Assembly (NCBI GenBank): GCA_018268315.1
Contig: JAFDWU010000005.1
Span: 146,294-210,293 of the forward strand
Source: Armatimonadota bacterium
GTDB lineage: Bacteria > Armatimonadota > Fimbriimonadia > Fimbriimonadales > Fimbriimonadaceae
Reading direction: 5' to 3'
DNA length: 64,000 bases
Below the pieces are notes generated by a model. That model searched no databases, had not been told where the DNA came from, and worked only from the letters and a program-made list of their open reading frames with translations. Position 1 is the stretch's first letter. Each line of letters opens with the position of its first letter. The position numbers and the translations under genes were made by a program. Below, in pieces: positions 1 to 64,000 of this stretch.

Positions 1-140
1 TCTTCGTGCTTCGCGAGGTGGAAGGATTGAGTTACTCCGAAATCGCCGAGGTATTGGGTGTCCCTACCGGGACAGTGATGTCCCGACTGGCTAGGGCGAG
101 GGAGATGCTGTTGCGCAAAGTGGAGGCTAGCCACAAATGA
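1..140 (+). CDS. RNA polymerase sigma factor, sigma-70/ECF type (3' fragment)
   Basis: Only the last 45 or so codons are present; the gene begins before the window. The visible peptide is the C-terminal helix-turn-helix of sigma region 4: [19 protein letters not shown], then a [11 protein letters not shown] recognition helix, which in this family reads the -35 element. It ends in Lys-TGA, and that stop overlaps the ATG of the next gene (ATGA). The next gene encodes a zinc-finger anti-sigma factor, so this is most likely an ECF (group 4) sigma factor held inactive at the membrane by its partner. Region 2 is not visible, so the ECF subgroup cannot be given. Confidence 0.9.
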
Positions 141-799
141 GTTGCGTCTTTGATCGAGACAAGATCAGCGGCCTTGCCGATTCTGAACTCAGCGCTGCTG
201 ACGCGCTTGAAGTGTGGCAGCACCTGCGAAGCTGCGATGAGTGCGACGCCTACTTCCAGGACATCTTGAAGCTCCGCGAGACTGCTTCGCGGTTGCCCAA
301 GTACTCGGCGCCGGCTCCTGTTAGGCAACCTAATCGGCCCAATCTATGGGTTTACGGCATTAGCACGGCAGCTTGTCTAGCGGCGCTCACTCTCTGGGTG
401 ACCAGACCCATACCGGTCGCCGAGGCCGTTCAAGATCATATCCTCGCCCTTACGAGTAACCATCTCGTCGATGTCGCCAGCAGCAACCACCACACGGTTA
501 AGCCTTGGTTCGCAGGCAAGGTGCATCTCGCGCCAAAGGTTCTCGATCTTGACGCCGACGGTTTCACACTGCTTGGAGGGCGGATCGATCAGATTTCTGG
601 AGAATCCGTGCCTGTCTTGGAGTTTAGGCGCGGGGCGCACCTTGTCAGCCTTTTCGTTACAGCCAAAGAGCCGAGGAATGGGCCAACCCGAGGATTCTCC
701 GTGGTGACTTGGCGCGATCAAGACCTCTACTACACCGCGGTTTCTGATTCGTCGGTGGCGGAACTCGAGCGCTTTGCGACTCTCTATCAAGCTAAGTAG
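137..799 (+). CDS. Membrane-anchored zinc-finger anti-sigma factor
   Basis: A 220-residue protein with a ZAS-type motif, His29-x3-Cys33-x2-Cys36, in a helical N-terminal domain of the kind that wraps ECF sigma factors. A proline-rich linker follows, then one membrane segment at about residues 71-88 and an extracytoplasmic C-terminal domain of about 130 residues. That outer part has no motif I recognise and is presumably the sensor. The start codon overlaps the sigma stop by 4 nt, so the two proteins are likely co-translated in fixed ratio. Partner assignment is inferred from the adjacency and the motif; the signal it senses is unknown. Confidence 0.85.
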
Positions 800-821
800 A
801 ATAGGACATAGAGAGCGAAGG

Positions 822-1454
822 ATGGAAAGCGACCAAGGCATCCGCAAAGTTGGGTATTGGACTGGGTTGCTCGCCTCTTCGGCGACCGCCGCCTTTGTCA
901 TCGTTCAAACGATGCAGCTTCTGCGAATGCTGCCCTATCCTCTTGATGAGACGCTCATCTACGCCACATCTCTTGCCATCGTGATCCCTTTCATTCTGGA
1001 GATGCTCGCTCTGCACTATGTGACGCCTGAGGCGCGAAGGTACTGGACTCACGCCGCTTTGTTCTTCACCGTCATCTACGCGGTCTTCGTGACCGCCAAC
1101 TATGTCGTTCAACTGGCGACCGTGATTCCGGCAACGCTCCAGGGCAAGGCCGAGGGTATTCAGTTGCTGCGCCAGACTCCGCACTCGATGTTTTGGGACT
1201 TCGACGCCCTCGGCTACATCTTCATGGGCTTGGCGATGCTCGTCGCGATTCCCGCACTTGAGAAGCATGGGGCTCAGAGGCGGGTTAGGATGGCATTCTG
1301 GGTAAATGCCCCGGTGACACCGCTCATTACGGTCGTTTACTTTTATCCGGTCTACTCGGAGAAACTGCTAATGCTCGGAGCAGTTTGGGGAATTACGGCG
1401 CCGCTCGCGATGCTGATGTTGGCGCTCATGTTTCGAGCTGACGCCGATAAGTAG
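822..1454 (+). CDS. Multi-pass integral membrane protein, function unknown
   Basis: About 210 residues, mostly hydrophobic, with roughly six predicted membrane segments separated by short polar loops. The ATG at 822 is preferred because GAGAGCGAAGG lies just upstream; an earlier in-frame ATG at 774 would run inside the anti-sigma gene and add a basic, non-hydrophobic tail. It starts 22 nt after the anti-sigma stop, so it is probably in the same operon and may be part of the envelope response, or a target of the sigma factor. I do not recognise the family and no catalytic motif is evident. Confidence 0.75.
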   Translation: MESDQGIRKVGYWTGLLASSATAAFVIVQTMQLLRMLPYPLDETLIYATSLAIVIPFILEMLALHYVTPEARRYWTHAALFFTVIYAVFVTANYVVQLATVIPATLQGKAEGIQLLRQTPHSMFWDFDALGYIFMGLAMLVAIPALEKHGAQRRVRMAFWVNAPVTPLITVVYFYPVYSEKLLMLGAVWGITAPLAMLMLALMFRADADK

Positions 1455-1550
1455 CTAAGGTTTCGTAAGCCCAAACGGGATTTACCGTCCTAACAATCCC
1501 TCAAGTACAATGCAGTCGATAAACGCACACCGATGCGCATCGGAGGCTTC

Positions 1551-4424
1551 TTGACTGCCCCCACTGGAACTGTCACTTTTCTACTGACCGATATCGAAGG
1601 GAGCACAAAACTGTGGGAGAGTGACTCGAACGCCATGCGGGCTGTGCTTGCCCGTCATGATGAGATTGTTGGCGAGGCACTTCGATCCCACGGGGGTTAT
1701 GTTTTCAAAGCGATGGGCGACGCTTACTTTGCGTCCTTTGCCAGTCCGACAGCCGCGGTAAGGGCAATGGAGGCAGCACAGCGAGCCGTCTTGGAAGAGC
1801 CTTGGCCATCGCATCTTCCTATTAAAGTTCGGATGGCCCTGCACTCAGGCACTGCAGAGTTTAGGGGAGGCGACTATTTCGGACAAACGCTAAATCGGGC
1901 TGCGCGTGTGCTGACAGCAGGCCATGGTGGACAGTCCCTTCTGACCCAGGCTGCTCTAGAACTCTTGCGAGACGACATGCCGAAGGGAACAACCATTGCC
2001 GATCTCGGTGAGCACCGATTGAAGGATCTCGGACGGCCAGAGCGGCTGTATCAGCTTAATTTTCCTGAACTCCCCACAAGGTTCCCAGAGGTTCGGTCCT
2101 TAAGCGGCTCCCAGGCTAAAAATAACTTGCCCCCGCAGATGACCGCATTCATTGGCAGGGAGAAGCAGATTGGTGAACTCGAGGAACTCCTTGGCAAATC
2201 GCGGCTCTTGAGCCTCACAGGCGCTGGAGGGTGCGGTAAGTCACGTTTAGCGTTGCAGGTGGCGGCATTGGCTGTGGACGACTTTGAGGCCGGTGTGTGG
2301 CTGGTGGAATTGGCCGCCCTCTCGGATCCTAGCCAGGTTGCAGTGACGGTCGGTGGTGTCTTCGGACTAAAAGAGGATGCAAATAGACCGATGGAAACTA
2401 CGCTTTGCGAATACCTGGCCAACAAAAACGCTCTTATCTTGCTCGACAACTGTGAGCACTTGTTGGAGCAATGCGCAAGACTGTCCGAAGCCTTGTTACG
2501 ACACTGCCAGGAAGTGAGAATCCTTGTTACCTCTCGAGAGCCATTAGGCGTTGCCGGCGAGCGCACATATCGGGTGCCGTCGTTGACGATTCCAGATTCG
2601 ACCGAAGCTGTTGACGTGGATGCGTTGGCGAGTCTCGAGGCAGTTCGCCTGTTCATTGATCGTACGGACCTGCATCAGCCGAAATTCGCCCTCTCAGGAC
2701 AGAATGCGCCAGCGGTTGCTTCGATCTGTCGCCGTTTGGACGGCATCCCCTTAGCGATCGAGCTAGCGGCAGCACGTATGAGATCCCTTTCTGCGGAGGA
2801 AATTGACGCCAATCTAGACCATCGCTTCGGACTATTGACGGGAGGTAGCCGGACGGCCATGCCCAGGCAACAGACCCTGCGCGCGCTCATTGACTGGAGT
2901 TACGAGCTTCTATCTGGCGAAGAAAGGACAATGCTTCAAAGACTGTCCGTCTTTGCCGGGGGCTGGACTCTCGATACAGCAGAAGCGGTTTGCGCTGATG
3001 GGAATCTGCAGGGCTGGCAAGTCATCGACCTCCTAACCGGTCTTGTGGATAAGAGTCTTGTGTCAACCGACGAGAGGCAGGGGCACACCCGGTTTAAGCT
3101 GCTGGAAAGTGTCCGCCAATACGGTAAGGACCGGCTCGAAGAAAGTGGTGGTGTCGAGAAGGTCCGCCAGAGGCATAGCGATGCTTTCCTGGAACTGGCC
3201 AGAGAGGCTGATATTCGGATACATACACCCGAGCAGCTTGAATGGATTGCTAGGCTCGAAGAGGAGCATGAGAACATCAGGACAAGTTGGGAGTGGCTAG
3301 TGCTGAGGGGTTCTGCGAACGAGGCGATGCTTCTCTGCACCGCCCTCTTCGGCTGGTGGAAGATGGGTTACTTGGTAGAGGGCCGCGATTGGTGCGTCCG
3401 CACCCTGCAAATCGTCGATGATAGCCACGACCAAAACCTAAAGGCACGAGTCCTGTTCGTTGCAGGCTATATGGCCTGGATGCAAGGCGACTATTCGAAC
3501 GCTTACCAATTCTTTAACAGCGGCTATGAGCTCGCCGTGGCAGAAGGAGACGATCGCGCAATGTACGAGGCGCACCAGGGTCGCGCGATGGCTTACTTCG
3601 GCGTTGACGATTACGCTGCCGCGAAAGTTGAGGTTGAAAAATGCCTGGAGATAACGGCTCGACTCAATGAAATCGACTATGGACGTCCGTTACAGATTCT
3701 CGGCATCTTGTTGCGCATAGAAGGAGACATGCAAGGTGCGCTGGCAGCGTTTCAAAAGTCAATCGACGTGTACCGTCGGCATGGAGACCGGATTGGGTTG
3801 TCATTTCCGCTTTATGACTTTGCTCTGGCGCTTTACTACAAAGGAGATTTCGAAGTCTCGTTAGCCAGCCACGAAGAAAGCTTGGCGATCCGGCGCGAGA
3901 CGAAGGAGCGATGGGGCATTGCCGAGTCTCTCTACGGCCTCGGACTTGTCAATTATGCCCTTGGCAAGACCCACGAGGCGCTGGGCGCCTTCCAGGAAAG
4001 CTGCGAAATGGCGAAGGAGATTGGTGACCGAGGGCGGCAGGCTCTGTGCTTTCTCGGCCTGGCAAATCTAGACATAGCTAACGGAAACCTTGAAGCGGCT
4101 GTCCCAAAGACGCTCGAAAGCCTGAGGATCTTTCAGGACTTGTCTGATCGATGGGGGATCGCCAAAAGCCTAGATACGATTGCGGCGTGCAGCAGCTCTA
4201 TTGGTAACGGCGTCCTCGCCGCCAAGTTATGGGGGGCAGCCGATCAAATTCGAAGCGAGATAGCTTCCCCACTGCCCCCGAGCGAACAGGTGATGAAGGA
4301 TGCCCGGATTGCCGAAGTACGGCGAACTCTTGGGCAAGCTGAGTTCCAAGGGGCCTTTGAAGATGGCAAGGGCATGACTCTTGAGGGCGTTCTGGACCAA
4401 ATACAGGCCGCGTTCGAGGCGTGA
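1551..4424 (+). CDS. Class III nucleotidyl cyclase - STAND ATPase - TPR signalling protein
   Basis: A large multidomain protein of 957 residues. Residues 5-170 form a class III cyclase domain with the catalytic set apparently intact: metal aspartates Asp14 (LLTDIEGST) and Asp57 (KAMGDAYFASF), substrate Lys53, and the Asn115/Arg119 pair (LNRAAR). Residues 195-520 are a STAND/NB-ARC type ATPase with Walker A at 224-231 (GAGGCGKS), a Walker B-like ALILLDNCEH and the GIPLAIELAAAR motif. The last 400 residues are helical TPR-like repeats. I chose the TTG at 1551 because GGAGG sits 4 nt upstream and the protein then begins like its family (TAPTGTVTFL); an ATG at 1533 is in frame but lacks a ribosome site. 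No DNA-binding domain is visible. Confidence 0.88.
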   Translation: MTAPTGTVTFLLTDIEGSTKLWESDSNAMRAVLARHDEIVGEALRSHGGYVFKAMGDAYFASFASPTAAVRAMEAAQRAVLEEPWPSHLPIKVRMALHSGTAEFRGGDYFGQTLNRAARVLTAGHGGQSLLTQAALELLRDDMPKGTTIADLGEHRLKDLGRPERLYQLNFPELPTRFPEVRSLSGSQAKNNLPPQMTAFIGREKQIGELEELLGKSRLLSLTGAGGCGKSRLALQVAALAVDDFEAGVWLVELAALSDPSQVAVTVGGVFGLKEDANRPMETTLCEYLANKNALILLDNCEHLLEQCARLSEALLRHCQEVRILVTSREPLGVAGERTYRVPSLTIPDSTEAVDVDALASLEAVRLFIDRTDLHQPKFALSGQNAPAVASICRRLDGIPLAIELAAARMRSLSAEEIDANLDHRFGLLTGGSRTAMPRQQTLRALIDWSYELLSGEERTMLQRLSVFAGGWTLDTAEAVCADGNLQGWQVIDLLTGLVDKSLVSTDERQGHTRFKLLESVRQYGKDRLEESGGVEKVRQRHSDAFLELAREADIRIHTPEQLEWIARLEEEHENIRTSWEWLVLRGSANEAMLLCTALFGWWKMGYLVEGRDWCVRTLQIVDDSHDQNLKARVLFVAGYMAWMQGDYSNAYQFFNSGYELAVAEGDDRAMYEAHQGRAMAYFGVDDYAAAKVEVEKCLEITARLNEIDYGRPLQILGILLRIEGDMQGALAAFQKSIDVYRRHGDRIGLSFPLYDFALALYYKGDFEVSLASHEESLAIRRETKERWGIAESLYGLGLVNYALGKTHEALGAFQESCEMAKEIGDRGRQALCFLGLANLDIANGNLEAAVPKTLESLRIFQDLSDRWGIAKSLDTIAACSSSIGNGVLAAKLWGAADQIRSEIASPLPPSEQVMKDARIAEVRRTLGQAEFQGAFEDGKGMTLEGVLDQIQAAFEA

Positions 4425-4512
4425 ACCTTCATCTTGTTCATCGCTGCCTAAGCTGGCGGATTGGTTTCCTGTCGGTATTCACCATCGGCTCTCAACGCTT
4501 GATTGGTGATAT

Positions 4513-5301
4513 TCAGCCGCTGACTTCCCACGGGGTGAAAACCGCGTGCATATCTTCTTCAGAGGCCGGATTGATCAGATTCTGGACGAACTCTTCTGCG
4601 CCTGGGTAGGAAGTGGCATGGATTCTGGCTGCTGCGCTTTCAAGATCGTAGTTCGTCCGTCTCAGCTGAATATCGGGGCCGAGGAGGAGCCAGTGAGTTC
4701 CGGACGCGCCGTAAGGTTGGCCGATACTGCCCGAGTTGATAACTCTCTTGTTGCCCACCATGCGGTCATATTGCATGTGGGAGTGTCCGCAGACGATGAC
4801 GGACTCGGCCAGCCCCTCGACCAGCGGCAGCACTTTCTCCGCTGGCGTGATGCGGGTCATGATTTCGAGTTCGCTGCGCGGGGTTCCGTGGCAAAACAGA
4901 ACCTTGCCAAGACCATCGATCGTTAGGCTAAGGGTCATTGGCCATGTCTTGATGACCGGCACGAGCGGCGCCACGTCCTGGGCTGACCATCGGAAATCTG
5001 GGCGGAATCTCTCGGGAAGCGGTCCGCCACCCGTTGTGCCCCAGTAGCCAACCTCGTCATCGCTTTTGGCTTCGGCGATGGCCACCATCGCGAGGTCACA
5101 GTTCCCGTAGATGAAGTCTACGGGCATATCGAGATTAAGGAGCATCTGGAGGCATTCACGAGGCATTGGCCCGGGGGCCAAATCTCCACCCACCACGATG
5201 CGGTGGACCTCAAGACCCTTGACTTCGCTGAGCACAGACTCAAGGGCAGGAAGGTTGCCGTGGATATCGTAAAGGGCCGCAACGGACATAGCCGATTGCA
5301 T
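4513..5301 (-). CDS. Calcineurin-like metallophosphoesterase (YfcE/MJ0936-like)
   Basis: A 262-residue single-domain phosphoesterase. The dinuclear metal motifs are all present: D12-x-H14 (YDIHGN), GGD at 38-40, GNCD at 66-69, a later CHG and CGHSH. This is the arrangement of small bacterial phosphodiesterases that act on phosphodiester model substrates or nucleotides; the true substrate is unknown. It is convergent with the cyclase-STAND gene (89 nt between stops) and has no obvious operon partner. A second ATG four codons in (5289) is possible; the first is kept because AAGG lies upstream. Confidence 0.85.
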   Translation of the reverse strand: MQSAMSVAALYDIHGNLPALESVLSEVKGLEVHRIVVGGDLAPGPMPRECLQMLLNLDMPVDFIYGNCDLAMVAIAEAKSDDEVGYWGTTGGGPLPERFRPDFRWSAQDVAPLVPVIKTWPMTLSLTIDGLGKVLFCHGTPRSELEIMTRITPAEKVLPLVEGLAESVIVCGHSHMQYDRMVGNKRVINSGSIGQPYGASGTHWLLLGPDIQLRRTNYDLESAAARIHATSYPGAEEFVQNLINPASEEDMHAVFTPWEVSG

Positions 5302-5381
5302 GATGCACTTTGCCTTGGCTTGCAGTTGGGTCTTCAGACCCGATGCTAAGCTTTACTGCCGCCACCAGTGACTCCGTAACG

Positions 5382-5501
5382 GGATCCCATCCAAAGCAAA
5401 GCTAGCCCAGAAGGGCCCAAATGGGTGCGCAGAACGGGATTTACGGGCTCATTTCGCAAGCTCAATGCCCCGAGGATCCCACCCAAAGTAAGGCTAGCCC
5501 A
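5382..5501. repeat. Imperfect direct repeat pair beside tRNA-Glu
   Basis: A 28-nt unit occurs twice, at 5382-5409 and 5474-5501, with three differences (T/C, C/T, A/G). Each copy begins GGATCCCA and ends GCTAGCCCA, and each runs into a hairpin: a decayed one (GCCC-AGAA-GGGC) after copy 1 and the strong one at 5494-5531 after copy 2. Just before copy 1, at 5371-5387, the sequence ACTCCG-T-AACGGGAT nearly repeats the 3' end of the tRNA gene (from 5536 on this strand). The block looks like a decayed tandem duplication of the tRNA 3' flank. Confidence 0.6.
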
Positions 5502-5531
5502 ACGAGCCCCTGAAGGGGCACATTGGGCTAG
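5494..5531 (-). terminator. Strong hairpin directly downstream of tRNA-Glu
   Basis: CTAGCCCAA (5494-5502) pairs with TTGGGCTAG (5523-5531), and an inner GCCCC-TGAA-GGGGC stem stacks inside it. On the minus strand it begins immediately after the CCA end of tRNA-Glu, so it is well placed to end that transcript or to mark a processing site. No long T tract follows, so intrinsic termination is likely but not certain. Confidence 0.6.
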
Positions 5532-5608
5532 TGGTACTCCGAACGGGATTCGAACCCGCGATCTTCGCCGTGAGAGGGCGATGTCCTAAACCGCTAGACG
5601 ACCGGAGC
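5532..5608 (-). tRNA. tRNA-Glu (anticodon CTC)
   Basis: The minus strand folds as a full cloverleaf: acceptor GCTCCGG/TCGGAGT with G-U at both ends of the stem, a D arm containing TAGCGG, an anticodon stem TCGCC/GGCGA with loop CTCTCAC (anticodon CTC), and a T arm GCGGG-TTCGAAT-CCCGT. Discriminator A and an encoded CCA complete the 3' end. Confidence 0.95.
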
Positions 5609-5700
5609 ACTCCAGACACGAAAGATACCTCAACTCACCCGCCTTCCGGCTAGCGTGTAGGGCCACCGCGAAGGCGCGCAAATCGACATAATGGGGCTAG

Positions 5701-6396
5701 ATGCAGGTGATCCACCCGGAGACACATCGAACGCACACAATCGGCTGGCTGAGAGCCGCCGTTCTCGGCGCGAACGATGGGGTGGTCTCGGTCTCCAGCT
5801 TGGTGGTAGGCGTAGCCGCGAGCGGAGCGCCAGGCACAAGCGTCATGCTCACCGGCATCGCCGGCCTTGTTGCGGGAGCGCTTTCGATGGCAGCGGGCGA
5901 ATACATCTCAGTTCAATCCCAAGCCGATACGGAAAACGCAGACCTTGCTAAAGAGCGCCGTGAGCTTGCCCAGTTCCCGGATCGAGAGCTTGAAGAACTC
6001 ACTTCGATCTACGTTAACCGAGGAGTGGATGAGGAGCTCGCCAGACAGGTGGCGGTTCAGCTTACGCACCACGACGCACTAACCACCCACGCCCGCGAAG
6101 AACTGGGAATCACAGAAACGCTGATGGCCAAACCCATCCAGGCTTCCCTTGCCTCAGCAGCAGCCTTCTCGGCGGGGGCAGTCATTCCCATCATTGCCGC
6201 GATTTTGGCTCGCGGCCAGTCGGTCGGGCTTATTACAAGCGCGGCTACCATTGTCACCCTCACTCTGCTTGGGTCGCTAGCCGCTTACATTGGGGGCGCA
6301 TCAATATGGCGCGGCGCGTTACGCGTCACGTTCTGGGGCGCGTTGGCGATGGGAGTTACGGCCGGAGTTGGCAGGCTGATCGGCACGTCCATCTAG
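5701..6396 (+). CDS. VIT family (CCC1/VIT1-like) metal ion transporter
   Basis: A 231-residue membrane protein. It shows the VIT-family opening with a first membrane helix around residues 15-40 (LGANDGVVSVSSLVVGVAA), a second helix ending in SMAAGEYISVQSQ, then a charged cytosolic region rich in Glu (ERRELAQFPDRELEEL) that binds metal in plant VIT1, and three further membrane helices. Family members move Fe(II) or Mn(II) out of the cytosol. The mntR gene is about 29 kb away, so no regulatory link can be claimed. It lies alone on its strand after tRNA-Glu. Confidence 0.88.
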   Translation: MQVIHPETHRTHTIGWLRAAVLGANDGVVSVSSLVVGVAASGAPGTSVMLTGIAGLVAGALSMAAGEYISVQSQADTENADLAKERRELAQFPDRELEELTSIYVNRGVDEELARQVAVQLTHHDALTTHAREELGITETLMAKPIQASLASAAAFSAGAVIPIIAAILARGQSVGLITSAATIVTLTLLGSLAAYIGGASIWRGALRVTFWGALAMGVTAGVGRLIGTSI

Positions 6397-6639
6397 ATTC
6401 CACAAACGCCATTAACTCCGCGTCCACGATTCGACAGACAACAAAGAGAAGACTGGAAAGCCGGAGAACGCACTGGTAAAACGAATACCTGGAAAGGCTC
6501 CAGGCAAGTGAGCCCAGGCAGACCACCCTTCCAACCCGAGGATGGCTTACTCCCTCTTTCCCTTAACCTGGGCGTCACTTGCAGGGCAAACGGTCAAGCG
6601 TTATGCCAACCGCCTTGAAATTGATCGTTAAGGAACCTT

Positions 6640-7257
6640 ATGAAAAATATCTATGCATCGTTTACCGATCCTGATTTGGCGGAAAAGGCTGTCGGAACGC
6701 TTCTCGATCACGGCGTCCGGCCAGAGCATCTGAGCATTCTATTTCCAGAAGCCTATGCTTCGACGGGAGAGAAGATGGAGCCGCGAAGCGCCGAACACGT
6801 TGAAGACGTAGCCAAGAGCGGAATTACCACCACAACGATGGGTGATGCCAATATCGGTGCTGCAAAAGGCGCAGGCATCGGCTTTACCGCTGGCGCGGTG
6901 GCCGCCCTCGCTTCCGTTTTCATTCCCGGCGTAGGCTTGGTGATTGGTGGAGGCGCGCTTGCGCTTGCCCTTGCCGGAATGGCGGGAGCAACCGCAGCTG
7001 GCGCAGTTGCCGGAGGCGTAACTGGATACCTAAAGGACCAGGGAGTGCCGCCCGAAGAGACCGAGCATTACTACAAGTTGGTCCAAGGCGGTGGCGCTTT
7101 GGTCACAGTCTCGCCTACGGACGAGAACATCGACGACGCCGAAATCCATTCGCTTCTCAGCAAGTATGGTGGCAGCGTCTCCGCCTTTCTTCCTACTCCC
7201 CAGACTGCGGTGGTGGCTGATCCACTGTCGCCTATGACTTCCCACATCGGAAGCTAA
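6640..7257 (+). CDS. YflT-like general stress domain protein with glycine-zipper segment
   Basis: 205 residues. The N-terminal 45 residues (YASFTDPDLAEKAVGTLLDHG) resemble the small alpha/beta domain of YflT/general stress 17M proteins. The middle, about residues 75-130, is a run of Ala/Gly-rich hydrophobic helices with GxxxG spacing that could insert into or lie along a membrane. The C-terminal part repeats the alpha/beta pattern (HYYKLVQGGGALVTVS). The start ATG follows AAGGAACC. The role is probably general stress or envelope protection by family analogy; no enzyme motif is present. Confidence 0.7.
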   Translation: MKNIYASFTDPDLAEKAVGTLLDHGVRPEHLSILFPEAYASTGEKMEPRSAEHVEDVAKSGITTTTMGDANIGAAKGAGIGFTAGAVAALASVFIPGVGLVIGGGALALALAGMAGATAAGAVAGGVTGYLKDQGVPPEETEHYYKLVQGGGALVTVSPTDENIDDAEIHSLLSKYGGSVSAFLPTPQTAVVADPLSPMTSHIGS

Positions 7258-7271
7258 TTGCTGTGCTGTCA

Positions 7272-7306
7272 GAGGGTCCCTCGGTGCAAATGCCTGAGGG
7301 GCCCTC
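7272..7306 (+). terminator. Terminator-like hairpin after the stress protein gene
   Basis: GAGGGTCCCTC (7272-7282) and GAGGGGCCCTC (7296-7306) are inverted with one mismatch around an 8-nt loop (TGCAAATG), extended by GG/CC. It lies 15 nt after the stop of the YflT-like gene. There is no T tract, so it may equally be an mRNA-stabilising or attenuating hairpin before the small gene at 7353. Confidence 0.4.
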
Positions 7307-7352
7307 AAGGCGGTCGTCTCTCGTGCGGCGAGATGCCGCTAGAGGAACCTAA

Positions 7353-7439
7353 ATGTCTACTGAAACCATTATCATTATCGTCATTCTCCTCATCCTCTTC
7401 GGAGGCGGTGGTTGGTTCTACCGTGGCCGCCGCGTGTAG
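7353..7439 (+). CDS. 28-residue hydrophobic membrane peptide
   Basis: A very short gene: ATG preceded by AGAGGAACCTAA (GAGG 7 nt upstream), 28 codons, TAG. The peptide has a short polar start (MSTET), about twelve Ile/Val/Leu residues in a row, a GGGGW turn and a basic, aromatic end (FYRGRRV). That is the layout of the tiny single-span hydrophobic proteins common beside stress genes (DUF3309-like style). The ribosome site, the clean hydrophobic/basic pattern and the position between two stress-type genes support a real gene. Function unknown. Confidence 0.65.
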   Translation: MSTETIIIIVILLILFGGGGWFYRGRRV

Positions 7440-7509
7440 GCTCCTCTACCTTGATGTCGATGAGGGGCGATCGCATTAGTCGGTTGGGACGAGTCAGAAT
7501 GCTGACTGT

Positions 7510-7800
7510 ATGACCGTCCTAACCGCTTACGTTTCTGTTCATCCAGAGAAGATCGATGCCGCCCTGGAGCTTTGCCGCGCCGTGCGAGAGGCTTCCGTAA
7601 AAGAGGCTGGCTGCGAGCGATACGACTTCTATCAGCACACCGAGGACAGGAGCAAGATTGTGTTTGTCGAAGAGTGGACTTCCAGATCGCACCTTGACAC
7701 CCACTTCCAGCAAGCTGCCTTCAAAAAGTTTGTCGATGCAATGGGCGATTGTTTCGCGAACCCTCCCGAAATTCGGATTTTTGAGGCGACTCTCGCGTAG
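7510..7800 (+). CDS. Antibiotic biosynthesis monooxygenase (ABM) domain protein
   Basis: 96 residues, the usual length for one ABM ferredoxin-like domain. Characteristic parts are the first strand (VLTAYVSVHPEKIDAAL), the central EAGCERYDFYQHTED and FVEEWTSRSHLDTHF, where Glu-Trp and His sit at the active-site edge in family members such as YgiN (quinol monooxygenase). Members need no metal or cofactor and often act on quinols or remove reactive oxygen products. It is a single-gene unit 44 nt before the pullulanase region; substrate not predictable. Confidence 0.85.
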   Translation: MTVLTAYVSVHPEKIDAALELCRAVREASVKEAGCERYDFYQHTEDRSKIVFVEEWTSRSHLDTHFQQAAFKKFVDAMGDCFANPPEIRIFEATLA

Positions 7801-7856
7801 CCCAGCCAGCACCGTCGTCAAGGGCATCCGGGTACCGTGATGACTTGGATAGTGCT

Positions 7857-10349
7857 ATGCCGGATGCGTTACCACCCGCTTTCTTAGATGCGCCGAATAA
7901 GATCACCCTTTGGCTTCCGGCAATCACCCGGGCCGCCAACCTGGTCGAGCGAGTCAAATTCCACATCGACGGCGTTGAGCAGGAGATCGCGGCGATTTAC
8001 GAGAAAGGCCTGTACTTCGGCAGTGATGACCTCGACCGCACGAAGGTCGTTGTAGTAGGCACGCTGCAACACCTTTATGGCGGGCGCGATTGGAGCCCAA
8101 ACGACGACAGCCTGAGAATGCTGCAAGTGGGAGAGAATCTCTTCGAAATCTCAATTCAGGCTCCCGCAGGCGAATACGAATACAAAATCGCAGTGGGGGG
8201 ACACTGGGGTCTGAACTACGGCGAGGGCTTGCGGCCCAACGGCAGCAACATCCACCTGAAGGTTCCAGAAGGGGGCGCGCTTGTTCGTATCCGCGCCGAC
8301 TTCAGCCGATTGCGGCTGATGGACTCGCTCAATAATCCACACTGCGTCCACCCGCCAACTTCGGCGATGATCTCACCTCATGAGCCGCTTGAAAACGGCG
8401 GCGCGAACGTCTTTGAAATCCAGCTTGCTGGCCCGCTAAGCCTGGAAGACCTTTGCAAAGAGTTGTTCGTGGAGATCAACCAAGAAGAAACGCGGCGGGT
8501 AGTAATCCGGCGCGCGATGGATCACGAGGGCTTTTGGTATCAGGGCGACGATCTTGGCTTCACCTACACCCCAGAGCGAACGGTGTTCAAGAGCTGGAGC
8601 CCAGTTAGTCGCTCCGCGACACTTCGCCTCTACGACGACGCCAACGGCCCCGCAAAGCAGATCGTCGACATGCGCTTGAAAGCCAACGTATGGGTTGCAG
8701 AGGTGATTGGCGATCTGGACGGAACCTATTACGATTTCGTCTTCGAATCCTACGGGGAAAAGCGGACTGCAGCGGATATCCATGGGCGCGCCGCCAGCGA
8801 GGATGCTTCCCGTAGCATGATCGTAGACCTTGCCAAGCTCACACCAGCAGGATTCGGCACAAACCGACCGGTAGCAGTCCCACCCCAAGACTTAGTGATC
8901 TATGAAGTCCACGTTCGGGACTTCACGATTGATCCTTCAAGCGGTGTCGAGAAGAATTGGCGTGGCAAGTATCTGGGGATGGTGCAATCAGGAACCACCG
9001 TTCCCGGGACCGACATCCCCACCGGACTGGATCACCTCCGAAAGCTCGGCGTCAACGCATTGCAAATTCTGCCAGTCCAGATGTTCAACCCTAGCCACCG
9101 AGATGACTACAACTGGGGCTATGAAACGACACTTTTCAATTGCCCGGAACTGCGATACGCAACGAACCCATCCGATCCGCGTGTTGCGATTACCGAACTC
9201 AAGAAGATGATCCAGGGCCTGCATGAGGCGGGCATCAGGGTCATTCTCGACGTGGTCTACAACCATACGGTGCCGGTTTCCGGTGAAGGGTCTGCGTTCT
9301 GGCAGACGGTTCCGTATTTCTTCTTCCGAACAGACGATCGCGGCGCGCAGATGGACGAGTCCGGCGTTGGCAATTCCTTCGACGACGAGCGACCCTTTGT
9401 TCGCAAGTACATTCGAGACAGCGTTGTCCACTGGACGCGGGACTATTGCGTGGATGGCTACCGCTTTGATCTACTTGGCATGTTCAGCCCAGAGTCGGTG
9501 GCCGATTGGCGTTCGGCTCTTGATAATGAACGCCCAGGGGTCGTCGTTTACGGCGAACCGTGGACAGGGGGCGGTCCTATCCGTCTATGGAAAGGCGCTC
9601 AACGCGATATGGGCGTGGGAGTGTTCAACGACCATTTCCGAAATGCGGTACGCGGGGATGTGGATGGTTACGATGCGGGATTTGCATTTGGCGCCGGTTA
9701 CGCCGACCGGGTTCTTGCCGGGCTTTACGGCTCAATCGATGATTTCGCGAGCACAGCTTCCGAAGTAGTGAACTACGCTTCATGCCACGACAACCTGACA
9801 ATGTGGGACAAGGTTTACCGGGTGATGGGAGATGCCCCCGAAGAGATGAAGGGCGATGTGGTTAAACTGGCGGCGGGCCTCACTCTCTTTGCGCAAGGAA
9901 TCCCATTCCTTGAAGGAGGCATCGAAATTGGCCGCACAAAGCATGGCCATCCCAACTCGTACAACGCCGGGGACTCTTTTAACCGCTTTGATTGGGAGCG
10001 GGGTTCGCACTACCAGCACGTAAACGCCTTCATCCGCGATGCGATCGCTCTTCGACTACAGCACCCCATGTTTCGCTTGAATTCGGCCGACGAAATCCGG
10101 GCAGTTCAGTCCGTGCTCGTCCACGACGCTCACCTTATCGTTCTCCACCTGCTTGGCGATCAGCCGGGCGAGCTTTGGTCGGAGGCATTGGTGGTATTCC
10201 ATGCGGGCAGTGAAATGAGTAGAGTGCAGCTGCCGCCTGGCGACTGGCATTTTGCGTTGAACGGGACGGGGCAAGTGCGCGAGTACACCACCGTCAACCG
10301 AACCTGCAAAGTCCACCCGCGATCCGCGATGATTCTCTATCGGTCATAA
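7857..10349 (+). CDS. Type I pullulanase / alpha-glucan debranching enzyme (GH13)
   Basis: About 830 residues. The N-terminal part (to about residue 130) looks like an X25-type starch-binding module (APAGEYEYKIAV, GGHWGLNYG). A beta-sandwich region (about 230-330, CBM48-like) follows, then a GH13 barrel: VIYEVHVRDFT, the YNWGYETTLFNCPE signature of pullulanases, DVVYNHT, nucleophile Asp538 (GYRFDLLGM), acid/base Glu567 (YGEPW) and Asp645 (SCHDN). It hydrolyses alpha-1,6 branches of glycogen, starch or pullulan. There is no signal peptide, so it probably works on internal glycogen. A TTG at 7845 would add four residues. Confidence 0.9.
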   Translation: MPDALPPAFLDAPNKITLWLPAITRAANLVERVKFHIDGVEQEIAAIYEKGLYFGSDDLDRTKVVVVGTLQHLYGGRDWSPNDDSLRMLQVGENLFEISIQAPAGEYEYKIAVGGHWGLNYGEGLRPNGSNIHLKVPEGGALVRIRADFSRLRLMDSLNNPHCVHPPTSAMISPHEPLENGGANVFEIQLAGPLSLEDLCKELFVEINQEETRRVVIRRAMDHEGFWYQGDDLGFTYTPERTVFKSWSPVSRSATLRLYDDANGPAKQIVDMRLKANVWVAEVIGDLDGTYYDFVFESYGEKRTAADIHGRAASEDASRSMIVDLAKLTPAGFGTNRPVAVPPQDLVIYEVHVRDFTIDPSSGVEKNWRGKYLGMVQSGTTVPGTDIPTGLDHLRKLGVNALQILPVQMFNPSHRDDYNWGYETTLFNCPELRYATNPSDPRVAITELKKMIQGLHEAGIRVILDVVYNHTVPVSGEGSAFWQTVPYFFFRTDDRGAQMDESGVGNSFDDERPFVRKYIRDSVVHWTRDYCVDGYRFDLLGMFSPESVADWRSALDNERPGVVVYGEPWTGGGPIRLWKGAQRDMGVGVFNDHFRNAVRGDVDGYDAGFAFGAGYADRVLAGLYGSIDDFASTASEVVNYASCHDNLTMWDKVYRVMGDAPEEMKGDVVKLAAGLTLFAQGIPFLEGGIEIGRTKHGHPNSYNAGDSFNRFDWERGSHYQHVNAFIRDAIALRLQHPMFRLNSADEIRAVQSVLVHDAHLIVLHLLGDQPGELWSEALVVFHAGSEMSRVQLPPGDWHFALNGTGQVREYTTVNRTCKVHPRSAMILYRS

Positions 10350-10358
10350 CATCGGTGT

Positions 10359-10400
10359 GGCAATTTGAATCGTCTTAATTGCCAAATCTTGCCGTTTGGC
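10359..10400 (+). promoter_or_regulatory. Two mutually exclusive hairpins upstream of the secreted protein gene
   Basis: GGCAATT (10359-10365) pairs perfectly with AATTGCC (10377-10383), while GCCAAA (10381-10386) pairs perfectly with TTTGGC (10395-10400). The two stems share bases 10381-10383 and cannot form together in full. A third weak stem GGTA/TACC lies at 10403-10417. This could be a structured leader or a terminator/antiterminator pair between the pullulanase stop and the ATG at 10431. No promoter can be placed with confidence. Confidence 0.35.
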
Positions 10401-10430
10401 ACGGTATTCGCGGTACCTTAACCATCTGAT

Positions 10431-12257
10431 ATGAAAGGCCGACTTTGCGCCCTGGCGACAGGATTGCTGATGTGCGTAACGGCTCTTGCTCATCGTGTGG
10501 AGGCGCAAGGGCGCATCCTCCTTGTCAACGAATTCCTAGTTTGTCGACTCTGCTCGGCACAGAAAGCCCGCACGGTTGCTCAGCGCCTTTCGAGCCTCCG
10601 TGTGACCGCCGATGTGGAAGCCCAAACAAGCGGCAACACAGCCTATGTCACGGTTTCCGGCCACCAGGTGGTCGAAGTTTCTCCCATTGAGGCGAAGCAG
10701 AACAATATCGAGCCAAAGGCGCTCGCCGACGTTTGGGCAAGCCGCTTGAAGACCGCAATTACCGCCCCCGCAGTCCAATTCGATAAACCCAGCATCAGCG
10801 TTCCGGTAGGCAAAAGCGTTCGCGTGGGTATGTTTGGCAGCGCAGTACGCGAAAGCGCTATCGTCGTTTCCGACGGGGCCGTTGTAAGAGCGAAGAAAAT
10901 TGGCGGAAGCGTCTCGATTTTGGCGCTAAAGTCAGGAACGGCGGAAGTTACCGCCATCAGCCCCAGCGGCGCCAAGAACACCATGCAGGTGGACACCAAG
11001 GAGCTTGCAGCGCAGTTCCCGCAGTACATTAAAGCAGCGGTCAGCGGTAACCCTGCCCAACCGCAGACGATTGAGGGCGCCATCCAATTGGCGGTGCGAA
11101 GCCAGCTTAAAGCAGCGGCCGATGCCGACATCAAACTGCTTGACTTCACGCCCTATCCGCTCGGAGCGACCGAGAGCAGACAATACCAAATTCATGCCCG
11201 CGCGATCGCCAAAGATTGCTTCACCAGCGAAGGCATCGTCAACGTAACCATTAGGAACGTCGGCCTTCCTCCCGCAGATGATGCCGAGCTGTGGTACTGC
11301 AACGATCCGGAATCGGTAAAGAAGGCAGGGCCGCTGTTTGCAAACTATCTTGGCCCGGGCCACCAAGCCCGCATGCTTTACCACCACGTTAACGCCTCGA
11401 ACGACACCCTGTTCCTGAAAATCACGCTCATCAATGCCAGCGATGCGCCGGCATCCGTTGTCTTGGTCCCCGGAGACAGCGACCCCCAGAGAGACCCACT
11501 CGTTGCCGGCATCCAGGCCGCCGAGCAGTTCATGGCCGGGTCGCAAACCCATAGCGGTGAGATCGTAACCATCCCGCCCCAGTCATCCATTCCAATTTCA
11601 ACGCGCCAGCTCTTCCCTGGCCAAACCGTGAGCGGGCTATGCTCCATTCGTTCCCTTTCCAAGGATCAGGAGTTGCTCGTCCGCGTGGATGCGGTACCTC
11701 CCTTTAGCCTGGATACGAACTGGGCCGCCGCCATCCATACGAACTCGCCGTGGCACTACGTGGGCCCGTTCCCCGCTGATGCCGATGATTCGCAAATCGC
11801 AAATCCCACCGAGTTCATCTATCCAAATCCAGCACGGGAGATGAGCGTAACCTATGCGGTGGGCGGTAAGCCCAAGTTCATTCGCCTCGGCCAGGAGCCG
11901 ATCAGACGGAAGGACCTGCAGGATGGCTTAGACGGTAATTTCGGCGTGACCTACGACATCAATGCCACGATTGCCAATCCAACGAAGCAACCGGCCGATA
12001 TCGAACTCAGCTTTGAGGCGAGCGCGGGATACTGCGCGGGGCTGTTCTACATCGACTACAAGACTTACCGGACGCCATACCTCTCGCCGCATGCCGACGT
12101 TCAGGTGATGAAGATTCATCTTGCCCCTGATGAGGTTCGGCACCTCGCGATTAGGACAATTCCCATATCAGGGGGCACGTTCCCGGCAACGCTTTCGATC
12201 CGCCCCGTTGGATGCAAGCTGCGCTATCGAGACCTTCCGCCAGATGAAAGGCGGTAG
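10431..12257 (+). CDS. Secreted protein with pilus/secretin N-type domain, function unknown
   Basis: 608 residues with a Sec signal peptide (about residues 1-25, ending VEA-Q). Residues about 115-185 (SISVPVGKSVRV, then ILALKSGTAEVTAISPSG) resemble the small beta domain found at the N terminus of pilus-assembly secretin proteins (PF13629-like) or a Big-2 Ig-like fold; the two are hard to tell apart by eye. The remaining 400 residues are beta-rich, with scattered cysteines and no catalytic motif. The next two genes encode pseudopilins, which supports an envelope or fibre-associated role. I do not recognise a characterised homologue. Confidence 0.7.
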   Translation: MKGRLCALATGLLMCVTALAHRVEAQGRILLVNEFLVCRLCSAQKARTVAQRLSSLRVTADVEAQTSGNTAYVTVSGHQVVEVSPIEAKQNNIEPKALADVWASRLKTAITAPAVQFDKPSISVPVGKSVRVGMFGSAVRESAIVVSDGAVVRAKKIGGSVSILALKSGTAEVTAISPSGAKNTMQVDTKELAAQFPQYIKAAVSGNPAQPQTIEGAIQLAVRSQLKAAADADIKLLDFTPYPLGATESRQYQIHARAIAKDCFTSEGIVNVTIRNVGLPPADDAELWYCNDPESVKKAGPLFANYLGPGHQARMLYHHVNASNDTLFLKITLINASDAPASVVLVPGDSDPQRDPLVAGIQAAEQFMAGSQTHSGEIVTIPPQSSIPISTRQLFPGQTVSGLCSIRSLSKDQELLVRVDAVPPFSLDTNWAAAIHTNSPWHYVGPFPADADDSQIANPTEFIYPNPAREMSVTYAVGGKPKFIRLGQEPIRRKDLQDGLDGNFGVTYDINATIANPTKQPADIELSFEASAGYCAGLFYIDYKTYRTPYLSPHADVQVMKIHLAPDEVRHLAIRTIPISGGTFPATLSIRPVGCKLRYRDLPPDERR

Positions 12258-12335
12258 GCATTGGGCTGTACGGGATCAAATGTGCTCCCAAGTCATACGA
12301 ACCTTATGACGATTCAGCGTAATCTAATACTCTGA

Positions 12336-12980
12336 ATGATTCGTGCTCTCACCATGGCTCAGGTTGCGATAGTCGTTGCGATTGTTGCGGGCCTTACTTT
12401 TACGTTTCTGCCTAGAAAGCTACAAACAAAGGACGGAACAAATCTTTGCATCGCAAACCTGAACCAGATTGGTAAGGCAGTGGGCATGTACGAAGAGGCT
12501 TTCGACGGCCATATTCCACGCGGGGTCGACTTCGCGGACAAGGAATTTCCCGAATCATGGCAAGGCTCGCCACTTCAAAAGCAGCTTCCCCACCTTCCGG
12601 TTTATCAGCGCCTGCTAAGACCCTACGTGAAGACCGCCGAAGTCTTCCACTGTCCCAGTGACAATGGTTTTGATTTTATTGATAGCGCTAAACCAGATTT
12701 CTTGCCAACCCACCCAAGCGCCTTCGAGGTGTACGGCACTAGCTATCTGATGCTAAGCGATTTAGCGTTCATCAGACTGCATGCCCCTGCGTCGCGAGTC
12801 AGGTTGCTTTTCGATGCCAGCGGCTTGTGGCACGGAAAAGGGGAAAAATTCACCCGCCAGCCCGATTTCTCAGAGATAGCCGAGGCGACAAAGGGCTATC
12901 GATACAACGTTCTCTTTGCTGATCTTCACGCGGCAAACCTTTCGCGTCAGGAATTTAGGCGATCTGGGAGATGGTGGTGA
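12336..12980 (+). CDS. Pseudopilin-like protein with altered N-terminal motif
   Basis: 214 residues. The body is a close relative of the next gene: NLNQIGKAVGMYEEAF, VYQRLLRPYVKTAEVFHCPSD, YGTSYLM, LLFDASGLWHG and YRYNVLFADLHA occur at matching places in both. The N terminus is a hydrophobic helix, but the usual GFTLIE motif reads RALTMAQ, so the cleavage-site Gly is Ala and the conserved Glu5 is Gln. Loss of Glu5 is typical of tip subunits such as GspK. Its last 10 nt overlap the next gene, so the two are expressed together. Confidence 0.75.
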   Translation: MIRALTMAQVAIVVAIVAGLTFTFLPRKLQTKDGTNLCIANLNQIGKAVGMYEEAFDGHIPRGVDFADKEFPESWQGSPLQKQLPHLPVYQRLLRPYVKTAEVFHCPSDNGFDFIDSAKPDFLPTHPSAFEVYGTSYLMLSDLAFIRLHAPASRVRLLFDASGLWHGKGEKFTRQPDFSEIAEATKGYRYNVLFADLHAANLSRQEFRRSGRWW

Positions 12981-13651
12981 AGCGCACCCGCGCCTTTACC
13001 CTTCTCGAACTGATAACGGTCATCGCCATAATCGCGGTTGTGTCAAGCCTGCTCTTCGCGGCATTTAGCCAGGCGAAAGCTTCGGCTAAATCGGCTACCT
13101 GCCTTTCCAACCTTTCGCAGATTGGCAAGGCGATCAACCTGTATATGAACGACAACGACGACGTGTTTCCCAACGCCGTCGACTTCAGCGATAGGGCCGT
13201 GCCCACGATTTGGGATGCAAGACCGGATTGGGAAGCTAGGATTGCCGACATGCCACTTTTCGAGGACCTGCTCTTCCCCTACGTGAAGACCCGAGCTGTA
13301 TTCCATTGCCCACTTGACACCGGGTTCTCGTTCCTCGATGCTAACTATCCCACCGCTCTAAATGCCCGTCCATCGGCATTTTCCGCGTTTGGTTCCAGCT
13401 ACCTCTTGCGGACCGAGTTCGTCTTCACAGCACAAACCGGAACCAGCACGGCAGCGCCCGCAGATGTGAATTTGGTCTTTGATGCGTCTGGGGCGTGGCA
13501 CGGTTCTGGAGGGCCCCTCTCGGCAAACCTTGACGACTCCTCGCTCTACCGCCTGCTGCGGGGGTACCGTTACAACGTGCTTTACGCTGACTACCACGCC
13601 AAGAACGTGACATGGCGCGGTTTGGGCCATGCTTGGAGCGTCCGCCTTTGA
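12971..13651 (+). CDS. Prepilin-type protein (DUF1559-like, tandem paralogue)
   Basis: 226 residues. The N terminus VVKRTRA-FTLLELITVIAIIA is a type III signal: basic leader, cleavage site (Ala rather than Gly at -1), Phe1 and Glu5, then a hydrophobic assembly helix. The body follows the DUF1559-style pattern with [15 protein letters not shown] and YMNDNDDVFPNA, then an FHCPLD cysteine and a YADYHAKN end in place of the H-x9-DG motif. Cleavage by a PilD-type peptidase is expected; none is in the window. The start overlaps the paralogue upstream, and the stop overlaps the TTG start of the amidohydrolase (TTGA). These proteins are usually expanded in Armatimonadota-like genomes, with unknown roles. 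Confidence 0.85.
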   Translation: MVVKRTRAFTLLELITVIAIIAVVSSLLFAAFSQAKASAKSATCLSNLSQIGKAINLYMNDNDDVFPNAVDFSDRAVPTIWDARPDWEARIADMPLFEDLLFPYVKTRAVFHCPLDTGFSFLDANYPTALNARPSAFSAFGSSYLLRTEFVFTAQTGTSTAAPADVNLVFDASGAWHGSGGPLSANLDDSSLYRLLRGYRYNVLYADYHAKNVTWRGLGHAWSVRL

Positions 13652-14781
13652 TTCTGCGGCCCGCTGCAGTGGCGCTGCCTCACGGTTTACAAGCAGGACT
13701 GGAAGTTGAGGTTGCTGATGGCGTCATCGCGGCGATTCGGCCCTTCACTGGGTCAGCGGAGCCCTACATTCTCTCGGGCAGCTTTGTAAATGCCCACAGT
13801 CATCTGGAGTATTACGGCTTCAAAGACAAGATCTCGTCAAGCGAATACTGGCCCTGGATACGGGAGCTAACGGCTCTTAAGCTCACTCAGGAGCCAGCGC
13901 AAATTACTTCGGACTGCCTTGAAGCTGCCCGAGCAAACTGGCAGACCGGAGTGAGGTTCATCGCCGAACACTCAGATCGACATGGCGCGGCGGAAGCTAT
14001 GGCGCACGTCGGGCTAGATGGGGTGATCTTTCAGGAGGTCATTACGATCCTTGAATCGCAAGCCCCCGTGGAAAAGCTTGCGAGAATCCGCGCAAAGCTG
14101 GCGGAGACGCGGAGAATCTTTCCAAATGCCGTGCTTGCCCCCCATGCGACTTACACCGTTGACCCGGAAACCCTTCGCTCCCTTGCTACCGAAAGCCCGC
14201 TGAGTATCCACGTGGCCGAGACAACCTACGAACGAGAGTTCTTTGCCGACGCATCTGGACCAATCCAGGAGTTTTACGATCGCTTCTCTCTTCCCCACCC
14301 TGGCCGCCACCGCTCCGCAGTTGCCTTTCTAGCTTCTCTCGGGATGCTGAAACCCGGGACGCAGATTGTGCACGCCTGCGATGTTGACGCTGAAGACATG
14401 GCCTTGCTGGCAAGCGCTGGCTGCTCGGTTGCCCACTGTCCGCGCTCCAATATCCGCCTCGGCTGCCCCGATGCGCCTGTTCGCGAGATGCTTGACGCCG
14501 GGATCGCCGTTGGTCTTGGACTTGATTCCGCCGCCAGCAGCGGCGAGATCGACATGTTTGATGAGATGCGGGCCGCACTCACGGTGTCTCGAAAGCGAGG
14601 CAAACCCATTTCCGCCGAAGAAGTGTGGCGAATGGCCACCGGAATTTCGAGCGGATTAGCGAGCTACGAAATCAAAGAAGCGGCGCGGACGCCGCTTCTA
14701 AAGATTGATCTTCCCTCTAAGTTGACGTTCGAGGCGTTGATCGAAGAATCAACGCCTCAGAGCGTGCACCCTCTTACTTGA
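13648..14781 (+). CDS. Amidohydrolase superfamily metal-dependent hydrolase/deaminase
   Basis: About 377 residues of amidohydrolase fold. Metal ligands are visible: NAHSHLE (His50, His52), APHATYTV, SIHVAET (His), HACDVD and the catalytic Asp in GLGLDSAAS. The pattern HVAETTYEREFF plus HCPRSNIRLG places it with the TrzN/ATZ/guanine deaminase group that also includes aminofutalosine deaminase of the menaquinone pathway; that last role is only a possibility. I prefer the TTG at 13648, which overlaps the pilin stop as TTGA and has GGAG 9 nt upstream, over the ATG at 13612 inside the pilin gene. Its 3' end overlaps the convergent DUF4870 gene by 8 nt. Confidence 0.82.
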   Translation: MILRPAAVALPHGLQAGLEVEVADGVIAAIRPFTGSAEPYILSGSFVNAHSHLEYYGFKDKISSSEYWPWIRELTALKLTQEPAQITSDCLEAARANWQTGVRFIAEHSDRHGAAEAMAHVGLDGVIFQEVITILESQAPVEKLARIRAKLAETRRIFPNAVLAPHATYTVDPETLRSLATESPLSIHVAETTYEREFFADASGPIQEFYDRFSLPHPGRHRSAVAFLASLGMLKPGTQIVHACDVDAEDMALLASAGCSVAHCPRSNIRLGCPDAPVREMLDAGIAVGLGLDSAASSGEIDMFDEMRAALTVSRKRGKPISAEEVWRMATGISSGLASYEIKEAARTPLLKIDLPSKLTFEALIEESTPQSVHPLT

Positions 14782-15112
14782 TCAGGCGAAGGCAGAGTGG
14801 GTAGCGATAGGTTTCCCCGCGGTTGGCGGCCATGCTCGCGATGATCGTGAAAACCAGGTGATAGAGTCCCACTAGTGGCAACAAAAGGAACCCAATCAGA
14901 ATAATGGCCAGGATCCCGGCAATGCAAAACAACAAGAAGCAGGTGATTTGGAAATTCAACGATTCCTTACCCTGGTCGTTCACAAAGGGAAATTGATCTT
15001 TCTTGATGAGCCAAACGACAAGCGGCCCCAGGAAGAACATTCCACCTACTGCGTAGCTAATCAGTGCCGATAGATGACAAAACATGCCCCAAGTCTTTTC
15101 TTCGCTGCTCAT
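14774..15112 (-). CDS. DUF4870 (Tic20-like) membrane protein
   Basis: 112 residues from the ATG at 15112 (MSSEEKTWGMFCHLSALI). This is the standard DUF4870 layout: three to four membrane helices, the conserved WLIKKDQFPFVNDQGKES loop between the second and third, and a short cytosolic tail (YRYPLCLRLIK). An upstream in-frame start at 15160 would add 16 residues not typical of the family. Function in bacteria is unknown. It is convergent with the amidohydrolase (8-nt overlap). Confidence 0.85.
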   Translation of the reverse strand: MSSEEKTWGMFCHLSALISYAVGGMFFLGPLVVWLIKKDQFPFVNDQGKESLNFQITCFLLFCIAGILAIILIGFLLLPLVGLYHLVFTIIASMAANRGETYRYPLCLRLIK

Positions 15113-15210
15113 TAACTCAAGGTCGTTAATCCAGGCAATTTCGATTCGCAAAACCTTCACTTTTTCGCTTTACTTGCGGGAACCACGGGTGGATAGCGCA
15201 AACTAGGCGG

Positions 15211-15792
15211 ATGGATGCGCTGAACAGGGTTGTGATCGGAGTCAAAGCGCCTGCCGAGGTGGGCCGAAAAGTTGAGGAAGTACAGCTTCTTTACAAGCGC
15301 CGCCTCATGGGCGAGCAGATGCGCTGGACGGTCTCCAGCGAGCTTGTCCTCACCCTTGTAACCCTCGGCGAATTAAGAGTTGATCAAATCGCACGCGCGG
15401 GCGCACTGCTTGAGCCGGTTCTGCAAGGCGTACCAAAGATGACTTTCCGGGTGGATGGCCTTACCGGCACCCCTAACGTGCTCCAGCCTCGATTCCTGGA
15501 GGCGATCCTGAAGGGACCTGTCGAAGAGCTAAGCGCCTTCCAGAAGCGCTTGATGGGCGCGATGGTGCCCGTCATCGGCGTTCAGGAAACAAAGCCTTGG
15601 CTGCCGACATTCACCATCGGACGGCTATCGAAGGAAGCTGAACAATCCCGGCTAAACCTGGGCCGGGTGTTGAAGACGGTCCCCGCAGGCGACATGGGAG
15701 AGTTCCCTATCAACGAAATCTGCCTGCTACAGTACGCCTCTAGTGGCGCGGGGGTAACGGTTTCCCCGATCCGCTCTTTTCCGCTAGCTTGA
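15211..15792 (+). CDS. 2H-phosphoesterase-fold (ThpR-like) protein lacking both catalytic histidines
   Basis: 193 residues matching RNA 2',3'-cyclic phosphodiesterase/2'-5' RNA ligase (ThpR) along its length: MRWTVSSE before the first motif, LTLVTLGEL after it, a second motif region around 131-139 and the C-terminal NEICLLQYAS...IRSFPL strand. In active members each half has His-x-Thr-Leu. Here the first reads Val46-Leu-Thr-Leu and the second Thr133-Phe-Thr-Ile-Gly-Arg, so both histidines are replaced while the frame stays open and the flanks are conserved. It is probably a binding-only pseudoenzyme. Its last 53 nt overlap the convergent deacetylase gene. Confidence 0.72.
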   Translation: MDALNRVVIGVKAPAEVGRKVEEVQLLYKRRLMGEQMRWTVSSELVLTLVTLGELRVDQIARAGALLEPVLQGVPKMTFRVDGLTGTPNVLQPRFLEAILKGPVEELSAFQKRLMGAMVPVIGVQETKPWLPTFTIGRLSKEAEQSRLNLGRVLKTVPAGDMGEFPINEICLLQYASSGAGVTVSPIRSFPLA

Positions 15793-16591
15793 ACGGCGGG
15801 TTTGGAATGATCGCGACCGGGCGAGGCAGCTCGGCAAGCATCTGGGTCACCGTCTTGATGGTGTAGCCCTCTTGGTTTAGGTAATCCAGAATTGCCGGCA
15901 TTGCGGCAACGGTAATCGGGTTATCGTGGAGCAAGATGATCGCCCCTGGGTTGATCTGCTTGACGACTCGCTCTCGAATCACGTCCGGAGTCCCATCCTT
16001 GCCGGTGAAATCCTTCGCGCCGATATCCCATCCAATGGTCGTGTAGCCCTTCTTCTTGATGATCTCCATGATCGCCGGGGTGTACTGCATTCCCGGCGGC
16101 CGGAAGTAGGCCATCTTCACGCCGGCGGCGCGCTCGACGTTCAGCTCGCAATTCGTGATTTCCTTCTCAACCTGGTCCAGCCGCAACGTGGGAAGGCGAA
16201 GGTGGTCTTGGGTATGGTTGCCAACTTCGTGCCCCTCGTCAATCATTCGCTTCACAAGCTCGGGATGCTCCTTCACTCGCTGCCCAACCACGAAGAAGGT
16301 GACGTGGATGCCGCGCTCCTTGAGCAGGTCCAGTAGCTTGGTGGCAGATTGGGCGTGGGGACCGTCGTCGAACGTGAAGCAGACTTCCTTGACGCCGTGC
16401 GGCCCGCGCTTGAAGAAGCGATCATCGGGATTGTAGAGGTCTCGGCCAACGGCGCGGTCCGACCAATACTGGGGACTAATCGCATTGCGCAAGCCGTTCG
16501 TCTCGCGACGAAGCTTCATGACGCCAACGCAAAGCGCGGCAGTACCCAGTAGGATAATGGAACCTGTTTTCACCGTAAGGCGCAACGGCAT
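15740..16591 (-). CDS. Polysaccharide deacetylase (NodB homology, CE4)
   Basis: 283 residues with an N-terminal signal anchor (about 8-26) and a NodB domain. Motif 1 is TFDDGPH (base Asp75, metal Asp76), motif 2 NHTQDH (metal His126, His130), motif 3 YFRPPG (Arg164), motif 4 IGWDIGAKDF and motif 5 ILLHDN. All catalytic residues are present, so it should remove N-acetyl groups from peptidoglycan or an exopolysaccharide on the outside of the inner membrane. It starts 8 nt after the rpmE2 stop on the same strand, so it is likely co-transcribed with it. Its 3' end overlaps the opposite-strand 2H gene. Confidence 0.9.
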   Translation of the reverse strand: MPLRLTVKTGSIILLGTAALCVGVMKLRRETNGLRNAISPQYWSDRAVGRDLYNPDDRFFKRGPHGVKEVCFTFDDGPHAQSATKLLDLLKERGIHVTFFVVGQRVKEHPELVKRMIDEGHEVGNHTQDHLRLPTLRLDQVEKEITNCELNVERAAGVKMAYFRPPGMQYTPAIMEIIKKKGYTTIGWDIGAKDFTGKDGTPDVIRERVVKQINPGAIILLHDNPITVAAMPAILDYLNQEGYTIKTVTQMLAELPRPVAIIPNPPFKLAEKSGSGKPLPPRH

Positions 16592-16599
16592 GGCCGGTC

Positions 16600-16860
16600 T
16601 TACTTGGCGCGATCTTGCTGGTTCATCTGATTACCGTAGCGTCGCATAAACTTCTCGACGCGGCCGGCGGTATCAACCAACTTCTTCTGGCCAGTGTAAA
16701 ACGGGTGGGAGAAAGCGCTGATATCCACGTTGATCACGTAGTGCTCAATGCCGTCGATCACTCGCGTAGAGTTGCTCTTGGACGTCGAGACGCCCGTCCA
16801 CTCATTGGAGCCGTCAACGTACAGGACCGGGAACACTTTCGGATGGATATCTGCCTTCAT
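16600..16860 (-). CDS. rpmE2: 50S ribosomal protein L31, type B (zinc-free)
   Basis: 86 residues, type B L31: opens MKADIHPKVFPVLYVDGS, and holds the HPFYTGQKKLVDTAGRVEKF core. The CxxC zinc ligands of type A L31 are absent, and the FPV/insert layout is that of the cysteine-free form, often used under zinc limitation where both forms exist. Only this copy is visible here. A promoter lies a few bases upstream and no Shine-Dalgarno is evident. The deacetylase gene follows after 8 nt. Confidence 0.93.
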   Translation of the reverse strand: MKADIHPKVFPVLYVDGSNEWTGVSTSKSNSTRVIDGIEHYVINVDISAFSHPFYTGQKKLVDTAGRVEKFMRRYGNQMNQQDRAK

Positions 16861-16864
16861 AGCG

Positions 16865-16901
16865 AAAAACCATTATGACAGATTCCTTATAAGTCGGTCA
16901 A
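16865..16901 (-). promoter_or_regulatory. Sigma-70-like promoter of rpmE2
   Basis: On the minus strand TTGACC (16901-16896) is followed after 18 nt by CATAAT (16877-16872). The transcript would start near 16865, only about 5 nt before the ATG at 16860. There is no Shine-Dalgarno in that short space, so the mRNA would be leaderless or nearly so. Confidence 0.5.
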
Positions 16902-16930
16902 CCTAGCCTCGCGGTAACCTATTTTCGCCC

Positions 16931-17437
16931 ATGATCCTTTCCACTTCACGCCTGATCCTGCGCGAGTTCACCTCAGCCGACGCGGAGGCGATGATGGGCG
17001 TCTTCGGCGACGCCGAGGTCATGCGCTTTAGCTCAGGCACGCGAGACCTCGTTTGGGTTAACGAGTGGATTGAAAAGCAGAACTTGCGCCAAACAGAAAG
17101 AGGCTACTCGCTTTGGGCGGTTGTCACGAAGGATTCGCAGGAGTTGCTTGGCTTCTGCGGCCTGACCTACTTTCCCGATATCCTTGGCACGCCTGAAATC
17201 GAGGTTGGATATCGCCTTATGCAAAAGCATTGGGGAAAGGGATTCGCCACCGAGGCGGCGCTCGCGGTTCGGGATTATGCCCGCGAGCAACTTGAGCTTA
17301 AGAGACTCATCGCGATCATCGACCCGGGCAACACGGCCTCACTGAACGTTGCCGCCAAGTTGGGAATGAGCTATGAGAAGCAATTCTCATTCCCGCACTA
17401 CGACCATCCCGACCATATTTACGCGATGGCGCTTTGA
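16931..17437 (+). CDS. GNAT N-acetyltransferase, RimJ/RimL type
   Basis: 168 residues, one GNAT domain. It opens STSRLILREFTSADAEAM as RimJ/RimL-type proteins do. The beta-4/alpha-3 acetyl-CoA pyrophosphate loop reads QKHWGKGFATEAAL (Q-x-x-G-x-G/A pattern), and a late IAIIDPGNTASLNVAAKLG strand-helix is typical. It transfers acetyl groups to an amine; protein N-terminus or small molecule cannot be decided. It lies upstream of hrcA with 45 nt between and divergent from rpmE2. Confidence 0.88.
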   Translation: MILSTSRLILREFTSADAEAMMGVFGDAEVMRFSSGTRDLVWVNEWIEKQNLRQTERGYSLWAVVTKDSQELLGFCGLTYFPDILGTPEIEVGYRLMQKHWGKGFATEAALAVRDYAREQLELKRLIAIIDPGNTASLNVAAKLGMSYEKQFSFPHYDHPDHIYAMAL

Positions 17438-17482
17438 ATCCGCATTGGTACAATCTAGGTTAGAGAACCGTAGGAACAAAGG

Positions 17483-18505
17483 ATGCTTGATGCGCGCCAG
17501 CAAACAATTTTAGGAGCGGTGATTGCCGAATACGTCGCCTCCGCGGAACCGGTGGCGAGCGAGCTCATCACGCAGAAGTATTCACTCGGCGTGAAGTCGG
17601 CGACCATCCGCAACGAACTGAGCTATCTATCCGAGCTTGGTTACCTAGAGCAGCCCCACTTAAGCGCGGGACGCATTCCCAGCGACCAGGGCTACCGCTT
17701 CTTCGTGGACTGGCTCCTGCGTCCGCAGGAGATCGATGCCGGCACCCGATCCAAGATTCGCCAGAGCGGCTCCGATGGCGAAGCGGCCTTAAGCTTGCTG
17801 CGCGATACTGCTCGCTCAATCAGTCGTGCCTCGCACCTCATGGCGGTGGCGACTCTTTACCGCGATGCCCTCGTAACCGTGCGCACCGCCCTTGTGAGTG
17901 GCCTTAGCGCCAAGCAGGCGCTGCTGGTGCTGGCTCTCAGCAACGGCCACATCGAGAACCGCGTGATCGAATGCCCGGAAGGCCTCTCGCTGGACAACTA
18001 TGGCGAGGCAAACGAAATTCTGAATCGAACGCTTGCTTCGGTTCCCTTACGATCGATTTCTCGCATGCGCGCGCCGGGGGCCAGCAACTCCCAGACCGAG
18101 AATCTTCTCGCCACCCTTTGGGGGCCGATCAAAGCGGTTTCGCGCGATCTCACCCGAGGTCGGGTTATCGCCGAGGGCGCGGAGTTCATGATCGCTCAGC
18201 CAGAGTTCCGAAAGGATGTGGCAAGCCTAACCAGCTTCCTAGAGTGGTTCTCAGGCAGCGACGAGCTTTACGAGGCGCTAGCCACCCAAGGCGATGGCGC
18301 GCAGACCGTCACCATTGGCCGAGAGAACCGCCACGAGCGGATGCAGACCCTTAGCCTGGTGAAAGGCGTGTTCAATGTGTGCGAGGTTGAGGCGGGAGTC
18401 ATCGCCCTGCTTGGTCCCACGCGAATGCGCTATGAGGTCGCGGTGCCGATGGTGAAGTACACGGCGTCCGTGCTCACCCACACGCTTACCCGGCTGCTAA
18501 GCTAG
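17483..18505 (+). CDS. hrcA: Heat-inducible transcription repressor HrcA
   Basis: 340 residues, full length for HrcA. The N-terminal winged helix (AEYVASAEPVASELI, then SATIRNELSYLSELGYL) reads CIRCE operators in other bacteria, and is followed by SAGRIPSDQGYRFFVDWLL and the GAF-like effector region ending GVIALLGPTRMRYEVAVP. It keeps chaperone genes off and is itself folded by GroEL. Here it has no grpE, dnaK or dnaJ beside it, and no complete CIRCE sequence is visible in the window. AAAGG lies 1-5 nt before the ATG. Its end overlaps the convergent TPR gene by 20 nt. Confidence 0.93.
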   Translation: MLDARQQTILGAVIAEYVASAEPVASELITQKYSLGVKSATIRNELSYLSELGYLEQPHLSAGRIPSDQGYRFFVDWLLRPQEIDAGTRSKIRQSGSDGEAALSLLRDTARSISRASHLMAVATLYRDALVTVRTALVSGLSAKQALLVLALSNGHIENRVIECPEGLSLDNYGEANEILNRTLASVPLRSISRMRAPGASNSQTENLLATLWGPIKAVSRDLTRGRVIAEGAEFMIAQPEFRKDVASLTSFLEWFSGSDELYEALATQGDGAQTVTIGRENRHERMQTLSLVKGVFNVCEVEAGVIALLGPTRMRYEVAVPMVKYTASVLTHTLTRLLS

Positions 18506-19313
18506 CAAGCTTCGCCTGCCTTTCAGGCGGGAATTCGTCGTAGGGGTCAGCCTCCATCGCATTCAGCGCACGCGCTGCGTGGTCCTTCGCCTTGCTGTTT
18601 TCGCCCTTAATCTCGTAAAGCAGCGCAAGCTCTTCGTTGCCGTAGGTTGAGTCTGGGTCCTGCTCGAAGTGCCTCAGGTGGATGGCGAACGCCTCTTCAT
18701 TGCGACCCAGTTCGCGCAGGATCCTTGCCACGCACCATTCGGCGATTCTGATCTGTTCTGGGTTGCCTTGCTCGTGCCTTGCTTGAAGGGCTTTGTTGAA
18801 GGCTTCCAACGCTTCCACAAGCGCGCCACGGTCGAACAGCGACCATCCGAGATTGTTATTTAGGCTTCCTAACCATTTTCTCGCGCGAGGGTCATTTGAT
18901 GCTTCCGCCCGTTCAATAGCAACCCGATTCCAATGCTCTGACTTGGCGGGATCATCGGCCAGAGCCACCATGTGAAGGGCGTCAATTTCGAATCCTCCCT
19001 CACCAAGCCTTGCCGATAGTTCGGCTGCCTCATGAAACAGGGGCAAGCCCTTTTCTGGGTTGCCCGAAGAACGAAAGACTCGCCCCTGCTCCAGCAGTAG
19101 CCGAGCCCTCGCTACGCTATCACCTTGCGGGAGGCTTCGTGAAACCTCGTCAAGCACAACCTGCGCTTCTTCAAAGCGCTTCTGAAGCGTGAGGCTTCGG
19201 GCTAGCTGCGTTTTTGTTTGGGCCTCATCGAAGCTGCCAGCGGCCAGCGCCTCTCGAAATCGTTTCTCGCTTGCGGCGGGGTCCCCAAAATCCCAAAGGT
19301 CGTCCAGATTCAC
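18486..19313 (-). CDS. Tetratricopeptide repeat protein
   Basis: 275 residues, nearly all helical, with TPR-like pairs throughout (FEEAQVVLDEVSRSLPQGD, LVEALEAFNKALQARHEQG, NEEAFAIHLRHFEQDPDS, NSKAKDHAARALNAMEAD). No signal peptide, so it is probably a cytosolic scaffold or adaptor. It is divergent from recJ with about 45 nt between starts and convergent with hrcA, sharing 20 nt of 3' end. No partner can be named. Confidence 0.82.
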   Translation of the reverse strand: MNLDDLWDFGDPAASEKRFREALAAGSFDEAQTKTQLARSLTLQKRFEEAQVVLDEVSRSLPQGDSVARARLLLEQGRVFRSSGNPEKGLPLFHEAAELSARLGEGGFEIDALHMVALADDPAKSEHWNRVAIERAEASNDPRARKWLGSLNNNLGWSLFDRGALVEALEAFNKALQARHEQGNPEQIRIAEWCVARILRELGRNEEAFAIHLRHFEQDPDSTYGNEELALLYEIKGENSKAKDHAARALNAMEADPYDEFPPERQAKLASLAAG

Positions 19314-19358
19314 AAGCGAAGATTACCGAACGCGCAGGTCGTCTTATGGATACACTAC

Positions 19359-21086
19359 ATGAGTCCCATGATCACGACCGTCAATCCCGCACATTGGGTC
19401 GCCCCCGGGCGCAACGCCAGCGAAGAAGCCCGACTCAGCTCTGAACTTGGGATAACGCCGCTACTCGCCTCGGTGCTGAACGCTAGGGGAATGACGGATG
19501 CCGCTTTCATAAGGGAGTTCCTCAATCCAAACCTGGACAGCCTGCACAAGCCGCAACTCTTGCCGGATTACGAATTGGCGAAGGCGGAAATCCTTCGCGC
19601 ACGCGACACCAAGGAATTGATCTTCGTTCATGGCGACTACGATGTTGACGGCATCACTAGTGCAAGCATCCTGGACCGCTTTCTTAAGAACATCGGCTGC
19701 AACGTTTACGCTCACGTGCCGCATCGAATGAAGGAGGGCTACGGCGTCCATCACAGCGCCGTTCAGCGCGCCGCCGACATGGGCGCCAAGCTTTTCATCA
19801 CGTGCGACTGTGGAACCGGCGCGATCGAGCAGGTAAAGATGGCCCACGAGCTGGGCATGCGGGTGGTGGTGACGGATCACCACTCAATCGGAGACACCTT
19901 GCCGGAAGCAGAGGCGGTGATCAATCCTCACCGGGAAGACAGCCGATATCCCTTCAATGAGCTAAGCGGGGCGGGTGTAGTCTTCAAGCTGTGCGCGGGC
20001 TTGGCCGAGGACCTTGGCATGCCGGTCGACAAGTATTACCACCACTTTCTCGATCTCGCTGCCCTCGGCACGATTGCGGACGTGATGCCCTTGATCGATG
20101 AGAACCGCATCATCGCCAAGCACGGCCTGAACCGGCTTTCCTCCACCCAGAAGGCAGGGTTGCTCGCCCTGAAAGAAGTGGCCGAATGCCCAGATGTGAT
20201 CAACGTCTATCAGGTCGGCTTCGTCCTTGCCCCGCGCCTAAACGCTACCGGTCGCATTGATGATGCGGCAATCGCTCTTCAGCTTCTTCGCTCTAAGGAC
20301 ATCGAGGAAGCCCGCAAGCTGGCAAAGGTTATCGACTCGCACAACACCTCGAGAAGAGAGAGCCAGGAGCTGATGATCGAGAGCGCCAAGCAACAGGTGC
20401 TCGACACCGGTCAGCACGAGAAGAACGTAATCGTGGTGCATGGCGAGGGCTGGCATCCCGGCATTGTGGGGATTGTTGCTGGTCGGCTCGTAGAGACCTT
20501 CTACCGACCGACCTTCGTGTTCTCTACCGATGCCGCTCTTGGGGTTGCGAAAGGCTCGGCGAGGTCTATTGAGAAGTTCAATCTCGCTGATTCAATCAAC
20601 AAATTCCGCCCCCTACTCATCTCGGGTGGAGGCCACGCGATGGCAGCCGGTTGCAGCTTGCCAATGGCCGTAATTGACGAGTTCAGAGCAGGACTCGATG
20701 AGTACGCAGGCAGCTTCCTGAAACCCGAAGACTTCTATCTCACCCGCCAGGCCGACGCAGAAGTCAGCCTCGACGAACTAACCCTGGATGCCGTTGCCGA
20801 ACTGGAGCTACTCAGTCCTACTGGCCCCTCCAATCCCGGGCCATCATTCTTCTCCGGACCGCTCGATGTCGTCGGCATCAAGCGCACGCGCAAGCCAAGC
20901 ATCGTGCATCTCAGCGTGAGAGAACAAAGCGGACGGATGATGAAGGCGGTCACTTTCACGGCGGGAGAATCCATCGAAGAATCCATCGTTGGCACGCGCC
21001 TTCAACTATTCTTTGAGCCAACCATCAACGAGTTCAACGGCCGCACAAACGTTGAACTCAGAATCAAGGATATGCGCCCGGCATAA
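19359..21086 (+). CDS. recJ: Single-stranded-DNA-specific exonuclease RecJ
   Basis: 575 residues from the ATG at 19359 (MSPMITTVNPAHW). DHH-phosphoesterase motifs are complete: HGDYDVDG (Asp93, Asp95, Asp97), TCDCGTG (Asp150), TDHHSIGD (Asp173, His174, His175), then LAALGTIADVMPL, and the DHHA1 motif SGGGHAMAAG that grips DNA. A C-terminal OB-like domain follows. RecJ degrades 5'-ended single strands in recombination and mismatch repair. Longer in-frame starts lie within the opposite TPR gene and are rejected. No Shine-Dalgarno is evident. Confidence 0.93.
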   Translation: MSPMITTVNPAHWVAPGRNASEEARLSSELGITPLLASVLNARGMTDAAFIREFLNPNLDSLHKPQLLPDYELAKAEILRARDTKELIFVHGDYDVDGITSASILDRFLKNIGCNVYAHVPHRMKEGYGVHHSAVQRAADMGAKLFITCDCGTGAIEQVKMAHELGMRVVVTDHHSIGDTLPEAEAVINPHREDSRYPFNELSGAGVVFKLCAGLAEDLGMPVDKYYHHFLDLAALGTIADVMPLIDENRIIAKHGLNRLSSTQKAGLLALKEVAECPDVINVYQVGFVLAPRLNATGRIDDAAIALQLLRSKDIEEARKLAKVIDSHNTSRRESQELMIESAKQQVLDTGQHEKNVIVVHGEGWHPGIVGIVAGRLVETFYRPTFVFSTDAALGVAKGSARSIEKFNLADSINKFRPLLISGGGHAMAAGCSLPMAVIDEFRAGLDEYAGSFLKPEDFYLTRQADAEVSLDELTLDAVAELELLSPTGPSNPGPSFFSGPLDVVGIKRTRKPSIVHLSVREQSGRMMKAVTFTAGESIEESIVGTRLQLFFEPTINEFNGRTNVELRIKDMRPA

Positions 21087-21093
21087 ACAAGAA

Positions 21094-21116
21094 AGGCCCG
21101 CCAAAGCAGGGCTTCT
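21094..21116. terminator. Possible bidirectional terminator between recJ and the Spy-like gene
   Basis: GCCC (21097-21100) and GGGC (21110-21113), flanked by AA and TT, form a short stem between the two convergent genes, with TTCTT after it on the plus strand. The stem is short, so this is a weak call resting mostly on position. Confidence 0.3.
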
Positions 21117-21134
21117 TGAATTCAAGCGAAAGAG

Positions 21135-21821
21135 TTAGCGGACGCCGCCGGGGCCGCGCTGCTCCTCTTCCTTAAAAGTGAACGGCTTGCCGCCCATGTC
21201 CGACAGCTTCTTCTTCTGCTCGGCGGTCATGATCTTGCCAAGCTCGGTATCAAGAATCTTATCGTTCTTGCGCATGGTGTTCTGCATTTCTTCGCGGTCG
21301 ATCTCCTGATTGCGCATTCGCTCCATCAGCTCCTGCATCGCTTCGCGCTGCTTGGTCATCAGGGTCTTGACTTTCGACTTTTGGTCGTCCGTCATTCCCA
21401 GAGTCTTCTGCGTTTCTTCGTCAGCGATCGCGCGATTGCCTTGACGCTGGATAACGAGTTCCTTAAGGCGCGCATACTGCTCAGTGCTGATGATCTCCTT
21501 CAGGCGATCATCGGCTTCCTTCATCATCTCGCGGAACACACCCTGCATCTTCTCAGGATCGGGGCGCTCACCGCCGCTGTTAGCCATCATCTCCTGCATC
21601 TTGTCTCGGCCCTTCTGCATCATTTCCGTGCGCAGGTCCTTAATGCGGGTCTTCTGATCATCGGTCAGCTTAAGCTCCTCAGCCACGTCATCGCGAGAAG
21701 CAAGCATGGAAGGGCTCGCCATGCCTCTTCCTCCGCCCATCATCATTCGCTGACCGAAAGCGCTACCGGAAAAGACCGCGCCAAAGATCGACACTGCAAG
21801 TATCAGTTTTGTAAGTTTCAT
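21135..21821 (-). CDS. Spy/CpxP-like periplasmic protein (LTxxQ repeats)
   Basis: 228 residues with a signal peptide (about 1-23, ending SAFG-Q), a Met/Gly-rich stretch (RMMMGGGRGM) and then a long helical body rich in Met, Lys and Glu. Motifs LKLTDDQKTRIKDL, GMTDDQKSKVKTL and IMTAEQKKKL are LTxxQ-type repeats as in Spy/CpxP, which chaperone or monitor periplasmic proteins. It starts directly after the secretin stop with AAGGAG upstream, so it is the last gene of the secretion operon. A chaperone role for secreted or pilin subunits is inferred. Confidence 0.8.
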   Translation of the reverse strand: MKLTKLILAVSIFGAVFSGSAFGQRMMMGGGRGMASPSMLASRDDVAEELKLTDDQKTRIKDLRTEMMQKGRDKMQEMMANSGGERPDPEKMQGVFREMMKEADDRLKEIISTEQYARLKELVIQRQGNRAIADEETQKTLGMTDDQKSKVKTLMTKQREAMQELMERMRNQEIDREEMQNTMRKNDKILDTELGKIMTAEQKKKLSDMGGKPFTFKEEEQRGPGGVR

Positions 21822-24170
21822 TTATTGATCTCCTTTATCTGAGGACTTGCCGCCGCCTTTCATTCCGGCCTTGCGGATATCCTCCAATTTCTTTGCAAGC
21901 TGAGAGCTTAGGCCGCTTTCAAGCTGATCTCTCAACTTGCGGCCATCCTCAGTTGTGCGAACAATGTGAGGCGTGAGAAGCACCATCAACTCAGTTTTCT
22001 GCTTCGTTTTGTCCGAGCTTTGGAACAGCTTCCCGAGAATCGGAATGTCGCCCAATATCGGAATCTTGTTCGTCGTGGTGCTAACCGTACTGCGCATGAT
22101 GCCGCCCAGGATGATGGTTTCGCCATCGAGCACCGAGATTGTCGTATCCGCTTCACGCTTCAAAACGATCGGGGCGTTGAACGAGGAATAACCCTGAAGG
22201 TCATCCGCAGTCTGGGTGATATCCAGCGTGACGTAACCGTTTGCGGTGATGCGAGGGGTAACGCTGAGCACGATGCCTACATCGAGATATCCGTAGTTGT
22301 AGGTGATGGCGCCGCTGGTATCCGTCCTGGAGCTTTGCAGGTATGGGATGCTCTGGCTTACGTTGATCGTCGCCAGCTGGTTATTGCTGGTTGCAATCCT
22401 CGGGGTAGACAGAATGTCGAAGTTCTGATCGCTCTGGAGGGCATTGATAAACGCTCCCAGATTGCCGGTGCTCAGGCTGTACTTGAAGCCTTGCGGGTTC
22501 GACGCCTGGTTTCCAAAGTTCTGATTCAGCACGCCGGTTGCGCCGTTATGCCCGAACGCCTTGTTCTGAACAAGATTCCACTCGACGCCTAGCTTCTGCT
22601 CACTGGTGAGCGAGGCTTCCACGATAATGGTTTCGATCAAAACCTGCTCGGGCGTATGGTCGAGCTGTTCCAGTATCTTGCGAACGACGTCCGCCGCATC
22701 GGGGTCAGAAACGATGATGAGGCTATTCGTGTTGAGATCGGGAATAACGGTGATGCGCCCGGTTAGGTCGCGCACGTTCACCACCTGGCCGGAAGCATCT
22801 CGATTCACGTTTGTTGGCGTGCTTTGAGTGTTTCGGTTCTGATTGAACTGCCCGAAGAACCCCTGGCTTACGGCTACCGAGGTCAGCAAGTCGCCATTAT
22901 CCCGGGAAGGATCTTGCAAGCTCACATCGAGGGTGCCGTTTTGCGGAGCGATGTTCTGCCCACCAAGATTTGATCGAGGCGTCGAGTTCAGGGTGGTTCC
23001 CGAAGTCGTGGTCTGCCGAGTCTGGTTGGTTCGGTTCAGGAAGCTGTTGAAGTTCACGTTGGAGCCGGTTCGGGCGCCAAACGTTTGGTTCAGAAGCGTG
23101 GCGATCTGATCCGCCCTTGTATTGGCAAGCGGATATACGAACGTCGTGTTCTCAACCTTCACCGGTTTGTCGAGTTCTTCGACGACCTGCTTGACGATCT
23201 TGTGCAGATCATCAGTAGTGGTCACGGTGACCGTATTGGAGCGATCTTCCGGCACAACCCGGGTTTGGTTGTTATTGTTGCCGCCGAAGAGGGCTGCAAA
23301 GAAGCCGCCGCCCTGAGGCTGCTGAGTGGTTGCTCCGCGGCCAGATGGCTGGTTGGTCTGCAGCACGTTCTGAAGAACAGTCGATACGCTTGACGCCTGG
23401 GCGTATTTGAGCGTGTAAACCGTCGTTTGCATCGCGCTCGTATCCGGCTTCTTGTCAATCTTGCGGATGAAGTCGCCAATCTCCAACTGCTCAGAAGGGG
23501 TTGCGTTCACGATCAGCGAATTGCTGAAATCATCCGACGAAGCCCTTACCGGGAGCTTGCCGCTGGTGTTCGTGTTGTTCTGCTGAGATGCCAGAAGCCG
23601 CGCGGCGAACCCACCGGGCCCTCCGCCAAAGGGAAACCCGCCCGTTGATGGAGTGGAGCTATTAAAAACGTCGTTGACAATCTTGGCCATCGCGCTGGCC
23701 GAGGCAAACTTGATGGGATAGACCCTGAGTTCCTGCTTGTTGTCCCCTCCACCGCCGAAAGGACTGCCTCCGGCACCGCCCATTAAGGCGGCAATGTTCA
23801 TACCACCCGCGCCACCTTTCGGTTTGATGACAAGCAAGTTGCCCTGCTTTACCAGCTGGAAATTCCTCAGATCAAGGGTGGTACGCAGAACTTCAAACGC
23901 TTCGTCGAGAGGCAAAGGCTTAGCGCTGGTAATCGTAAAGGGTCCCGTGAGGGTTGGGTCTTTGACGATCGTGATTCCAGACGATTTCTGGAAGAGCGAC
24001 AAGACCATATCCACGTTCGCATTGCGAAAGTCCAGCTTGATCTTCGTCTTCGGCAGCTTGAAGCTTGCCCATGGCGCTGAGCTCTTGGCCGCTGCCGCGC
24101 CAGTGTCAAATTGGGCGAGAGCCACAACGGGCAGTAACGCCAAAAGCACAAATACATTTCTTGATTTCAT
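21822..24170 (-). CDS. gspD: Type II secretion / type IV pilus secretin
   Basis: 782 residues with a signal peptide (about 1-19). An N0-like segment follows (KIKLDFRNANVDMVLSLFQK), then N1/N2/N3 domains (YPIKFASASAMAKIVNDVF, YTLKYAQASSVSTVLQNVL, YPLANTRADQIATLLNQTF), and a C-terminal secretin barrel with VLIETIIVEASL, ILSTPRIATSNN and VPILGDIPILGKLFQS. It forms the outer membrane gate, a multimeric ring. The linkers between N domains are unusually long and rich in Asn, Gln, Thr and Gly. It abuts the GspC-like gene with no gap. Confidence 0.93.
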   Translation of the reverse strand: MKSRNVFVLLALLPVVALAQFDTGAAAAKSSAPWASFKLPKTKIKLDFRNANVDMVLSLFQKSSGITIVKDPTLTGPFTITSAKPLPLDEAFEVLRTTLDLRNFQLVKQGNLLVIKPKGGAGGMNIAALMGGAGGSPFGGGGDNKQELRVYPIKFASASAMAKIVNDVFNSSTPSTGGFPFGGGPGGFAARLLASQQNNTNTSGKLPVRASSDDFSNSLIVNATPSEQLEIGDFIRKIDKKPDTSAMQTTVYTLKYAQASSVSTVLQNVLQTNQPSGRGATTQQPQGGGFFAALFGGNNNNQTRVVPEDRSNTVTVTTTDDLHKIVKQVVEELDKPVKVENTTFVYPLANTRADQIATLLNQTFGARTGSNVNFNSFLNRTNQTRQTTTSGTTLNSTPRSNLGGQNIAPQNGTLDVSLQDPSRDNGDLLTSVAVSQGFFGQFNQNRNTQSTPTNVNRDASGQVVNVRDLTGRITVIPDLNTNSLIIVSDPDAADVVRKILEQLDHTPEQVLIETIIVEASLTSEQKLGVEWNLVQNKAFGHNGATGVLNQNFGNQASNPQGFKYSLSTGNLGAFINALQSDQNFDILSTPRIATSNNQLATINVSQSIPYLQSSRTDTSGAITYNYGYLDVGIVLSVTPRITANGYVTLDITQTADDLQGYSSFNAPIVLKREADTTISVLDGETIILGGIMRSTVSTTTNKIPILGDIPILGKLFQSSDKTKQKTELMVLLTPHIVRTTEDGRKLRDQLESGLSSQLAKKLEDIRKAGMKGGGKSSDKGDQ

Positions 24171-24944
24171 TTAGTTGCCACCGCCATTGTCGTCTGCCGG
24201 GCCACCTTGGTTGCCGCCGCCTTGATTGCCGCCCCGCATTCCGCGTCCGCCGCGTCTGCCGCCACCGCGGCCTCCGCCCTGATTGCCGCCCATCGCGCCC
24301 GGTGTTGCGGCTGCTCCGTTCATGCCGGGCACTGCGTTGATCGGGCCGTTCATGCCGTTAGCGCCATTCATGAACGCCGAAAATGGGTTAGTGTTCACTG
24401 GTGAGACGGCGCTGGGCGCGGTCGGCTTCAGTTCGGCTTCCTCAGTCTTGGAATGCACGGTTATTCGTTCACCGTCAGAGCCTTCCAGCACGACGCCATC
24501 GGCCATGATCGACGCGATGAGCGTGCCCTTCCAGGTGTCGCCTTGATGAACGAACGTGCTGTCCTGCTTGGCATTGTTCTCAAAGAGCGCCAGCGCGACT
24601 CCATCGACCGCTGCCGTCCCCGTAAACACCCATCCAGTCTCGCCGCCGGCAAACGACGCGGGAATAGTGGTGGGATCCGAAGTCTTCCCCTCTCCAGTTA
24701 CGCCACCGGAGCCGGTGCGCTTCACAAGTGCGTTGAAAGCGTTCTTGTTGGAGATCGAAATTGGCTCAAAATGCGCCTTCCGATCAGCTTCGGTAAACAG
24801 CGAGTTTGCCGCCGAGGCAAGATAGCTCTTCTTTACCGGCGTAATCTTGGCGCTCGGCGATGGGTTGTCACCGCCAAGAAACCATACTGTCCCCAACACC
24901 ACAAGGGAAAGCAAACCGTAGGTGATCTTTCGCTGATTATTCAT
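24171..24944 (-). CDS. GspC/PilP-like inner membrane protein with Gly/Arg-rich tail
   Basis: 257 residues: a single N-terminal membrane anchor (about 8-24), a linker, a compact beta domain at about 104-164 (GWVFTGTAAVDGVALALFE, GVVLEGSDGERITV) that fits the HR domain of GspC or PilP, which contacts the secretin N0 domain, then a tail from about 192 to the end made of Asn/Met/Gly and Gly/Arg repeats (GGGRGGGRRGGRGMRGG). Position just before the secretin supports the GspC/PilP role. The Gly/Arg tail has no counterpart I know in this family. It overlaps the upstream gene by 4 nt (ATGA). Confidence 0.72.
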   Translation of the reverse strand: MNNQRKITYGLLSLVVLGTVWFLGGDNPSPSAKITPVKKSYLASAANSLFTEADRKAHFEPISISNKNAFNALVKRTGSGGVTGEGKTSDPTTIPASFAGGETGWVFTGTAAVDGVALALFENNAKQDSTFVHQGDTWKGTLIASIMADGVVLEGSDGERITVHSKTEEAELKPTAPSAVSPVNTNPFSAFMNGANGMNGPINAVPGMNGAAATPGAMGGNQGGGRGGGRRGGRGMRGGNQGGGNQGGPADDNGGGN

Positions 24945-25477
24945 TTCTTGTTCTTCTCGGCTGGAATGGAGTAGGCGACCAAACCTAAAGTCGCGCTTAC
25001 CTTATCAGAACTGGCGTCGGTAGAAGCCAGATTGAACTGCGTGAGCGCATATTTCTTTGCCGACTTCTCAATATCATTTGCAAACCCTAATACCTCTAGG
25101 TACGTTCCGTCAACCGTCACTTGGTAAATGAGCTGCGTCATGTTTTCTACGTAAAATGGCCGCTGCGGGCGAAAGGCGCTCAGTTTTACTTTGTGATGTG
25201 ATGCTAAGTCGTTTAATGAGCGCAAAAGTTCAGGACCTACTCTCTCTTCGCCTGACTTCCAGATGTTCTTATCAACAATCTCCTTGTTATCGTTGATCAT
25301 CTTCTGGGCATCCGCCATCCCGATCTGATACTGCTGAATTTGCTTCTTTCGGGCCGCCATATTCACGGCTGGCTTCTTAGCTATCGCAGCGTAAAGAGCC
25401 GCGCCCGCAAGCGCGAAAATGGAAACGAAGAAGAGAATGCTGGCCGGTCTTGCTCTCTGATCCTGAAAATCAATCAT
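24941..25477 (-). CDS. PilO/GspM-like inner membrane assembly protein
   Basis: 178 residues: one membrane helix at about 14-31 after a short cytosolic start, a coiled helix (KKQIQQYQIGMADAQKMIND) and a ferredoxin-like C-terminal domain (YQVTVDGTYLEVLGFANDIEKSAK region) as in PilO. In both pili and type II systems this protein pairs with the PilN/GspL periplasmic domain, which is the gene just upstream here. Both neighbours overlap it by 4 nt. Confidence 0.78.
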   Translation of the reverse strand: MIDFQDQRARPASILFFVSIFALAGAALYAAIAKKPAVNMAARKKQIQQYQIGMADAQKMINDNKEIVDKNIWKSGEERVGPELLRSLNDLASHHKVKLSAFRPQRPFYVENMTQLIYQVTVDGTYLEVLGFANDIEKSAKKYALTQFNLASTDASSDKVSATLGLVAYSIPAEKNKK

Positions 25478-26694
25478 TTTGCCTTCCCCGCCTGATCGCT
25501 TAACGGCAAGTTCCCGACGGCCATCGCCTGCACTGAGAATTGTACGATAGGCTTCTGTTCGATCGTGGCGTTGTTCGCGAAAACGAGCTTAACGTCCCGT
25601 AATCTTGCTTCACCGGCTAGGTTGCTCACAAAGGCCGCCACCTGCTCGCTTTTAAGCGCGGTTCCGCGAATCACCGTCATCTTCCCACGCTCCAGCGTCA
25701 CTCCGTTGAGCCACACGCCGGTCGGCGCGTCGTTCGCAATAATGCTCATCACGTCGGTAAGTCGTTGAGCAGGCTCAAATGCCCGCTTAAGCACGGTTCC
25801 CTTGCTCTGCAAATCCAAACCTTTCGTCTTTTCAAGGTTCAGCAGGTCCGTGTTCTTTTTCATGCTCTTGGCAAATACGCTATCCAGCTTGCGAACCTTG
25901 GCGACCTCGTCGCTGTGCCGCATGTACAGGTCCATGATCAGGATCGCGGTCAGCGCTGTAAGGGCATAAACGAACGTATTCCGCTTTCGGTTAACGGCGT
26001 CTTCACGGGCGCGAATCGCGTCCGGGGTTTCTAAGTGGAATTCGAGGGTGGGATCGGCAAGGTAAGTGGCAGATGCCTCCGGCCTGCTTTGCTCCGTGAA
26101 GGAGAAGTTGGCCCCGCCTGCGCCTATCACGGGAGCAGGTGGACATTCAGCGGCGGCAAACGTGCGCTTGACCTCTTTCTCGAGTTCGGCTTCGCTAAGC
26201 CCTGCCTTCAGGACACGGCTGTACTTGAGCTCACCATCCTTAATGATGTCGACGCAGTAGCCGCCGGAATCCATCTCGATGACTGCGCAATCACGCAACC
26301 CGAGCCTTCGGGCGAGCAGGAGACTGCCGAATGCGGCTGGAACCACTCGATTCGCGTTTGCCCCCGCTTCTTTTGTCGCCTTATTAACCTCGACGAGTTC
26401 CGTTTCTCTAATCGCGCCAAGCGTTGCCGCCCTGCCTTCCATGTTGACGTCGTCAGCTAGCAGAATATCGAAAGCGATTTCGCTCGCGTCCAACGGAAGG
26501 TAGTCGCCTGCGGTCACCCTCAGCGCTTCCGCCACCTGGGCTTTCGGCGCGTTTGGAACTCGCAGACTTCGAACAAAGCTAGACCGGCGGCTGATCGCAA
26601 TCGTCAGCTTTTCGCCGCGCAAAGTGCCGCTTCCGTTAAGCGGCTTGAGGCCATCTCCCGACCACAGGGCAACTGATTGTCCTACACCGCTCAC
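25474..26694 (-). CDS. GspL-like PilM-PilN fusion protein
   Basis: 406 residues. The N-terminal ~220 residues are an actin-like PilM/GspL cytoplasmic domain (FVRSLRVPNAP, VIEMDSGGYCVDIIKDGEL). A membrane helix lies at about 240-257 and the C-terminal ~150 residues are a PilN-type domain (RLTDVMSIIANDAPTGVWLN, then MTVIRGTALKSEQVAAFVSNL). PilM and PilN are separate in most pilus systems and joined in GspL of type II secretion, so this supports a type II-like machine. It bridges the GspE ATPase to the periplasm. It overlaps both neighbours by 4 nt. Confidence 0.82.
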   Translation of the reverse strand: MSGVGQSVALWSGDGLKPLNGSGTLRGEKLTIAISRRSSFVRSLRVPNAPKAQVAEALRVTAGDYLPLDASEIAFDILLADDVNMEGRAATLGAIRETELVEVNKATKEAGANANRVVPAAFGSLLLARRLGLRDCAVIEMDSGGYCVDIIKDGELKYSRVLKAGLSEAELEKEVKRTFAAAECPPAPVIGAGGANFSFTEQSRPEASATYLADPTLEFHLETPDAIRAREDAVNRKRNTFVYALTALTAILIMDLYMRHSDEVAKVRKLDSVFAKSMKKNTDLLNLEKTKGLDLQSKGTVLKRAFEPAQRLTDVMSIIANDAPTGVWLNGVTLERGKMTVIRGTALKSEQVAAFVSNLAGEARLRDVKLVFANNATIEQKPIVQFSVQAMAVGNLPLSDQAGKAK

Positions 26695-27902
26695 TGCTGT
26701 AAATCCCCCAAATCTATCGTGTTATCCACATCCGCCCAACTCCAGCGAGTCGGCATATCCGAAAACGGCGGAGTCTCTAGCCGGTACATCACCGGATGAC
26801 TCCCATCAATTCGCACCCAGCCTTCCAGCGTCTTAGTTACCCCACCGGCAGTCCCAACCACGCGGACGATAAAGCCCTCGCTGGCCACCGTAAGCAGATC
26901 CGCGCATTGCTGAATGATTGCGGTCGTGAGTCCTTGCACATCGGAAAGGCTTGCTAGATTGGTTATCCCAGAGCTTTGGCGCTGAACAATGGTGGAAGCA
27001 ATCTGGGATGTAAACCCAGGCAGAGTCTGGAGCACGTCCTGGCTCGCGGTGTTCACGTTCACTTGCCCTTTTCGATATCCGGTAGTGCCAATGGTGAAGG
27101 AATCAAGGAAAGCGAGAGATTGCTGGACGCTGAGCCGTGCTTGGGCCAACACTGGTCCCAAGGACGTGTATCCCGTAACCGGCCGCTGGCGAATGATGTT
27201 AAGGGCGACGTTTGCAGGAATGCCAGCGCGCGTGAGCTGGGCCTGAGTTGCGGTGTTGATATTCGTCTTCCCATTTGCGGAAGCCAGCGTGTCAACCTGG
27301 CAAAGCTCGTAAAGGGCCAAATCCGTCGGCACATTCGCATTGCTCGACGTCGTTGTGGTTTGCACGGTGTAAAGCGTTTGCGGCGTGAAGTATCGAACCT
27401 GCAAAAGCTCGTCAAACGTGCTGAAAGGATGCAGCCGCGTGTTGTACGGATTCGTGAGGTTGTGATAGAAATCGTCCTTCGCGCCATCCGATCTCGGGGT
27501 GGTGGAAGATTCACGGTAATCCAGGAGGGCATCCATCTGTTCGCCGGTTAGCGGAAGATTCTGGAGTTGGGCTTGGGGCGCCGTGTTCAAGTCGATATAT
27601 GAGCAGGAATCGACAATTTGCAGGCGGAACGAGCCCCCGGGAAACGTGAAGCTATCTGCGCCGGAGCGGCCAGTCGTGAACCAGTCGTCAGATTGCTGGG
27701 TTAACGTCTTGGATTGATTCTCCAGCAGCGCCATCGCATAGGCAACACCGGCCTCAGCAGCAAGCCGTGCCCGATCGCTCTCCATCCGGTCGCGCATCTT
27801 GGTTAGGTTCACCCGGTTCTGGTTCACGGCAAGCGTCAGCAAGGTCACCATCGCGACCATCGCCACCAGCGTCAGGATGAATACCGCGCCGCGCCTTTTC
27901 AT
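26691..27902 (-). CDS. gspK: Type II secretion minor pseudopilin GspK
   Basis: 403 residues, larger than other pseudopilins as expected for GspK. The start KRRG-AVFILTLVAMVAMV is a prepilin leader lacking Glu5, the hallmark of this tip subunit. Several helix-hairpin-helix-like pieces follow (DLNTAPQAQLQNLPL, KTNINTATQAQLTRAGI, NVNTASQDVLQTLPGF). GspK caps the pseudopilus with GspI and GspJ, whose genes lie directly upstream. Four-nt overlaps link it to gspJ and to the GspL-like gene. Confidence 0.88.
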   Translation of the reverse strand: MKRRGAVFILTLVAMVAMVTLLTLAVNQNRVNLTKMRDRMESDRARLAAEAGVAYAMALLENQSKTLTQQSDDWFTTGRSGADSFTFPGGSFRLQIVDSCSYIDLNTAPQAQLQNLPLTGEQMDALLDYRESSTTPRSDGAKDDFYHNLTNPYNTRLHPFSTFDELLQVRYFTPQTLYTVQTTTTSSNANVPTDLALYELCQVDTLASANGKTNINTATQAQLTRAGIPANVALNIIRQRPVTGYTSLGPVLAQARLSVQQSLAFLDSFTIGTTGYRKGQVNVNTASQDVLQTLPGFTSQIASTIVQRQSSGITNLASLSDVQGLTTAIIQQCADLLTVASEGFIVRVVGTAGGVTKTLEGWVRIDGSHPVMYRLETPPFSDMPTRWSWADVDNTIDLGDLQQ

Positions 27903-28633
27903 CGTGTCGCGCCTCCCGTCGTGGTTGTGGAGGTTTGTGAGAGAGGGTTGCTGCTTGTAACGTCGCTTAGCGGCAACTGCACGGTTAATATTCGAGACGT
28001 GTCTTCGCCGTTAAGCGTGTAGGTCATTCGCACGGCCGCGGGCAAACGTCGCTGGCCCGTCGTTGTATCCCAGCTTTGTGCCCACTGGGTTCCATCCCAG
28101 AATTCGAAGGTCACGTCGTGCACGTCGGAGTCGAGAAGTTCCTCGTATCCGCCCGATGTCGATGTGGCGTCTCCCGGCCGCTGCCTTCGAAGGAATAGCC
28201 CAGTCTTGCCACCCGCATCCCCCACCGCGGTGGTTGAGAGCCCTATCTCTTCGGTGCCACCCTGAGGTCCGTACTTGCGGTTGATGGTCTCGAAATCATC
28301 GGTCGAGTTCAGTACGTAGCTCGGAGGCGCGTCGCCCTGCGCGGTTAAAACGATGGTGTCGGCGCCGCTGCTGGAAAGCCCGCCGCTTTGATTGGAAGCT
28401 ATGAAGTACGTAAAGGTATCGGTGGTGCTGTCGGTTACCCGCGCCCGCTGAATAAGTCTGCGAACGGTGCTTTCAAACTCAATCTGTTTATCCCAACTTG
28501 ACTGCCGAGTGACTGCTCGCTGGTTGTAGTCAAGGCCCACCAGCGTGACCCGAATGAGGCCGGTCATGATCATGGCGGCAGCGGCGCTGCCGACAAGGAT
28601 TTCAATCAACGAGAGGCCCGCGCGACGTGTTAT
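27899..28633 (-). CDS. gspJ: Type II secretion minor pseudopilin GspJ (AUA start)
   Basis: 244 residues if translation begins at the ATA at 28633. In that frame the protein opens with ITRRAGLSLIEILVGSAAAA, a proper prepilin leader with Gly at -1 and Glu5. No ATG, GTG or TTG exists upstream before a stop; the next usable codon, TTG at 28609, would cut off the leader and cleavage site. GGGAGGG lies 5 nt before the ATA, and ATAA overlaps the gspI stop exactly as ATGA does at the other junctions. The body has GspJ features (RVTLVGLDYNQRAV, RRLIQRARV). A sequencing error for ATG cannot be excluded. Confidence 0.85.
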   Translation of the reverse strand: MTRRAGLSLIEILVGSAAAAMIMTGLIRVTLVGLDYNQRAVTRQSSWDKQIEFESTVRRLIQRARVTDSTTDTFTYFIASNQSGGLSSSGADTIVLTAQGDAPPSYVLNSTDDFETINRKYGPQGGTEEIGLSTTAVGDAGGKTGLFLRRQRPGDATSTSGGYEELLDSDVHDVTFEFWDGTQWAQSWDTTTGQRRLPAAVRMTYTLNGEDTSRILTVQLPLSDVTSSNPLSQTSTTTTGGATR

Positions 28634-29034
28634 GGCGTCCCTCCCGAAGTCGTGGTTACGGTTGTCGGCGGGACGTAGTGCGGGAGGCTGACCTGTGCCG
28701 TCGCGCCGCTTGGGTCGTCGGATCGGCTAACCGTGATCGTCGCCATGTTCAAATCAGTTGTGCTAGTTGTGGTATCTGAAGCAGTCCAGGTGTGGGTGGT
28801 ATCGCCAATGTCGCTGAAGTCCCCGTTCACGTTCTGGCCAGTTAGCTGACCCGTCGCCAATAGCTCTTCCAGCTTCTGAACAGCGAGCCGCGTCATCTGC
28901 TCTTTCTCGTGGGTGTGAATCTCAGAGGCAGCGAGCTTTCCAAATGCGCCGACCACGCCAACCAAGCCTACCGATAGAAGCAGGATGGCCATAACGACCT
29001 CGACAAAGGAAAAGCCGCGCCTACCTCTGTTCAT
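28630..29034 (-). CDS. gspI: Type II secretion minor pseudopilin GspI
   Basis: 134 residues from the ATG at 29034, which has AGGAGA 7 nt upstream; the longer in-frame region before it lies in gspH and is not prepilin-like. The leader MNRGRRG-FSFVEVVMAILLLSVGLVG is a canonical type III signal with Glu5. The KEQMTRLAVQKLEELLATGQ helix fits GspI. The C-terminal part is rich in Thr and Ser. It overlaps gspH by 14 nt and gspJ by 4 nt. Confidence 0.87.
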   Translation of the reverse strand: MNRGRRGFSFVEVVMAILLLSVGLVGVVGAFGKLAASEIHTHEKEQMTRLAVQKLEELLATGQLTGQNVNGDFSDIGDTTHTWTASDTTTSTTDLNMATITVSRSDDPSGATAQVSLPHYVPPTTVTTTSGGTP

Positions 29035-29569
29035 AAAGGTCTCCTGCCTGCCAACGCAAGCTCGCCGGGTCGGGAAGCTGCTCGCTTTCCGTGATCCTGC
29101 CCTTGTGGTCAATGCGGATCGCGATGTCCTTCTGACTGCGCTCCCATTGAAGCGAGGCTACATCGGCAGTCCCGTCCTGATAGAAGCTGACTTTCCATTC
29201 GTCCTGCGAGACGTCCGCATCATCCAGACGCCAGAATTTCACATCAATTCCTTCTGGCTTGGCGATGCGCTGCAACTCCGTCGGCTGGCCCTGATCGGTA
29301 TCGGCTTGCTGCTCCAGAATGAACGCTGAGCTCGTGCTGTCATAACGCAATGTCACGGTGTGCCCAGCCTGATGCGCCTCTTGCAAGCCGCGGACGAGCA
29401 CAGTCTTCAACTGCGGCTCAAACTCTCGCTCGCGCCGACCCGCTTCGCCTGCCGAAATTTGCGGTACGACAAGGCCTGCGAGCAAAGCGATCGCAAAAAT
29501 CACCACCGTGGCCTCCACAAACGTGAAGCCACTTCTACGGGGAATCCGCGGATATGTCGGCCGCGTCAC
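29021..29569 (-). CDS. gspH: Type II secretion minor pseudopilin GspH
   Basis: 182 residues from the GTG at 29569, with GGAGG 5 nt upstream. Its leader TRPTYPRIPRRSG-FTFVEATVVIF has the Gly/Phe cleavage site and Glu5, and the body continues IALLAGLVVPQI. The body is a beta-rich domain (HTVTLRYDSTSSAFILEQQ) like GspH/FimT. The start lies inside gspG, an overlap of 35 nt; upstream in-frame codons belong to gspG and are not prepilin-like. Confidence 0.85.
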   Translation of the reverse strand: MTRPTYPRIPRRSGFTFVEATVVIFAIALLAGLVVPQISAGEAGRREREFEPQLKTVLVRGLQEAHQAGHTVTLRYDSTSSAFILEQQADTDQGQPTELQRIAKPEGIDVKFWRLDDADVSQDEWKVSFYQDGTADVASLQWERSQKDIAIRIDHKGRITESEQLPDPASLRWQAGDLYEQR

Positions 29570-29972
29570 CCTCACCTCCGGGTTGTCCGTCTGAGCCGTA
29601 CGACTCAAGCGTGAATGTCTCTCGTCCTGCTGGGCCAGGGTAATCGTAGTGATACGGATTGCCCCAAGGATCGGTGAAATTCTGAGTTGTGTAGGGTCCT
29701 TTCCAGCCTTGAACGTCGGCGGGCTGCGTACGTAACGCTTCCAAACCTTCTTGCGAAGACGGATACCGGTCACAGTCCGCGCGGAAGGTGTTCAGCATGC
29801 TGCTGATTGCCGCGATGTCTGACTTAGCCTTGGCGATCTTCGCATCGCTGGTACGCGAGACGACTCGCGGCACGATAAGCGAGGCCAAGATTCCAAGAAT
29901 CAGAATCACGACCACGAGCTCGATGAGCGTGAAGCCCCTGCGAACCCGGTGACGAATAGAACGAATAGGCAT
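29535..29972 (-). CDS. gspG: Major pseudopilin GspG
   Basis: 145 residues with leader [35 protein letters not shown], the canonical GspG signal and helix. The body has the GspG hallmarks: AKIAKAKSDIAAISSMLNTF, YPSSQEGLEAL, the GPYTTQNFTDPWGNPY loop and a C-terminal ESYGSDGQPGGEGDAADI calcium-site region. It forms the pseudopilus shaft. It sits 14 nt after gspF. Confidence 0.95.
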   Translation of the reverse strand: MPIRSIRHRVRRGFTLIELVVVILILGILASLIVPRVVSRTSDAKIAKAKSDIAAISSMLNTFRADCDRYPSSQEGLEALRTQPADVQGWKGPYTTQNFTDPWGNPYHYDYPGPAGRETFTLESYGSDGQPGGEGDAADISADSP

Positions 29973-29986
29973 GATGTGAGTACCTC

Positions 29987-31195
29987 CTACTTAACAATCT
30001 CCTGAGCTTGGTAGATCGGCAGGAGCACCGAAAGAACGACGAAAAGGACGAAGCCGCCCATTACCAGCACGATGGCCGGCTCCAACAAGGACACAAGCCT
30101 GCGAAGGCTATTGTCCACCTCAAAATCTAGGCTTTCCGAAACTCGGCTAAGCATCTTCGGCAGATCGCCGGTCTCTTCGCCGATCGCCACCATATGCGTG
30201 AGAACCGGCGGGAAGCCACCCGTATCGCGCATTGCTTCCGCGATGGGTTTGCCTTCGCGGACTGCCTGACACACTTGCTCCGCGCTGCTTTCGAACACTC
30301 GATTGCCGCTGGAAAGGCCGGCAAGCTGCAGCGACTCCAGAATTGGCACGCCGCCAAAAACCATCGTTCCCAGCACGCGGGCAAATCGAGAGACTGTTGA
30401 TTTGCGCACCACTACGCCGCCAAGCGGCATGTTCATCAGGAAGCTATCTCGCTGGTACTTGCCGGAGTCGGTAGCAATCCAGCCGCGATACAGCAACCAC
30501 AGGCCGCCGATACCGGCGACGATCAAAATCCAATACTGCTCGATGAAGCCGCTCATAGCGAGCAGCATCTTGGTAGCGGTTGGGAGTTCTCCGCCCAGGT
30601 CATCAAAAACCTTCTTGAGGCGTGGCACCACGAAGGTCAGCATGAAGATGATCACGCCGATCGCCAGAGTGGCAAGCACCATCGGATACACCAGCGCGGA
30701 AACAATCTGGCTGCGCCGCGTGACTTCTTTCTCCTGAAACTCGGCGAGCCTTCCCGCAACCTCCGGGAACTGGCCGCTGGTCTCACCGGCACGCAGGGTT
30801 TGCGTATACACCTGGTTGAAGTATTTCGGGTGCATGGCAAGCGCGTCGCTCACCGGGCGGCCGCCGCGAACCTCGTGCAGCACTTCTTCGCAAATCTGGG
30901 TTAAAACCGGGCTCTCGGATTGCTCGCCAACGACCTGTAGCACCCGGTCTAAAGGAAGACCAGCGCCTGCAAGATCAGAGATACGGCGGGTGAAGAGCGC
31001 AAGGTCTTCCCTGCTAACCCGACCACGAGCCTGGTGGCTTCCGGCAGCCGCGGTGCTGCCAATCTCTTTGACTTCAAGAGCAAACCGCCCGTCCTTCGTA
31101 AGCTGAGAGATCGCAGCCTCTCGGGTCGAGGCTTCCACCACTCCCGATTGCTTGCGGCCGCTTGGCTCCAGAACGGTGTACGAGAACGCTTGCAC
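29987..31195 (-). CDS. gspF: Inner membrane platform protein GspF/PilC
   Basis: 402 residues, the standard length. It opens FSYTVLEPSGRKQSGVVEA, has two homologous cytosolic domains (ALFTRRISDLAGAGLPLDRV and SRFARVLGTMVFGGVPILES) and three membrane spans (near 170-190, 215-240 and 370-395), ending in the usual ALVILPIYQ-like segment (SVLLPIYQAQEI). It is the membrane platform turned by the GspE ATPase to add or remove pseudopilins. It starts 3 nt after gspE. Confidence 0.94.
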   Translation of the reverse strand: MQAFSYTVLEPSGRKQSGVVEASTREAAISQLTKDGRFALEVKEIGSTAAAGSHQARGRVSREDLALFTRRISDLAGAGLPLDRVLQVVGEQSESPVLTQICEEVLHEVRGGRPVSDALAMHPKYFNQVYTQTLRAGETSGQFPEVAGRLAEFQEKEVTRRSQIVSALVYPMVLATLAIGVIIFMLTFVVPRLKKVFDDLGGELPTATKMLLAMSGFIEQYWILIVAGIGGLWLLYRGWIATDSGKYQRDSFLMNMPLGGVVVRKSTVSRFARVLGTMVFGGVPILESLQLAGLSSGNRVFESSAEQVCQAVREGKPIAEAMRDTGGFPPVLTHMVAIGEETGDLPKMLSRVSESLDFEVDNSLRRLVSLLEPAIVLVMGGFVLFVVLSVLLPIYQAQEIVK

Positions 31196-31198
31196 GAA

Positions 31199-32770
31199 CT
31201 AAAAGGCCTCCCGCTGGCAAACGCGAAGCACTTCTTCCGGCGTCGTCCTGCCGTTAAGCACCGCAAGGCGGCCATCGCCCAGCAGTGTGCGCATGCCGTA
31301 CTCGGCAATCGCGTAATTCTTAAGCTCGTTCGAGGAGCGGCGATCAACCGTCATGCGGCGAATTGGCTCATCGACAATGAACAGTTCGTACAGACCTTGG
31401 CGTCCGCGGAACCCAGTGTTCTGGCACTTATCGCAACCTGCGCCGCGCATCAGCTTGGCTTTGGAGAGGTCCTCATCGGTAATGCCAATGGCGTGCATCA
31501 CTTCAACCGAGGGCTGATCCGGCTTCGAACAATTCGGGCAGTTTCTGCGAAGCAACCGCTGGGCAACTACGCCAATAAGCGAGCTTGCAACCAGGTACGG
31601 CTCAACTTCCATATCCAACAAGCGGGTGACCGCGCCGGCGGCATCGTTGGTGTGAAGGGTCGAGAATACGAGGTGGCCGGTAAGGGCTGCGTGAATGGCA
31701 ATTTCGGCGGTTTCGTAGTCTCGGATTTCGCCGACCATGATGACGTCGGGGTCCTGACGAACAATGCTGCGAAGGCCGTTGGCGAAGGTTAGGCCGATGC
31801 CGGGGCGGACCTGAATTTGGGATATGCCGGCCACCTGATACTCGACCGGGTCTTCGATGGTAAGGATGTTCGTGGTCGGGGACCAAATCTCTTGAAGGCT
31901 TGCGTAAAGGGAGGTCGACTTACCGGAGCCCGTCGGACCCGTAGCCAAGATAATGCCGTAAGGCGTGCTGATCAGCTTGCGGTACTTCTCAAGCGTGTCC
32001 TTCTGCATGCCAAGCTCTTCCAGCCCAAGCATTGCAGTGCCTTTATCGAGGATACGCATAACCGCACGCTCTCCCCACACCGTTGGGACAATGGAAACGC
32101 GGACGTCGATCTGACGGCCCGCAATCACCACGCGGATGCGGCCGTCTTGTGGCAACCGGCGTTCGGCGATGTTCATCTCGCCAAGAATCTTAAGGCGGGA
32201 AACAAGCGCGGCATGCATCCGCTTCGGCGGCTTCAGCATGTCGTTCAACATGCCGTCAATTCGGTAGCGAACCTTTACTTCCCTCTCATAAGGCTCGATG
32301 TGGATATCGCTTGCCCCGTCGCGCACTGCCTGCGCGAAGATGAGGTTAACCATCTGGACGACGGCGGTCTCGCCCGCCATCTTTTGCAGGTCGGCAAGGT
32401 CGGTGGTCTCCTCGATTTCCGCAGTGGTGGCGGCTTCCTCACCGGGAAGACCGGCAAGAATCTTCTCAAGGAAGTACTCCTCGATCTTCTCCCGGATCAT
32501 CTGGGGGTCGGCAAGCACCGGACGGATGGACTTGGAAACAAGAATTCCCAGGTCATCGGCGGCTTGAAGGCTCTTCAGCGAGCCCATGGCGACCACCAGC
32601 TCATCGCCTTCAAGAGACATCGGCAGAATCTGATACTTCAGAGCAAAATCGCCGGGAACAAATTCAAGCGCCTCTAAAGAAGGCTTCTTCTCTTCCAAGT
32701 TGACGAAGTCGAGACCGGCCTCTCGGGCGGCGTTCTCGCCAGACAGGTTGTTATTGGGGTGTATTGCCAT
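31199..32770 (-). CDS. gspE: Secretion/pilus assembly ATPase GspE/PilB
   Basis: 523 residues. N-terminal MshEN-like region (about 20-110), then the ATPase: Asp box (SDIHIEPYE, 154-162), Walker A GPTGSGKS at 278-285, Walker B PDVIMVGEIRD at 341-351, and the His box TLHTNDAAGA. A zinc tetracysteine follows (CPNC 411-414, CDKC 446-449), as in GspE and PilB. It powers pseudopilus assembly. First gene of the operon that runs to 21135. GspE is favoured over PilB by the gspGHIJK set downstream. Confidence 0.95.
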   Translation of the reverse strand: MAIHPNNNLSGENAAREAGLDFVNLEEKKPSLEALEFVPGDFALKYQILPMSLEGDELVVAMGSLKSLQAADDLGILVSKSIRPVLADPQMIREKIEEYFLEKILAGLPGEEAATTAEIEETTDLADLQKMAGETAVVQMVNLIFAQAVRDGASDIHIEPYEREVKVRYRIDGMLNDMLKPPKRMHAALVSRLKILGEMNIAERRLPQDGRIRVVIAGRQIDVRVSIVPTVWGERAVMRILDKGTAMLGLEELGMQKDTLEKYRKLISTPYGIILATGPTGSGKSTSLYASLQEIWSPTTNILTIEDPVEYQVAGISQIQVRPGIGLTFANGLRSIVRQDPDVIMVGEIRDYETAEIAIHAALTGHLVFSTLHTNDAAGAVTRLLDMEVEPYLVASSLIGVVAQRLLRRNCPNCSKPDQPSVEVMHAIGITDEDLSKAKLMRGAGCDKCQNTGFRGRQGLYELFIVDEPIRRMTVDRRSSNELKNYAIAEYGMRTLLGDGRLAVLNGRTTPEEVLRVCQREAF

Positions 32771-32860
32771 TCAATTCGCCAACTCGGTAACTGTACGCCC
32801 TTGAACGCCCAGATTGATTCTTTGTTCAGTGAAGTAGGTCTATTGTCCCAATTAATAACG

Positions 32861-33349
32861 TTACCGAAGGGGGTTTCTACTCCCAAATATCGCTTTCACA
32901 GGTAACACGGATTTGCTTCCCTTCGACCCAATCGCGGTAATCGTACCGCCGCGAGCGTCCAGCCCCTTGGGAACTATCACCGAAAATCCGTCGCCGCTAA
33001 TGCGTCCAGCAAAGCGCTTCGATCCCACTTGCAGGGTGATGCTCTTGGCGTCGTAAACCTCGCCCGCAAGCCTGCCCGGCTTGATCAGCGTGACGCAAAC
33101 AAACGGTTCGCGGCGGATAATCGCGCGGTGATAGGCGAGTTGGGCTTCCAGATCGATGCCTTGCAACGGCATTCCGCCCTGACCTTCGCACATCTGCCTT
33201 ATCACCTCTCTTAACTGAGCGTCGTTCTTGCCCTTACCGAGGGTTGGGCCATAGAACGAGCCTCCCGGCCCATGACAGCGCGCGCACTGCGCGTTGTAAT
33301 ACGCAACGGGCGGATGTGGCGGGATTTGAGCCTGAGCCAGATGCATCAT
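32861..33349 (-). CDS. Small c-type cytochrome
   Basis: 162 residues with one haem site, CARCH (residues 22-26), followed by GPGGSFYGPTLGKG and a MPLQGID stretch whose Met may be the second haem ligand. The C-terminal half (about 85-162, GEVYDAKSITLQVGSKRFAG) is an extra beta domain. It starts inside the stop of the sugar dehydrogenase gene (ATGA), so the two are co-translated and it is the likely electron acceptor of that enzyme. The N terminus is short and only weakly hydrophobic, with no clear signal peptide, although haem attachment needs export. Confidence 0.75.
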   Translation of the reverse strand: MMHLAQAQIPPHPPVAYYNAQCARCHGPGGSFYGPTLGKGKNDAQLREVIRQMCEGQGGMPLQGIDLEAQLAYHRAIIRREPFVCVTLIKPGRLAGEVYDAKSITLQVGSKRFAGRISGDGFSVIVPKGLDARGGTITAIGSKGSKSVLPVKAIFGSRNPLR

Positions 33350-34641
33350 TTTGTCGGTCGAAGCCAGTAGATATTGCCTTTGGTGTCATCGGTGACCAAC
33401 AGGCTGCCATCTTTCATGTTCATCACGTCCACCGGCCGCCCCAGCACTTCCCCATTCTTATCGAGGAAGAAGGCAAGCGGCATTGGACCCGTTGGCCGAC
33501 CAGTTACCTTATCAAACGGCAGCCAGTAAACGCCGTAACCGGCTTTCTCCTTGCGATTCCAAGAGCCGTGAGCGCACACCAAGCAGTCACCGTTCATCGG
33601 CCCAGGACCGGAGTAGAAGGTCCAGCCATCGGGCGCGTAATGCGCCGGCAAAGCGGCGGCGGGCGGAATCGTGGCTGCGCTGAGCTGAACGATGTCCTTG
33701 CGGTGCATGAACTCATAGCGAGGAACGCGATAGCCCACCACGAACGGGTGGCCGTAATAGCCGCCCTTAACCAGCCGGTTGAACTCTTCCGGCGGGTTCA
33801 GGTCGGTCGTCGGCTGCATGCCAGCCTTATCGCCCACCGGGCCGCCGAACCAGTCGCTGCCATGGTCCCAACCCCAAATCTCCTTCGTGCCGGGACGGAA
33901 CAGCAGCTTCTCCGTGTTGCGAAGACCCGCACAGTAAAACTCGGGATTCTTACCATCCAGGTCGTAGTGCCACACTCTTCCACGCTGATCGTCTACCGGG
34001 CCAACGTTTGAGGCATCCCCGATCTCCGTGTAGAAGCCGGTCTTGGTCACCAGCAGCGCGCGCATCCAGTGACCTCCGCCGGTGGGCAGGCTGCCTTGGC
34101 CCATCACCGTCACAATCTCATCTGCCTTGCCGGTTCCCTTGGTGTCTCGGGCCTTGAAGATTTCGCCGGAGGTTCCAAACCAGAGCCAGCCGTCCACCCA
34201 CTGCATCGCGTGGGCGCCCTTCTTTTCAAGAAACACGGTGAGGGGCGCCAGCTTCCCATTCACCAGCTTGGTCTTGTAAATGACCCCGGTGAAGGGAGCG
34301 CTAATATAGATGTTCTCATCCGGGTCCGTGATCATGAACCTCGGCCCGCCGGTGTTGCCGATCTTATCGATCCTCCAGCCTGGGCGAACCCAAACCGGCG
34401 GAGTGTCCGGCCCTACCGTGCCCGATGCGAAATGCCAGGGGTTATCATCGTGAAACCAATTCGTAGCCACCGAGGCGGCGGCGTCAAAATCCTCCGGGCT
34501 CATCAATGGCGCGTTCGGATCAAGCGGAGCGACCTTCTTTTCAGCAGCCGATGAGGCGAGCGCGAAGGTGGAGCAGCCCTGCACCACGATCTGCACAAGC
34601 ATGATCGCGCCAAGGCCCATGAGGACGGTTTTAAATCTCAC
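33346..34641 (-). CDS. PQQ-type sugar (L-sorbosone/glucose) dehydrogenase, lipoprotein-like
   Basis: 431 residues. The N terminus is a signal sequence with a lipobox-like VVQGC at about 19-23. The rest is a six-bladed beta-propeller of the soluble glucose/L-sorbosone dehydrogenase family: GPRFMITDPDENIYISAPF, the LPTGGGHWMRALL blade, FYCAGLRNTEKLLF, EIWGWDHGSDW and NPPEEFNRLVKGGYYGHP. Members oxidise aldoses or sorbosone in the periplasm with PQQ. The cytochrome gene overlaps its stop by 4 nt. The substrate cannot be given. Confidence 0.8.
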   Translation of the reverse strand: MRFKTVLMGLGAIMLVQIVVQGCSTFALASSAAEKKVAPLDPNAPLMSPEDFDAAASVATNWFHDDNPWHFASGTVGPDTPPVWVRPGWRIDKIGNTGGPRFMITDPDENIYISAPFTGVIYKTKLVNGKLAPLTVFLEKKGAHAMQWVDGWLWFGTSGEIFKARDTKGTGKADEIVTVMGQGSLPTGGGHWMRALLVTKTGFYTEIGDASNVGPVDDQRGRVWHYDLDGKNPEFYCAGLRNTEKLLFRPGTKEIWGWDHGSDWFGGPVGDKAGMQPTTDLNPPEEFNRLVKGGYYGHPFVVGYRVPRYEFMHRKDIVQLSAATIPPAAALPAHYAPDGWTFYSGPGPMNGDCLVCAHGSWNRKEKAGYGVYWLPFDKVTGRPTGPMPLAFFLDKNGEVLGRPVDVMNMKDGSLLVTDDTKGNIYWLRPTK

Positions 34642-34744
34642 TAGGACACTATACGGTTTTGAGTCGCGTCGGTTCGACGTTTGCCCGCAATTTATTCAGG
34701 TCTTGCTCTGGGAATTGAGGTGGCGGCGTCGCCATAATGGGGGC

Positions 34745-35149
34745 GTGGCAGAGCAATCCTTCCGGCGCACTCGGGACGACCATGCCTTGGAGACGGCGGC
34801 CGATTACGTCGAGCTTATCGAGGACCTTATCGCCACGTCCGGCGAGGCGCGCGGCTCTGACCTTGCCAAGCGGCTGGGGGTCAGCCACGTTACGGTAACC
34901 AAGAGCCTAACCCGGCTTGCCCGCGATGGCTACGTTTCCTATCAGCCGTACCGCAGCGTGTTCCTTACCGAGAAAGGGGAGGCGCTGGCACGTCAGTCTC
35001 GGAAGAGGCACAAGTTGGTGCTGGATATGCTGCTGGCGCTTGGCGTTCCGCCTGAAATTGCCGAGCATGACGCCGAAGGGATGGAGCATCACGTAAGCGA
35101 AGCGACCCTGAATGCGATCGAAGGATTTCTTAGCGCCCGCGCGCGGTGA
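34745..35149 (+). CDS. mntR: DtxR/MntR family manganese-responsive regulator
   Basis: 134 residues from the GTG at 34745, the usual MntR length; the in-frame region before it overlaps the divergent dehydrogenase gene and is not conserved. It has a winged helix (GSDLAKRLGVSHVTVTKSL, then RDGYVSYQPYRSVFLTEKG) and a dimerisation/metal helix set with His and Glu ligands (RKRHKLVLDMLLALG, then HDAEGMEHHVSEATL). MntR represses Mn uptake and can activate Mn efflux. No SLC35 SH3 domain is present, as in MntR rather than DtxR. Confidence 0.82.
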   Translation: MAEQSFRRTRDDHALETAADYVELIEDLIATSGEARGSDLAKRLGVSHVTVTKSLTRLARDGYVSYQPYRSVFLTEKGEALARQSRKRHKLVLDMLLALGVPPEIAEHDAEGMEHHVSEATLNAIEGFLSARAR

Positions 35150-35183
35150 TCAGGAGCGGTATAATTTGCACCTCTCACCCCGT

Positions 35184-35270
<87 letters not shown>

Positions 35271-35357
35271 TTTTCAACTTTGGTGGCTTTTCCTGAAGCG
35301 CCCATCGCTTGACGCTAGAATCGCGCGCCAGCTGTACGGTACTGTGTCTCCAGTAAC

Positions 35358-37313
35358 GTGAAGTATCAAGAATACGAGCACCTAGTCGGCGAATATCGCA
35401 AGCAGGCTGAAAAAGACAGGGCCAAGTTCGAATCGGACATCCGTTCGTTCATTAAGCTCGGATATATATGCCTTGCCGCTCTTGGCTTTCTTGGGCTCGC
35501 CCTTCTTTCCACCGCTATCCTTATGGTGGTTCTTGGTGGCCCTCGGATGACCCGGCTGGCTTTCTATGTTGGACTAGGTGGTGGTGCGGTCACCTATACA
35601 TTGCTGCGTGTGGTTCTCTGCAAAATGTCCGAGCCCGAAGGGGTGGCTTTACCACGAGATGCTTCAACCGCAAAGTTTTGGGATGCCGTTGAAGATGTCG
35701 CCCGCAAGCTACAGGTCAGAGACCTTAAGGAAATCAGAATTCTCGCGGAGCCAAATGCTTTGATGGTCTACCGGAGAAAGTATGCCTTCTGGGGCGACCC
35801 GCAACCCGTCCTCGGATTGGGACTCCCTTTGCTTCTAAGCATGGACGAAGCGAGCATGCGCGCTATCGTGGCCCACGAGCTAACCCATTTGGCGAGGGAA
35901 GATGCGACCCTTGGGGGCCGCGTGCACATGCTCAGCATCGCCTGGGGGGAGGTAGCGAACAACCGTCGAGTCGGCTTTCTGCAAGGCAAGATCATCGGCT
36001 GGTTTTATCACTTCTACGTACCCAGACTGAACGCAATGGACCTGGCTTACTCCTATTTCCAGGAAGTCGCATGCGATGCTGGCGCGGTTGCCATCGCTGG
36101 CCAAGAAGTTACTAGGAAGGCAATTTGCGCGACTGTGGCATTAGCCGCGCGAACGAGTAAGTATGTCGAAGCAATGCTCAACACAAAGAACTCCTCGGAC
36201 GCCCTTCCTGAGCGATTGAAGAAGTGGACGCAATCTAGTGACAGTTCCGAGGCTTTTGAAGAATTGGTCTTCAACATTTGCGTGCCCACTACCCCATTCG
36301 ATACTCACCCATCTTTGGGCGACCGTTTAATCCAAATCGGGATGGGAATTGATCCACTTGATCATGATTTTATCGACGCGCTCGCAAAGGACATCGTTTG
36401 CTTGAAGGACCCCTCTGCCTGGGATGCCTGGATCGGACCAAGTGGCGATGCCCTACTTACACGGTGCCTCCGTAACCTTGATGATGAATTGAAAAAGCAC
36501 AATGCCCACCCTGCTCAAGGCAAGGCATACGAGGCAGAGAATGCGGCCCAGTTGGCGGCTCTTCAGGCCTCCGCCGAAAGGGCCGATGCTACACCCGAAA
36601 CTCGCCTGCGCCTAGCAAGTCTGGTGGCGACTATAAGCGGATTGGAAAAGGCGACACCATACTTTGAGGCCCTCGTCAGTCAGAGCCCCAATGAACGTGA
36701 ATACGGCTTGCATTTAGCACTCTGCTTATTTGACCGCAATTCACGCGACGCTCGGGCGGCCGAGCTAGCCGAGCAGGGCTTACAAGACCCGAAGGTGGAC
36801 CTAGGTCACCCTTGTTTTCCCCACCTCGCCCGCTACTATTTTCTGAACCGCGAAGTGGACAAGGGCCGGGATTTCTTCATGCAGATCCTTGGTCGTGAGA
36901 TAGCAAGGCAGGACGCGGTGCTTGAACTCGTAAACAGCGACGTGTCCCATAGCGAATTCATTCCCTACGAAGGAGATACTCAGATATTCTCCGATGCTAT
37001 CCGGGTGCTAGAGGGGCAGTCCATATGCCGTGAAGCGCTTGTCGTCATCAGAAGATCAAAAGCTGATGCTCAAATTGAGCTAAAGACTCTGGTCCTCTTG
37101 TTCTACCAACCCTTTCACCCAGGGCCCAAATATCATCGCGAAGTGTCTGCGGTTTGGATGCAGGTGGCCGAACATACGCCAAATGGATGGAAGTCAGTGG
37201 CGTACATCGAAAAGACCCGAGAAGCAAAGTTTTATGCAAAGGTCGCCCGGAAACTCTGGTCGTGGTCGGAAGATTCGTCATCTAAGAATGAGCCCAAGAG
37301 CTTAGCTAAATGA
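35358..37313 (+). CDS. M48-type membrane metalloprotease with TPR-like C-terminal region
   Basis: 651 residues with a GTG start. Two membrane helices lie near residues 35-60 and 66-85. The catalytic motif is VAHELTHLARED (His173, Glu174, His177), and the third zinc ligand is likely the Glu of QEVACDAGA further on. This is the HtpX/Ste24 (M48) layout. After about residue 380 the protein is helical with TPR-like pairs (YEAENAAQLAALQASAE, KATPYFEALVSQSP, DVDKG-like VDKGRDFFMQILG). It probably cleaves damaged membrane proteins. It follows tRNA-Leu and precedes PhyH by 16 nt, perhaps as an operon. Confidence 0.8.
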   Translation: MKYQEYEHLVGEYRKQAEKDRAKFESDIRSFIKLGYICLAALGFLGLALLSTAILMVVLGGPRMTRLAFYVGLGGGAVTYTLLRVVLCKMSEPEGVALPRDASTAKFWDAVEDVARKLQVRDLKEIRILAEPNALMVYRRKYAFWGDPQPVLGLGLPLLLSMDEASMRAIVAHELTHLAREDATLGGRVHMLSIAWGEVANNRRVGFLQGKIIGWFYHFYVPRLNAMDLAYSYFQEVACDAGAVAIAGQEVTRKAICATVALAARTSKYVEAMLNTKNSSDALPERLKKWTQSSDSSEAFEELVFNICVPTTPFDTHPSLGDRLIQIGMGIDPLDHDFIDALAKDIVCLKDPSAWDAWIGPSGDALLTRCLRNLDDELKKHNAHPAQGKAYEAENAAQLAALQASAERADATPETRLRLASLVATISGLEKATPYFEALVSQSPNEREYGLHLALCLFDRNSRDARAAELAEQGLQDPKVDLGHPCFPHLARYYFLNREVDKGRDFFMQILGREIARQDAVLELVNSDVSHSEFIPYEGDTQIFSDAIRVLEGQSICREALVVIRRSKADAQIELKTLVLLFYQPFHPGPKYHREVSAVWMQVAEHTPNGWKSVAYIEKTREAKFYAKVARKLWSWSEDSSSKNEPKSLAK

Positions 37314-37329
37314 AGGAGTTGCCCAAGTA

Positions 37330-37998
37330 GTGCTAAACCACGATGCAGATCGAGACATTAACCGCGAAGGCTATCAACTCATCCAAGGGGTCTTCGCGCC
37401 GGTAGAGATTAGCCAGTTGATTATGGAACTCCCGCCGATGGATGGGCGCGCGGGGACGAGATCGCTGCTCGAATACGAAGTCGGCAAGCGATGCGCGGAT
37501 GACCCACGCATTCAACGCCTGGTGAAGTACGCGCTGGGCGGACCGGCCACCGCCGTCCGCGGCATCCTCTTCGATAAGACTCCCAGCGCGAATTGGGTGC
37601 TGGGTTGGCACCAAGACAGAAAGATCGCCGTGCAGGAACGAATTGATGTGCCGGGCTACTCGGGATGGACGATCAAGGAGGGCGTGGTCCACTGCCAGCC
37701 TCCGGTTCACATTCTGGAAAGTTGCGTCGCTGTGCGAATCCATCTTGATGACTGCGGCGAGGAGAAGGGCCCGCTTCGGGTGATCCCTGGTTCTCACCGA
37801 AAAGGGTTCGGCGGTGAGGTGGATGAATCGCAGGCAGTGACCCTGACTTGCAATGCTGGCGACGTCATCTTGATGAAGCCATTAACTCTCCACGCCTCCA
37901 GCAAATCAAGCTCACCCGACCATCGCCGGATCATCCACATCGAGTACTGCTCAGCCCAACTAGACGGCGGTTTGCAGTGGGCAACGTGGGTTAAGTAG
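37330..37998 (+). CDS. Phytanoyl-CoA dioxygenase (PhyH) family protein
   Basis: 222 residues, GTG start (GTG CTA AAC CAC). It has the PhyH layout: GYQLIQGVFAPVEI opening, the iron facial triad His-x-Asp in LGWHQDRK, the late His in KPLTLHASSKS, and the 2-oxoglutarate-binding Arg in HRRIIHIEY; GPLRVIPGSHRKG is the family signature. It should be a non-haem Fe(II)/2-oxoglutarate oxygenase acting on an unknown small molecule. AAGGAG of the region just upstream supports the start. Confidence 0.88.
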   Translation: MLNHDADRDINREGYQLIQGVFAPVEISQLIMELPPMDGRAGTRSLLEYEVGKRCADDPRIQRLVKYALGGPATAVRGILFDKTPSANWVLGWHQDRKIAVQERIDVPGYSGWTIKEGVVHCQPPVHILESCVAVRIHLDDCGEEKGPLRVIPGSHRKGFGGEVDESQAVTLTCNAGDVILMKPLTLHASSKSSSPDHRRIIHIEYCSAQLDGGLQWATWVK

Positions 37999-38066
37999 AC
38001 ACTTTAGTTTTCCTGTCCCCGTCTTAATTGCAAGCAGATTGCGCTGCAACCTGCGGGTGCGTGAAT

Positions 38067-38402
38067 ATGGATCAAAACAACTACTCAAGCGTCCTCCTGA
38101 TCTTCGGCCTTCTGTCCTACATTCTCTTCGCATTGCCTCTGTACGCGATGGGCAAGAAAATAGGCTCGAATAATCCTTGGTTCGCCTTTGTGCCAATCCT
38201 CAATATCCTCCTGATGCTAGAGATTGGCGGCAAGCCAATGTGGTGGATCATCCTGATGTTCATCCCCTGCGTCAACGCAATTGTTGCGGTGATTGTCTGG
38301 ATGGCGATAGCCGAAGCCATGGATAAGCCCAGTTGGCTCGGCCTCTTGATGCTGGTTCCAGGCGTTAACTTCCTGCTTCCCTTCTACCTGGCTTACGCCT
38401 AA
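38067..38402 (+). CDS. DUF5684-like small membrane protein
   Basis: 111 residues from the ATG at 38067 (MDQNNYSSVLLIFGLL). Three to four hydrophobic helices, with KIGSNNPWFAFVPILNIL and AMDKPSWLGLLMLVPGVNF as repeated Pro-x-Leu/Val-Asn turns; that two-fold pattern is typical of DUF5684. A TTG start at 38028 would add 13 Cys-rich residues and is less likely. Function unknown. A hairpin follows its stop. Confidence 0.75.
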   Translation: MDQNNYSSVLLIFGLLSYILFALPLYAMGKKIGSNNPWFAFVPILNILLMLEIGGKPMWWIILMFIPCVNAIVAVIVWMAIAEAMDKPSWLGLLMLVPGVNFLLPFYLAYA

Positions 38403-38411
38403 CGCTTTGTT

Positions 38412-38445
38412 GCACAGCCGGGAGGCTGTTCCCGCTCGGCTGTGC
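38412..38445 (+). terminator. Hairpin after the DUF5684-like gene
   Basis: GCACAGCCG (38412-38420) and CGGCTGTGC (38437-38445) pair perfectly over 9 bp around a 16-nt loop, 9 nt after the stop. No T tract follows, so it may be a terminator or a palindromic repeat. Confidence 0.45.
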
Positions 38446-38482
38446 CTTGAACCTCCGGCTTCCAGCAGGTACTGTTAACCCC

Positions 38483-39109
38483 ATGTACCCGATGCCGGAG
38501 TTTCAGGAGAAGGACCGCGACGCGATCGTCGGCTTCATGCGCGAGTATCCCCTCGCGACCATCGTCACCCACACTGAGGGCGGCCTGGTTGCAACCCATG
38601 TCCCCGTCATCACGCGCATCGAGGGCGACACCGTGAAACTCCGCGGGCACGTGATGCGAAACACGGATCATTGGCGCGGCTTTGTAGCCAGCCCGAACGT
38701 GCTAGCCACCTTCCACGGCCCCAACTGCGCCATCCCCGCGAGCTGGTATCCGGAGCGCGATAACGGCGGCACCTGGAACTACATGGCCGCCCATGCCCAC
38801 GGCACGCTGACCATGCTGCCACAGGAGGACCTCATCGAAATCCTGCGCGAGCTGAAGGAGAGCAACGAGCCGGACCCCGCCAGAACCTTCGACACCCTCT
38901 CGCAAGAGTATCTGGCTCGCATGCTGCCCGCCATTCAGGCTTTCGAGATCAAGGTGGAGCGGCTGGAGGCGGTATTCAAGCTGAGCCAGAACCGCGACGA
39001 TGCCTCGTTCGCTACCGTGGTGAGGAACCTCACCGCAAGGGGTGGATGGTCGGCGGATGTCGCGCGCCACATGGCGGCGCGTCGGGCTTCTGCGGCTGCA
39101 AACCAATAG
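38483..39109 (+). CDS. FMN-binding negative transcriptional regulator (PaiB-like)
   Basis: 208 residues from the ATG at 38483 (MYPMPEFQEKD). It shows the PaiB split-barrel pattern: IVGFMREYPLATIVTH, HVPVI, RGHVMRNTDHWR, the ASWYPERDNGGTWNYMAAH core and the KLSQNRDDASFATVVRNL end. PaiB lowers sporulation and protease gene expression in Bacillus; here the target is unknown and the protein may simply be a flavin-binding enzyme. No paiA homologue is adjacent. Confidence 0.87.
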   Translation: MYPMPEFQEKDRDAIVGFMREYPLATIVTHTEGGLVATHVPVITRIEGDTVKLRGHVMRNTDHWRGFVASPNVLATFHGPNCAIPASWYPERDNGGTWNYMAAHAHGTLTMLPQEDLIEILRELKESNEPDPARTFDTLSQEYLARMLPAIQAFEIKVERLEAVFKLSQNRDDASFATVVRNLTARGGWSADVARHMAARRASAAANQ

Positions 39110-39152
39110 CAAGGGATTTGCGCTGAGGACCTAGAGGTAGTAATATTGCGCG

Positions 39153-40457
39153 ATGGGCAATCCCGCTGGTGAGCGTGTTAAGGCGTTAACTGCGCACGTC
39201 GTCTATTTCGACCGTGTCAACTATTCGCTGCTTCCCATCGAGCAACAGATTGCAATCACGGAAGAGCTGAACTCATTTATTCGATCACTTCCGACCTATC
39301 AAGAAGCAGTAGCAAGCGAGGAAGTCATTTCGCTAGATAGTGGTGACGGCGCGGCGCTGATATTCCTCCGCGATCCGCAGCAAGCCGCTGACGTTGCCTT
39401 GGCGATTACCGAGTACAGCCGGGGCCAAACCACTAATAAGATCCGTGTGGGCATGAACAGTGGACCCGTGACCATTCGGACTGACTTGATGGGTAAACCA
39501 AACGCTACCGGATCAGGGATTGATCTTGCCGCTCGCGTGCAGTCACTGGCCAAACCCGACGTTTTGTATCTGAGCTTGGCCAGCGCCCAACAGCTTCACG
39601 CCTTCGAATCATGGCGACCAAACCTTGTGGACATGGGAGTGCAGCTCGTAAAGCACGCAGAACAGATTCACGTATACGCCTTCAAGCCTGAGGGAGTAGC
39701 GATCGACGTTTCCGATAGCGGTACTCCCATCGCTTCTCAACTGACTTTCAAGCCAGAAGGAGCCGCGCCAATAGCGCAGGCGAAGCGCTCCCCTATTCCC
39801 TTGCTCGCAGCCGCTGTCGGCGTCGTCCTTGCCGGATTACTGCTCACCCGCTTCGTATTTAAGCCGATGCAAGCTCAGGGGAAAGCTGACAAAGTATCTC
39901 CGGCTTTGGCGCGCACCTTCAAGGATAGGGCCTCATTTGAAGCGGCGGCAGGGCAAGCCCAGGCATTGGGGATCGAGAGATTTCTGGGAACAAATTTTCC
40001 GATCAACTGGAATGTTGATGAAGGGTTGGGCTATGCCACGAAGGGGACCATTGCGATTGATGACTACACGTTTTCGGGATTCTCTCTAGGAGGAAAGATT
40101 TCGGAGACTTACATCATCACATCTCCGAAGGCTGATCTGGTCGGTGACCTCGGCTCGGTGTACGGTGGCCGTTCCAGTCTCTTCGTTACGCTTCCCCCGG
40201 GAACCAAGGCCTTCGGAACTTACTATGGGCAGCAACTGCCAGGCGGTCGACACCTGCAGTCCGAGCGGATGAACCTTGCAATAAGCATTGAACAGGACGG
40301 AACTTGGCGACGTGTCCTCGTCGACACGTTCGGATATGGGGAAACTAAGTTTCTCGGAGTCGTCAGCCCAGTCAACATCCAGGCGATCGCATTTGATAGC
40401 GGGCGAAAAGATGACGGCCCATTCATTGCCATAAGCGGCATGGAAGCGAGCCAGTAG
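39153..40457 (+). CDS. Transmembrane class III cyclase homologue with outer beta-sandwich domain
   Basis: 434 residues. The N-terminal ~180 residues are a class III cyclase-like domain: Asp20 (VVYFDRVN) and Asp65 (LDSGDGAALIF) are the metal aspartates and Arg128 (LAARV) is present, but the catalytic Asn is Asp124 and the substrate Lys position is Leu61. One membrane helix lies at 214-232. The remaining ~200 residues would be outside and look like the beta-sandwich of PEP-CTERM exported proteins (YATKGTIAIDDYTFSGFSL, FVTLPPGTKAFGTYYG, FLGVVSP). Activity is doubtful; a sensor role is inferred from the topology. Confidence 0.75.
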   Translation: MGNPAGERVKALTAHVVYFDRVNYSLLPIEQQIAITEELNSFIRSLPTYQEAVASEEVISLDSGDGAALIFLRDPQQAADVALAITEYSRGQTTNKIRVGMNSGPVTIRTDLMGKPNATGSGIDLAARVQSLAKPDVLYLSLASAQQLHAFESWRPNLVDMGVQLVKHAEQIHVYAFKPEGVAIDVSDSGTPIASQLTFKPEGAAPIAQAKRSPIPLLAAAVGVVLAGLLLTRFVFKPMQAQGKADKVSPALARTFKDRASFEAAAGQAQALGIERFLGTNFPINWNVDEGLGYATKGTIAIDDYTFSGFSLGGKISETYIITSPKADLVGDLGSVYGGRSSLFVTLPPGTKAFGTYYGQQLPGGRHLQSERMNLAISIEQDGTWRRVLVDTFGYGETKFLGVVSPVNIQAIAFDSGRKDDGPFIAISGMEASQ

Positions 40458-40471
40458 TCCCGTTGTGCGTC

Positions 40472-42349
40472 CTAGCCTGGCTTCTTAACCAGCGCATCGG
40501 TGAGAAGCTTGGCAATCCGCGCATTCCCGTACTTCTTCGCAAGACCCAGCGCCGTTCTTCCGACCTTATCAACCACAGCCGGGTTTGCGCCGTGCTTTAG
40601 CAGCGCCTCGGTCATGCACGGGTCGTCGCCATCCACCATCGCCGCGCACATCAGCGCGGTCATGCCGTCGGCGTCGGGAATGTTCGGGTCAGCGCCAAGC
40701 GCAAGACATGCCTCCACCTGGGCATGGCACATGTTAATTGCGCCTTCTTCCACTAGCGCGTCGGCAAAACTTGTCTTGCCGTTGATGTCGCTCCCCAGCC
40801 GGATAAGGGTCTTGAAGGCATCAAAGTTGTTGGCGTACAGCGCCATCGTCGCCGGGATCATCGGATACTTCTCGATTCTCGCGCCCGCCTTCCACAGAAA
40901 TTGGATCTCAACGCTGTCATTCAGGAACGCGGCAAGCGCTAAGGCGCCCTCTCCTTCATCGCGATAAGCGTTCGGCTTCGCCCCGGCGCTCAGCAGCAGC
41001 TTGACCGAATCAAGCCGCCCGATGGTTCCCGCCGCCACCATCAAGGCAGTGGCCCCATGCTTGGATACGGCGTTCACGTCAGCCCCTTTGCCGAGTAGCA
41101 AACGAAGCTTTTCTGTGTCGCGCACCGCATACATCATGGGCGTCGCCTCAGCCGTATTCCGCGCATTGACGTTCGCTCCTGCGGCTATCGCAGCCTGAAC
41201 GTCCTTCGCCGACCCATATAGGCACGCTCGGAACAGCTTCTCGTCCTTCTTATTGCTGGTGAAAGGAGCTGATGGCAACGTTCGCTTCACTCTCGCCACG
41301 CTTGAAATCGCAGTCGCGGTTCCTGGCCGCGCGGCCAGAGTCAACGCCATCGTCGCCCAGGCAGTCCCCGCATAGGATATGAACTGATGCTTGTGGTAGG
41401 GAAATCCGCTCTCGAAGTAAGGCAAGCCTGGAAAGCGTCTTCGGCTTTCGACCAGCCACGTTCCATCCTTGTGCTGGGTTGCAAGAAGGAATTGAACGCC
41501 CTTCTGATACGCGGGTGAATTAACCGAGGTCTTTCCGGCGACATTCAAGGCGACCAGCGCCTGCCCGGTTGCATAAGCGTCCGAGCCCCTATTCGCGAGC
41601 TGCGCCCAACCTCCATCCACAAGCTGCCTTGCCGCCAGGTCGTTCCGAGCTTTGGCCATCTCCGGCTGAGCAGCCCCCGACCAATAAAGCCCAATAAGCT
41701 TAAAGGCAGCCTGCTCTGTGGTCTCGGGCGATACGGATTGCAGCCATGCGCGCGCCTTTGCTATTTCACGCTCCGCGTCAGCCTGCCATCCTGGTGGCGT
41801 GTACTGTCGAAGGGCGCGGACCGTCATTGCGGTCGTGGTTACTGCCTCATCCTCTAGCGGAGGGCGATGGTGGTAGGAGGGCCAATAGCCTTGCGGCGTT
41901 TGCGTGCCAAGCATGTAGTAGATGGTGGAATCGGTGATGTCGCTTCGCGGCGTCTTGCTGGCGCCAAGCCCGAACATGGTGTAGGAAAACGCTGACGGGC
42001 CGTTCACTGAACCCGTAAGTTCGAACTGATGCAACCGAAAGCGGCTGATCATCTTAAGAGTCTCCGACTGCTGCCGACGAAGGAGCGACATGTTCAGGCG
42101 GAAGCCCCTTTCTTTGGCAAGGGAGGTCGCAGCCCCGCCCAAAAATTGGTGATGGCAAGAAACGCACCCGGCCCTGTCGATCCACAGGTCCGCGCTCTTT
42201 TGCATGAGTGGTAGCGCTCGCTCCACCGCTCTTGCCGCAGCGCGATTATGAGTATCGCTGCCGCCGCTTGCCACCAACACTTGCGCACAGAGCACAAGCA
42301 TTGAGCAGATTAGAAGGTGGAAAGCCCTACTGCCTCGTCGATCACTCAT
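40472..42349 (-). CDS. CxxCH - helical toroid - ankyrin repeat secreted protein
   Basis: 625 residues from the ATG at 42349, with a signal peptide (HLLICSMLVLCAQVLVASG). A CVSCHHQ haem-type motif comes near residue 62. The middle third has repeats of the prenyltransferase/squalene-cyclase toroid kind (QTPQGYWPSYHHRPPLEDE, DLAARQLVDGGWAQLANRG, FLLATQHKDGTWLVESR). The last ~250 residues are ankyrin repeats (GANVNARNTAEATPMMYAV, GADVNAVSKHGATALMVAA, GADPNIPDADGMTALMCAA, GANPAVVDKVGRTALGLAK). No enzyme acid motif of squalene cyclases is seen. Binding or scaffold function outside the cytosol is likely. It is divergent from the DinB gene. Confidence 0.78.
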   Translation of the reverse strand: MSDRRGSRAFHLLICSMLVLCAQVLVASGGSDTHNRAAARAVERALPLMQKSADLWIDRAGCVSCHHQFLGGAATSLAKERGFRLNMSLLRRQQSETLKMISRFRLHQFELTGSVNGPSAFSYTMFGLGASKTPRSDITDSTIYYMLGTQTPQGYWPSYHHRPPLEDEAVTTTAMTVRALRQYTPPGWQADAEREIAKARAWLQSVSPETTEQAAFKLIGLYWSGAAQPEMAKARNDLAARQLVDGGWAQLANRGSDAYATGQALVALNVAGKTSVNSPAYQKGVQFLLATQHKDGTWLVESRRRFPGLPYFESGFPYHKHQFISYAGTAWATMALTLAARPGTATAISSVARVKRTLPSAPFTSNKKDEKLFRACLYGSAKDVQAAIAAGANVNARNTAEATPMMYAVRDTEKLRLLLGKGADVNAVSKHGATALMVAAGTIGRLDSVKLLLSAGAKPNAYRDEGEGALALAAFLNDSVEIQFLWKAGARIEKYPMIPATMALYANNFDAFKTLIRLGSDINGKTSFADALVEEGAINMCHAQVEACLALGADPNIPDADGMTALMCAAMVDGDDPCMTEALLKHGANPAVVDKVGRTALGLAKKYGNARIAKLLTDALVKKPG

Positions 42350-42407
42350 TCGGCAATGATTACACAGACGCCTGCCTACAGAAGCGATGGGCTGGTAAAT
42401 TCCTGCC

Positions 42408-42914
42408 ATGCTTGCCGGACCCGCTTTCTACCAGGACGCCTTCGAACACGAAATCACCGCGAACCACGCGATGCTGAAGATGCTCGCCTCCGTGCCAGAG
42501 GCTAACCGCGCCGATGCTCGCTTCCAGCGGGCGGTGAACCTTGCGTCTCACATGGTTATCTGCCGAGAGGGGTTCCTCAACGCCTTCCTCAACCCCGGCG
42601 CAGAGCTACCCAACCCGTTCGAAGACAACGCCGATTTCGCCACCCTTGAAAGCCGCTTCGCCAAGATGGAAGCCGACTGGCAGGCGTATCTTAGCGGTCT
42701 TCAAAACATCGAGGGCATGTTTACGTTCTCGGATAACGGCGAGCGGTGGAAGATCAACCTGGAAGCGCAGATATTCCAGCTTGTCGGGCATGCGGCGTAC
42801 CACCGCGGTCAGGTGGTGCTGCTGGTCGACCAGCTTGGCGGCGAGACGACCGACACCGATTACATCGAGTGGTTCACCGCCACCCACCCGGGCGGCTGGG
42901 CAGCGGCCGACTAG
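42408..42914 (+). CDS. DinB superfamily protein
   Basis: 168 residues forming a four-helix bundle of the DinB/YfiT type. Metal-binding histidines are seen at ASHMVICREGF and at GHAAYHRGQVVLLVDQLGG, the family signature. Members include thiol S-transferases and metal-dependent hydrolases; function here is unknown. It ends 100 nt before the PEP-CTERM gene; an apparent longer reading frame across this gene in another phase is a shadow. Confidence 0.87.
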   Translation: MLAGPAFYQDAFEHEITANHAMLKMLASVPEANRADARFQRAVNLASHMVICREGFLNAFLNPGAELPNPFEDNADFATLESRFAKMEADWQAYLSGLQNIEGMFTFSDNGERWKINLEAQIFQLVGHAAYHRGQVVLLVDQLGGETTDTDYIEWFTATHPGGWAAAD

Positions 42915-43014
42915 CGCCGCCATTCAAAAGACAGCGAAATTTGAAGAATTAGCGTCACAGTTTGCCTCCCCACGGACAACGTATAAGCGAACGTTCACCC
43001 CTTGGAGGAGATCA

Positions 43015-43566
43015 ATGCAATCAAATCGTCTACTGGCGGCCAGCCTTGTTGCCAGCCTAACTTGCGCGGCTTCCCTTTCGAATGCCGCCTTCATGACCCT
43101 AAACAGCCCAACTGTCGGCCCGAATCAGCCCGGCACGTTCTACGTGACTGGCACGATAACCGTCGGCGCCGGCGAGACTGTCCTTTCGCCCAACGTGGTC
43201 AGCACGGTGGCGCTTCCCTTCCTGCCTGCGTTTACTGCTGGATTCAATTACAACTGCGGCAATTTCGATAACGACATCCTTAGCTGGAACGGAACCACGA
43301 ACTACACGGGCAAGATTCTGGACTTCACGGTTAACCCAAACAACCTTGGCTACAGTGGTGGCATGCCGCTCGGGGTCTATAACTTCAATCCATTCTTCCC
43401 CAACCAGCAGCCGGGAATCAGCCTCGATTTCGTGGACGCCAATGGCGCCGAGCATTCGATGCAGGCTTCGTATCACATTACGGTAACCAACACCACGCCG
43501 GAGCCAGCTTCCATCGCAGCTCTTGCGATTGGAGCCTTGGCAATCCGCAGACGAAAGAAGGCTTAG
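43015..43566 (+). CDS. PEP-CTERM sorting domain protein
   Basis: 183 residues from the ATG at 43015, with GGAGGAG 4 nt upstream. A signal peptide (about 1-24, ending SNAA) precedes a beta-rich body, and the end is a PEP-CTERM signal: TPEPASIAALAIGALAI then RRRKKA. Such proteins are cut and anchored by an exosortase and are usually tied to exopolysaccharide production. No exosortase gene is in the window, but an exopolysaccharide operon lies about 6 kb away. Confidence 0.88.
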   Translation: MQSNRLLAASLVASLTCAASLSNAAFMTLNSPTVGPNQPGTFYVTGTITVGAGETVLSPNVVSTVALPFLPAFTAGFNYNCGNFDNDILSWNGTTNYTGKILDFTVNPNNLGYSGGMPLGVYNFNPFFPNQQPGISLDFVDANGAEHSMQASYHITVTNTTPEPASIAALAIGALAIRRRKKA

Positions 43567-43583
43567 GCTGTAAAATCTGCGGC

Positions 43584-43955
43584 ATGTCTTCCCAGCCAGA
43601 TGTCACGCTTGGCAATCGCTTTATCGATGCTCTTGTTGCCAAAGACTTCGATGCGTTGCAAGCGTGCCTTCACGCGGAGGTTGCTTTCCGAGCGCTCACT
43701 CCGCCGGGCGTACGCGAAGCAGCCTCAGCAACCGAAGTAAGAGCGTACTTTCAGCGCTGGTTCGGGGATTGCACCGAGATTGTGCCGATCCGGGTTGAAT
43801 CTATACCAATAGGCGAGCGACTACACATCGCCTACCGGCTCGACGTGGTGGAAGAAGGTAAAGCCTATACCGTTGAGCAGCAGGCTTACTGCACATTAAA
43901 GGGAGAAGCAATCGCTGGGTTGGACCTCCTATGCTCTGGCTTCGAAACAAGATAA
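43584..43955 (+). CDS. SnoaL-like (NTF2 fold) protein
   Basis: 123 residues. FIDALVAKDFDALQACLHAEVAF followed by AYFQRWFGDCTEIV and VEQQAYCTLKGEAIAGLDLLCSGF is the SnoaL/NTF2 pattern of a cone-shaped alpha+beta fold. Many members are isomerases or dehydratases, others only bind ligands. No catalytic Asp/His pair can be assigned by eye. It starts 17 nt after the PEP-CTERM gene. Confidence 0.78.
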   Translation: MSSQPDVTLGNRFIDALVAKDFDALQACLHAEVAFRALTPPGVREAASATEVRAYFQRWFGDCTEIVPIRVESIPIGERLHIAYRLDVVEEGKAYTVEQQAYCTLKGEAIAGLDLLCSGFETR

Positions 43956-44012
43956 CTTCTTGACATTGCAAGCGAGTCAGACTTAGGAATACTGCAAAAC
44001 GTGACGCCTCCC

Positions 44013-44834
44013 ATGAAGAGACCGATTCTCATAGGCATTGCCGGCGGAAGCGGCAGTGGCAAAACACACCTTGCCAAGCAGGTTCTGGATGGCGCGGGAG
44101 CGGATTGCGTCTCGATCCTCAGCATGGATCAGTACTTCATCCATGACCGGCTGGATGCCGATGCTCTGCACAAAATCAATTTCGACCACCCTGGCCACAT
44201 CAACTTCAAGCAGATGATCCGCGACTTGAAGGAGCTGAAGCGGGGCAAGACTGTGCGAGTGCCGTCCTACGACTTCTTGCGCATGAGAAGCATCCCGCAT
44301 GCGATTGAAGTTCCCGCGCGTCCGGTGATCATCGTTGAGGGGCTGTTCGTGCTCTCCGACCCCATGCACCAGATTTTCGACCTCACCTGCTATCTGGATG
44401 TGGCATCCGATCAGCGCCTTCTTGGGCGAATCCTGCGCGATTTGAAAGAGCGCAATGCTGAAATCAATGAAATCATCGACCGATACCAGCGTTTTGTGAG
44501 GCCGGCCTACGATGTGTTCGTCGCGCCCACCAAGCACAATGCCGACGTCGTCGTGGATTTCACTTATCGCCGAGCGCTCTTTGCCGAGATGCTCACGCAT
44601 ATCGCCAGCGATTACGTGACGGGCGCACTGGATATCGATTCCTTCCTTGAGAGGGTGCGCTTAGAGACCTATCACATGGGCTACCGGCCGGAAGACGGCG
44701 CGATGCCAGTCTCCGTGGATATCTTGAAGCTAGCAAAAGCATATCCGCCTTCAATGATCCCGCACGGCGTCCCCGCCGAACCCGCCGAAAGCGCCCGGCT
44801 CTTTATCCGCAACGGCAATAACCGCAGACCATAA
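44013..44834 (+). CDS. udk: Uridine kinase
   Basis: About 273 residues from the ATG at 44013 (a GTG at 44001 is in frame). P-loop GGSGSGKT at residues 11-18, then ILSMDQYFIHDRL with the family's Asp-x-Tyr substrate loop, NFDHPGHINF, VIIVEGLFVL (Walker B) and YLDVASDQRLLGRILRDLKER, the lid with catalytic arginines. This is the uridine/cytidine kinase family, close to phosphoribulokinase; it makes UMP from uridine with a nucleoside triphosphate. The C-terminal ~70 residues (YHMGYRPEDG onward) are an extension beyond the usual ~210 residues. Confidence 0.82.
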   Translation: MKRPILIGIAGGSGSGKTHLAKQVLDGAGADCVSILSMDQYFIHDRLDADALHKINFDHPGHINFKQMIRDLKELKRGKTVRVPSYDFLRMRSIPHAIEVPARPVIIVEGLFVLSDPMHQIFDLTCYLDVASDQRLLGRILRDLKERNAEINEIIDRYQRFVRPAYDVFVAPTKHNADVVVDFTYRRALFAEMLTHIASDYVTGALDIDSFLERVRLETYHMGYRPEDGAMPVSVDILKLAKAYPPSMIPHGVPAEPAESARLFIRNGNNRRP

Positions 44835-44928
44835 ATCCCTTTTCGCAAGGAAAGGCAGACCCAATTGGAACCCAAGATAGCGTATCGTCGCGGCTTTATG
44901 GGATCATCTAACCGTCAAGGGATAAGCA

Positions 44929-45288
44929 ATGAATAAAGTTTTGGCTTCCGTCGTTCTTCTGGCTGTTATTGGAGGCGGCGGCTATTTTCTGTTGCAAAAG
45001 AAAGCAGCCGATGATGCGCTCGCTGCCGCCATCAAGGGTAACGATGCCAAGATGGCTCAGATGGAGAAGAGCGTTAAGGATTGGTCAAGCAAAGAGAAGC
45101 GCTGGCCGAGGACTGAAGAATTGCGTTTCACGATGCCAAAGGAGATCCAGACCGATATCGATAACAGCGTTCTCCAGATGAACTGCTATCCGCAGCCCAC
45201 CGGCAAACTGAAGTTCAAAGTCGACTTCATGAAGGAGTTCGCCGTTTACGACAAACGCGAAGTCGAGCTTGACGCTCCTTTCAAGTAG
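44929..45288 (+). CDS. Small membrane-anchored protein, function unknown
   Basis: 119 residues. AAGGGATAAGCA precedes the ATG. An N-terminal helix (VLASVVLLAVIGGGGYFLL) anchors it, a short coiled segment follows (DDALAAAIKGNDAKMAQME), then a soluble region with two possible beta strands near the end (KLKFKVDFMKEFAVYDKREVE split by turns). It resembles a minor pilin-like or pilus accessory anchor, but the prepilin Glu and Gly are absent. It ends 4 nt from the convergent protease stop. I do not recognise the family. Confidence 0.7.
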   Translation: MNKVLASVVLLAVIGGGGYFLLQKKAADDALAAAIKGNDAKMAQMEKSVKDWSSKEKRWPRTEELRFTMPKEIQTDIDNSVLQMNCYPQPTGKLKFKVDFMKEFAVYDKREVELDAPFK

Positions 45289-45292
45289 TCGC

Positions 45293-46543
45293 CTAGAAGC
45301 CGCCTAGACCGTTTGGCGTCCCGACTCCGGTAACGAGATCGTAACCTGGGCCAGCACTTAGGCTGCCGGACGCTCCGGTGGTGATATCGTTGAAGTTCCC
45401 ACTACCGATTCCGGCATAGAACACTGCGTTTTGGGCCTGGGAGCTGGATCGCCCACCCGCCACGTTCGCGATTCCGGCAATGATTGGCGTCGAAACACTT
45501 GTCCCGCCGAACACAATCCATCCGCTCACGCCTTGGGCCGGAGTGCTGTCATAGACTGAAACACCGGTGGCAGGATCAGCAACTGCGGAGATATCTGGAC
45601 CCCCTCGGTACCTGCCCACGATGTCGGTCAGGCCGTCCTGGAAAGTGGGCCTGGGTTCAAACCCGCTCTTACCGCCTCCGGTGCCATTCCACGCGGTCTC
45701 GTTAATCCACACGCCGCCGCTTGTCACATCTAGGGTAGTTCCACCCACGCAGACCACATTTCTGGAAAGGCCCGGGAAGTCCTTCTCGCCAGCGGTATCG
45801 CCAGCGGAAGCGAAGAAAGTAACGCCTGCCTTAACAAGATCGCCATCATAGTTAGCAAATTGGCAAGCGTCCTCGGCCGCACCAAAACTCATAGAAACCT
45901 GGCGCACACCGGGGAGCGCCCTTGCAACTTGAGCAGCATCCATAAGGTCCTTAGTGTAAGGCGAGGCTGCTTCGACAAGATAGATCTTCGCGTTCGGCGC
46001 CATTGCGTGCGCCCACTGGGTGTCGATTGCTGCTTCCTGACCCCAGCCCGCATCATCAGTCGGCTTGGTGCCAGTTGCGTAGATCACTTGGAAAACTTGA
46101 TTTGCGGCCGATAGCGGATCTGCGGATGGCTCTGTCGGTAACCCAAATTGCGCTGAGAAATTATTGAAGTCGTTCAGGGCAGTTACGTAGTTGTAGGCAA
46201 CGATGATGGCGATTGCGCCCGAGCCGCCATTGGAAGGAATCCCGTACGCCCCCAGTACCTGGCTTGGAACCAAACCCTGCGGCGAGTTTGCCCTTGATCC
46301 GCCCGAAGACCGGTAGATAAGGTGGTTCGTGTGGGCAATAAGGCTGCTGCCGGTGGGCAAAGAAGACTGCGGAACGATGACGTTCGGGCCGTACTTGGGT
46401 GTAGCGACCTTCTGCGCGGGAACCGCCGTTGTGCAAACCGGATCTGGCGCGGGGGGCAGGATGCCGTTCGACGAATCGCCGCCTCCGCCGCATCCAACTA
46501 AGACAACCGCACCTACAGCAAAACCTAAAACTCTCAACTTCAC
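45293..46543 (-). CDS. Sedolisin (S53) family serine-carboxyl peptidase, lipoprotein
   Basis: 416 residues from the GTG at 46543, which has GAGG 8 nt upstream. A signal peptide ends in lipobox VLVGC (Cys18). The catalytic set of sedolisins is present: Glu170 and Asp174 (GWGQEAAIDTQW), Ser349 (GGTSVSTP) and the oxyanion Asp249 (SAGDTAG); the end has the calcium loop (NDITTGASG, then AGPGYDLVTGVGTPNG). The usual ~200-residue pro-kumamolisin domain is missing. It follows rsfS by 17 nt and may be read from the same transcript. It should act as an outer-surface endopeptidase, often at low pH. Confidence 0.85.
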   Translation of the reverse strand: MKLRVLGFAVGAVVLVGCGGGGDSSNGILPPAPDPVCTTAVPAQKVATPKYGPNVIVPQSSLPTGSSLIAHTNHLIYRSSGGSRANSPQGLVPSQVLGAYGIPSNGGSGAIAIIVAYNYVTALNDFNNFSAQFGLPTEPSADPLSAANQVFQVIYATGTKPTDDAGWGQEAAIDTQWAHAMAPNAKIYLVEAASPYTKDLMDAAQVARALPGVRQVSMSFGAAEDACQFANYDGDLVKAGVTFFASAGDTAGEKDFPGLSRNVVCVGGTTLDVTSGGVWINETAWNGTGGGKSGFEPRPTFQDGLTDIVGRYRGGPDISAVADPATGVSVYDSTPAQGVSGWIVFGGTSVSTPIIAGIANVAGGRSSSQAQNAVFYAGIGSGNFNDITTGASGSLSAGPGYDLVTGVGTPNGLGGF

Positions 46544-46560
46544 GTTAAAGACCTCAATAT

Positions 46561-46914
46561 TCAAGCATCCCGACGAATCACGTCCGGATTCAGGCTCATT
46601 TCTTTCCACAGCGACTCAATATCGTAGAACTGGCGCTGCTCATCACGCATTACGTGAACGACGACGTCGCCAAAATCAAGGAGCACCCAGCCGGTGTTTT
46701 CGCCCTCAACGCGCAAGGGCTTTTCTTTCTCTTCAAGCAGCCGCTCGCGAATCTTGTCCGCAATTGAACTTGCGTGGCGATCGCTGGTGCCAGTGCACAC
46801 AACAAAGAAATCGGTAATGCTGGTTTTCCCACCTACATCAAGGGTCTCGATTTGTTCAGCCTTCAGCTCATCGGCAGCAGCTACGATCTTCTCTAATTTC
46901 TCTTTGGTGGTCAA
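46561..46914 (-). CDS. rsfS: Ribosome silencing factor RsfS
   Basis: 117 residues, full length. DVGGKTSITDFFVVCTGTSDRHASSIADKI and GWVLLDFGDVVVHVM are the RsfS family blocks (given here only as landmarks). It binds ribosomal protein L14 and blocks subunit joining when nutrients are scarce. It starts 1 nt after the nadD stop, the common obgE-nadD-rsfS arrangement. Confidence 0.95.
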   Translation of the reverse strand: MTTKEKLEKIVAAADELKAEQIETLDVGGKTSITDFFVVCTGTSDRHASSIADKIRERLLEEKEKPLRVEGENTGWVLLDFGDVVVHVMRDEQRQFYDIESLWKEMSLNPDVIRRDA

Positions 46915-46915
46915 C

Positions 46916-47518
46916 CTAACTCCAATACAGTTTCTTATCTCTAATGTACTTCACGACGCTTTCCGGCAGGTAGCGGTTCACCGGCAATCGTCTCTCAAGG
47001 GCGTCTCTAAGCTCGCTTGAACTCACGGGATTCTCCGGCATATCGATCATATCGATCACGCCGCGGAATTCCTCCGGTATGCGCCCGATTGCCTCGTCGG
47101 TGCGATGTGGCGCGCGACTGGCCACCGCGATTCGGCAATGGCGCAGCAGCTTCTCAGGATCTTTCCAGTCCTTCAGCGTTCCCAACGCATCAGAACCTAA
47201 GATGAACCAATAATCTCCAGGCATCACCGCCTGAAGCTCGCCAAGCGTGATAATCGCGTAGCTTTGGCCCTTGCGCTGTATCTCCAGATCAGAAACTGCA
47301 AAATCTGGATGCCCAGCAACCAAGAGTTGGGTCATCGCAAGCCTATCGGCGGCGCTCGCTCCTGGCTTCGCCTTCTTCAGCGGATTGCGATGAGCGGGGA
47401 CGAAAAGGACCTCATCAAGCTGCAACGAATCCTTTGCCGCCTGAGCGAGTTGCAGGTGGCCCAGGTGTGGCGGATCGAACGTGCCACCCAATATGCCAAT
47501 CCTTCGCTTTACTTCCAC
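46916..47518 (-). CDS. nadD: Nicotinate-nucleotide adenylyltransferase
   Basis: 200 residues. GGTFDPPHLGHL at 11-22 contains the (H/T)xGH nucleotidyltransferase motif, followed by VLFVPAHRNPLKK, and the late PVSSSELRDALE with the SSSEIR-type motif. It makes deamido-NAD from nicotinate mononucleotide and ATP. It lies between obgE (22 nt upstream) and rsfS. Confidence 0.95.
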   Translation of the reverse strand: MEVKRRIGILGGTFDPPHLGHLQLAQAAKDSLQLDEVLFVPAHRNPLKKAKPGASAADRLAMTQLLVAGHPDFAVSDLEIQRKGQSYAIITLGELQAVMPGDYWFILGSDALGTLKDWKDPEKLLRHCRIAVASRAPHRTDEAIGRIPEEFRGVIDMIDMPENPVSSSELRDALERRLPVNRYLPESVVKYIRDKKLYWS

Positions 47519-47540
47519 TCAGCTTCTATTATGATCTAGG

Positions 47541-48806
47541 CTACATTTCGTCGGTGAACGAGAACTCAAAGTCTCCAATGAACACCGAGTCGCCTTCCTC
47601 TGCGCCCATCTCGCGGAGTTGCTTGATAACGCCAAGCCTTTCCAGCCGCTTGTGCATATAGCGAATGGCTTCCTTATTCTCGAGATCGGTCATCTCAACC
47701 AGGCGCTGAATTCGATCGCCAAGAACGTTGTAGCCTTCTTCTGTCTCCTCGACTTCCCAGTGGGTGTCGTAGCCGCGTTCGAAGGCAGGGCTCGCCACCG
47801 GAGTGGTAATGACTTCCGGCGCATTCTTCACAAGATCAGCCATCGCGTCGATTAGCTTTGAGATGTTGTGATCGGTGGCGGATGAGATTTCCAGAACGGG
47901 GTGATTAAACTTGGCAAGCTTCTTCTTCAGCTTTTCGACCACATCCTTGGCAGTCATATCGATCTTGCTGATAACAATCAGGCGGGGACGATCATATATC
48001 GCCTGGCTGTAATTCTTAAGCTCGGTCTCAATAAGCTCGTAGTTCGCGACAGGGTCTGACTCATCGAGCGGAGAGCACTCCACCAGATGCACGATCGCTC
48101 GGCAACGCTCGACATGCTTTAGGAATTGATGCCCGAGCCCGACCCCTTCGCTTGCACCCTTGATCAGCCCCGGCATATCGGCAACCACAAACGTATCGTC
48201 GTGGTGCTTCACCACGCCGAGGTTTGGCACCAGGGTTGTAAACGGGTAATCCGCAATCTTTGGGCGGGCGGCGCTGATTCGCGAAATGAGTGTGCTTTTG
48301 CCCGCATTCGGCAAGCCAACGATGGCAATATCGGCGAGCAGCTTGAGCTCCAGCTTAGCCACGATGTGCTGCGCAGGCGCGCCCTTCTGGGCGAAGTTAG
48401 GCGCTTGCCGAATTGAATTCGTGTAATGCAGATTGCCGAAGCCGCCCTTGCCCCCTTTGCAAAGGATGAACTTCATCCCGTCCTGGTTAAGGTCAACGAT
48501 GGGAACATCGGTTTCGGCGTCAATCACCACCGTGCCGACTGGCACCTTAACAATGATGCCCTTGCCGTCTCGGCCCTTCTTGTTCCCAACGGCGTGTTCC
48601 CCACTTGGCGCTTCGAACTTGGGATTCAGCTTAAAATCGTAAAGCGTTCGCTTATTTCTATCGGCCACGAGGACGACGTCGCCGCCCTTACCTCCGTCGG
48701 AACCAATCGGTCCGCCGTGCGCTACAAATTTCTCGCGGTAAAACGCGACAGCGCCCGATCCGCCCTTACCGGAGCGGAACTCCACCACTGCCTCGTCCAT
48801 AAACAT
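47541..48806 (-). CDS. obgE: GTPase Obg/CgtA
   Basis: 421 residues: the Gly-rich Obg fold (about 1-158, GGKGGDVVLVADRNKRTL, GGKGGFGN), the G domain with G1 GLPNAGKST, G3 DMPGLIKGA and G4 SKID, and a C-terminal OCT domain (about 340-421). It binds the large ribosomal subunit and links GTP/ppGpp state to ribosome assembly. First gene of the obgE-nadD-rsfS set. Confidence 0.96.
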   Translation of the reverse strand: MFMDEAVVEFRSGKGGSGAVAFYREKFVAHGGPIGSDGGKGGDVVLVADRNKRTLYDFKLNPKFEAPSGEHAVGNKKGRDGKGIIVKVPVGTVVIDAETDVPIVDLNQDGMKFILCKGGKGGFGNLHYTNSIRQAPNFAQKGAPAQHIVAKLELKLLADIAIVGLPNAGKSTLISRISAARPKIADYPFTTLVPNLGVVKHHDDTFVVADMPGLIKGASEGVGLGHQFLKHVERCRAIVHLVECSPLDESDPVANYELIETELKNYSQAIYDRPRLIVISKIDMTAKDVVEKLKKKLAKFNHPVLEISSATDHNISKLIDAMADLVKNAPEVITTPVASPAFERGYDTHWEVEETEEGYNVLGDRIQRLVEMTDLENKEAIRYMHKRLERLGVIKQLREMGAEEGDSVFIGDFEFSFTDEM

Positions 48807-48838
48807 GGATACAGGTTACCTGTCAGCCTAATTTCAGC

Positions 48839-49591
48839 TTAGTGAGGAGTGTGCTTGTCGATGCCGAGGCTTGGATTGAAAGTTGACAGCCACTTGTAAG
48901 CCTTCGCATGTCCATCCGCGAACGTATAGTTGGAACTGCCGCCGCTGTGCCGATGGGTTGCAATCGCGCCCGTGTAAGGATCCATTTCGTTTTCTGGCGC
49001 CGCGCCGTTTATTGGCGGATAGAACCACGGATGGTAGATATCATCGCAGAAAGGGTCAGCCCCATTTTCAGGTTCACTCCTTCTCTCGGCAATCATGATG
49101 GTATCGGCGGTTTCGCCCACTGAGGTCTCTTGCAAGCCCCAAACGAAGTAGCCGTTCACCATGTACGCGATCACATTTGGGCCGCCAGGATTGTAGGTGG
49201 TCGGGCAGGCGGGATCGAACGAGCGATCCGTCATCGGACAGGAATAGAGCTTCTGCTTAAAAGCAGCGTCGGCTGCCTTGTTGCCCTGGCCGGTATACGT
49301 GAAGATGAAATCGAAGAAGGAGCCGTAGTCAGGCTCTTCGGCGCTGCCGTCAGCATCTTGAATCTGAGGGGTATCGGTTGATAGCGCCTTCACCTGCGGG
49401 TAGACGTCATCCCAGTCGTTCATGTACATGCGTGTTGCGAGGCCAATTTGCTTCAAATTAGAAAGGCAGGTGGCAGACTTTGCCTGCGCCTTAGCTTGGG
49501 CGAAGACCGGAAAAAGAATGGCGGCAAGTATCGCAATGATGGCAATCACCACCAGCAGCTCAATAAGAGTGAAGCCCCTCTTCAACATCAT
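48839..49591 (-). CDS. Prepilin-type protein (DUF1559-like, H-x9-DG)
   Basis: 250 residues. The leader [20 protein letters not shown] is a perfect prepilin signal with Gly at -1 and Glu5, and the helix continues [46 protein letters not shown] and a late [21 protein letters not shown] (the H-x9-DG motif) are family features. This type is expanded in Planctomycetes- and Armatimonadota-like genomes; its fibre or role is unknown. It stands alone between obgE and the exopolysaccharide operon. Confidence 0.9.
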
Positions 49592-49732
49592 GGAACCTAT
49601 TATAAGCGAGACTCCAGCTTCAAATAGGTCCTCAATGAACGTCTTTTCGCCAGCCCGGCAGAGTTGACAGGTATCGGTAGCCCGTAAGAATACGAGGGTC
49701 CGCGTTTAAGCGAAGGTACACTAATCGACCGA

Positions 49733-51136
49733 ATGAAGCGGCTGCTCCAACTTGTAACCGTTCTCGCGCTTGTTCCGTTTCTGCTTGGCCAGCGCCCCGC
49801 CGCCAAAATCGCTATCGGCGACTTCCTGACCGTGGTTATCACCACGGATACCAAGCCGATGGAGATTGGGGGCGTTTACGAAGTGCTGGTGGACGGCGCG
49901 ATCTATGGGCCAGGATTCGGACGGCTATCGGCAGTAGGCAAGACAGTTGATCAGGCGCAGTCCGAGATTCGGGTGCGGCTATCCAATTACGTAAAGCCCA
50001 AAAACGTTTTTCTCTACCTTTCACACCAAAAGCAGCGCATTGTGTACGTGGTTGGGCAGAGCCTAACTTCGGCGGCGCTGACGGTTCCAGGTGGTGGCCC
50101 GGGAGCCTTGCCTCTTCAGGACAAGATGACTCTGCGCCAAGCGCTTGGCGTTACCAATCTTGGCCTGGATGTCGACCTGCTTGAACTCCAACTATTTCGG
50201 GACGGGCGTCAAATTGTAAAGGGCCGGGTTTCAGATTTGCTGTCCAATGATTCGCAGCCAGCAAACCAGCTCCTGGAGCCAAACGACGTCATCACCGTTC
50301 TTCCCATCGAAGTTGCCCGCGTTTGGGTTTCCGGAATTGTTCGCAATCCAGGGCGTATTGCCGTTCCTGCCGGCAGCGGCATTTATGAAGCCCTCACCGC
50401 TAGCGGCGGACTCGCCGTTCCCGATCGAGAGTCAGAGACCAAGCTTGTTTTGCATCGCGGAGATAAGATATTTGAGTTTCCCACGAGGCGCACGGGGGCA
50501 GAGGACTTCAAGGTCGAGTCGGGAGATTCTCTAAGCGTTGTCGACAAGGTGCGGTTCGAGATTGAAGTTGGCGGCGAGGTGGCTAAACCAGGGTCTTATG
50601 TTGTTGACGATTCAACTTCGGTGCTCGCGGCAATCACGAAAGCCGGGGGGCCAACGAAGGAGGGAACGCTCCAGTACGTGCTCGTTAAGCATGGCGGTGA
50701 GACGAACCAATACGACATTAGCGCTCCCGTTGTCGGCGGCGCGGAGCCGAACATTAAGCTACAGTCCGGCGATCTGGTCTATGTGAGGCGTAATGAAAAG
50801 GTCGCTTACGTCTTTGGCCTTGTAAACCGCCCCGGTAGGCTAACCCTTGAGGATCGGCGCGACTACCGAGCGACCGACGCTCTCGCGCTTGCAGGCGGTA
50901 TCGCAAACGGCGGTGGCCTCAGGCGTGTTTACCTTCTAAGAACCGACAAGAACGGCAAGTACAACTCGGTGATGTTCAACCTCGATGAGTACCTCAAAGA
51001 CGGCAAGATCGCCGCGAATCCAGAGATTCATTCTGGCGACGCCCTCTTCTTCACCGATTCACGTAGTCTTCCGCTCGACCTCGTCACGAGTACGCTTTCG
51101 AGCCTCGTCTTGATCACAACCCTCTTTAAGAAATGA
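49733..51136 (+). CDS. Polysaccharide export protein with SLBB domains (Wza-like)
   Basis: 467 residues with a signal peptide (about 1-19, ending FLLG-Q). It starts with a Poly_export block (KIAIGDFLTVVITTD, VLVDGAIYGPGFGRLSAVGKT) followed by several SLBB repeats (VARVWVSGIVRNPGRIAVPAG, RFEIEVGGEVAKPGSYVVDD, VAYVFGLVNRPGRLTLED). It should form the outer membrane exit for exopolysaccharide. No lipobox is visible, unlike classic Wza. First gene of a five-gene operon in which every junction overlaps by 4 nt. Confidence 0.88.
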   Translation: MKRLLQLVTVLALVPFLLGQRPAAKIAIGDFLTVVITTDTKPMEIGGVYEVLVDGAIYGPGFGRLSAVGKTVDQAQSEIRVRLSNYVKPKNVFLYLSHQKQRIVYVVGQSLTSAALTVPGGGPGALPLQDKMTLRQALGVTNLGLDVDLLELQLFRDGRQIVKGRVSDLLSNDSQPANQLLEPNDVITVLPIEVARVWVSGIVRNPGRIAVPAGSGIYEALTASGGLAVPDRESETKLVLHRGDKIFEFPTRRTGAEDFKVESGDSLSVVDKVRFEIEVGGEVAKPGSYVVDDSTSVLAAITKAGGPTKEGTLQYVLVKHGGETNQYDISAPVVGGAEPNIKLQSGDLVYVRRNEKVAYVFGLVNRPGRLTLEDRRDYRATDALALAGGIANGGGLRRVYLLRTDKNGKYNSVMFNLDEYLKDGKIAANPEIHSGDALFFTDSRSLPLDLVTSTLSSLVLITTLFKK

Positions 51137-52464
51137 CATCGACAACCGACGAACTCGACCTTAGAGATGCCTTTAGAACTGCCGCTAAACGCTGGCCGGT
51201 TGTGCTTGGGACGGCGCTAATATTCGCCGTAGTGGGTGTGCTTTACACGGCCATCGTGAAGCCGGTTTACCAAGCGAAAGCAACCCTCTACTTCCCTTCG
51301 CGCTCATCCGGTCTCAGCTTGCTTGGCCTCGGTGGCGACACCGCAAGTTCTAACCTCGGCGCCGCTCTGCTTGGGCAGGCCTCTGGCACGCCAATCAAAG
51401 TGTTTCGCGCGTTCCTTGAAAGCGAACGCACGATGACAACGTTGAAGACCTCCACGAATCTTTCGCGGAAGCAGATCGAGGACATGCGCCGCTTTGATGA
51501 GCAGCAGGCGGCCAACACGCTTTCAATCTCCGCCGAGGATGAAGATCCAAAGCTGGCTTTGAAAGTCGTGCAGCTGCACATTTCTTCGCTCCGCGCCATC
51601 AACCGAGATGTATCGCTCGACCCGATGGCGGATGACGCCAAGGTGGTACAAAAGAAGCTCGATGACCATAAGAAAACCCTTGCCGACATCGAAGAGCAAT
51701 ACCGTCAATTCCAGCTCAAGCAGGTCTCGGCGCCAAGCGTGGTTTCCTCTCAAGGGCAGGGGATTGTCGCAACCGGTACCCACTGGTACGAGATGTTGAA
51801 GGAACTGGAGCTTCAGCGGACCAAAATCGATGCCGCGCTCAGTTCGGTTACCCAGCGTTTGGCGAAGGACTCCACCGCCGGCTCGAAGCTTCCCAACAAT
51901 CTGCCGGGGGACGAGAAGCTCCGCGAAACGCTGAAGACGGCCCAGTTGGAGCTGCTGGTGCGAGAGCAAGATCAGGGGCCGGACCTCCCTGCCGTCAAGG
52001 AACTGAAGGCTAAGATCAAGGTACTTCAGGATCAGATCGCCGCGATGGCCAAAGAGTATTACCAAAGCGTTGCCGCCGGCAATCTGGACCCGACCGAGCC
52101 AATCGGAAGCAGCGGCTCGGCAAGCGAGTATTCCGGACTCGTCGCCCGCAAGGCGGCGGTAGAAGCCCAGCTAGCTGCCGTACACACGATGGTTCACGTC
52201 GCGCCTGGGGAATCAATTGAGCTAACCCGGCTTCTGAGGCAAATTGGATTGGAGACAAGCCTCGTCCAGCAGCTGAGCCTGCAAGCGGAAGCGGGCAAGC
52301 TCCAGGCGCTGCGCGACCCGAACAAGTGGAACATCCTCGATGAGCCGCAGATCGCTGAGCTTCCGGTGAACAAGCATTACACGCGGATGGCCATTCTCAC
52401 CGGGATCGTCGGCCTCTTCGTCGGCATGCTTTTGGCATTGAGGCAAGCCGGTAGGGCCGCGTGA
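51133..52464 (+). CDS. Chain-length determinant (Wzz-family) protein
   Basis: 443 residues. A Wzz domain begins after a short cytosolic start (LRDAFRTAAKRWPVVLGTALIF, first membrane helix about 22-42, then KPVYQAKATLYFPSRSSG). A long helical periplasmic region with coiled-coil segments spans about 150-390, and the second membrane helix is at about 415-435 (LTGIVGLFVGMLLALRQ). There is no Walker kinase domain, so a tyrosine kinase, if any, is encoded elsewhere. Co-polymerase setting chain length with the Wzy two genes downstream. Confidence 0.85.
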   Translation: MTSTTDELDLRDAFRTAAKRWPVVLGTALIFAVVGVLYTAIVKPVYQAKATLYFPSRSSGLSLLGLGGDTASSNLGAALLGQASGTPIKVFRAFLESERTMTTLKTSTNLSRKQIEDMRRFDEQQAANTLSISAEDEDPKLALKVVQLHISSLRAINRDVSLDPMADDAKVVQKKLDDHKKTLADIEEQYRQFQLKQVSAPSVVSSQGQGIVATGTHWYEMLKELELQRTKIDAALSSVTQRLAKDSTAGSKLPNNLPGDEKLRETLKTAQLELLVREQDQGPDLPAVKELKAKIKVLQDQIAAMAKEYYQSVAAGNLDPTEPIGSSGSASEYSGLVARKAAVEAQLAAVHTMVHVAPGESIELTRLLRQIGLETSLVQQLSLQAEAGKLQALRDPNKWNILDEPQIAELPVNKHYTRMAILTGIVGLFVGMLLALRQAGRAA

Positions 52465-53750
52465 AACGCACGTTTGGGGCGACGCTAGCGGTAACGCTTG
52501 CCACCCTCGGCCTCAACTTTATCGCGACGCTTTGGCAGGCCCAAGTTCTTGGGCGGGATTATCGCGGCGTGGTTGCCGCCATCAACAACATTCCCACGAT
52601 GGCGTTCATCGTGGCCACGTTTGGCCTCACGTCATCGGCGGCATACTTCTCGGGCAAGGATAGAGAGAGCCTGGCCAAAACGGTCACCACCATTTCCCTT
52701 TCGCTTTTCGTTTGGTCGATACCCGTTACGCTTGCGCTGCACTTTGGCCTGCCCGTGCTGCTTCACGCCCAAACTGAGCGAACTCGCCAAATGGCGGATC
52801 TCTTCCTGCTCAGCGTGCCGCTTCAGTTCATCGGCAACATCCCGCTTGCCGCGATCCAGGGCATCGGGGAGCTTAAGATTTGGAATGTGCTGCGGCTACT
52901 TGGCCCGTTGGCGCTGTTTGCGGCGGCGATAGCGGCGATATACAACCGCACCGACCCTCTTTACTCCTTGGTGATCTACTCGCTTAGCGCGCTAACGCTT
53001 GTCGTGCTGGTCAACTGGATCGCGCTTTTCCGGCTCTGCCCCGGACCATATCGCTTCGATCTCGGCATCTTGCGCCCCTTGCTGCATTACGGGATCCCGA
53101 GCGGCCTTGCGATCCTTCCCGCCCAGATGAACCTCCGGCTTGACCAAGTGGTCATGGCCTCCATCCTCAGCTCATCGGCGCTTGGGGTTTACAGCATCGC
53201 GGTGGCATGGTCCTCGCTTATCATTCCGGTATTCGCGGCGGTTGGACAGGTAACTTTTCCGCAATTGGTAGCGCTAAGCGAGAAGGAGGAGCAGGTGGCG
53301 ATGCTGAGGCGGCGCGTAGGCGCTGCGCTGGCCTTTGGTTTTGTTTCAGCGTTGATTCTTGCCGCCTTGACTCCGCTGCTCCCAAAGATATTCGGACAGG
53401 GCTTTTCCAAAGCGGTACCGATGGCGCTGATCCTTATCTGCGCGAACATCTGCGTAGGCTTAAACACCATGCTGGAGGAGGCATTCCGTGGCATGGGGTT
53501 GCCCAAGCGACCGATGGTCGCCGAGCTAACCGGTCTTGGTTTCATGGTCGTGCTTCTGGCGCTTCTGCTTAAGCCGATGGCGGGCTACGGCGCTTCGATT
53601 GCCTCATTCGTCAGCTACGGGGCAGCGCTTGCCGTGCTGCTTCACTACTTGAAGCAGGATTCCGGCGTCTCGGCGGTCGCCCTACTCAAGCCCGATTTCC
53701 GCAACCTGCGCGCGCCGATGGCGATGCTCGCCGCAAGGAGCAAGCAATGA
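52461..53750 (+). CDS. Polysaccharide flippase (Wzx-like, MOP superfamily)
   Basis: 429 residues with about twelve to fourteen hydrophobic helices. The opening LAVTLATLGLNFIATLWQAQVLGRDYRGVVAA is typical of Wzx-type flippases, and the repeat LGVYSIAVAWSSLIIPVFAAVGQV lies midway (positions given loosely). It moves undecaprenyl-linked repeat units across the inner membrane. Its start overlaps the Wzz stop and its stop overlaps the Wzy start, each by 4 nt. Confidence 0.87.
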   Translation: MKRTFGATLAVTLATLGLNFIATLWQAQVLGRDYRGVVAAINNIPTMAFIVATFGLTSSAAYFSGKDRESLAKTVTTISLSLFVWSIPVTLALHFGLPVLLHAQTERTRQMADLFLLSVPLQFIGNIPLAAIQGIGELKIWNVLRLLGPLALFAAAIAAIYNRTDPLYSLVIYSLSALTLVVLVNWIALFRLCPGPYRFDLGILRPLLHYGIPSGLAILPAQMNLRLDQVVMASILSSSALGVYSIAVAWSSLIIPVFAAVGQVTFPQLVALSEKEEQVAMLRRRVGAALAFGFVSALILAALTPLLPKIFGQGFSKAVPMALILICANICVGLNTMLEEAFRGMGLPKRPMVAELTGLGFMVVLLALLLKPMAGYGASIASFVSYGAALAVLLHYLKQDSGVSAVALLKPDFRNLRAPMAMLAARSKQ

Positions 53751-55102
53751 CCTATCGCGGACGCAGGCTGATGACCGGCTTCAGCGCGGTGGGATTGTGC
53801 GTGTTCCTGGCGTTCGGGCCATATCTTGGGCCGGTTCGGTTTGAGCAGGTCGGCATTTATCTATCTCTCGTTGCCCTGGCCTTCGCAGGCTCGCTTGGCA
53901 AGCTGACACTGCACCGCTCCACGATGGCCGTCATCGGCCTGTGGCTGTTCATTCTTGCCCTCGCCACCGCCAACACTATGGCCGCGATGCAGGCGCGCGA
54001 GACCGCGATCACCGTTCCCGCCTTCACCCTCCTTGATCTGCCCAGTGCAATCGGCCTCAAGAATCTATTCGGGGGCCTCGACAACTTCCTTCTGCCGATG
54101 GCGGTGATCGCCATTGTCGGCATCGCTTGCCAGCGTGTGCCGGAAGATCAGCGCCAACGCCTGTTAGATGCCGGAGTTTTGGCGATCCTGATTTGCCTCT
54201 GCCTCAACTCGCTGTTCGCCTTATCCATTGCGTTGCAGCCCGAAAGGCTGCTGCCCGTAGCTTCCTATTTCTGGCCGAGCGGCGGCGGACCTTCCGTCGC
54301 CCTTGCCGCCCTTGCTCAGCAGCGCATCGGGGGCGCGTTCAACCAACCGGGTGAGGCAGGCAGCGCCTACTCGCTGGGCCTCATCCTATGGATGTACCGC
54401 TACCGCAACGGCGTGGGCAGGCCGTGGGCGCAGGGCGTTATGGCGCCTCTGCTTCTGCTCGGCGCGATTCTGTGCAGCAGTAAAATCGTCTTCCTGGCGG
54501 GCTTTCCGCTTGCGCTCATCTACTATTTCCTGCATTCCGAGACTCGCGGCGTAACCCGTCGGTACCGCCGGACCGTCTTCCTCGTCATCGCCGCCTGCTT
54601 TGCGATGGCGATTCCCGCCGCGCTGGTCGTGCTTTCCAACGGCAATTACCTCACGCAGTTCAGTCTGTTCATGGATAGCCTGCGCTCTGGCAGCCTGCTT
54701 GAGGCGCTGACCGGCGGGCGAGTGGGAGGCGGCAGCAGCGAAAGCTCCGTCCTCACCTTCTATTTCGATGAGATCATGAAGAAGAGTCCGCTGTTCGGGC
54801 TTGGCTTTGGCTCCCTCAGCGCCTACGATAGCGCCTACATCCACATCCTCGCGCTGGCGGGGCTGGTGGGGGTGGCGGCATACCTGGCGATGCTGGCAAT
54901 TGTCGCCTATCGCTTCATGGCCCCTAGCGAACCCGCCCGCCTTGGCCTCATGATAATCGTGATGGTTGTTCTTGCGGGTACGGGCATGCCGGTTCTGGTT
55001 CAGAACCGGGTCGGTTCGCTCGTCATCTTCTGCCTTGCCCTTGCGTGGAAGCTCACCCCGCCGCTGCCTCAGCGCTCGCCCGTTTCGGAGGCGGTGGTTT
55101 GA
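53747..55102 (+). CDS. O-antigen ligase/polymerase-like protein (Wzy type)
   Basis: 451 residues with about ten to twelve membrane helices and one large outer loop (about 185-220, containing GGAFNQPGEAG). FGLGFGSLSAYDSAYIHILALAG near 350-370 is the Wzy_C/RfaL-type motif region with a conserved His. It joins repeat units into polymer or ligates them. The low direct sequence conservation of this family means polymerase versus ligase rests on the operon context. Overlaps both neighbours by 4 nt (ATGA upstream, TTGA downstream). Confidence 0.82.
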   Translation: MTYRGRRLMTGFSAVGLCVFLAFGPYLGPVRFEQVGIYLSLVALAFAGSLGKLTLHRSTMAVIGLWLFILALATANTMAAMQARETAITVPAFTLLDLPSAIGLKNLFGGLDNFLLPMAVIAIVGIACQRVPEDQRQRLLDAGVLAILICLCLNSLFALSIALQPERLLPVASYFWPSGGGPSVALAALAQQRIGGAFNQPGEAGSAYSLGLILWMYRYRNGVGRPWAQGVMAPLLLLGAILCSSKIVFLAGFPLALIYYFLHSETRGVTRRYRRTVFLVIAACFAMAIPAALVVLSNGNYLTQFSLFMDSLRSGSLLEALTGGRVGGGSSESSVLTFYFDEIMKKSPLFGLGFGSLSAYDSAYIHILALAGLVGVAAYLAMLAIVAYRFMAPSEPARLGLMIIVMVVLAGTGMPVLVQNRVGSLVIFCLALAWKLTPPLPQRSPVSEAVV

Positions 55103-55725
55103 AGCCGCTTTATCTATTTGGGGCGGGGAGCCAGGCGAAGGTGCTTTGGGAGTTTCTGCGCGATGAGTTCTCGCTAGTGGCGATTCTGAACGACTTCCCC
55201 GCCGAGAGCCCAATTCCCGGGGTGCCGGTTCTGGAATTTGATAAGGCTTCCTCACAACTGGATACCAGCGCGCACTTTGCCGTCTCCATCGGCAACCACC
55301 ACGGCCGTCCGCGCGTGAAGAAGCACGAGGCTTTGATTTCTTTGGGTCTCTCTCCGGTAATTGCCCGCCATCCACTTGCGCAGACCGCGCGCGGGGTTTC
55401 GATTGGAGAAGGCTGCCAGCTACTGGCGATGAGCTTTGCCGCCGTCGATTGCCATCTGGGTCGTCAGGTGATTTTGAATACCGCGTGCTCGATCGACCAT
55501 GAGTGTGTTCTTGCCGACGGCGTGCATATCGGGCCGGGGGCAAGGGTGGCGGGTCGGGTGAAGATTGGCGCGGGGAGTTTTCTGGGCACGGGGGCGATCG
55601 TGCTGCCCGACTTGATCATCGGCGAGGACTGCATCATCGGCGCAGGGGCGGTGGTGACCAAGGATATCGCCGACGGCGCCGTAGTCGCCGGCAACCCGGC
55701 GCGGGTCATTCGGCGCATTCGCTGA
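55099..55725 (+). CDS. NeuD/PglD-family sugar O/N-acyltransferase
   Basis: 208 residues from the TTG at 55099, which overlaps the previous stop as TTGA with GGAGG 7 nt upstream. An N-terminal Rossmann-like domain (PLYLFGAGSQAKVLWEFL) is followed by left-handed beta-helix hexapeptide repeats (about 105-200: IDHECVLADGVHIGPGARV, VKIGAGSFLGTGAIVLP, IIGEDCIIGAGAVVTKDI). The catalytic His of this family is probably in CSIDHE. It adds an acyl group to a sugar nucleotide or glycan building block. An earlier ATG at 55045 lies in the Wzy gene and is rejected. Confidence 0.87.
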   Translation: MKPLYLFGAGSQAKVLWEFLRDEFSLVAILNDFPAESPIPGVPVLEFDKASSQLDTSAHFAVSIGNHHGRPRVKKHEALISLGLSPVIARHPLAQTARGVSIGEGCQLLAMSFAAVDCHLGRQVILNTACSIDHECVLADGVHIGPGARVAGRVKIGAGSFLGTGAIVLPDLIIGEDCIIGAGAVVTKDIADGAVVAGNPARVIRRIR

Positions 55726-55784
55726 GGCGACATGAATTCGACATAAACTTGCAAGATTGCTGTATTCTGGACCTGAGTCGGAAT

Positions 55785-56237
55785 ATGGTACTAAGAAAAG
55801 CGACCTTGAACCAGTGCATCGCAGTAATTGCACTAGTCCCGATAGTCGCAGGTTGCGGCGGCCAGCAATCCCCTGCGAAGCTTCGGGTGGTCATCCCCGT
55901 TCATTTCCGAGGCCTGCTTTACTTTCCTGCCGAAGGCAAGCCAGTCCCCGGAGAACTAACGGTCACATTTGACGAGAAAGGCAAGACGGATACCCCGTAC
56001 GATGTGCTTGGACGAACTTCGTCTATTTCGGTTTATAGCACTAGCGGCGATAAGATCCCGCAAGACGTGGAGCGGACGGTAGGAGAGCACTCGATTGCAT
56101 TTAGGTGGGCGGCGGGCTACACCACGCAACTACCAGACGGGCACAAATATACGTGCGTCACGGTCGGAACGAAGAGCGACGCCAACTACAGCCGCCATGG
56201 AGTGTTTCAGTCCGACCCTGATGAAGTAGTAAAGTAA
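55785..56237 (+). CDS. Small lipoprotein, function unknown
   Basis: 150 residues from the ATG at 55785. An N-terminal signal with lipobox IVAGC (about residues 18-22) is followed by a compact beta-rich domain (KLRVVIPVHFRGLLYFPAEG, GELTVTFDEKGKTD, HSIAFRWAAGYTTQLPDG) with no motif I recognise. The longer reading frame that extends back to 55503 runs through the acyltransferase gene in another phase and is not coding. It stands 59 nt after the exopolysaccharide operon and may or may not be part of it. Confidence 0.7.
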   Translation: MVLRKATLNQCIAVIALVPIVAGCGGQQSPAKLRVVIPVHFRGLLYFPAEGKPVPGELTVTFDEKGKTDTPYDVLGRTSSISVYSTSGDKIPQDVERTVGEHSIAFRWAAGYTTQLPDGHKYTCVTVGTKSDANYSRHGVFQSDPDEVVK

Positions 56238-56294
56238 GGGCCAGCGACTCAATGCCCGATAGCTGCTTGACGTAGGAAAAGGAAGTAACCCAGC

Positions 56295-56804
56295 ATGGCT
56301 TCTAAAGGACTTCAGTGCAAAGCTTGCGGCAGGGTCAGCGAACCTGACAACCGGTTCTGCAAATACTGCGGCTACGTCTTTCCAGAAAACCCAGCTTCCA
56401 ATCCATCGACATTGTTCTTTCGGACGCCGGAAGATGTGGAGAACTTTCGTGCGGCTGAGCAGGCAATTGTGAGGACCGCGAACAAGAGACTCGCTTACGG
56501 CAAGTTAATCCACGCATTCGGACTGCTATTGATGGTAGTAGCTTGGTTTTCTCCTTTCGAAACCGCAAGATTTAACTCGCCTTTTTATACGCTATGGGGC
56601 TACATAATTTGGTCGTCCGGCCTATTTGTTGGAGCAGTCGTAGCACTTGGGAGTGTTTTCTGGGGCTGCAGGGATCCTCGCCCGTTCATTTCCCCTAACA
56701 TGGATTGGGTTGCAATCTTCCTGTTGACGCCGAGGTTTCGCGCAAGGGAAGCTCGATTAACCGAGCCTAGTCTTGCTGACGGTGATGCGTCCGCAACCTC
56801 CTAG
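56295..56804 (+). CDS. Zinc-ribbon membrane protein
   Basis: 169 residues. The N terminus is a zinc ribbon, LQCKACGRVSEPDNRFCKYCGY (two CxxC knuckles at about 7-10 and 20-23). Two membrane helices follow at about 75-92 and 98-120. The tail is short and polar. AAGGAAG lies before the ATG. Such ribbon-plus-helices proteins are common and mostly uncharacterised; a protein-protein or nucleic acid contact at the membrane is possible. Confidence 0.72.
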   Translation: MASKGLQCKACGRVSEPDNRFCKYCGYVFPENPASNPSTLFFRTPEDVENFRAAEQAIVRTANKRLAYGKLIHAFGLLLMVVAWFSPFETARFNSPFYTLWGYIIWSSGLFVGAVVALGSVFWGCRDPRPFISPNMDWVAIFLLTPRFRAREARLTEPSLADGDASATS

Positions 56805-56837
56805 TCAGGAGCCCAAGCTGGACTTGAATCACCCTAT

Positions 56838-58112
56838 CTAAAGACTCTCCAGCCCTTCCCCGCGCTCAAGCGCAGCGGCGAATGCATGCGCCTGCGCAGC
56901 GGGCGTTAAGCGGCTCTCCGCCATCGCCCGGCAGCCCTCCCGCAACTTAGCAAGCCCCTCAGCATCCGCACACAACACCGAGCGCAAGCCACAAGCCAAG
57001 TCCTCAACATCCCCCAGGCGCGCCCGATACCCCGTCTCGCCGGACACCACCAAATCCTTCCCCACCCCCATATCAAAACAAACCACCGGCGTGCCGGACA
57101 TGATGCTCTCGTTGATCATCAGCGGACCCGAGTCCTCGATGGAGGGGCAGACGAACGCATCCGCTGCCCGATACATGGTCGCCAGCGCCTTGCGGTCCAG
57201 GTAACCCATGTGCCGCGACTCAAAGGGCAAATCCCCCGGCAACGCCGAGCCGCCCGCGTAGGCCAGAAACGGCTTAACCGGAAAATCCATCCCCTTCAGC
57301 CGAGACAAAGCATCCAGCAGCAACTGCATCCCCTTGCGCTTCTCGTGCAGATGCTGGGCGCCGAAGAACAAAACGCGCGCATCCGAAGGTAAACCAAGCG
57401 ACTGCCGCGCCGCGCTTTGCGCCAGCTCCGGGAAATCCTTGGGCGAGATCGCGATCGGAATCCGCGCCATGCGCGCGCCCTTCCAAATCGAAGCAGCCTT
57501 GATCTGATCCGAGCAGTGCCCGCTTGGCGAAACAATAATTGGCGACATGGAAGCAACCGCCGCCTGCCGCGCCTGCCATTGCCGCCGGCTCATGTCGTTC
57601 TCCTTGCGGGATTTAATCGCCGGGCAGTGACCGCACTGCTTCTCATATCCCCGGCACGAGTAGGCGTAGTGGCAGCCGCCGGTGATCACCGCCATATCCA
57701 TCATGTAAACCACCACCTGGCAGCCGCAAAGCTTATGCAGCTCGGCAAGCAGAGAGAACGAGGCAAAGTAGTCGGTCCACAGCGCAATGACGGCATCCGG
57801 CTTAAACGGCAACTGGGCAAGCAAATGCGCCGCGGAAGGTGTTCCAAAGCGCCACTCGGGAATGAAGGTCGGGTCTTCCTTTTCGCTCTTCCAAAAACGG
57901 TCCGCCAAGGTCTTGCGCATGGCTCGCTTTACAAACAGCGCCCGCTGAGAGGGCGGAGTGATCTTGACCAGCAGGCTGTCCGCGCCTTCCGGCAGCTTAT
58001 CGCCAACCGCCACGCACGTCTCATGCCCCAGTTCGGCCAAAGAATGGGCAAGGGTCAGCGCGACGGAGCCGGTGCTGCCGTACGGCCACGTATTGAGGAT
58101 GGCGATTTTCAC
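56838..58112 (-). CDS. Glycosyltransferase, GT4 type
   Basis: 424 residues, GT-B fold. The N-terminal half opens KIAILNTWPYGSTGSVALTLAHSLAELGH, the acceptor side of GT4 enzymes, and has an unusual Cys-rich insert (GGCHYAYSCRGYEKQCGHC). The C-terminal half carries RVLFFGAQ, HMGYLDRKALATMY, then ADAFVCPSIEDSGPLMINESIM with the E-x7-E motif that holds the nucleotide sugar. It probably adds one sugar of the exopolysaccharide repeat unit. It overlaps the aminotransferase gene by 4 nt and faces the export operon. Confidence 0.88.
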   Translation of the reverse strand: MKIAILNTWPYGSTGSVALTLAHSLAELGHETCVAVGDKLPEGADSLLVKITPPSQRALFVKRAMRKTLADRFWKSEKEDPTFIPEWRFGTPSAAHLLAQLPFKPDAVIALWTDYFASFSLLAELHKLCGCQVVVYMMDMAVITGGCHYAYSCRGYEKQCGHCPAIKSRKENDMSRRQWQARQAAVASMSPIIVSPSGHCSDQIKAASIWKGARMARIPIAISPKDFPELAQSAARQSLGLPSDARVLFFGAQHLHEKRKGMQLLLDALSRLKGMDFPVKPFLAYAGGSALPGDLPFESRHMGYLDRKALATMYRAADAFVCPSIEDSGPLMINESIMSGTPVVCFDMGVGKDLVVSGETGYRARLGDVEDLACGLRSVLCADAEGLAKLREGCRAMAESRLTPAAQAHAFAAALERGEGLESL

Positions 58113-59278
58113 GCCTTGAAGCTGCGGATTGCCTCGACGACCCTGAGGAGGTCCGACTGCGAAAGATCGTTATACAGCGGCAGCCGCACCAGCCGGTCGC
58201 TGATGTTCTCGGTGACCGGGCACATGCCGCGCCCGACCTTCTCGCCCATCGGGCTGTTGTGCAGCGGCACGTAGTGGAAAACCGTCAAGATGTCCCGATC
58301 CCGCATGTGCTGGATGAATCGCGTGCGCGTCTCCAAGTTCGGGGCGAGCATGTAAAACATGTGATAGGGCTGGGCGCAGTGCTCGGGAGAGTACGGCCGC
58401 TTGAAGCTGTTCTCATTGGCCCAGTCCTCTAATTCGTTCCAATATGTGGACCATATGTGCTCGCGCCTGGCTTGAATCTTCTCCCACTCCTGAAGCTGGG
58501 CGAACAGGAACGCGGCAAGGATATCGCTTGGCAGGTAGCTAGAGCCTTCATCCACCCAGCGATACTTATCCACCTGGCCGCGGAAGAACTGGCTGCGGTT
58601 CGTGCCTTTCTCACGAATGATCTCGGCGCGGTCAAAGTAGCTTTCGTCGTTCAAAACCAGCGCCCCACCTTCGCCGCACTGAATGTTCTTGGTTTCGTGG
58701 AAGCTTTGGGTGGCGATCGCGCCAAACGAGCCAAGCGGCCTGCCCTTATAAGAGCCAAAAAGCCCGTGGGCGTTGTCCTCGATCACCTTAATTCCGTTCC
58801 TATCTGCGATGGCGGTTATCTCATCCATCTCGCAGCCGACGCCCGCATAGTGCACAACCACTATCGCCTTCGTCTTCGGCGTGATGAGCGAGGTGAGCTG
58901 CTTCTCGTTCAGGTTCAAGGTATCGGGCCGGATATCGCCGAATACGATGTTCGCGCCGCGCAGCACGTAGGCGTTCGCGGTGGAGACGAACGTGAAGCTG
59001 GGCATGATGACCTCATCGCCGGGTTTCAGCTCCAGCAGCAGCGCCGTCATTTCCAGCGCATGGGTGCAAGACGTAGTCAGCAGCACCTTATTCGCGCCGC
59101 CGGTGTGATACGAAATCAGTTCGTTGCAGCGCTTGGTGAATTCGCCATCGCCGCTAAAATGCCCTCGGTCGTAAAGCTGGATTAAGAGGTCCGATTCCTT
59201 GCCGGTTAAGTACGGCTTATTGAACGGAATCTTTGTCAACGTTTTGACATCAGTGGGCATATAGGTTAAAACGAGCAT
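58109..59278 (-). CDS. rffA: dTDP-4-amino-4,6-dideoxyhexose transaminase (RffA/WecE type)
   Basis: About 389 residues from the ATG at 59278; an ATG at 59260 (MPTDVKTLTKIPFNKPY) is equally possible. DegT/DnrJ/EryC1/StrS fold: TTSCTHALEM, PSFTFVSTANAYVLRGA, HYAGVGCEMDEI, EDNAHGLFGSYKG and the PLP lysine in SFHETKNIQCGEGG (Lys about 197). The sequence matches RffA, which makes dTDP-4-amino-4,6-dideoxygalactose from the 4-keto sugar and glutamate. It implies an amino-dideoxy sugar in the polysaccharide; the upstream dTDP-glucose enzymes are not in the window. Confidence 0.87.
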   Translation of the reverse strand: MLVLTYMPTDVKTLTKIPFNKPYLTGKESDLLIQLYDRGHFSGDGEFTKRCNELISYHTGGANKVLLTTSCTHALEMTALLLELKPGDEVIMPSFTFVSTANAYVLRGANIVFGDIRPDTLNLNEKQLTSLITPKTKAIVVVHYAGVGCEMDEITAIADRNGIKVIEDNAHGLFGSYKGRPLGSFGAIATQSFHETKNIQCGEGGALVLNDESYFDRAEIIREKGTNRSQFFRGQVDKYRWVDEGSSYLPSDILAAFLFAQLQEWEKIQARREHIWSTYWNELEDWANENSFKRPYSPEHCAQPYHMFYMLAPNLETRTRFIQHMRDRDILTVFHYVPLHNSPMGEKVGRGMCPVTENISDRLVRLPLYNDLSQSDLLRVVEAIRSFKA

Positions 59279-59351
59279 ACCCGCCGCCAAGTCGCATGCC
59301 GCCCAAACAGATAGCTACGAAAACGGCTTGATCGTGGCATAATAATAGTCA

Positions 59352-59415
59352 GTGCTGAGGGGCGCTGCGACCCGGAGAACGGGCCAGGCTCAGCACGGAT
59401 TTGGTAACGGCGCTC
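59352..59415 (+). promoter_or_regulatory. S-adenosylhomocysteine (SAH) riboswitch aptamer
   Basis: P1 is GTGCTGAG (59352-59359) with CTCAGCAC (59389-59396), all 8 pairs. P2 is CCCG (59371-59374) with CGGG (59380-59383). The conserved core GCGCTGCGACC and GGCCAGGCTC lies between, and the 3' GCGCTC (59410-59415, preceded by AACG) can form the pseudoknot with GGGCGC (59360-59365) by one G-U and five standard pairs. This matches the SAH riboswitch consensus, and the next gene is ahcY, the gene it controls elsewhere. A -10-like TAATAAT (59339-59345) just before it would start the RNA near the aptamer. Confidence 0.92.
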
Positions 59416-59444
59416 GCAAGCCATTCGGGTTTGGGAGCGCTTTT
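59410..59444 (+). terminator. Intrinsic terminator competing with the SAH aptamer pseudoknot
   Basis: GCGCTC (59410-59415) pairs with GAGCGC (59435-59440), and after a G-G mismatch CAAGCC (59417-59422) pairs with GGTTTG (59428-59433) over an ATTCG loop; TTTT follows at 59441-59444. The first arm is the same sequence needed for the aptamer pseudoknot. Without SAH this hairpin would stop transcription; with SAH the pseudoknot takes the arm and ahcY is read. A second possible stem, TTTTCGCT (59441-59448) with AGCGAAAA (59471-59478), would cover the ribosome site. Confidence 0.75.
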
Positions 59445-59479
59445 CGCTTCTAAGCCCAAACGAAAATAGGAGCGAAAAC

Positions 59480-60886
59480 ATGTCCACAGCAATGAAAACC
59501 GACTTTCAAGTCGCCGACCTTAGCCTTGCCGAATGGGGCCGAAAGGAAATCCGCATCGCGGAAACCGAAATGCCCGGGTTGATGGCTATCCGCGAGGAGT
59601 TCGCGAAAAGCAAGCCGCTTGGCGGCGCGCGCATCGCCGGCTCTCTGCACATGACCATCCAAACCGCGGTGCTCATTGAGACCCTGAACGAGCTTGGCGC
59701 CGACGTGCGATGGGCAAGCTGCAACATATTCTCAACCCAAGACCACGCGGCGGCAGCAATCGCCAAGGGCGGCACTCCGGTGTTCGCGGTCAAGGGCGAA
59801 TCGCTTGAAGAGTATTGGGAATACACCCACCGCATCTTCGAGTGGTCCGACGGCGGCACACCGAACATGATCCTCGACGATGGCGGCGACGCCACCCTGC
59901 TTATCCTTCTTGGAAGCAAGGCGGAGCAAGACCGCAGCGTCATCGCCAAGCCGACCAACGAGGAAGAAGAGGCGCTTTATGCCTCCATCGCCAAGCGGTT
60001 GGATTCCGATCCCACGTTCTACTCGCGCATCAAGGCGAACATCAAGGGCGTAACCGAGGAGACCACCACCGGCGTTAAGCGGCTGTATCAGCTTCAGAAG
60101 ACCGGCGATCTGCCTTGGCCAGCGTTCAACGTGAACGACTCGGTCACGAAGTCCAAGTTCGACAACCTTTACGGTTGCCGCGAGTCGCTGGTCGATGCCA
60201 TCAAGCGCGCCACCGACGTGATGGTGGCGGGCAAGGTCGCAGTGGTTTGCGGCTATGGCGACGTTGGCAAGGGTTCCGCGCAGGCGCTTCGGGCGCTCAG
60301 CGCTCAGGTTTGGGTGACGGAAGTCGACCCGATTTGCGCGTTGCAGGCGGCGATGGAAGGGTATCGCGTGGTGACGATGGAAGAAGCAGCGGATAAGGCC
60401 GACATCTTCGTAACCGCCACCGGCAACTTCCACGTAATCACCCACGAGCACATGATCCGCATGAAGAATGAGGCGATTGTGTGCAACATCGGCCACTTCG
60501 ACAGCGAGATCGACGTTGCCTCGCTAAAGAAGTACCAGTGGGAGAACATCAAGCCGCAGGTCGACCACATCATCTTCCCGGATGGCCGCAGGATTATCCT
60601 GTTGGCAGAGGGTCGGCTGGTGAACCTTGGCTGCGGAACCGGGCACCCGTCCTACGTAATGTCCTCCAGCTTCGCGAATCAGGTGATGGCTCAGATCGAG
60701 CTGTTCACCAAGCCGGGCGAGTACGCGCCGGGCGTGTACGTCCTGCCGAAGCATTTGGACGAGAAGGTGGCGCGCTTGCAGCTTAAGAAGCTGAACGTGC
60801 AGCTTTCGAAGCTGCGGGACGAGCAGGCGAAGTACATCGGAGTATCGGTAGACGGTCCGTACAAGCCGGATTCGTACAGATACTAA
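59480..60886 (+). CDS. ahcY: Adenosylhomocysteinase
   Basis: 468 residues, full length. Opens [27 protein letters not shown] (family start), then [32 protein letters not shown], the [20 protein letters not shown] block with the catalytic Lys and Asp, the NAD-binding GYGDVGKG at about 258-265, and the C-terminal KPDSYRY tail that reaches into the partner's NAD site. It splits S-adenosylhomocysteine into adenosine and homocysteine, relieving inhibition of methyltransferases. AGGAGCG lies upstream of the ATG. Regulated by the SAH riboswitch before it. Confidence 0.97.
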
Positions 60887-60906
60887 GAGCCGTTCGGGGC
60901 TCGTGG

Positions 60907-60938
60907 ACGGGGCGGCCATCGGCCGCCCCGTTCTATTT
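60907..60938 (+). terminator. Intrinsic terminator of ahcY
   Basis: ACGGGGCGGCC (60907-60917) pairs perfectly with GGCCGCCCCGT (60921-60931) over the 3-nt loop ATC, followed by TCTATTTGTT. An 11-bp GC-rich stem and T-rich tail 20 nt after the stop. Confidence 0.88.
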
Positions 60939-60950
60939 GTTCCTCTTCTT

Positions 60951-61140
60951 AACCACAGAGGGCACAGAAATCACTGAACACGCTTACTCCTTTTTCTGCG
61001 ACTTCTGTGGTTTGAATTAGAGAACCACGGAGGGCACAGAATTCGCTGAGAAATCTCTAAGATCGAGGGCTTCCCCTTCAGTGTCCTCTGTGCCTTCAGT
61101 GGTTTGAAGAAGGCGACCACGGAGAACACGGAAATCTCGG
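60951..61140. repeat. Palindromic repeat cluster A
   Basis: At least two full units and one partial. Unit 1 starts AACCACAGAGGGCACAGAAA (60951) and ends TTCTGTGGTTTGAATT (about 61003-61018). Unit 2 starts AACCACGGAGGGCACAGA (61023) and ends TGTGCCTTCAGTGGTTTGAA (about 61089-61108). Unit 3 is a left arm only, ACCACGGAGAACACGGAAAT (from 61116). Left and right arms are inverted copies, so each unit can fold as a long hairpin. The spaces between arms are not conserved. Together with cluster B this fills the otherwise gene-free stretch from the ahcY terminator to 61204. Confidence 0.82.
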
Positions 61141-61203
61141 ATGCATGGTGACTTTCCGGCGCATAAATGCGAACCTAATGCGTTATCATCGTAAGGGATC
61201 AAT

Positions 61204-62352
61204 TTGCTTAAGCGCATTCACTACCTGACCGCTTACATCTTGCTGAGGATCATCCTCTACCTGTTCGGCCTGTGCGTTTGCCTTTTCAGCATTTTCGGTT
61301 TCCTATTTTTCGCAATCTCACCTCGCTCACAACCGCCTATTCTTCTCATACTCGCGGTGATTCCCGCCGTCCTCATCGTGTTTGGCGAACTGCTTGGAGT
61401 CAACCGGTGGCTAGGCGAAAGTAGGATGGAGTTTCAAGAGGTTGCTTGCCTGTGGGCGCCCGGCTTGTTCCTCCTTGGCCAGCTTCTTCTTTCAACCCTA
61501 ACGCTCGGCGTACAAGCCGTCGGCTCGTTCTTTAACGCATGGCTGCTTACCATTGTATTGCTGGGGCTAGTTGGTTCTTCTTTTGGCGCCCTTACCTACG
61601 GCGCACTTCACTTCTGTCGCCGCTTCAGGCTAAAGTGGCTAGCTTTCTCCGCTGCATATGCGCTTATTCTCGCCATCCTCCAATTTGGTACTCAACCTGC
61701 CTGGGCTTACTGGTGCGGAGGCTCATCGAGCGAGTGCCCACCCATAAGCGCAAGCAACGTCGGAGCTGCCCTTGTGATCAATGCCGTGACCGGGCTTCTT
61801 GCACTGTTTTTCGCCCGTCGCTTTCGCCTCGGCCCTCGATTCGTTGAAAAATGCGAGCTACCTCCTGACACCGGACCTACAACGCCGGAGCAAGATTTTA
61901 GGACTGAAGCGCAAACCATTCAACTCAAGACCGTCCTCCGATCTGCCCGCAAGGTGCTCCCGTTCTACTGCCTTTTGATAGCCTATCAGTCTGGATGGAT
62001 TGATCCTAGCCTCCCGCTCGCCTTCAATAGCCCCGTTTGGAAGAACGATCCCGACAGCGGGCTTCACAATAACGCCCGCGACCGAATGATGAAGGACCTC
62101 CTTGCCAATCACCTCAAGTCGGGCATGACTATCGGCGAGGTGGAGGCTTTGCTGGGCCGTCCGGATGCGGACTCCTCTTGGCCGTTTAATCCTAGATACA
62201 TCGATTTTGATGGACCCGATCCGGCGAAAGGGGAATCGATGATTGTGTACAACGTTGCTGACGAGGGTCTCATGCGGCATAACTTTGATCGGCTACGCAT
62301 CTCGTTTAAGGAAGGCAAGCTCATCCGTGCTTGGCGTTCGAAGGAGTTTTAG
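61204..62352 (+). CDS. Multi-pass membrane protein with BamE/SmpA-like C-terminal motif
   Basis: 382 residues, TTG start with AAGGGATC upstream. About six to seven hydrophobic helices lie in the first 210 residues. The rest is soluble; near the end LKSGMTIGEVEALLGRPDAD followed by a YIDFDGPDP strand and a basic end has the pattern of the SmpA/BamE small beta domain (G-M-x3-E-V-x-x-L-L-G-x-P). That domain binds proteins at membranes elsewhere, but its presence in a multi-pass protein is only a sequence resemblance here. It is flanked on both sides by palindromic repeats and has no operon partner. Confidence 0.72.
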   Translation: MLKRIHYLTAYILLRIILYLFGLCVCLFSIFGFLFFAISPRSQPPILLILAVIPAVLIVFGELLGVNRWLGESRMEFQEVACLWAPGLFLLGQLLLSTLTLGVQAVGSFFNAWLLTIVLLGLVGSSFGALTYGALHFCRRFRLKWLAFSAAYALILAILQFGTQPAWAYWCGGSSSECPPISASNVGAALVINAVTGLLALFFARRFRLGPRFVEKCELPPDTGPTTPEQDFRTEAQTIQLKTVLRSARKVLPFYCLLIAYQSGWIDPSLPLAFNSPVWKNDPDSGLHNNARDRMMKDLLANHLKSGMTIGEVEALLGRPDADSSWPFNPRYIDFDGPDPAKGESMIVYNVADEGLMRHNFDRLRISFKEGKLIRAWRSKEF

Positions 62353-62376
62353 CTGGGCTGCAGCCCGGGCTTGTTC

Positions 62377-62582
62377 AAACCTGCGGAGAGCGGAAATCAC
62401 TGACCAGTCTCCACCGCTCAATACCTTCCATGCCCTCTGCGTCTTCTGCGGTTTGAATTCAAGCAACCACGGAAGGCACAGAAATCACTGAAGCCCCATC
62501 AAGCAGGCAGTCCCGTTCCGTGTCCTCTGCGTCTTCTGTGGTTCGAATTCTAGCAACCACGGAGGGCACAGAAATAACAGAG
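62377..62582. repeat. Palindromic repeat cluster B
   Basis: Same family as cluster A. Unit 1 has a diverged left arm AACCTGCGGAGAGCGGAAAT (62378) and right arm CTCTGCGTCTTCTGCGGTTT (to about 62460). Unit 2 starts AACCACGGAAGGCACAGAAA (62465) and ends TCTGCGTCTTCTGTGGTTCG (to about 62544). Unit 3 is a left arm only, AACCACGGAGGGCACAGAAA (from 62555). Both clusters therefore end in a lone left arm. No gene is seen between 62353 and 62599. Confidence 0.82.
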
Positions 62583-62599
62583 TTCAGAACGTGGACGAA

Positions 62600-63853
62600 C
62601 TAAAGCAACTCGTGCCCGACCTCGCCCACGAGGTAGTAGCTGCCGGTCACGAGCGCAACTCCCTCTTTCACCGCCGCAACCGCTTCCCTCACACTCCCAA
62701 ACGCCTGCGCCGGAATGCCCGCTGCCTCAACCGCCGTCGCCACCTCCTGAGGCGAGCGCGCTCGATGAAAGTTGATCGGCACGCAGAACGCCCGCTCCAC
62801 GATTGGCCGCAGAGCGGCAAACAGCCGGTCCGGCTCGTGGCCGTGCAGCATGCCGGTGATCAGGACCGCCTTCTGGCCAGGGAAGCGCCGCTGGAAGGTC
62901 TGCGCCAGAACTTCGGCCGCCTCGGCGTTGTGCGCGCCATCCAGCACCCAGGTCACTCCAGCGCGTTCAACTACCTGGAACCGACCGGGAGCGGTGGCTT
63001 TCACAGCCCCCGCGTGGACCTTCTCCTCGTTCAGCTCAACACCAGCCGCTTCTATCGCCGCGATCGCAACCGCCAGGTTATGCGCCGACATCGCCCCCAC
63101 GATTCCCGGCGTTAGTTCCCGATACAAACCCCGCGCGGTCTCAACCGTGCAGACCTCATCCGAAAGCGCAAAGCGCACCGCGTCCCCAACCCGCATCACC
63201 GGCGCGCGGACCCGCGCGGCTTCCGCTAGAATCGGCTTCAGCGCCTCATCCGCCATCTCCCCCACCACCACCGGAATCCCCGCCTTGATAATCCCCGCCT
63301 TCTCGTAGGCGATCTCCGCCATCGTCTCACCGAGAATGTTTTGGTGGTCCAGGCCGATGCTCACGATCGCGCAGCTTGCGGGGGTGATGATATTGGTGGC
63401 GTCCAGCCGTCCGCCCAGCCCGACCTCCAGCGCCACGTAATCGCACGCCTGCCGCTGCCAAAACAGAAAGCCGAGCGCGGTCTTAAATTCAAACTCGGTG
63501 ATGCCGCCAAACTCGGTGTCGGTAAAGCTCTCGGCAATCGGTTTTAGCTCGGCGGTTAGGGCGGCAAGCTCTTCAGGAAGGATAAGCGCACCGTTGATCT
63601 GCCACCGCTCCAGAGGGTCGTACACGAACGGGCTGAAGTAAGCGCCGGTCCTGAAGCCGTGTTCCCGCAGGATCGATTGGACGAATGCGGTGGTCGTCCC
63701 CTTGCCGTTGGTGCCCGCGATGTGGATGAACTTGGGCTGCGGGCCACGTAGCAGACCGGCGGCATCGGCGAGCGCCTGCATGCGGTCCAGCCCCAGCCTC
63801 CAGCCGCGCGGGGCAAGGCTTGCGATGTAATCCAGCGCCTCTTGAGGGGTCAC
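62600..63853 (-). CDS. folC: Folylpolyglutamate synthase / dihydrofolate synthase
   Basis: 417 residues. P-loop GTNGKGTTT at 47-55, the family block FSPFVYDPLERWQING, EFEFKTALGFLFW, VALEVGLGGRLDATNII with the conserved GGRLDATN, SIGLDHQNILG and the C-terminal domain WVLDGAHNAEA, LITGMLHG. It joins glutamate to dihydropteroate and/or extends folate polyglutamate tails. It has no operon partner here. The start ATG gives the usual length. Confidence 0.95.
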   Translation of the reverse strand: MTPQEALDYIASLAPRGWRLGLDRMQALADAAGLLRGPQPKFIHIAGTNGKGTTTAFVQSILREHGFRTGAYFSPFVYDPLERWQINGALILPEELAALTAELKPIAESFTDTEFGGITEFEFKTALGFLFWQRQACDYVALEVGLGGRLDATNIITPASCAIVSIGLDHQNILGETMAEIAYEKAGIIKAGIPVVVGEMADEALKPILAEAARVRAPVMRVGDAVRFALSDEVCTVETARGLYRELTPGIVGAMSAHNLAVAIAAIEAAGVELNEEKVHAGAVKATAPGRFQVVERAGVTWVLDGAHNAEAAEVLAQTFQRRFPGQKAVLITGMLHGHEPDRLFAALRPIVERAFCVPINFHRARSPQEVATAVEAAGIPAQAFGSVREAVAAVKEGVALVTGSYYLVGEVGHELL

Positions 63854-63920
63854 GTTACCGATTGTGCGTTACCGGGTCATCCCGCTGCCAGTGGGCTGGC
63901 AGGTACAATACGGCGCGATC

Positions 63921-63997
63921 CGGGGCGTAGCGCAGTTTGGTAGCGCACCTGCTTTGGGAGCAGGGGGTCGCAGGTTCGAATCCTGTCGCCCCGACCA
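63921..63997 (+). tRNA. tRNA-Pro (anticodon TGG)
   Basis: Acceptor CGGGGCG/CGCCCCG, D arm GCGCAGTTTGGTAGCGC, anticodon stem CCTGC/GCAGG with loop TTTGGGA (anticodon TGG), T arm GCAGG-TTCGAAT-CCTGT, discriminator A and encoded CCA. The first pair C1-G72 is the proline identity feature. Confidence 0.96.
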
Positions 63998-64000
63998 TTT

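Follow-up and report, generated by a model that had tools for sequence, protein, structure and literature searches.

The leader of ahcY, the adenosylhomocysteinase gene of this Armatimonadota bacterium, carries an SAH riboswitch that very probably acts as an ON switch, through a predicted terminator that shares one strand with the pseudoknot of the aptamer. Directly visible in the DNA are the match to the aptamer, the strand common to both structures, the hairpin and the T run behind it, and ahcY as the target. The features concerned are given below in the coordinates of the window, by which we mean the whole 64-kb stretch of DNA that was analysed.

59338..59343, + strand: -10-like hexamer CATAAT, picked by eye, just 5' of the aptamer
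59351..59422, + strand: SAH riboswitch aptamer RF01057, full-length match of 56.3 bits
59352..59358, + strand: 5' strand of P1, partner 59390-59396 (Rfam alignment and sequence)
59360..59365, + strand: 5' arm of the pseudoknot, GGGCGC, complementary to 59410-59415 with one G.U pair
59371..59383, + strand: P2 hairpin CCCG-GAGAA-CGGG, 59371-59374 with 59380-59383 (Rfam alignment and sequence)
59390..59396, + strand: 3' strand of P1 (Rfam alignment and sequence)
59410..59415, + strand: GCGCTC, the strand shared by the pseudoknot (3' arm) and the terminator (5' arm), from sequence, stem energy and conservation
59410..59444, + strand: predicted intrinsic terminator, stem 59410-59440 (-21.0 kcal/mol) and TTTT at 59441-59444; homologous hairpins with T runs in 64/69 leaders
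59427..59457, + strand: predicted third helix, 13 bp, terminator 3' arm 59427-59439 with 59445-59457, -20.7 kcal/mol
59441..59478, + strand: predicted ribosome-site hairpin, 59441-59452 with 59467-59478, 11-12 bp, about -12 kcal/mol, covering AGGAG
59468..59472, + strand: Shine-Dalgarno site AGGAG (sequence), with a 7 nt spacer to the ATG at 59480
59480..60886, + strand: ahcY, adenosylhomocysteinase, 468 aa (TIGR00936, 608.7 bits, cut-off 497.6)

The segment 59351-59422 is a genuine, well-conserved member of the known SAH riboswitch class. A sequence-only reading had recognised the aptamer core (P1, P2 and pseudoknot) and proposed a search with the Rfam covariance model; run over the 64-kb window, RF01057 matched the + strand there with an E value of 1.1e-7, its score lying well above the gathering cut-off of 37 bits and its match spanning model positions 1-78 of 78. 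This was the sole RF01057 match found in the 2.8-Mb genome, and no other riboswitch class reached the Rfam gathering threshold in the window. P1, P2 and the pseudoknot, with the GAGGRGCGY core and the 3' GCGCTC, are found both in the Rfam alignment and in a pair table of 119 leaders (69 from Armatimonadota and 50 from Proteobacteria; one further leader of the 120, L082, was left out as its core is off pattern, and for L076 the arm was taken one base out of register, which leaves the counted pair unaffected). In that table the pseudoknot pair 59361/59414 covaries, being A-T in 86 leaders, G-C in 9, G-T in 24 and A-C in none, and the G-T form is that of the window's own leader. The leader as a whole (59349-59482) folds with a z-score of -4.34, a stability equalled by 1 of 200 shuffles.

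The gene downstream is an SAH-recycling one, as is typical of RF01057, and its TIGR00936 score confirms the target that had been proposed. Among the 69 Armatimonadota loci with the riboswitch, tblastn places ahcY directly downstream in 68, and the remaining locus (L146) holds too little downstream DNA for an ahcY match. On the other side of the leader lies a divergent neighbour, a WecE-like sugar aminotransferase gene (58109-59290, - strand; NF008687, 551 bits), and repeated stretches of the type accacggagggcacagaa were seen by eye downstream of ahcY, at 60950-61130.

A strict generic scan called no promoter in 59250-59500. A TATAAT-like hexamer (at least 5/6 positions) is present 9-17 nt before the GAGG core in 56/69 related leaders, against 18% of shuffles. 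Since this hexamer lies just before the aptamer in so many leaders, the RNA most likely begins at P1, with a predicted start near 59350.

The hairpin described in the sequence-only reading, 6+6 bp followed by TTTT, is present as well. Its two blocks, 59410-59415/59435-59440 and 59417-59422/59428-59433, are separated by one G.G mismatch, and TTTTCGCTTCT stands directly 3' of it. As a stable G+C-rich hairpin with an immediate T run (it is followed by TTTTCGCT), it passes both the loose and the strict terminator test that we applied. The T run is short here, TTTT and then CGC; a strict generic consensus scan called 0 terminators in 59250-59500, in our reading because of the stem mismatch and the short T run. 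Across the Armatimonadota loci, a hairpin that starts in the pseudoknot arm and is followed by T-rich sequence occurs in 64/69, against 157/1380 shuffled sequences (20 per locus, with dinucleotides and pseudoknot arm preserved), a shuffle rate of 11% that makes the loose test alone not stringent. The shuffle comparison covers this loose test only; the strict test counts 63/69 Armatimonadota leaders. Stem positions 7 to 12, the six pairs beyond the pseudoknot arm, are paired in 58-64 of the 64 loci with three to six standard pair types each, and the 5' side of the pseudoknot-arm half is nearly invariant across the 64 hairpins, as the aptamer demands. The proposed competition of a terminator for GCGCTC is thus upheld as a prediction, and across the Armatimonadota that carry the riboswitch the predicted terminator is conserved and its stem covaries. 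No terminator is seen in L016, L115, L117, L122 and L144 (5/69) by the loose test, to which the strict test adds L008 (6/69). In L115, L117 and L144, two of which (L115 and L144) have very short leaders, the predicted partner of the arm is the ribosome-site/start region instead, which suggests that the platform has been switched within the phylum.

By analogy with the riboswitch family, from which we infer SAH binding, termination and induction, the switch would work as follows. With SAH bound, the pseudoknot would hold GCGCTC (59410-59415), the terminator would be blocked and the polymerase would read through; with SAH absent, GCGCTC would instead go into the terminator hairpin, stopping transcription before ahcY. 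An ON response to SAH is what this geometry implies, and it fits the task of ahcY in removing SAH: raised levels of SAH, a toxic by-product, would lead to more AhcY, which hydrolyses it to adenosine and homocysteine.

How far this arrangement differs from that of known SAH riboswitches can be judged from the relatives of the protein. Among the 80 best AhcY relatives from named genomes, 58 have an SAH riboswitch (20, 19, 11 and 8 per successive 20), seven of them from Armatimonadota and 51 from Proteobacteria (50 assigned by record title, L083 by its tree position). These 51 leaders, drawn from the 73 non-Armatimonadota loci among the 80, include near-copies and are not independent. The proteobacterial ahcY riboswitches (RF01057, beta/gamma) are alike in aptamer, pseudoknot arm and target gene; they differ in host and in expression platform. 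The strict terminator test, identical for both sets, is passed by 63/69 Armatimonadota leaders and by 3/51 proteobacterial ones, and a predicted pairing between the pseudoknot arm and the ribosome-site/start region is seen in 10/69 and 37/51, respectively. From these two contrasts, the riboswitch-bearing Armatimonadota appear to use mainly the predicted transcriptional form, while for most of the sampled proteobacterial relatives the prediction is that the arm hides the ribosome site. The terminator platform is not exclusive to Armatimonadota, since L039, L059 (a Burkholderiales MAG) and L089 (Paenalcaligenes hominis) pass the strict test; in the ahcY leaders of L059 and L089, for example, the pseudoknot arm is part of a predicted hairpin with a T run behind it, a form that is rare in the proteobacterial sample. 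With the looser test, 47/51 proteobacterial leaders could be scored and 3 pass, one of them (L038) with its hairpin past the start codon. In their original description of the SAH riboswitch in 2008, Wang and colleagues reportedly proposed a terminator for some members. The SAM/SAH riboswitch RF01727 likewise binds SAH and is a separate class with an unrelated fold; it gave no match in the 64-kb window at the gathering threshold. Two leaders are unusual in their layout: L041, from a Burkholderiales MAG, has tandem SAH riboswitches before ahcY (L041:2187-2256 and 2352-2450, 61.3 and 48.5 bits), and L014, whose leader is unusually long, has, a short distance ahead of the ahcY start, a second AACGGCGCTCG segment that resembles the pseudoknot arm with its flank.

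The proteobacterial pattern raises the alternative that control is mainly translational here too: the helix 59441-59452/59467-59478 would hide AGGAG, the SAH-bound leader would unfold it by way of the third helix, and the upstream hairpin would be a weak attenuator. A pairing of TTTTCGCT with AGCGAAAA that could hide the ribosome site had been proposed beforehand as a second layer of control. The pairing exists, is longer than claimed (11-12 bp) and is predicted in the free leader; what did not hold up is its generality. In the window leader, the ribosome site has an accessibility of 0.00 in the terminator state against 0.29 in shuffles (p 0.02), and of 0.18 in a bound-like state with the pseudoknot arm removed, a gain over the terminator state that falls short of significance even here (p 0.10). 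The same comparison was made for 51 of the 64 Armatimonadota terminator leaders, 13 being dropped (6 with more than 110 nt from arm to start and 7 with a segment too short to shuffle). Over these 51 leaders the mean difference between states is 0.026, no better than in shuffles (Wilcoxon p 0.28), and shifts above 0.2 go in both directions, 7 opening and 6 closing. The ribosome-site layer is thus not supported as a family-wide feature, and we do not count translational control among the general features of the system. When the pseudoknot arm is blocked, the window leader in its lowest-energy fold still pairs the ribosome site, which counts against the ON-switch reading, as it would weaken the ON state unless another helix opens the site. 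Although the frequent pairing of the arm with the ribosome-site/start region in the proteobacterial relatives lends mainly translational control some plausibility, the scarcity of that pairing in Armatimonadota and the presence of terminators in 64/69 leaders speak against it, and we regard it as improbable.

An unexpected third alternative helix is predicted in the leader. In the 64 terminator-bearing leaders, the segment between the T run and the ribosome site tends to be complementary to the 3' arm of the terminator, and the resulting helix would compete with both the terminator and the ribosome-site hairpin. Its pairing energy has a mean z of -1.22 over the 64 leaders (p <0.05 in 22), and the leaders' own pairs average -12.1 kcal/mol against -10.1 when arms are swapped between loci (lowest of 2000 permutations, -11.2). 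Taken by genus in families f1 (that of the window) and f5, the mean z is -1.34 (SE 0.23), with z below 0 in 19/21 genera. Controls in the same two families pair the terminator 3' arm with coding (0.01), upstream (0.02) or aptamer (-0.38) sequence, or the 5' arm extension with the segment before the ribosome site (+0.35). The signal is absent in family f17 (-0.15, 5 genera), where the controls are just as scattered (coding -0.76, 5' extension -0.90, upstream -0.28; 6 genera each). As the segment is transcribed after the termination point, the helix cannot itself prevent termination. One could imagine that the Fimbriimonadaceae platform is three-stranded, the segment after the T run mimicking the terminator 5' arm and latching the read-through RNA in the ON state, so that the transcription decision would be coupled to translation. 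We consider this doubtful. The helix could form only once the polymerase has read through; the latch is a guess, and the ribosome-site accessibility test gave no support for this role of the helix.

The predicted terminator-based switch is not confined to one genome. The sequence-only reading had judged an SAH riboswitch in an Armatimonadota-like genome worth recording. The phylum was right: the six best AhcY relatives among named genomes, 81-84% identical, come from MAGs titled Fimbriimonadaceae, Armatimonadetes/Armatimonadota or Chthonomonas. The riboswitch is no isolated case, being present in at least 69/291 Armatimonadota genomes (E up to 0.001; 64 of the 69 above the cut-off), with 57 in f1, 1 in f5 and 11 in f17. 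Infernal's stricter filters were used, which makes 69/291 a lower bound, and the same filters apply to a scan of 101 related genomes. In these 101, the best AhcY match is 76-85% identical in 39 and 63-64% in 2 (G092 and G094), 50 have only a distant AhcY (best piece 41-51% identical) and none was found in 10. The genomes that carry the SAH riboswitch are precisely the 39 whose AhcY is of the 76-85%-identical type, a correspondence established by comparing the lists by hand, so the riboswitch goes with the gene. Both AhcY types occur within single genera (g18, g19 and g30), and no known riboswitch reached the Rfam gathering threshold before ahcY in 14 loci, 12 of the distant type and the two intermediate ones. 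These intermediate genes, G092:C20:48106-49503 (L160) and one on G094:C507 (L163), are thus AhcY forms of 63-64% identity with no recognised SAH riboswitch.

This exact tracking of a proteobacterial-like AhcY type (39/39) is what would be expected if the aptamer were an inherited passenger, received with ahcY from another lineage and placed before a hairpin that ends transcription constitutively without ligand control, but from genus to genus the terminator 5' arm keeps the sequence of the pseudoknot arm even as the remaining stem changes, and the pseudoknot pair covaries where an unused aptamer should decay, which makes this reading very unlikely.

The history of the gene was approached with AhcY trees built on hand-picked sets of 100 and 96 of 162 AhcY rows, which kept 63/73 non-Armatimonadota rows (the ten omitted comprise near-duplicates, one row with a stop and a few more). 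A starred fork (98) in the first tree unites the type-A proteins of Armatimonadota with 28 rows that are mostly beta-proteobacterial. That tree suggested that the phylum had acquired ahcY on two separate occasions, which was not upheld: when the 30 Armatimonadota type-A rows are all constrained to one group, the trees fit equally well or better (p-AU 0.685 and 0.564), and a tree holding the 63 non-Armatimonadota rows together is also not rejected (p-AU 0.702). As both constraints are acceptable, we make no claim of nesting among Proteobacteria or of a direction of transfer.

In the literature, the SAH riboswitch is described in seven lineages of beta- and gamma-proteobacteria, where it lies upstream of ahcY (excerpt of PMC4239095), and in Burkholderia cenocepacia (excerpt of PMC4603805), and it is cited beside the SAM/SAH class found upstream of metK in Rhodobacterales (excerpt of PMC2864571). 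The excerpts of PMC10907184 and PMC9495176 hold nothing on its expression platform. Searches of the open-licence literature that combined SAH riboswitch with the older phylum name Armatimonadetes, or Fimbriimonas with riboswitch, returned no paper.

To conclude, the switch class itself is already known, and it is its spread in Armatimonadota, together with its regular pairing with a likely transcription stop, that is worth recording. Three aspects go beyond a routine case: the predicted transcriptional platform across the carriers of the phylum, the tie to one AhcY type and the third helix. These results add a little-studied phylum to the range of a small and well-understood riboswitch class. 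They also offer a natural pair of lineages that apparently connect one aptamer to different outputs, mostly transcription in the first and mostly translation in the second. Besides, the association of the riboswitch with one AhcY type, while the other type has none, may provide a clean case for studying how a gene and its RNA switch travel together and are rewired.
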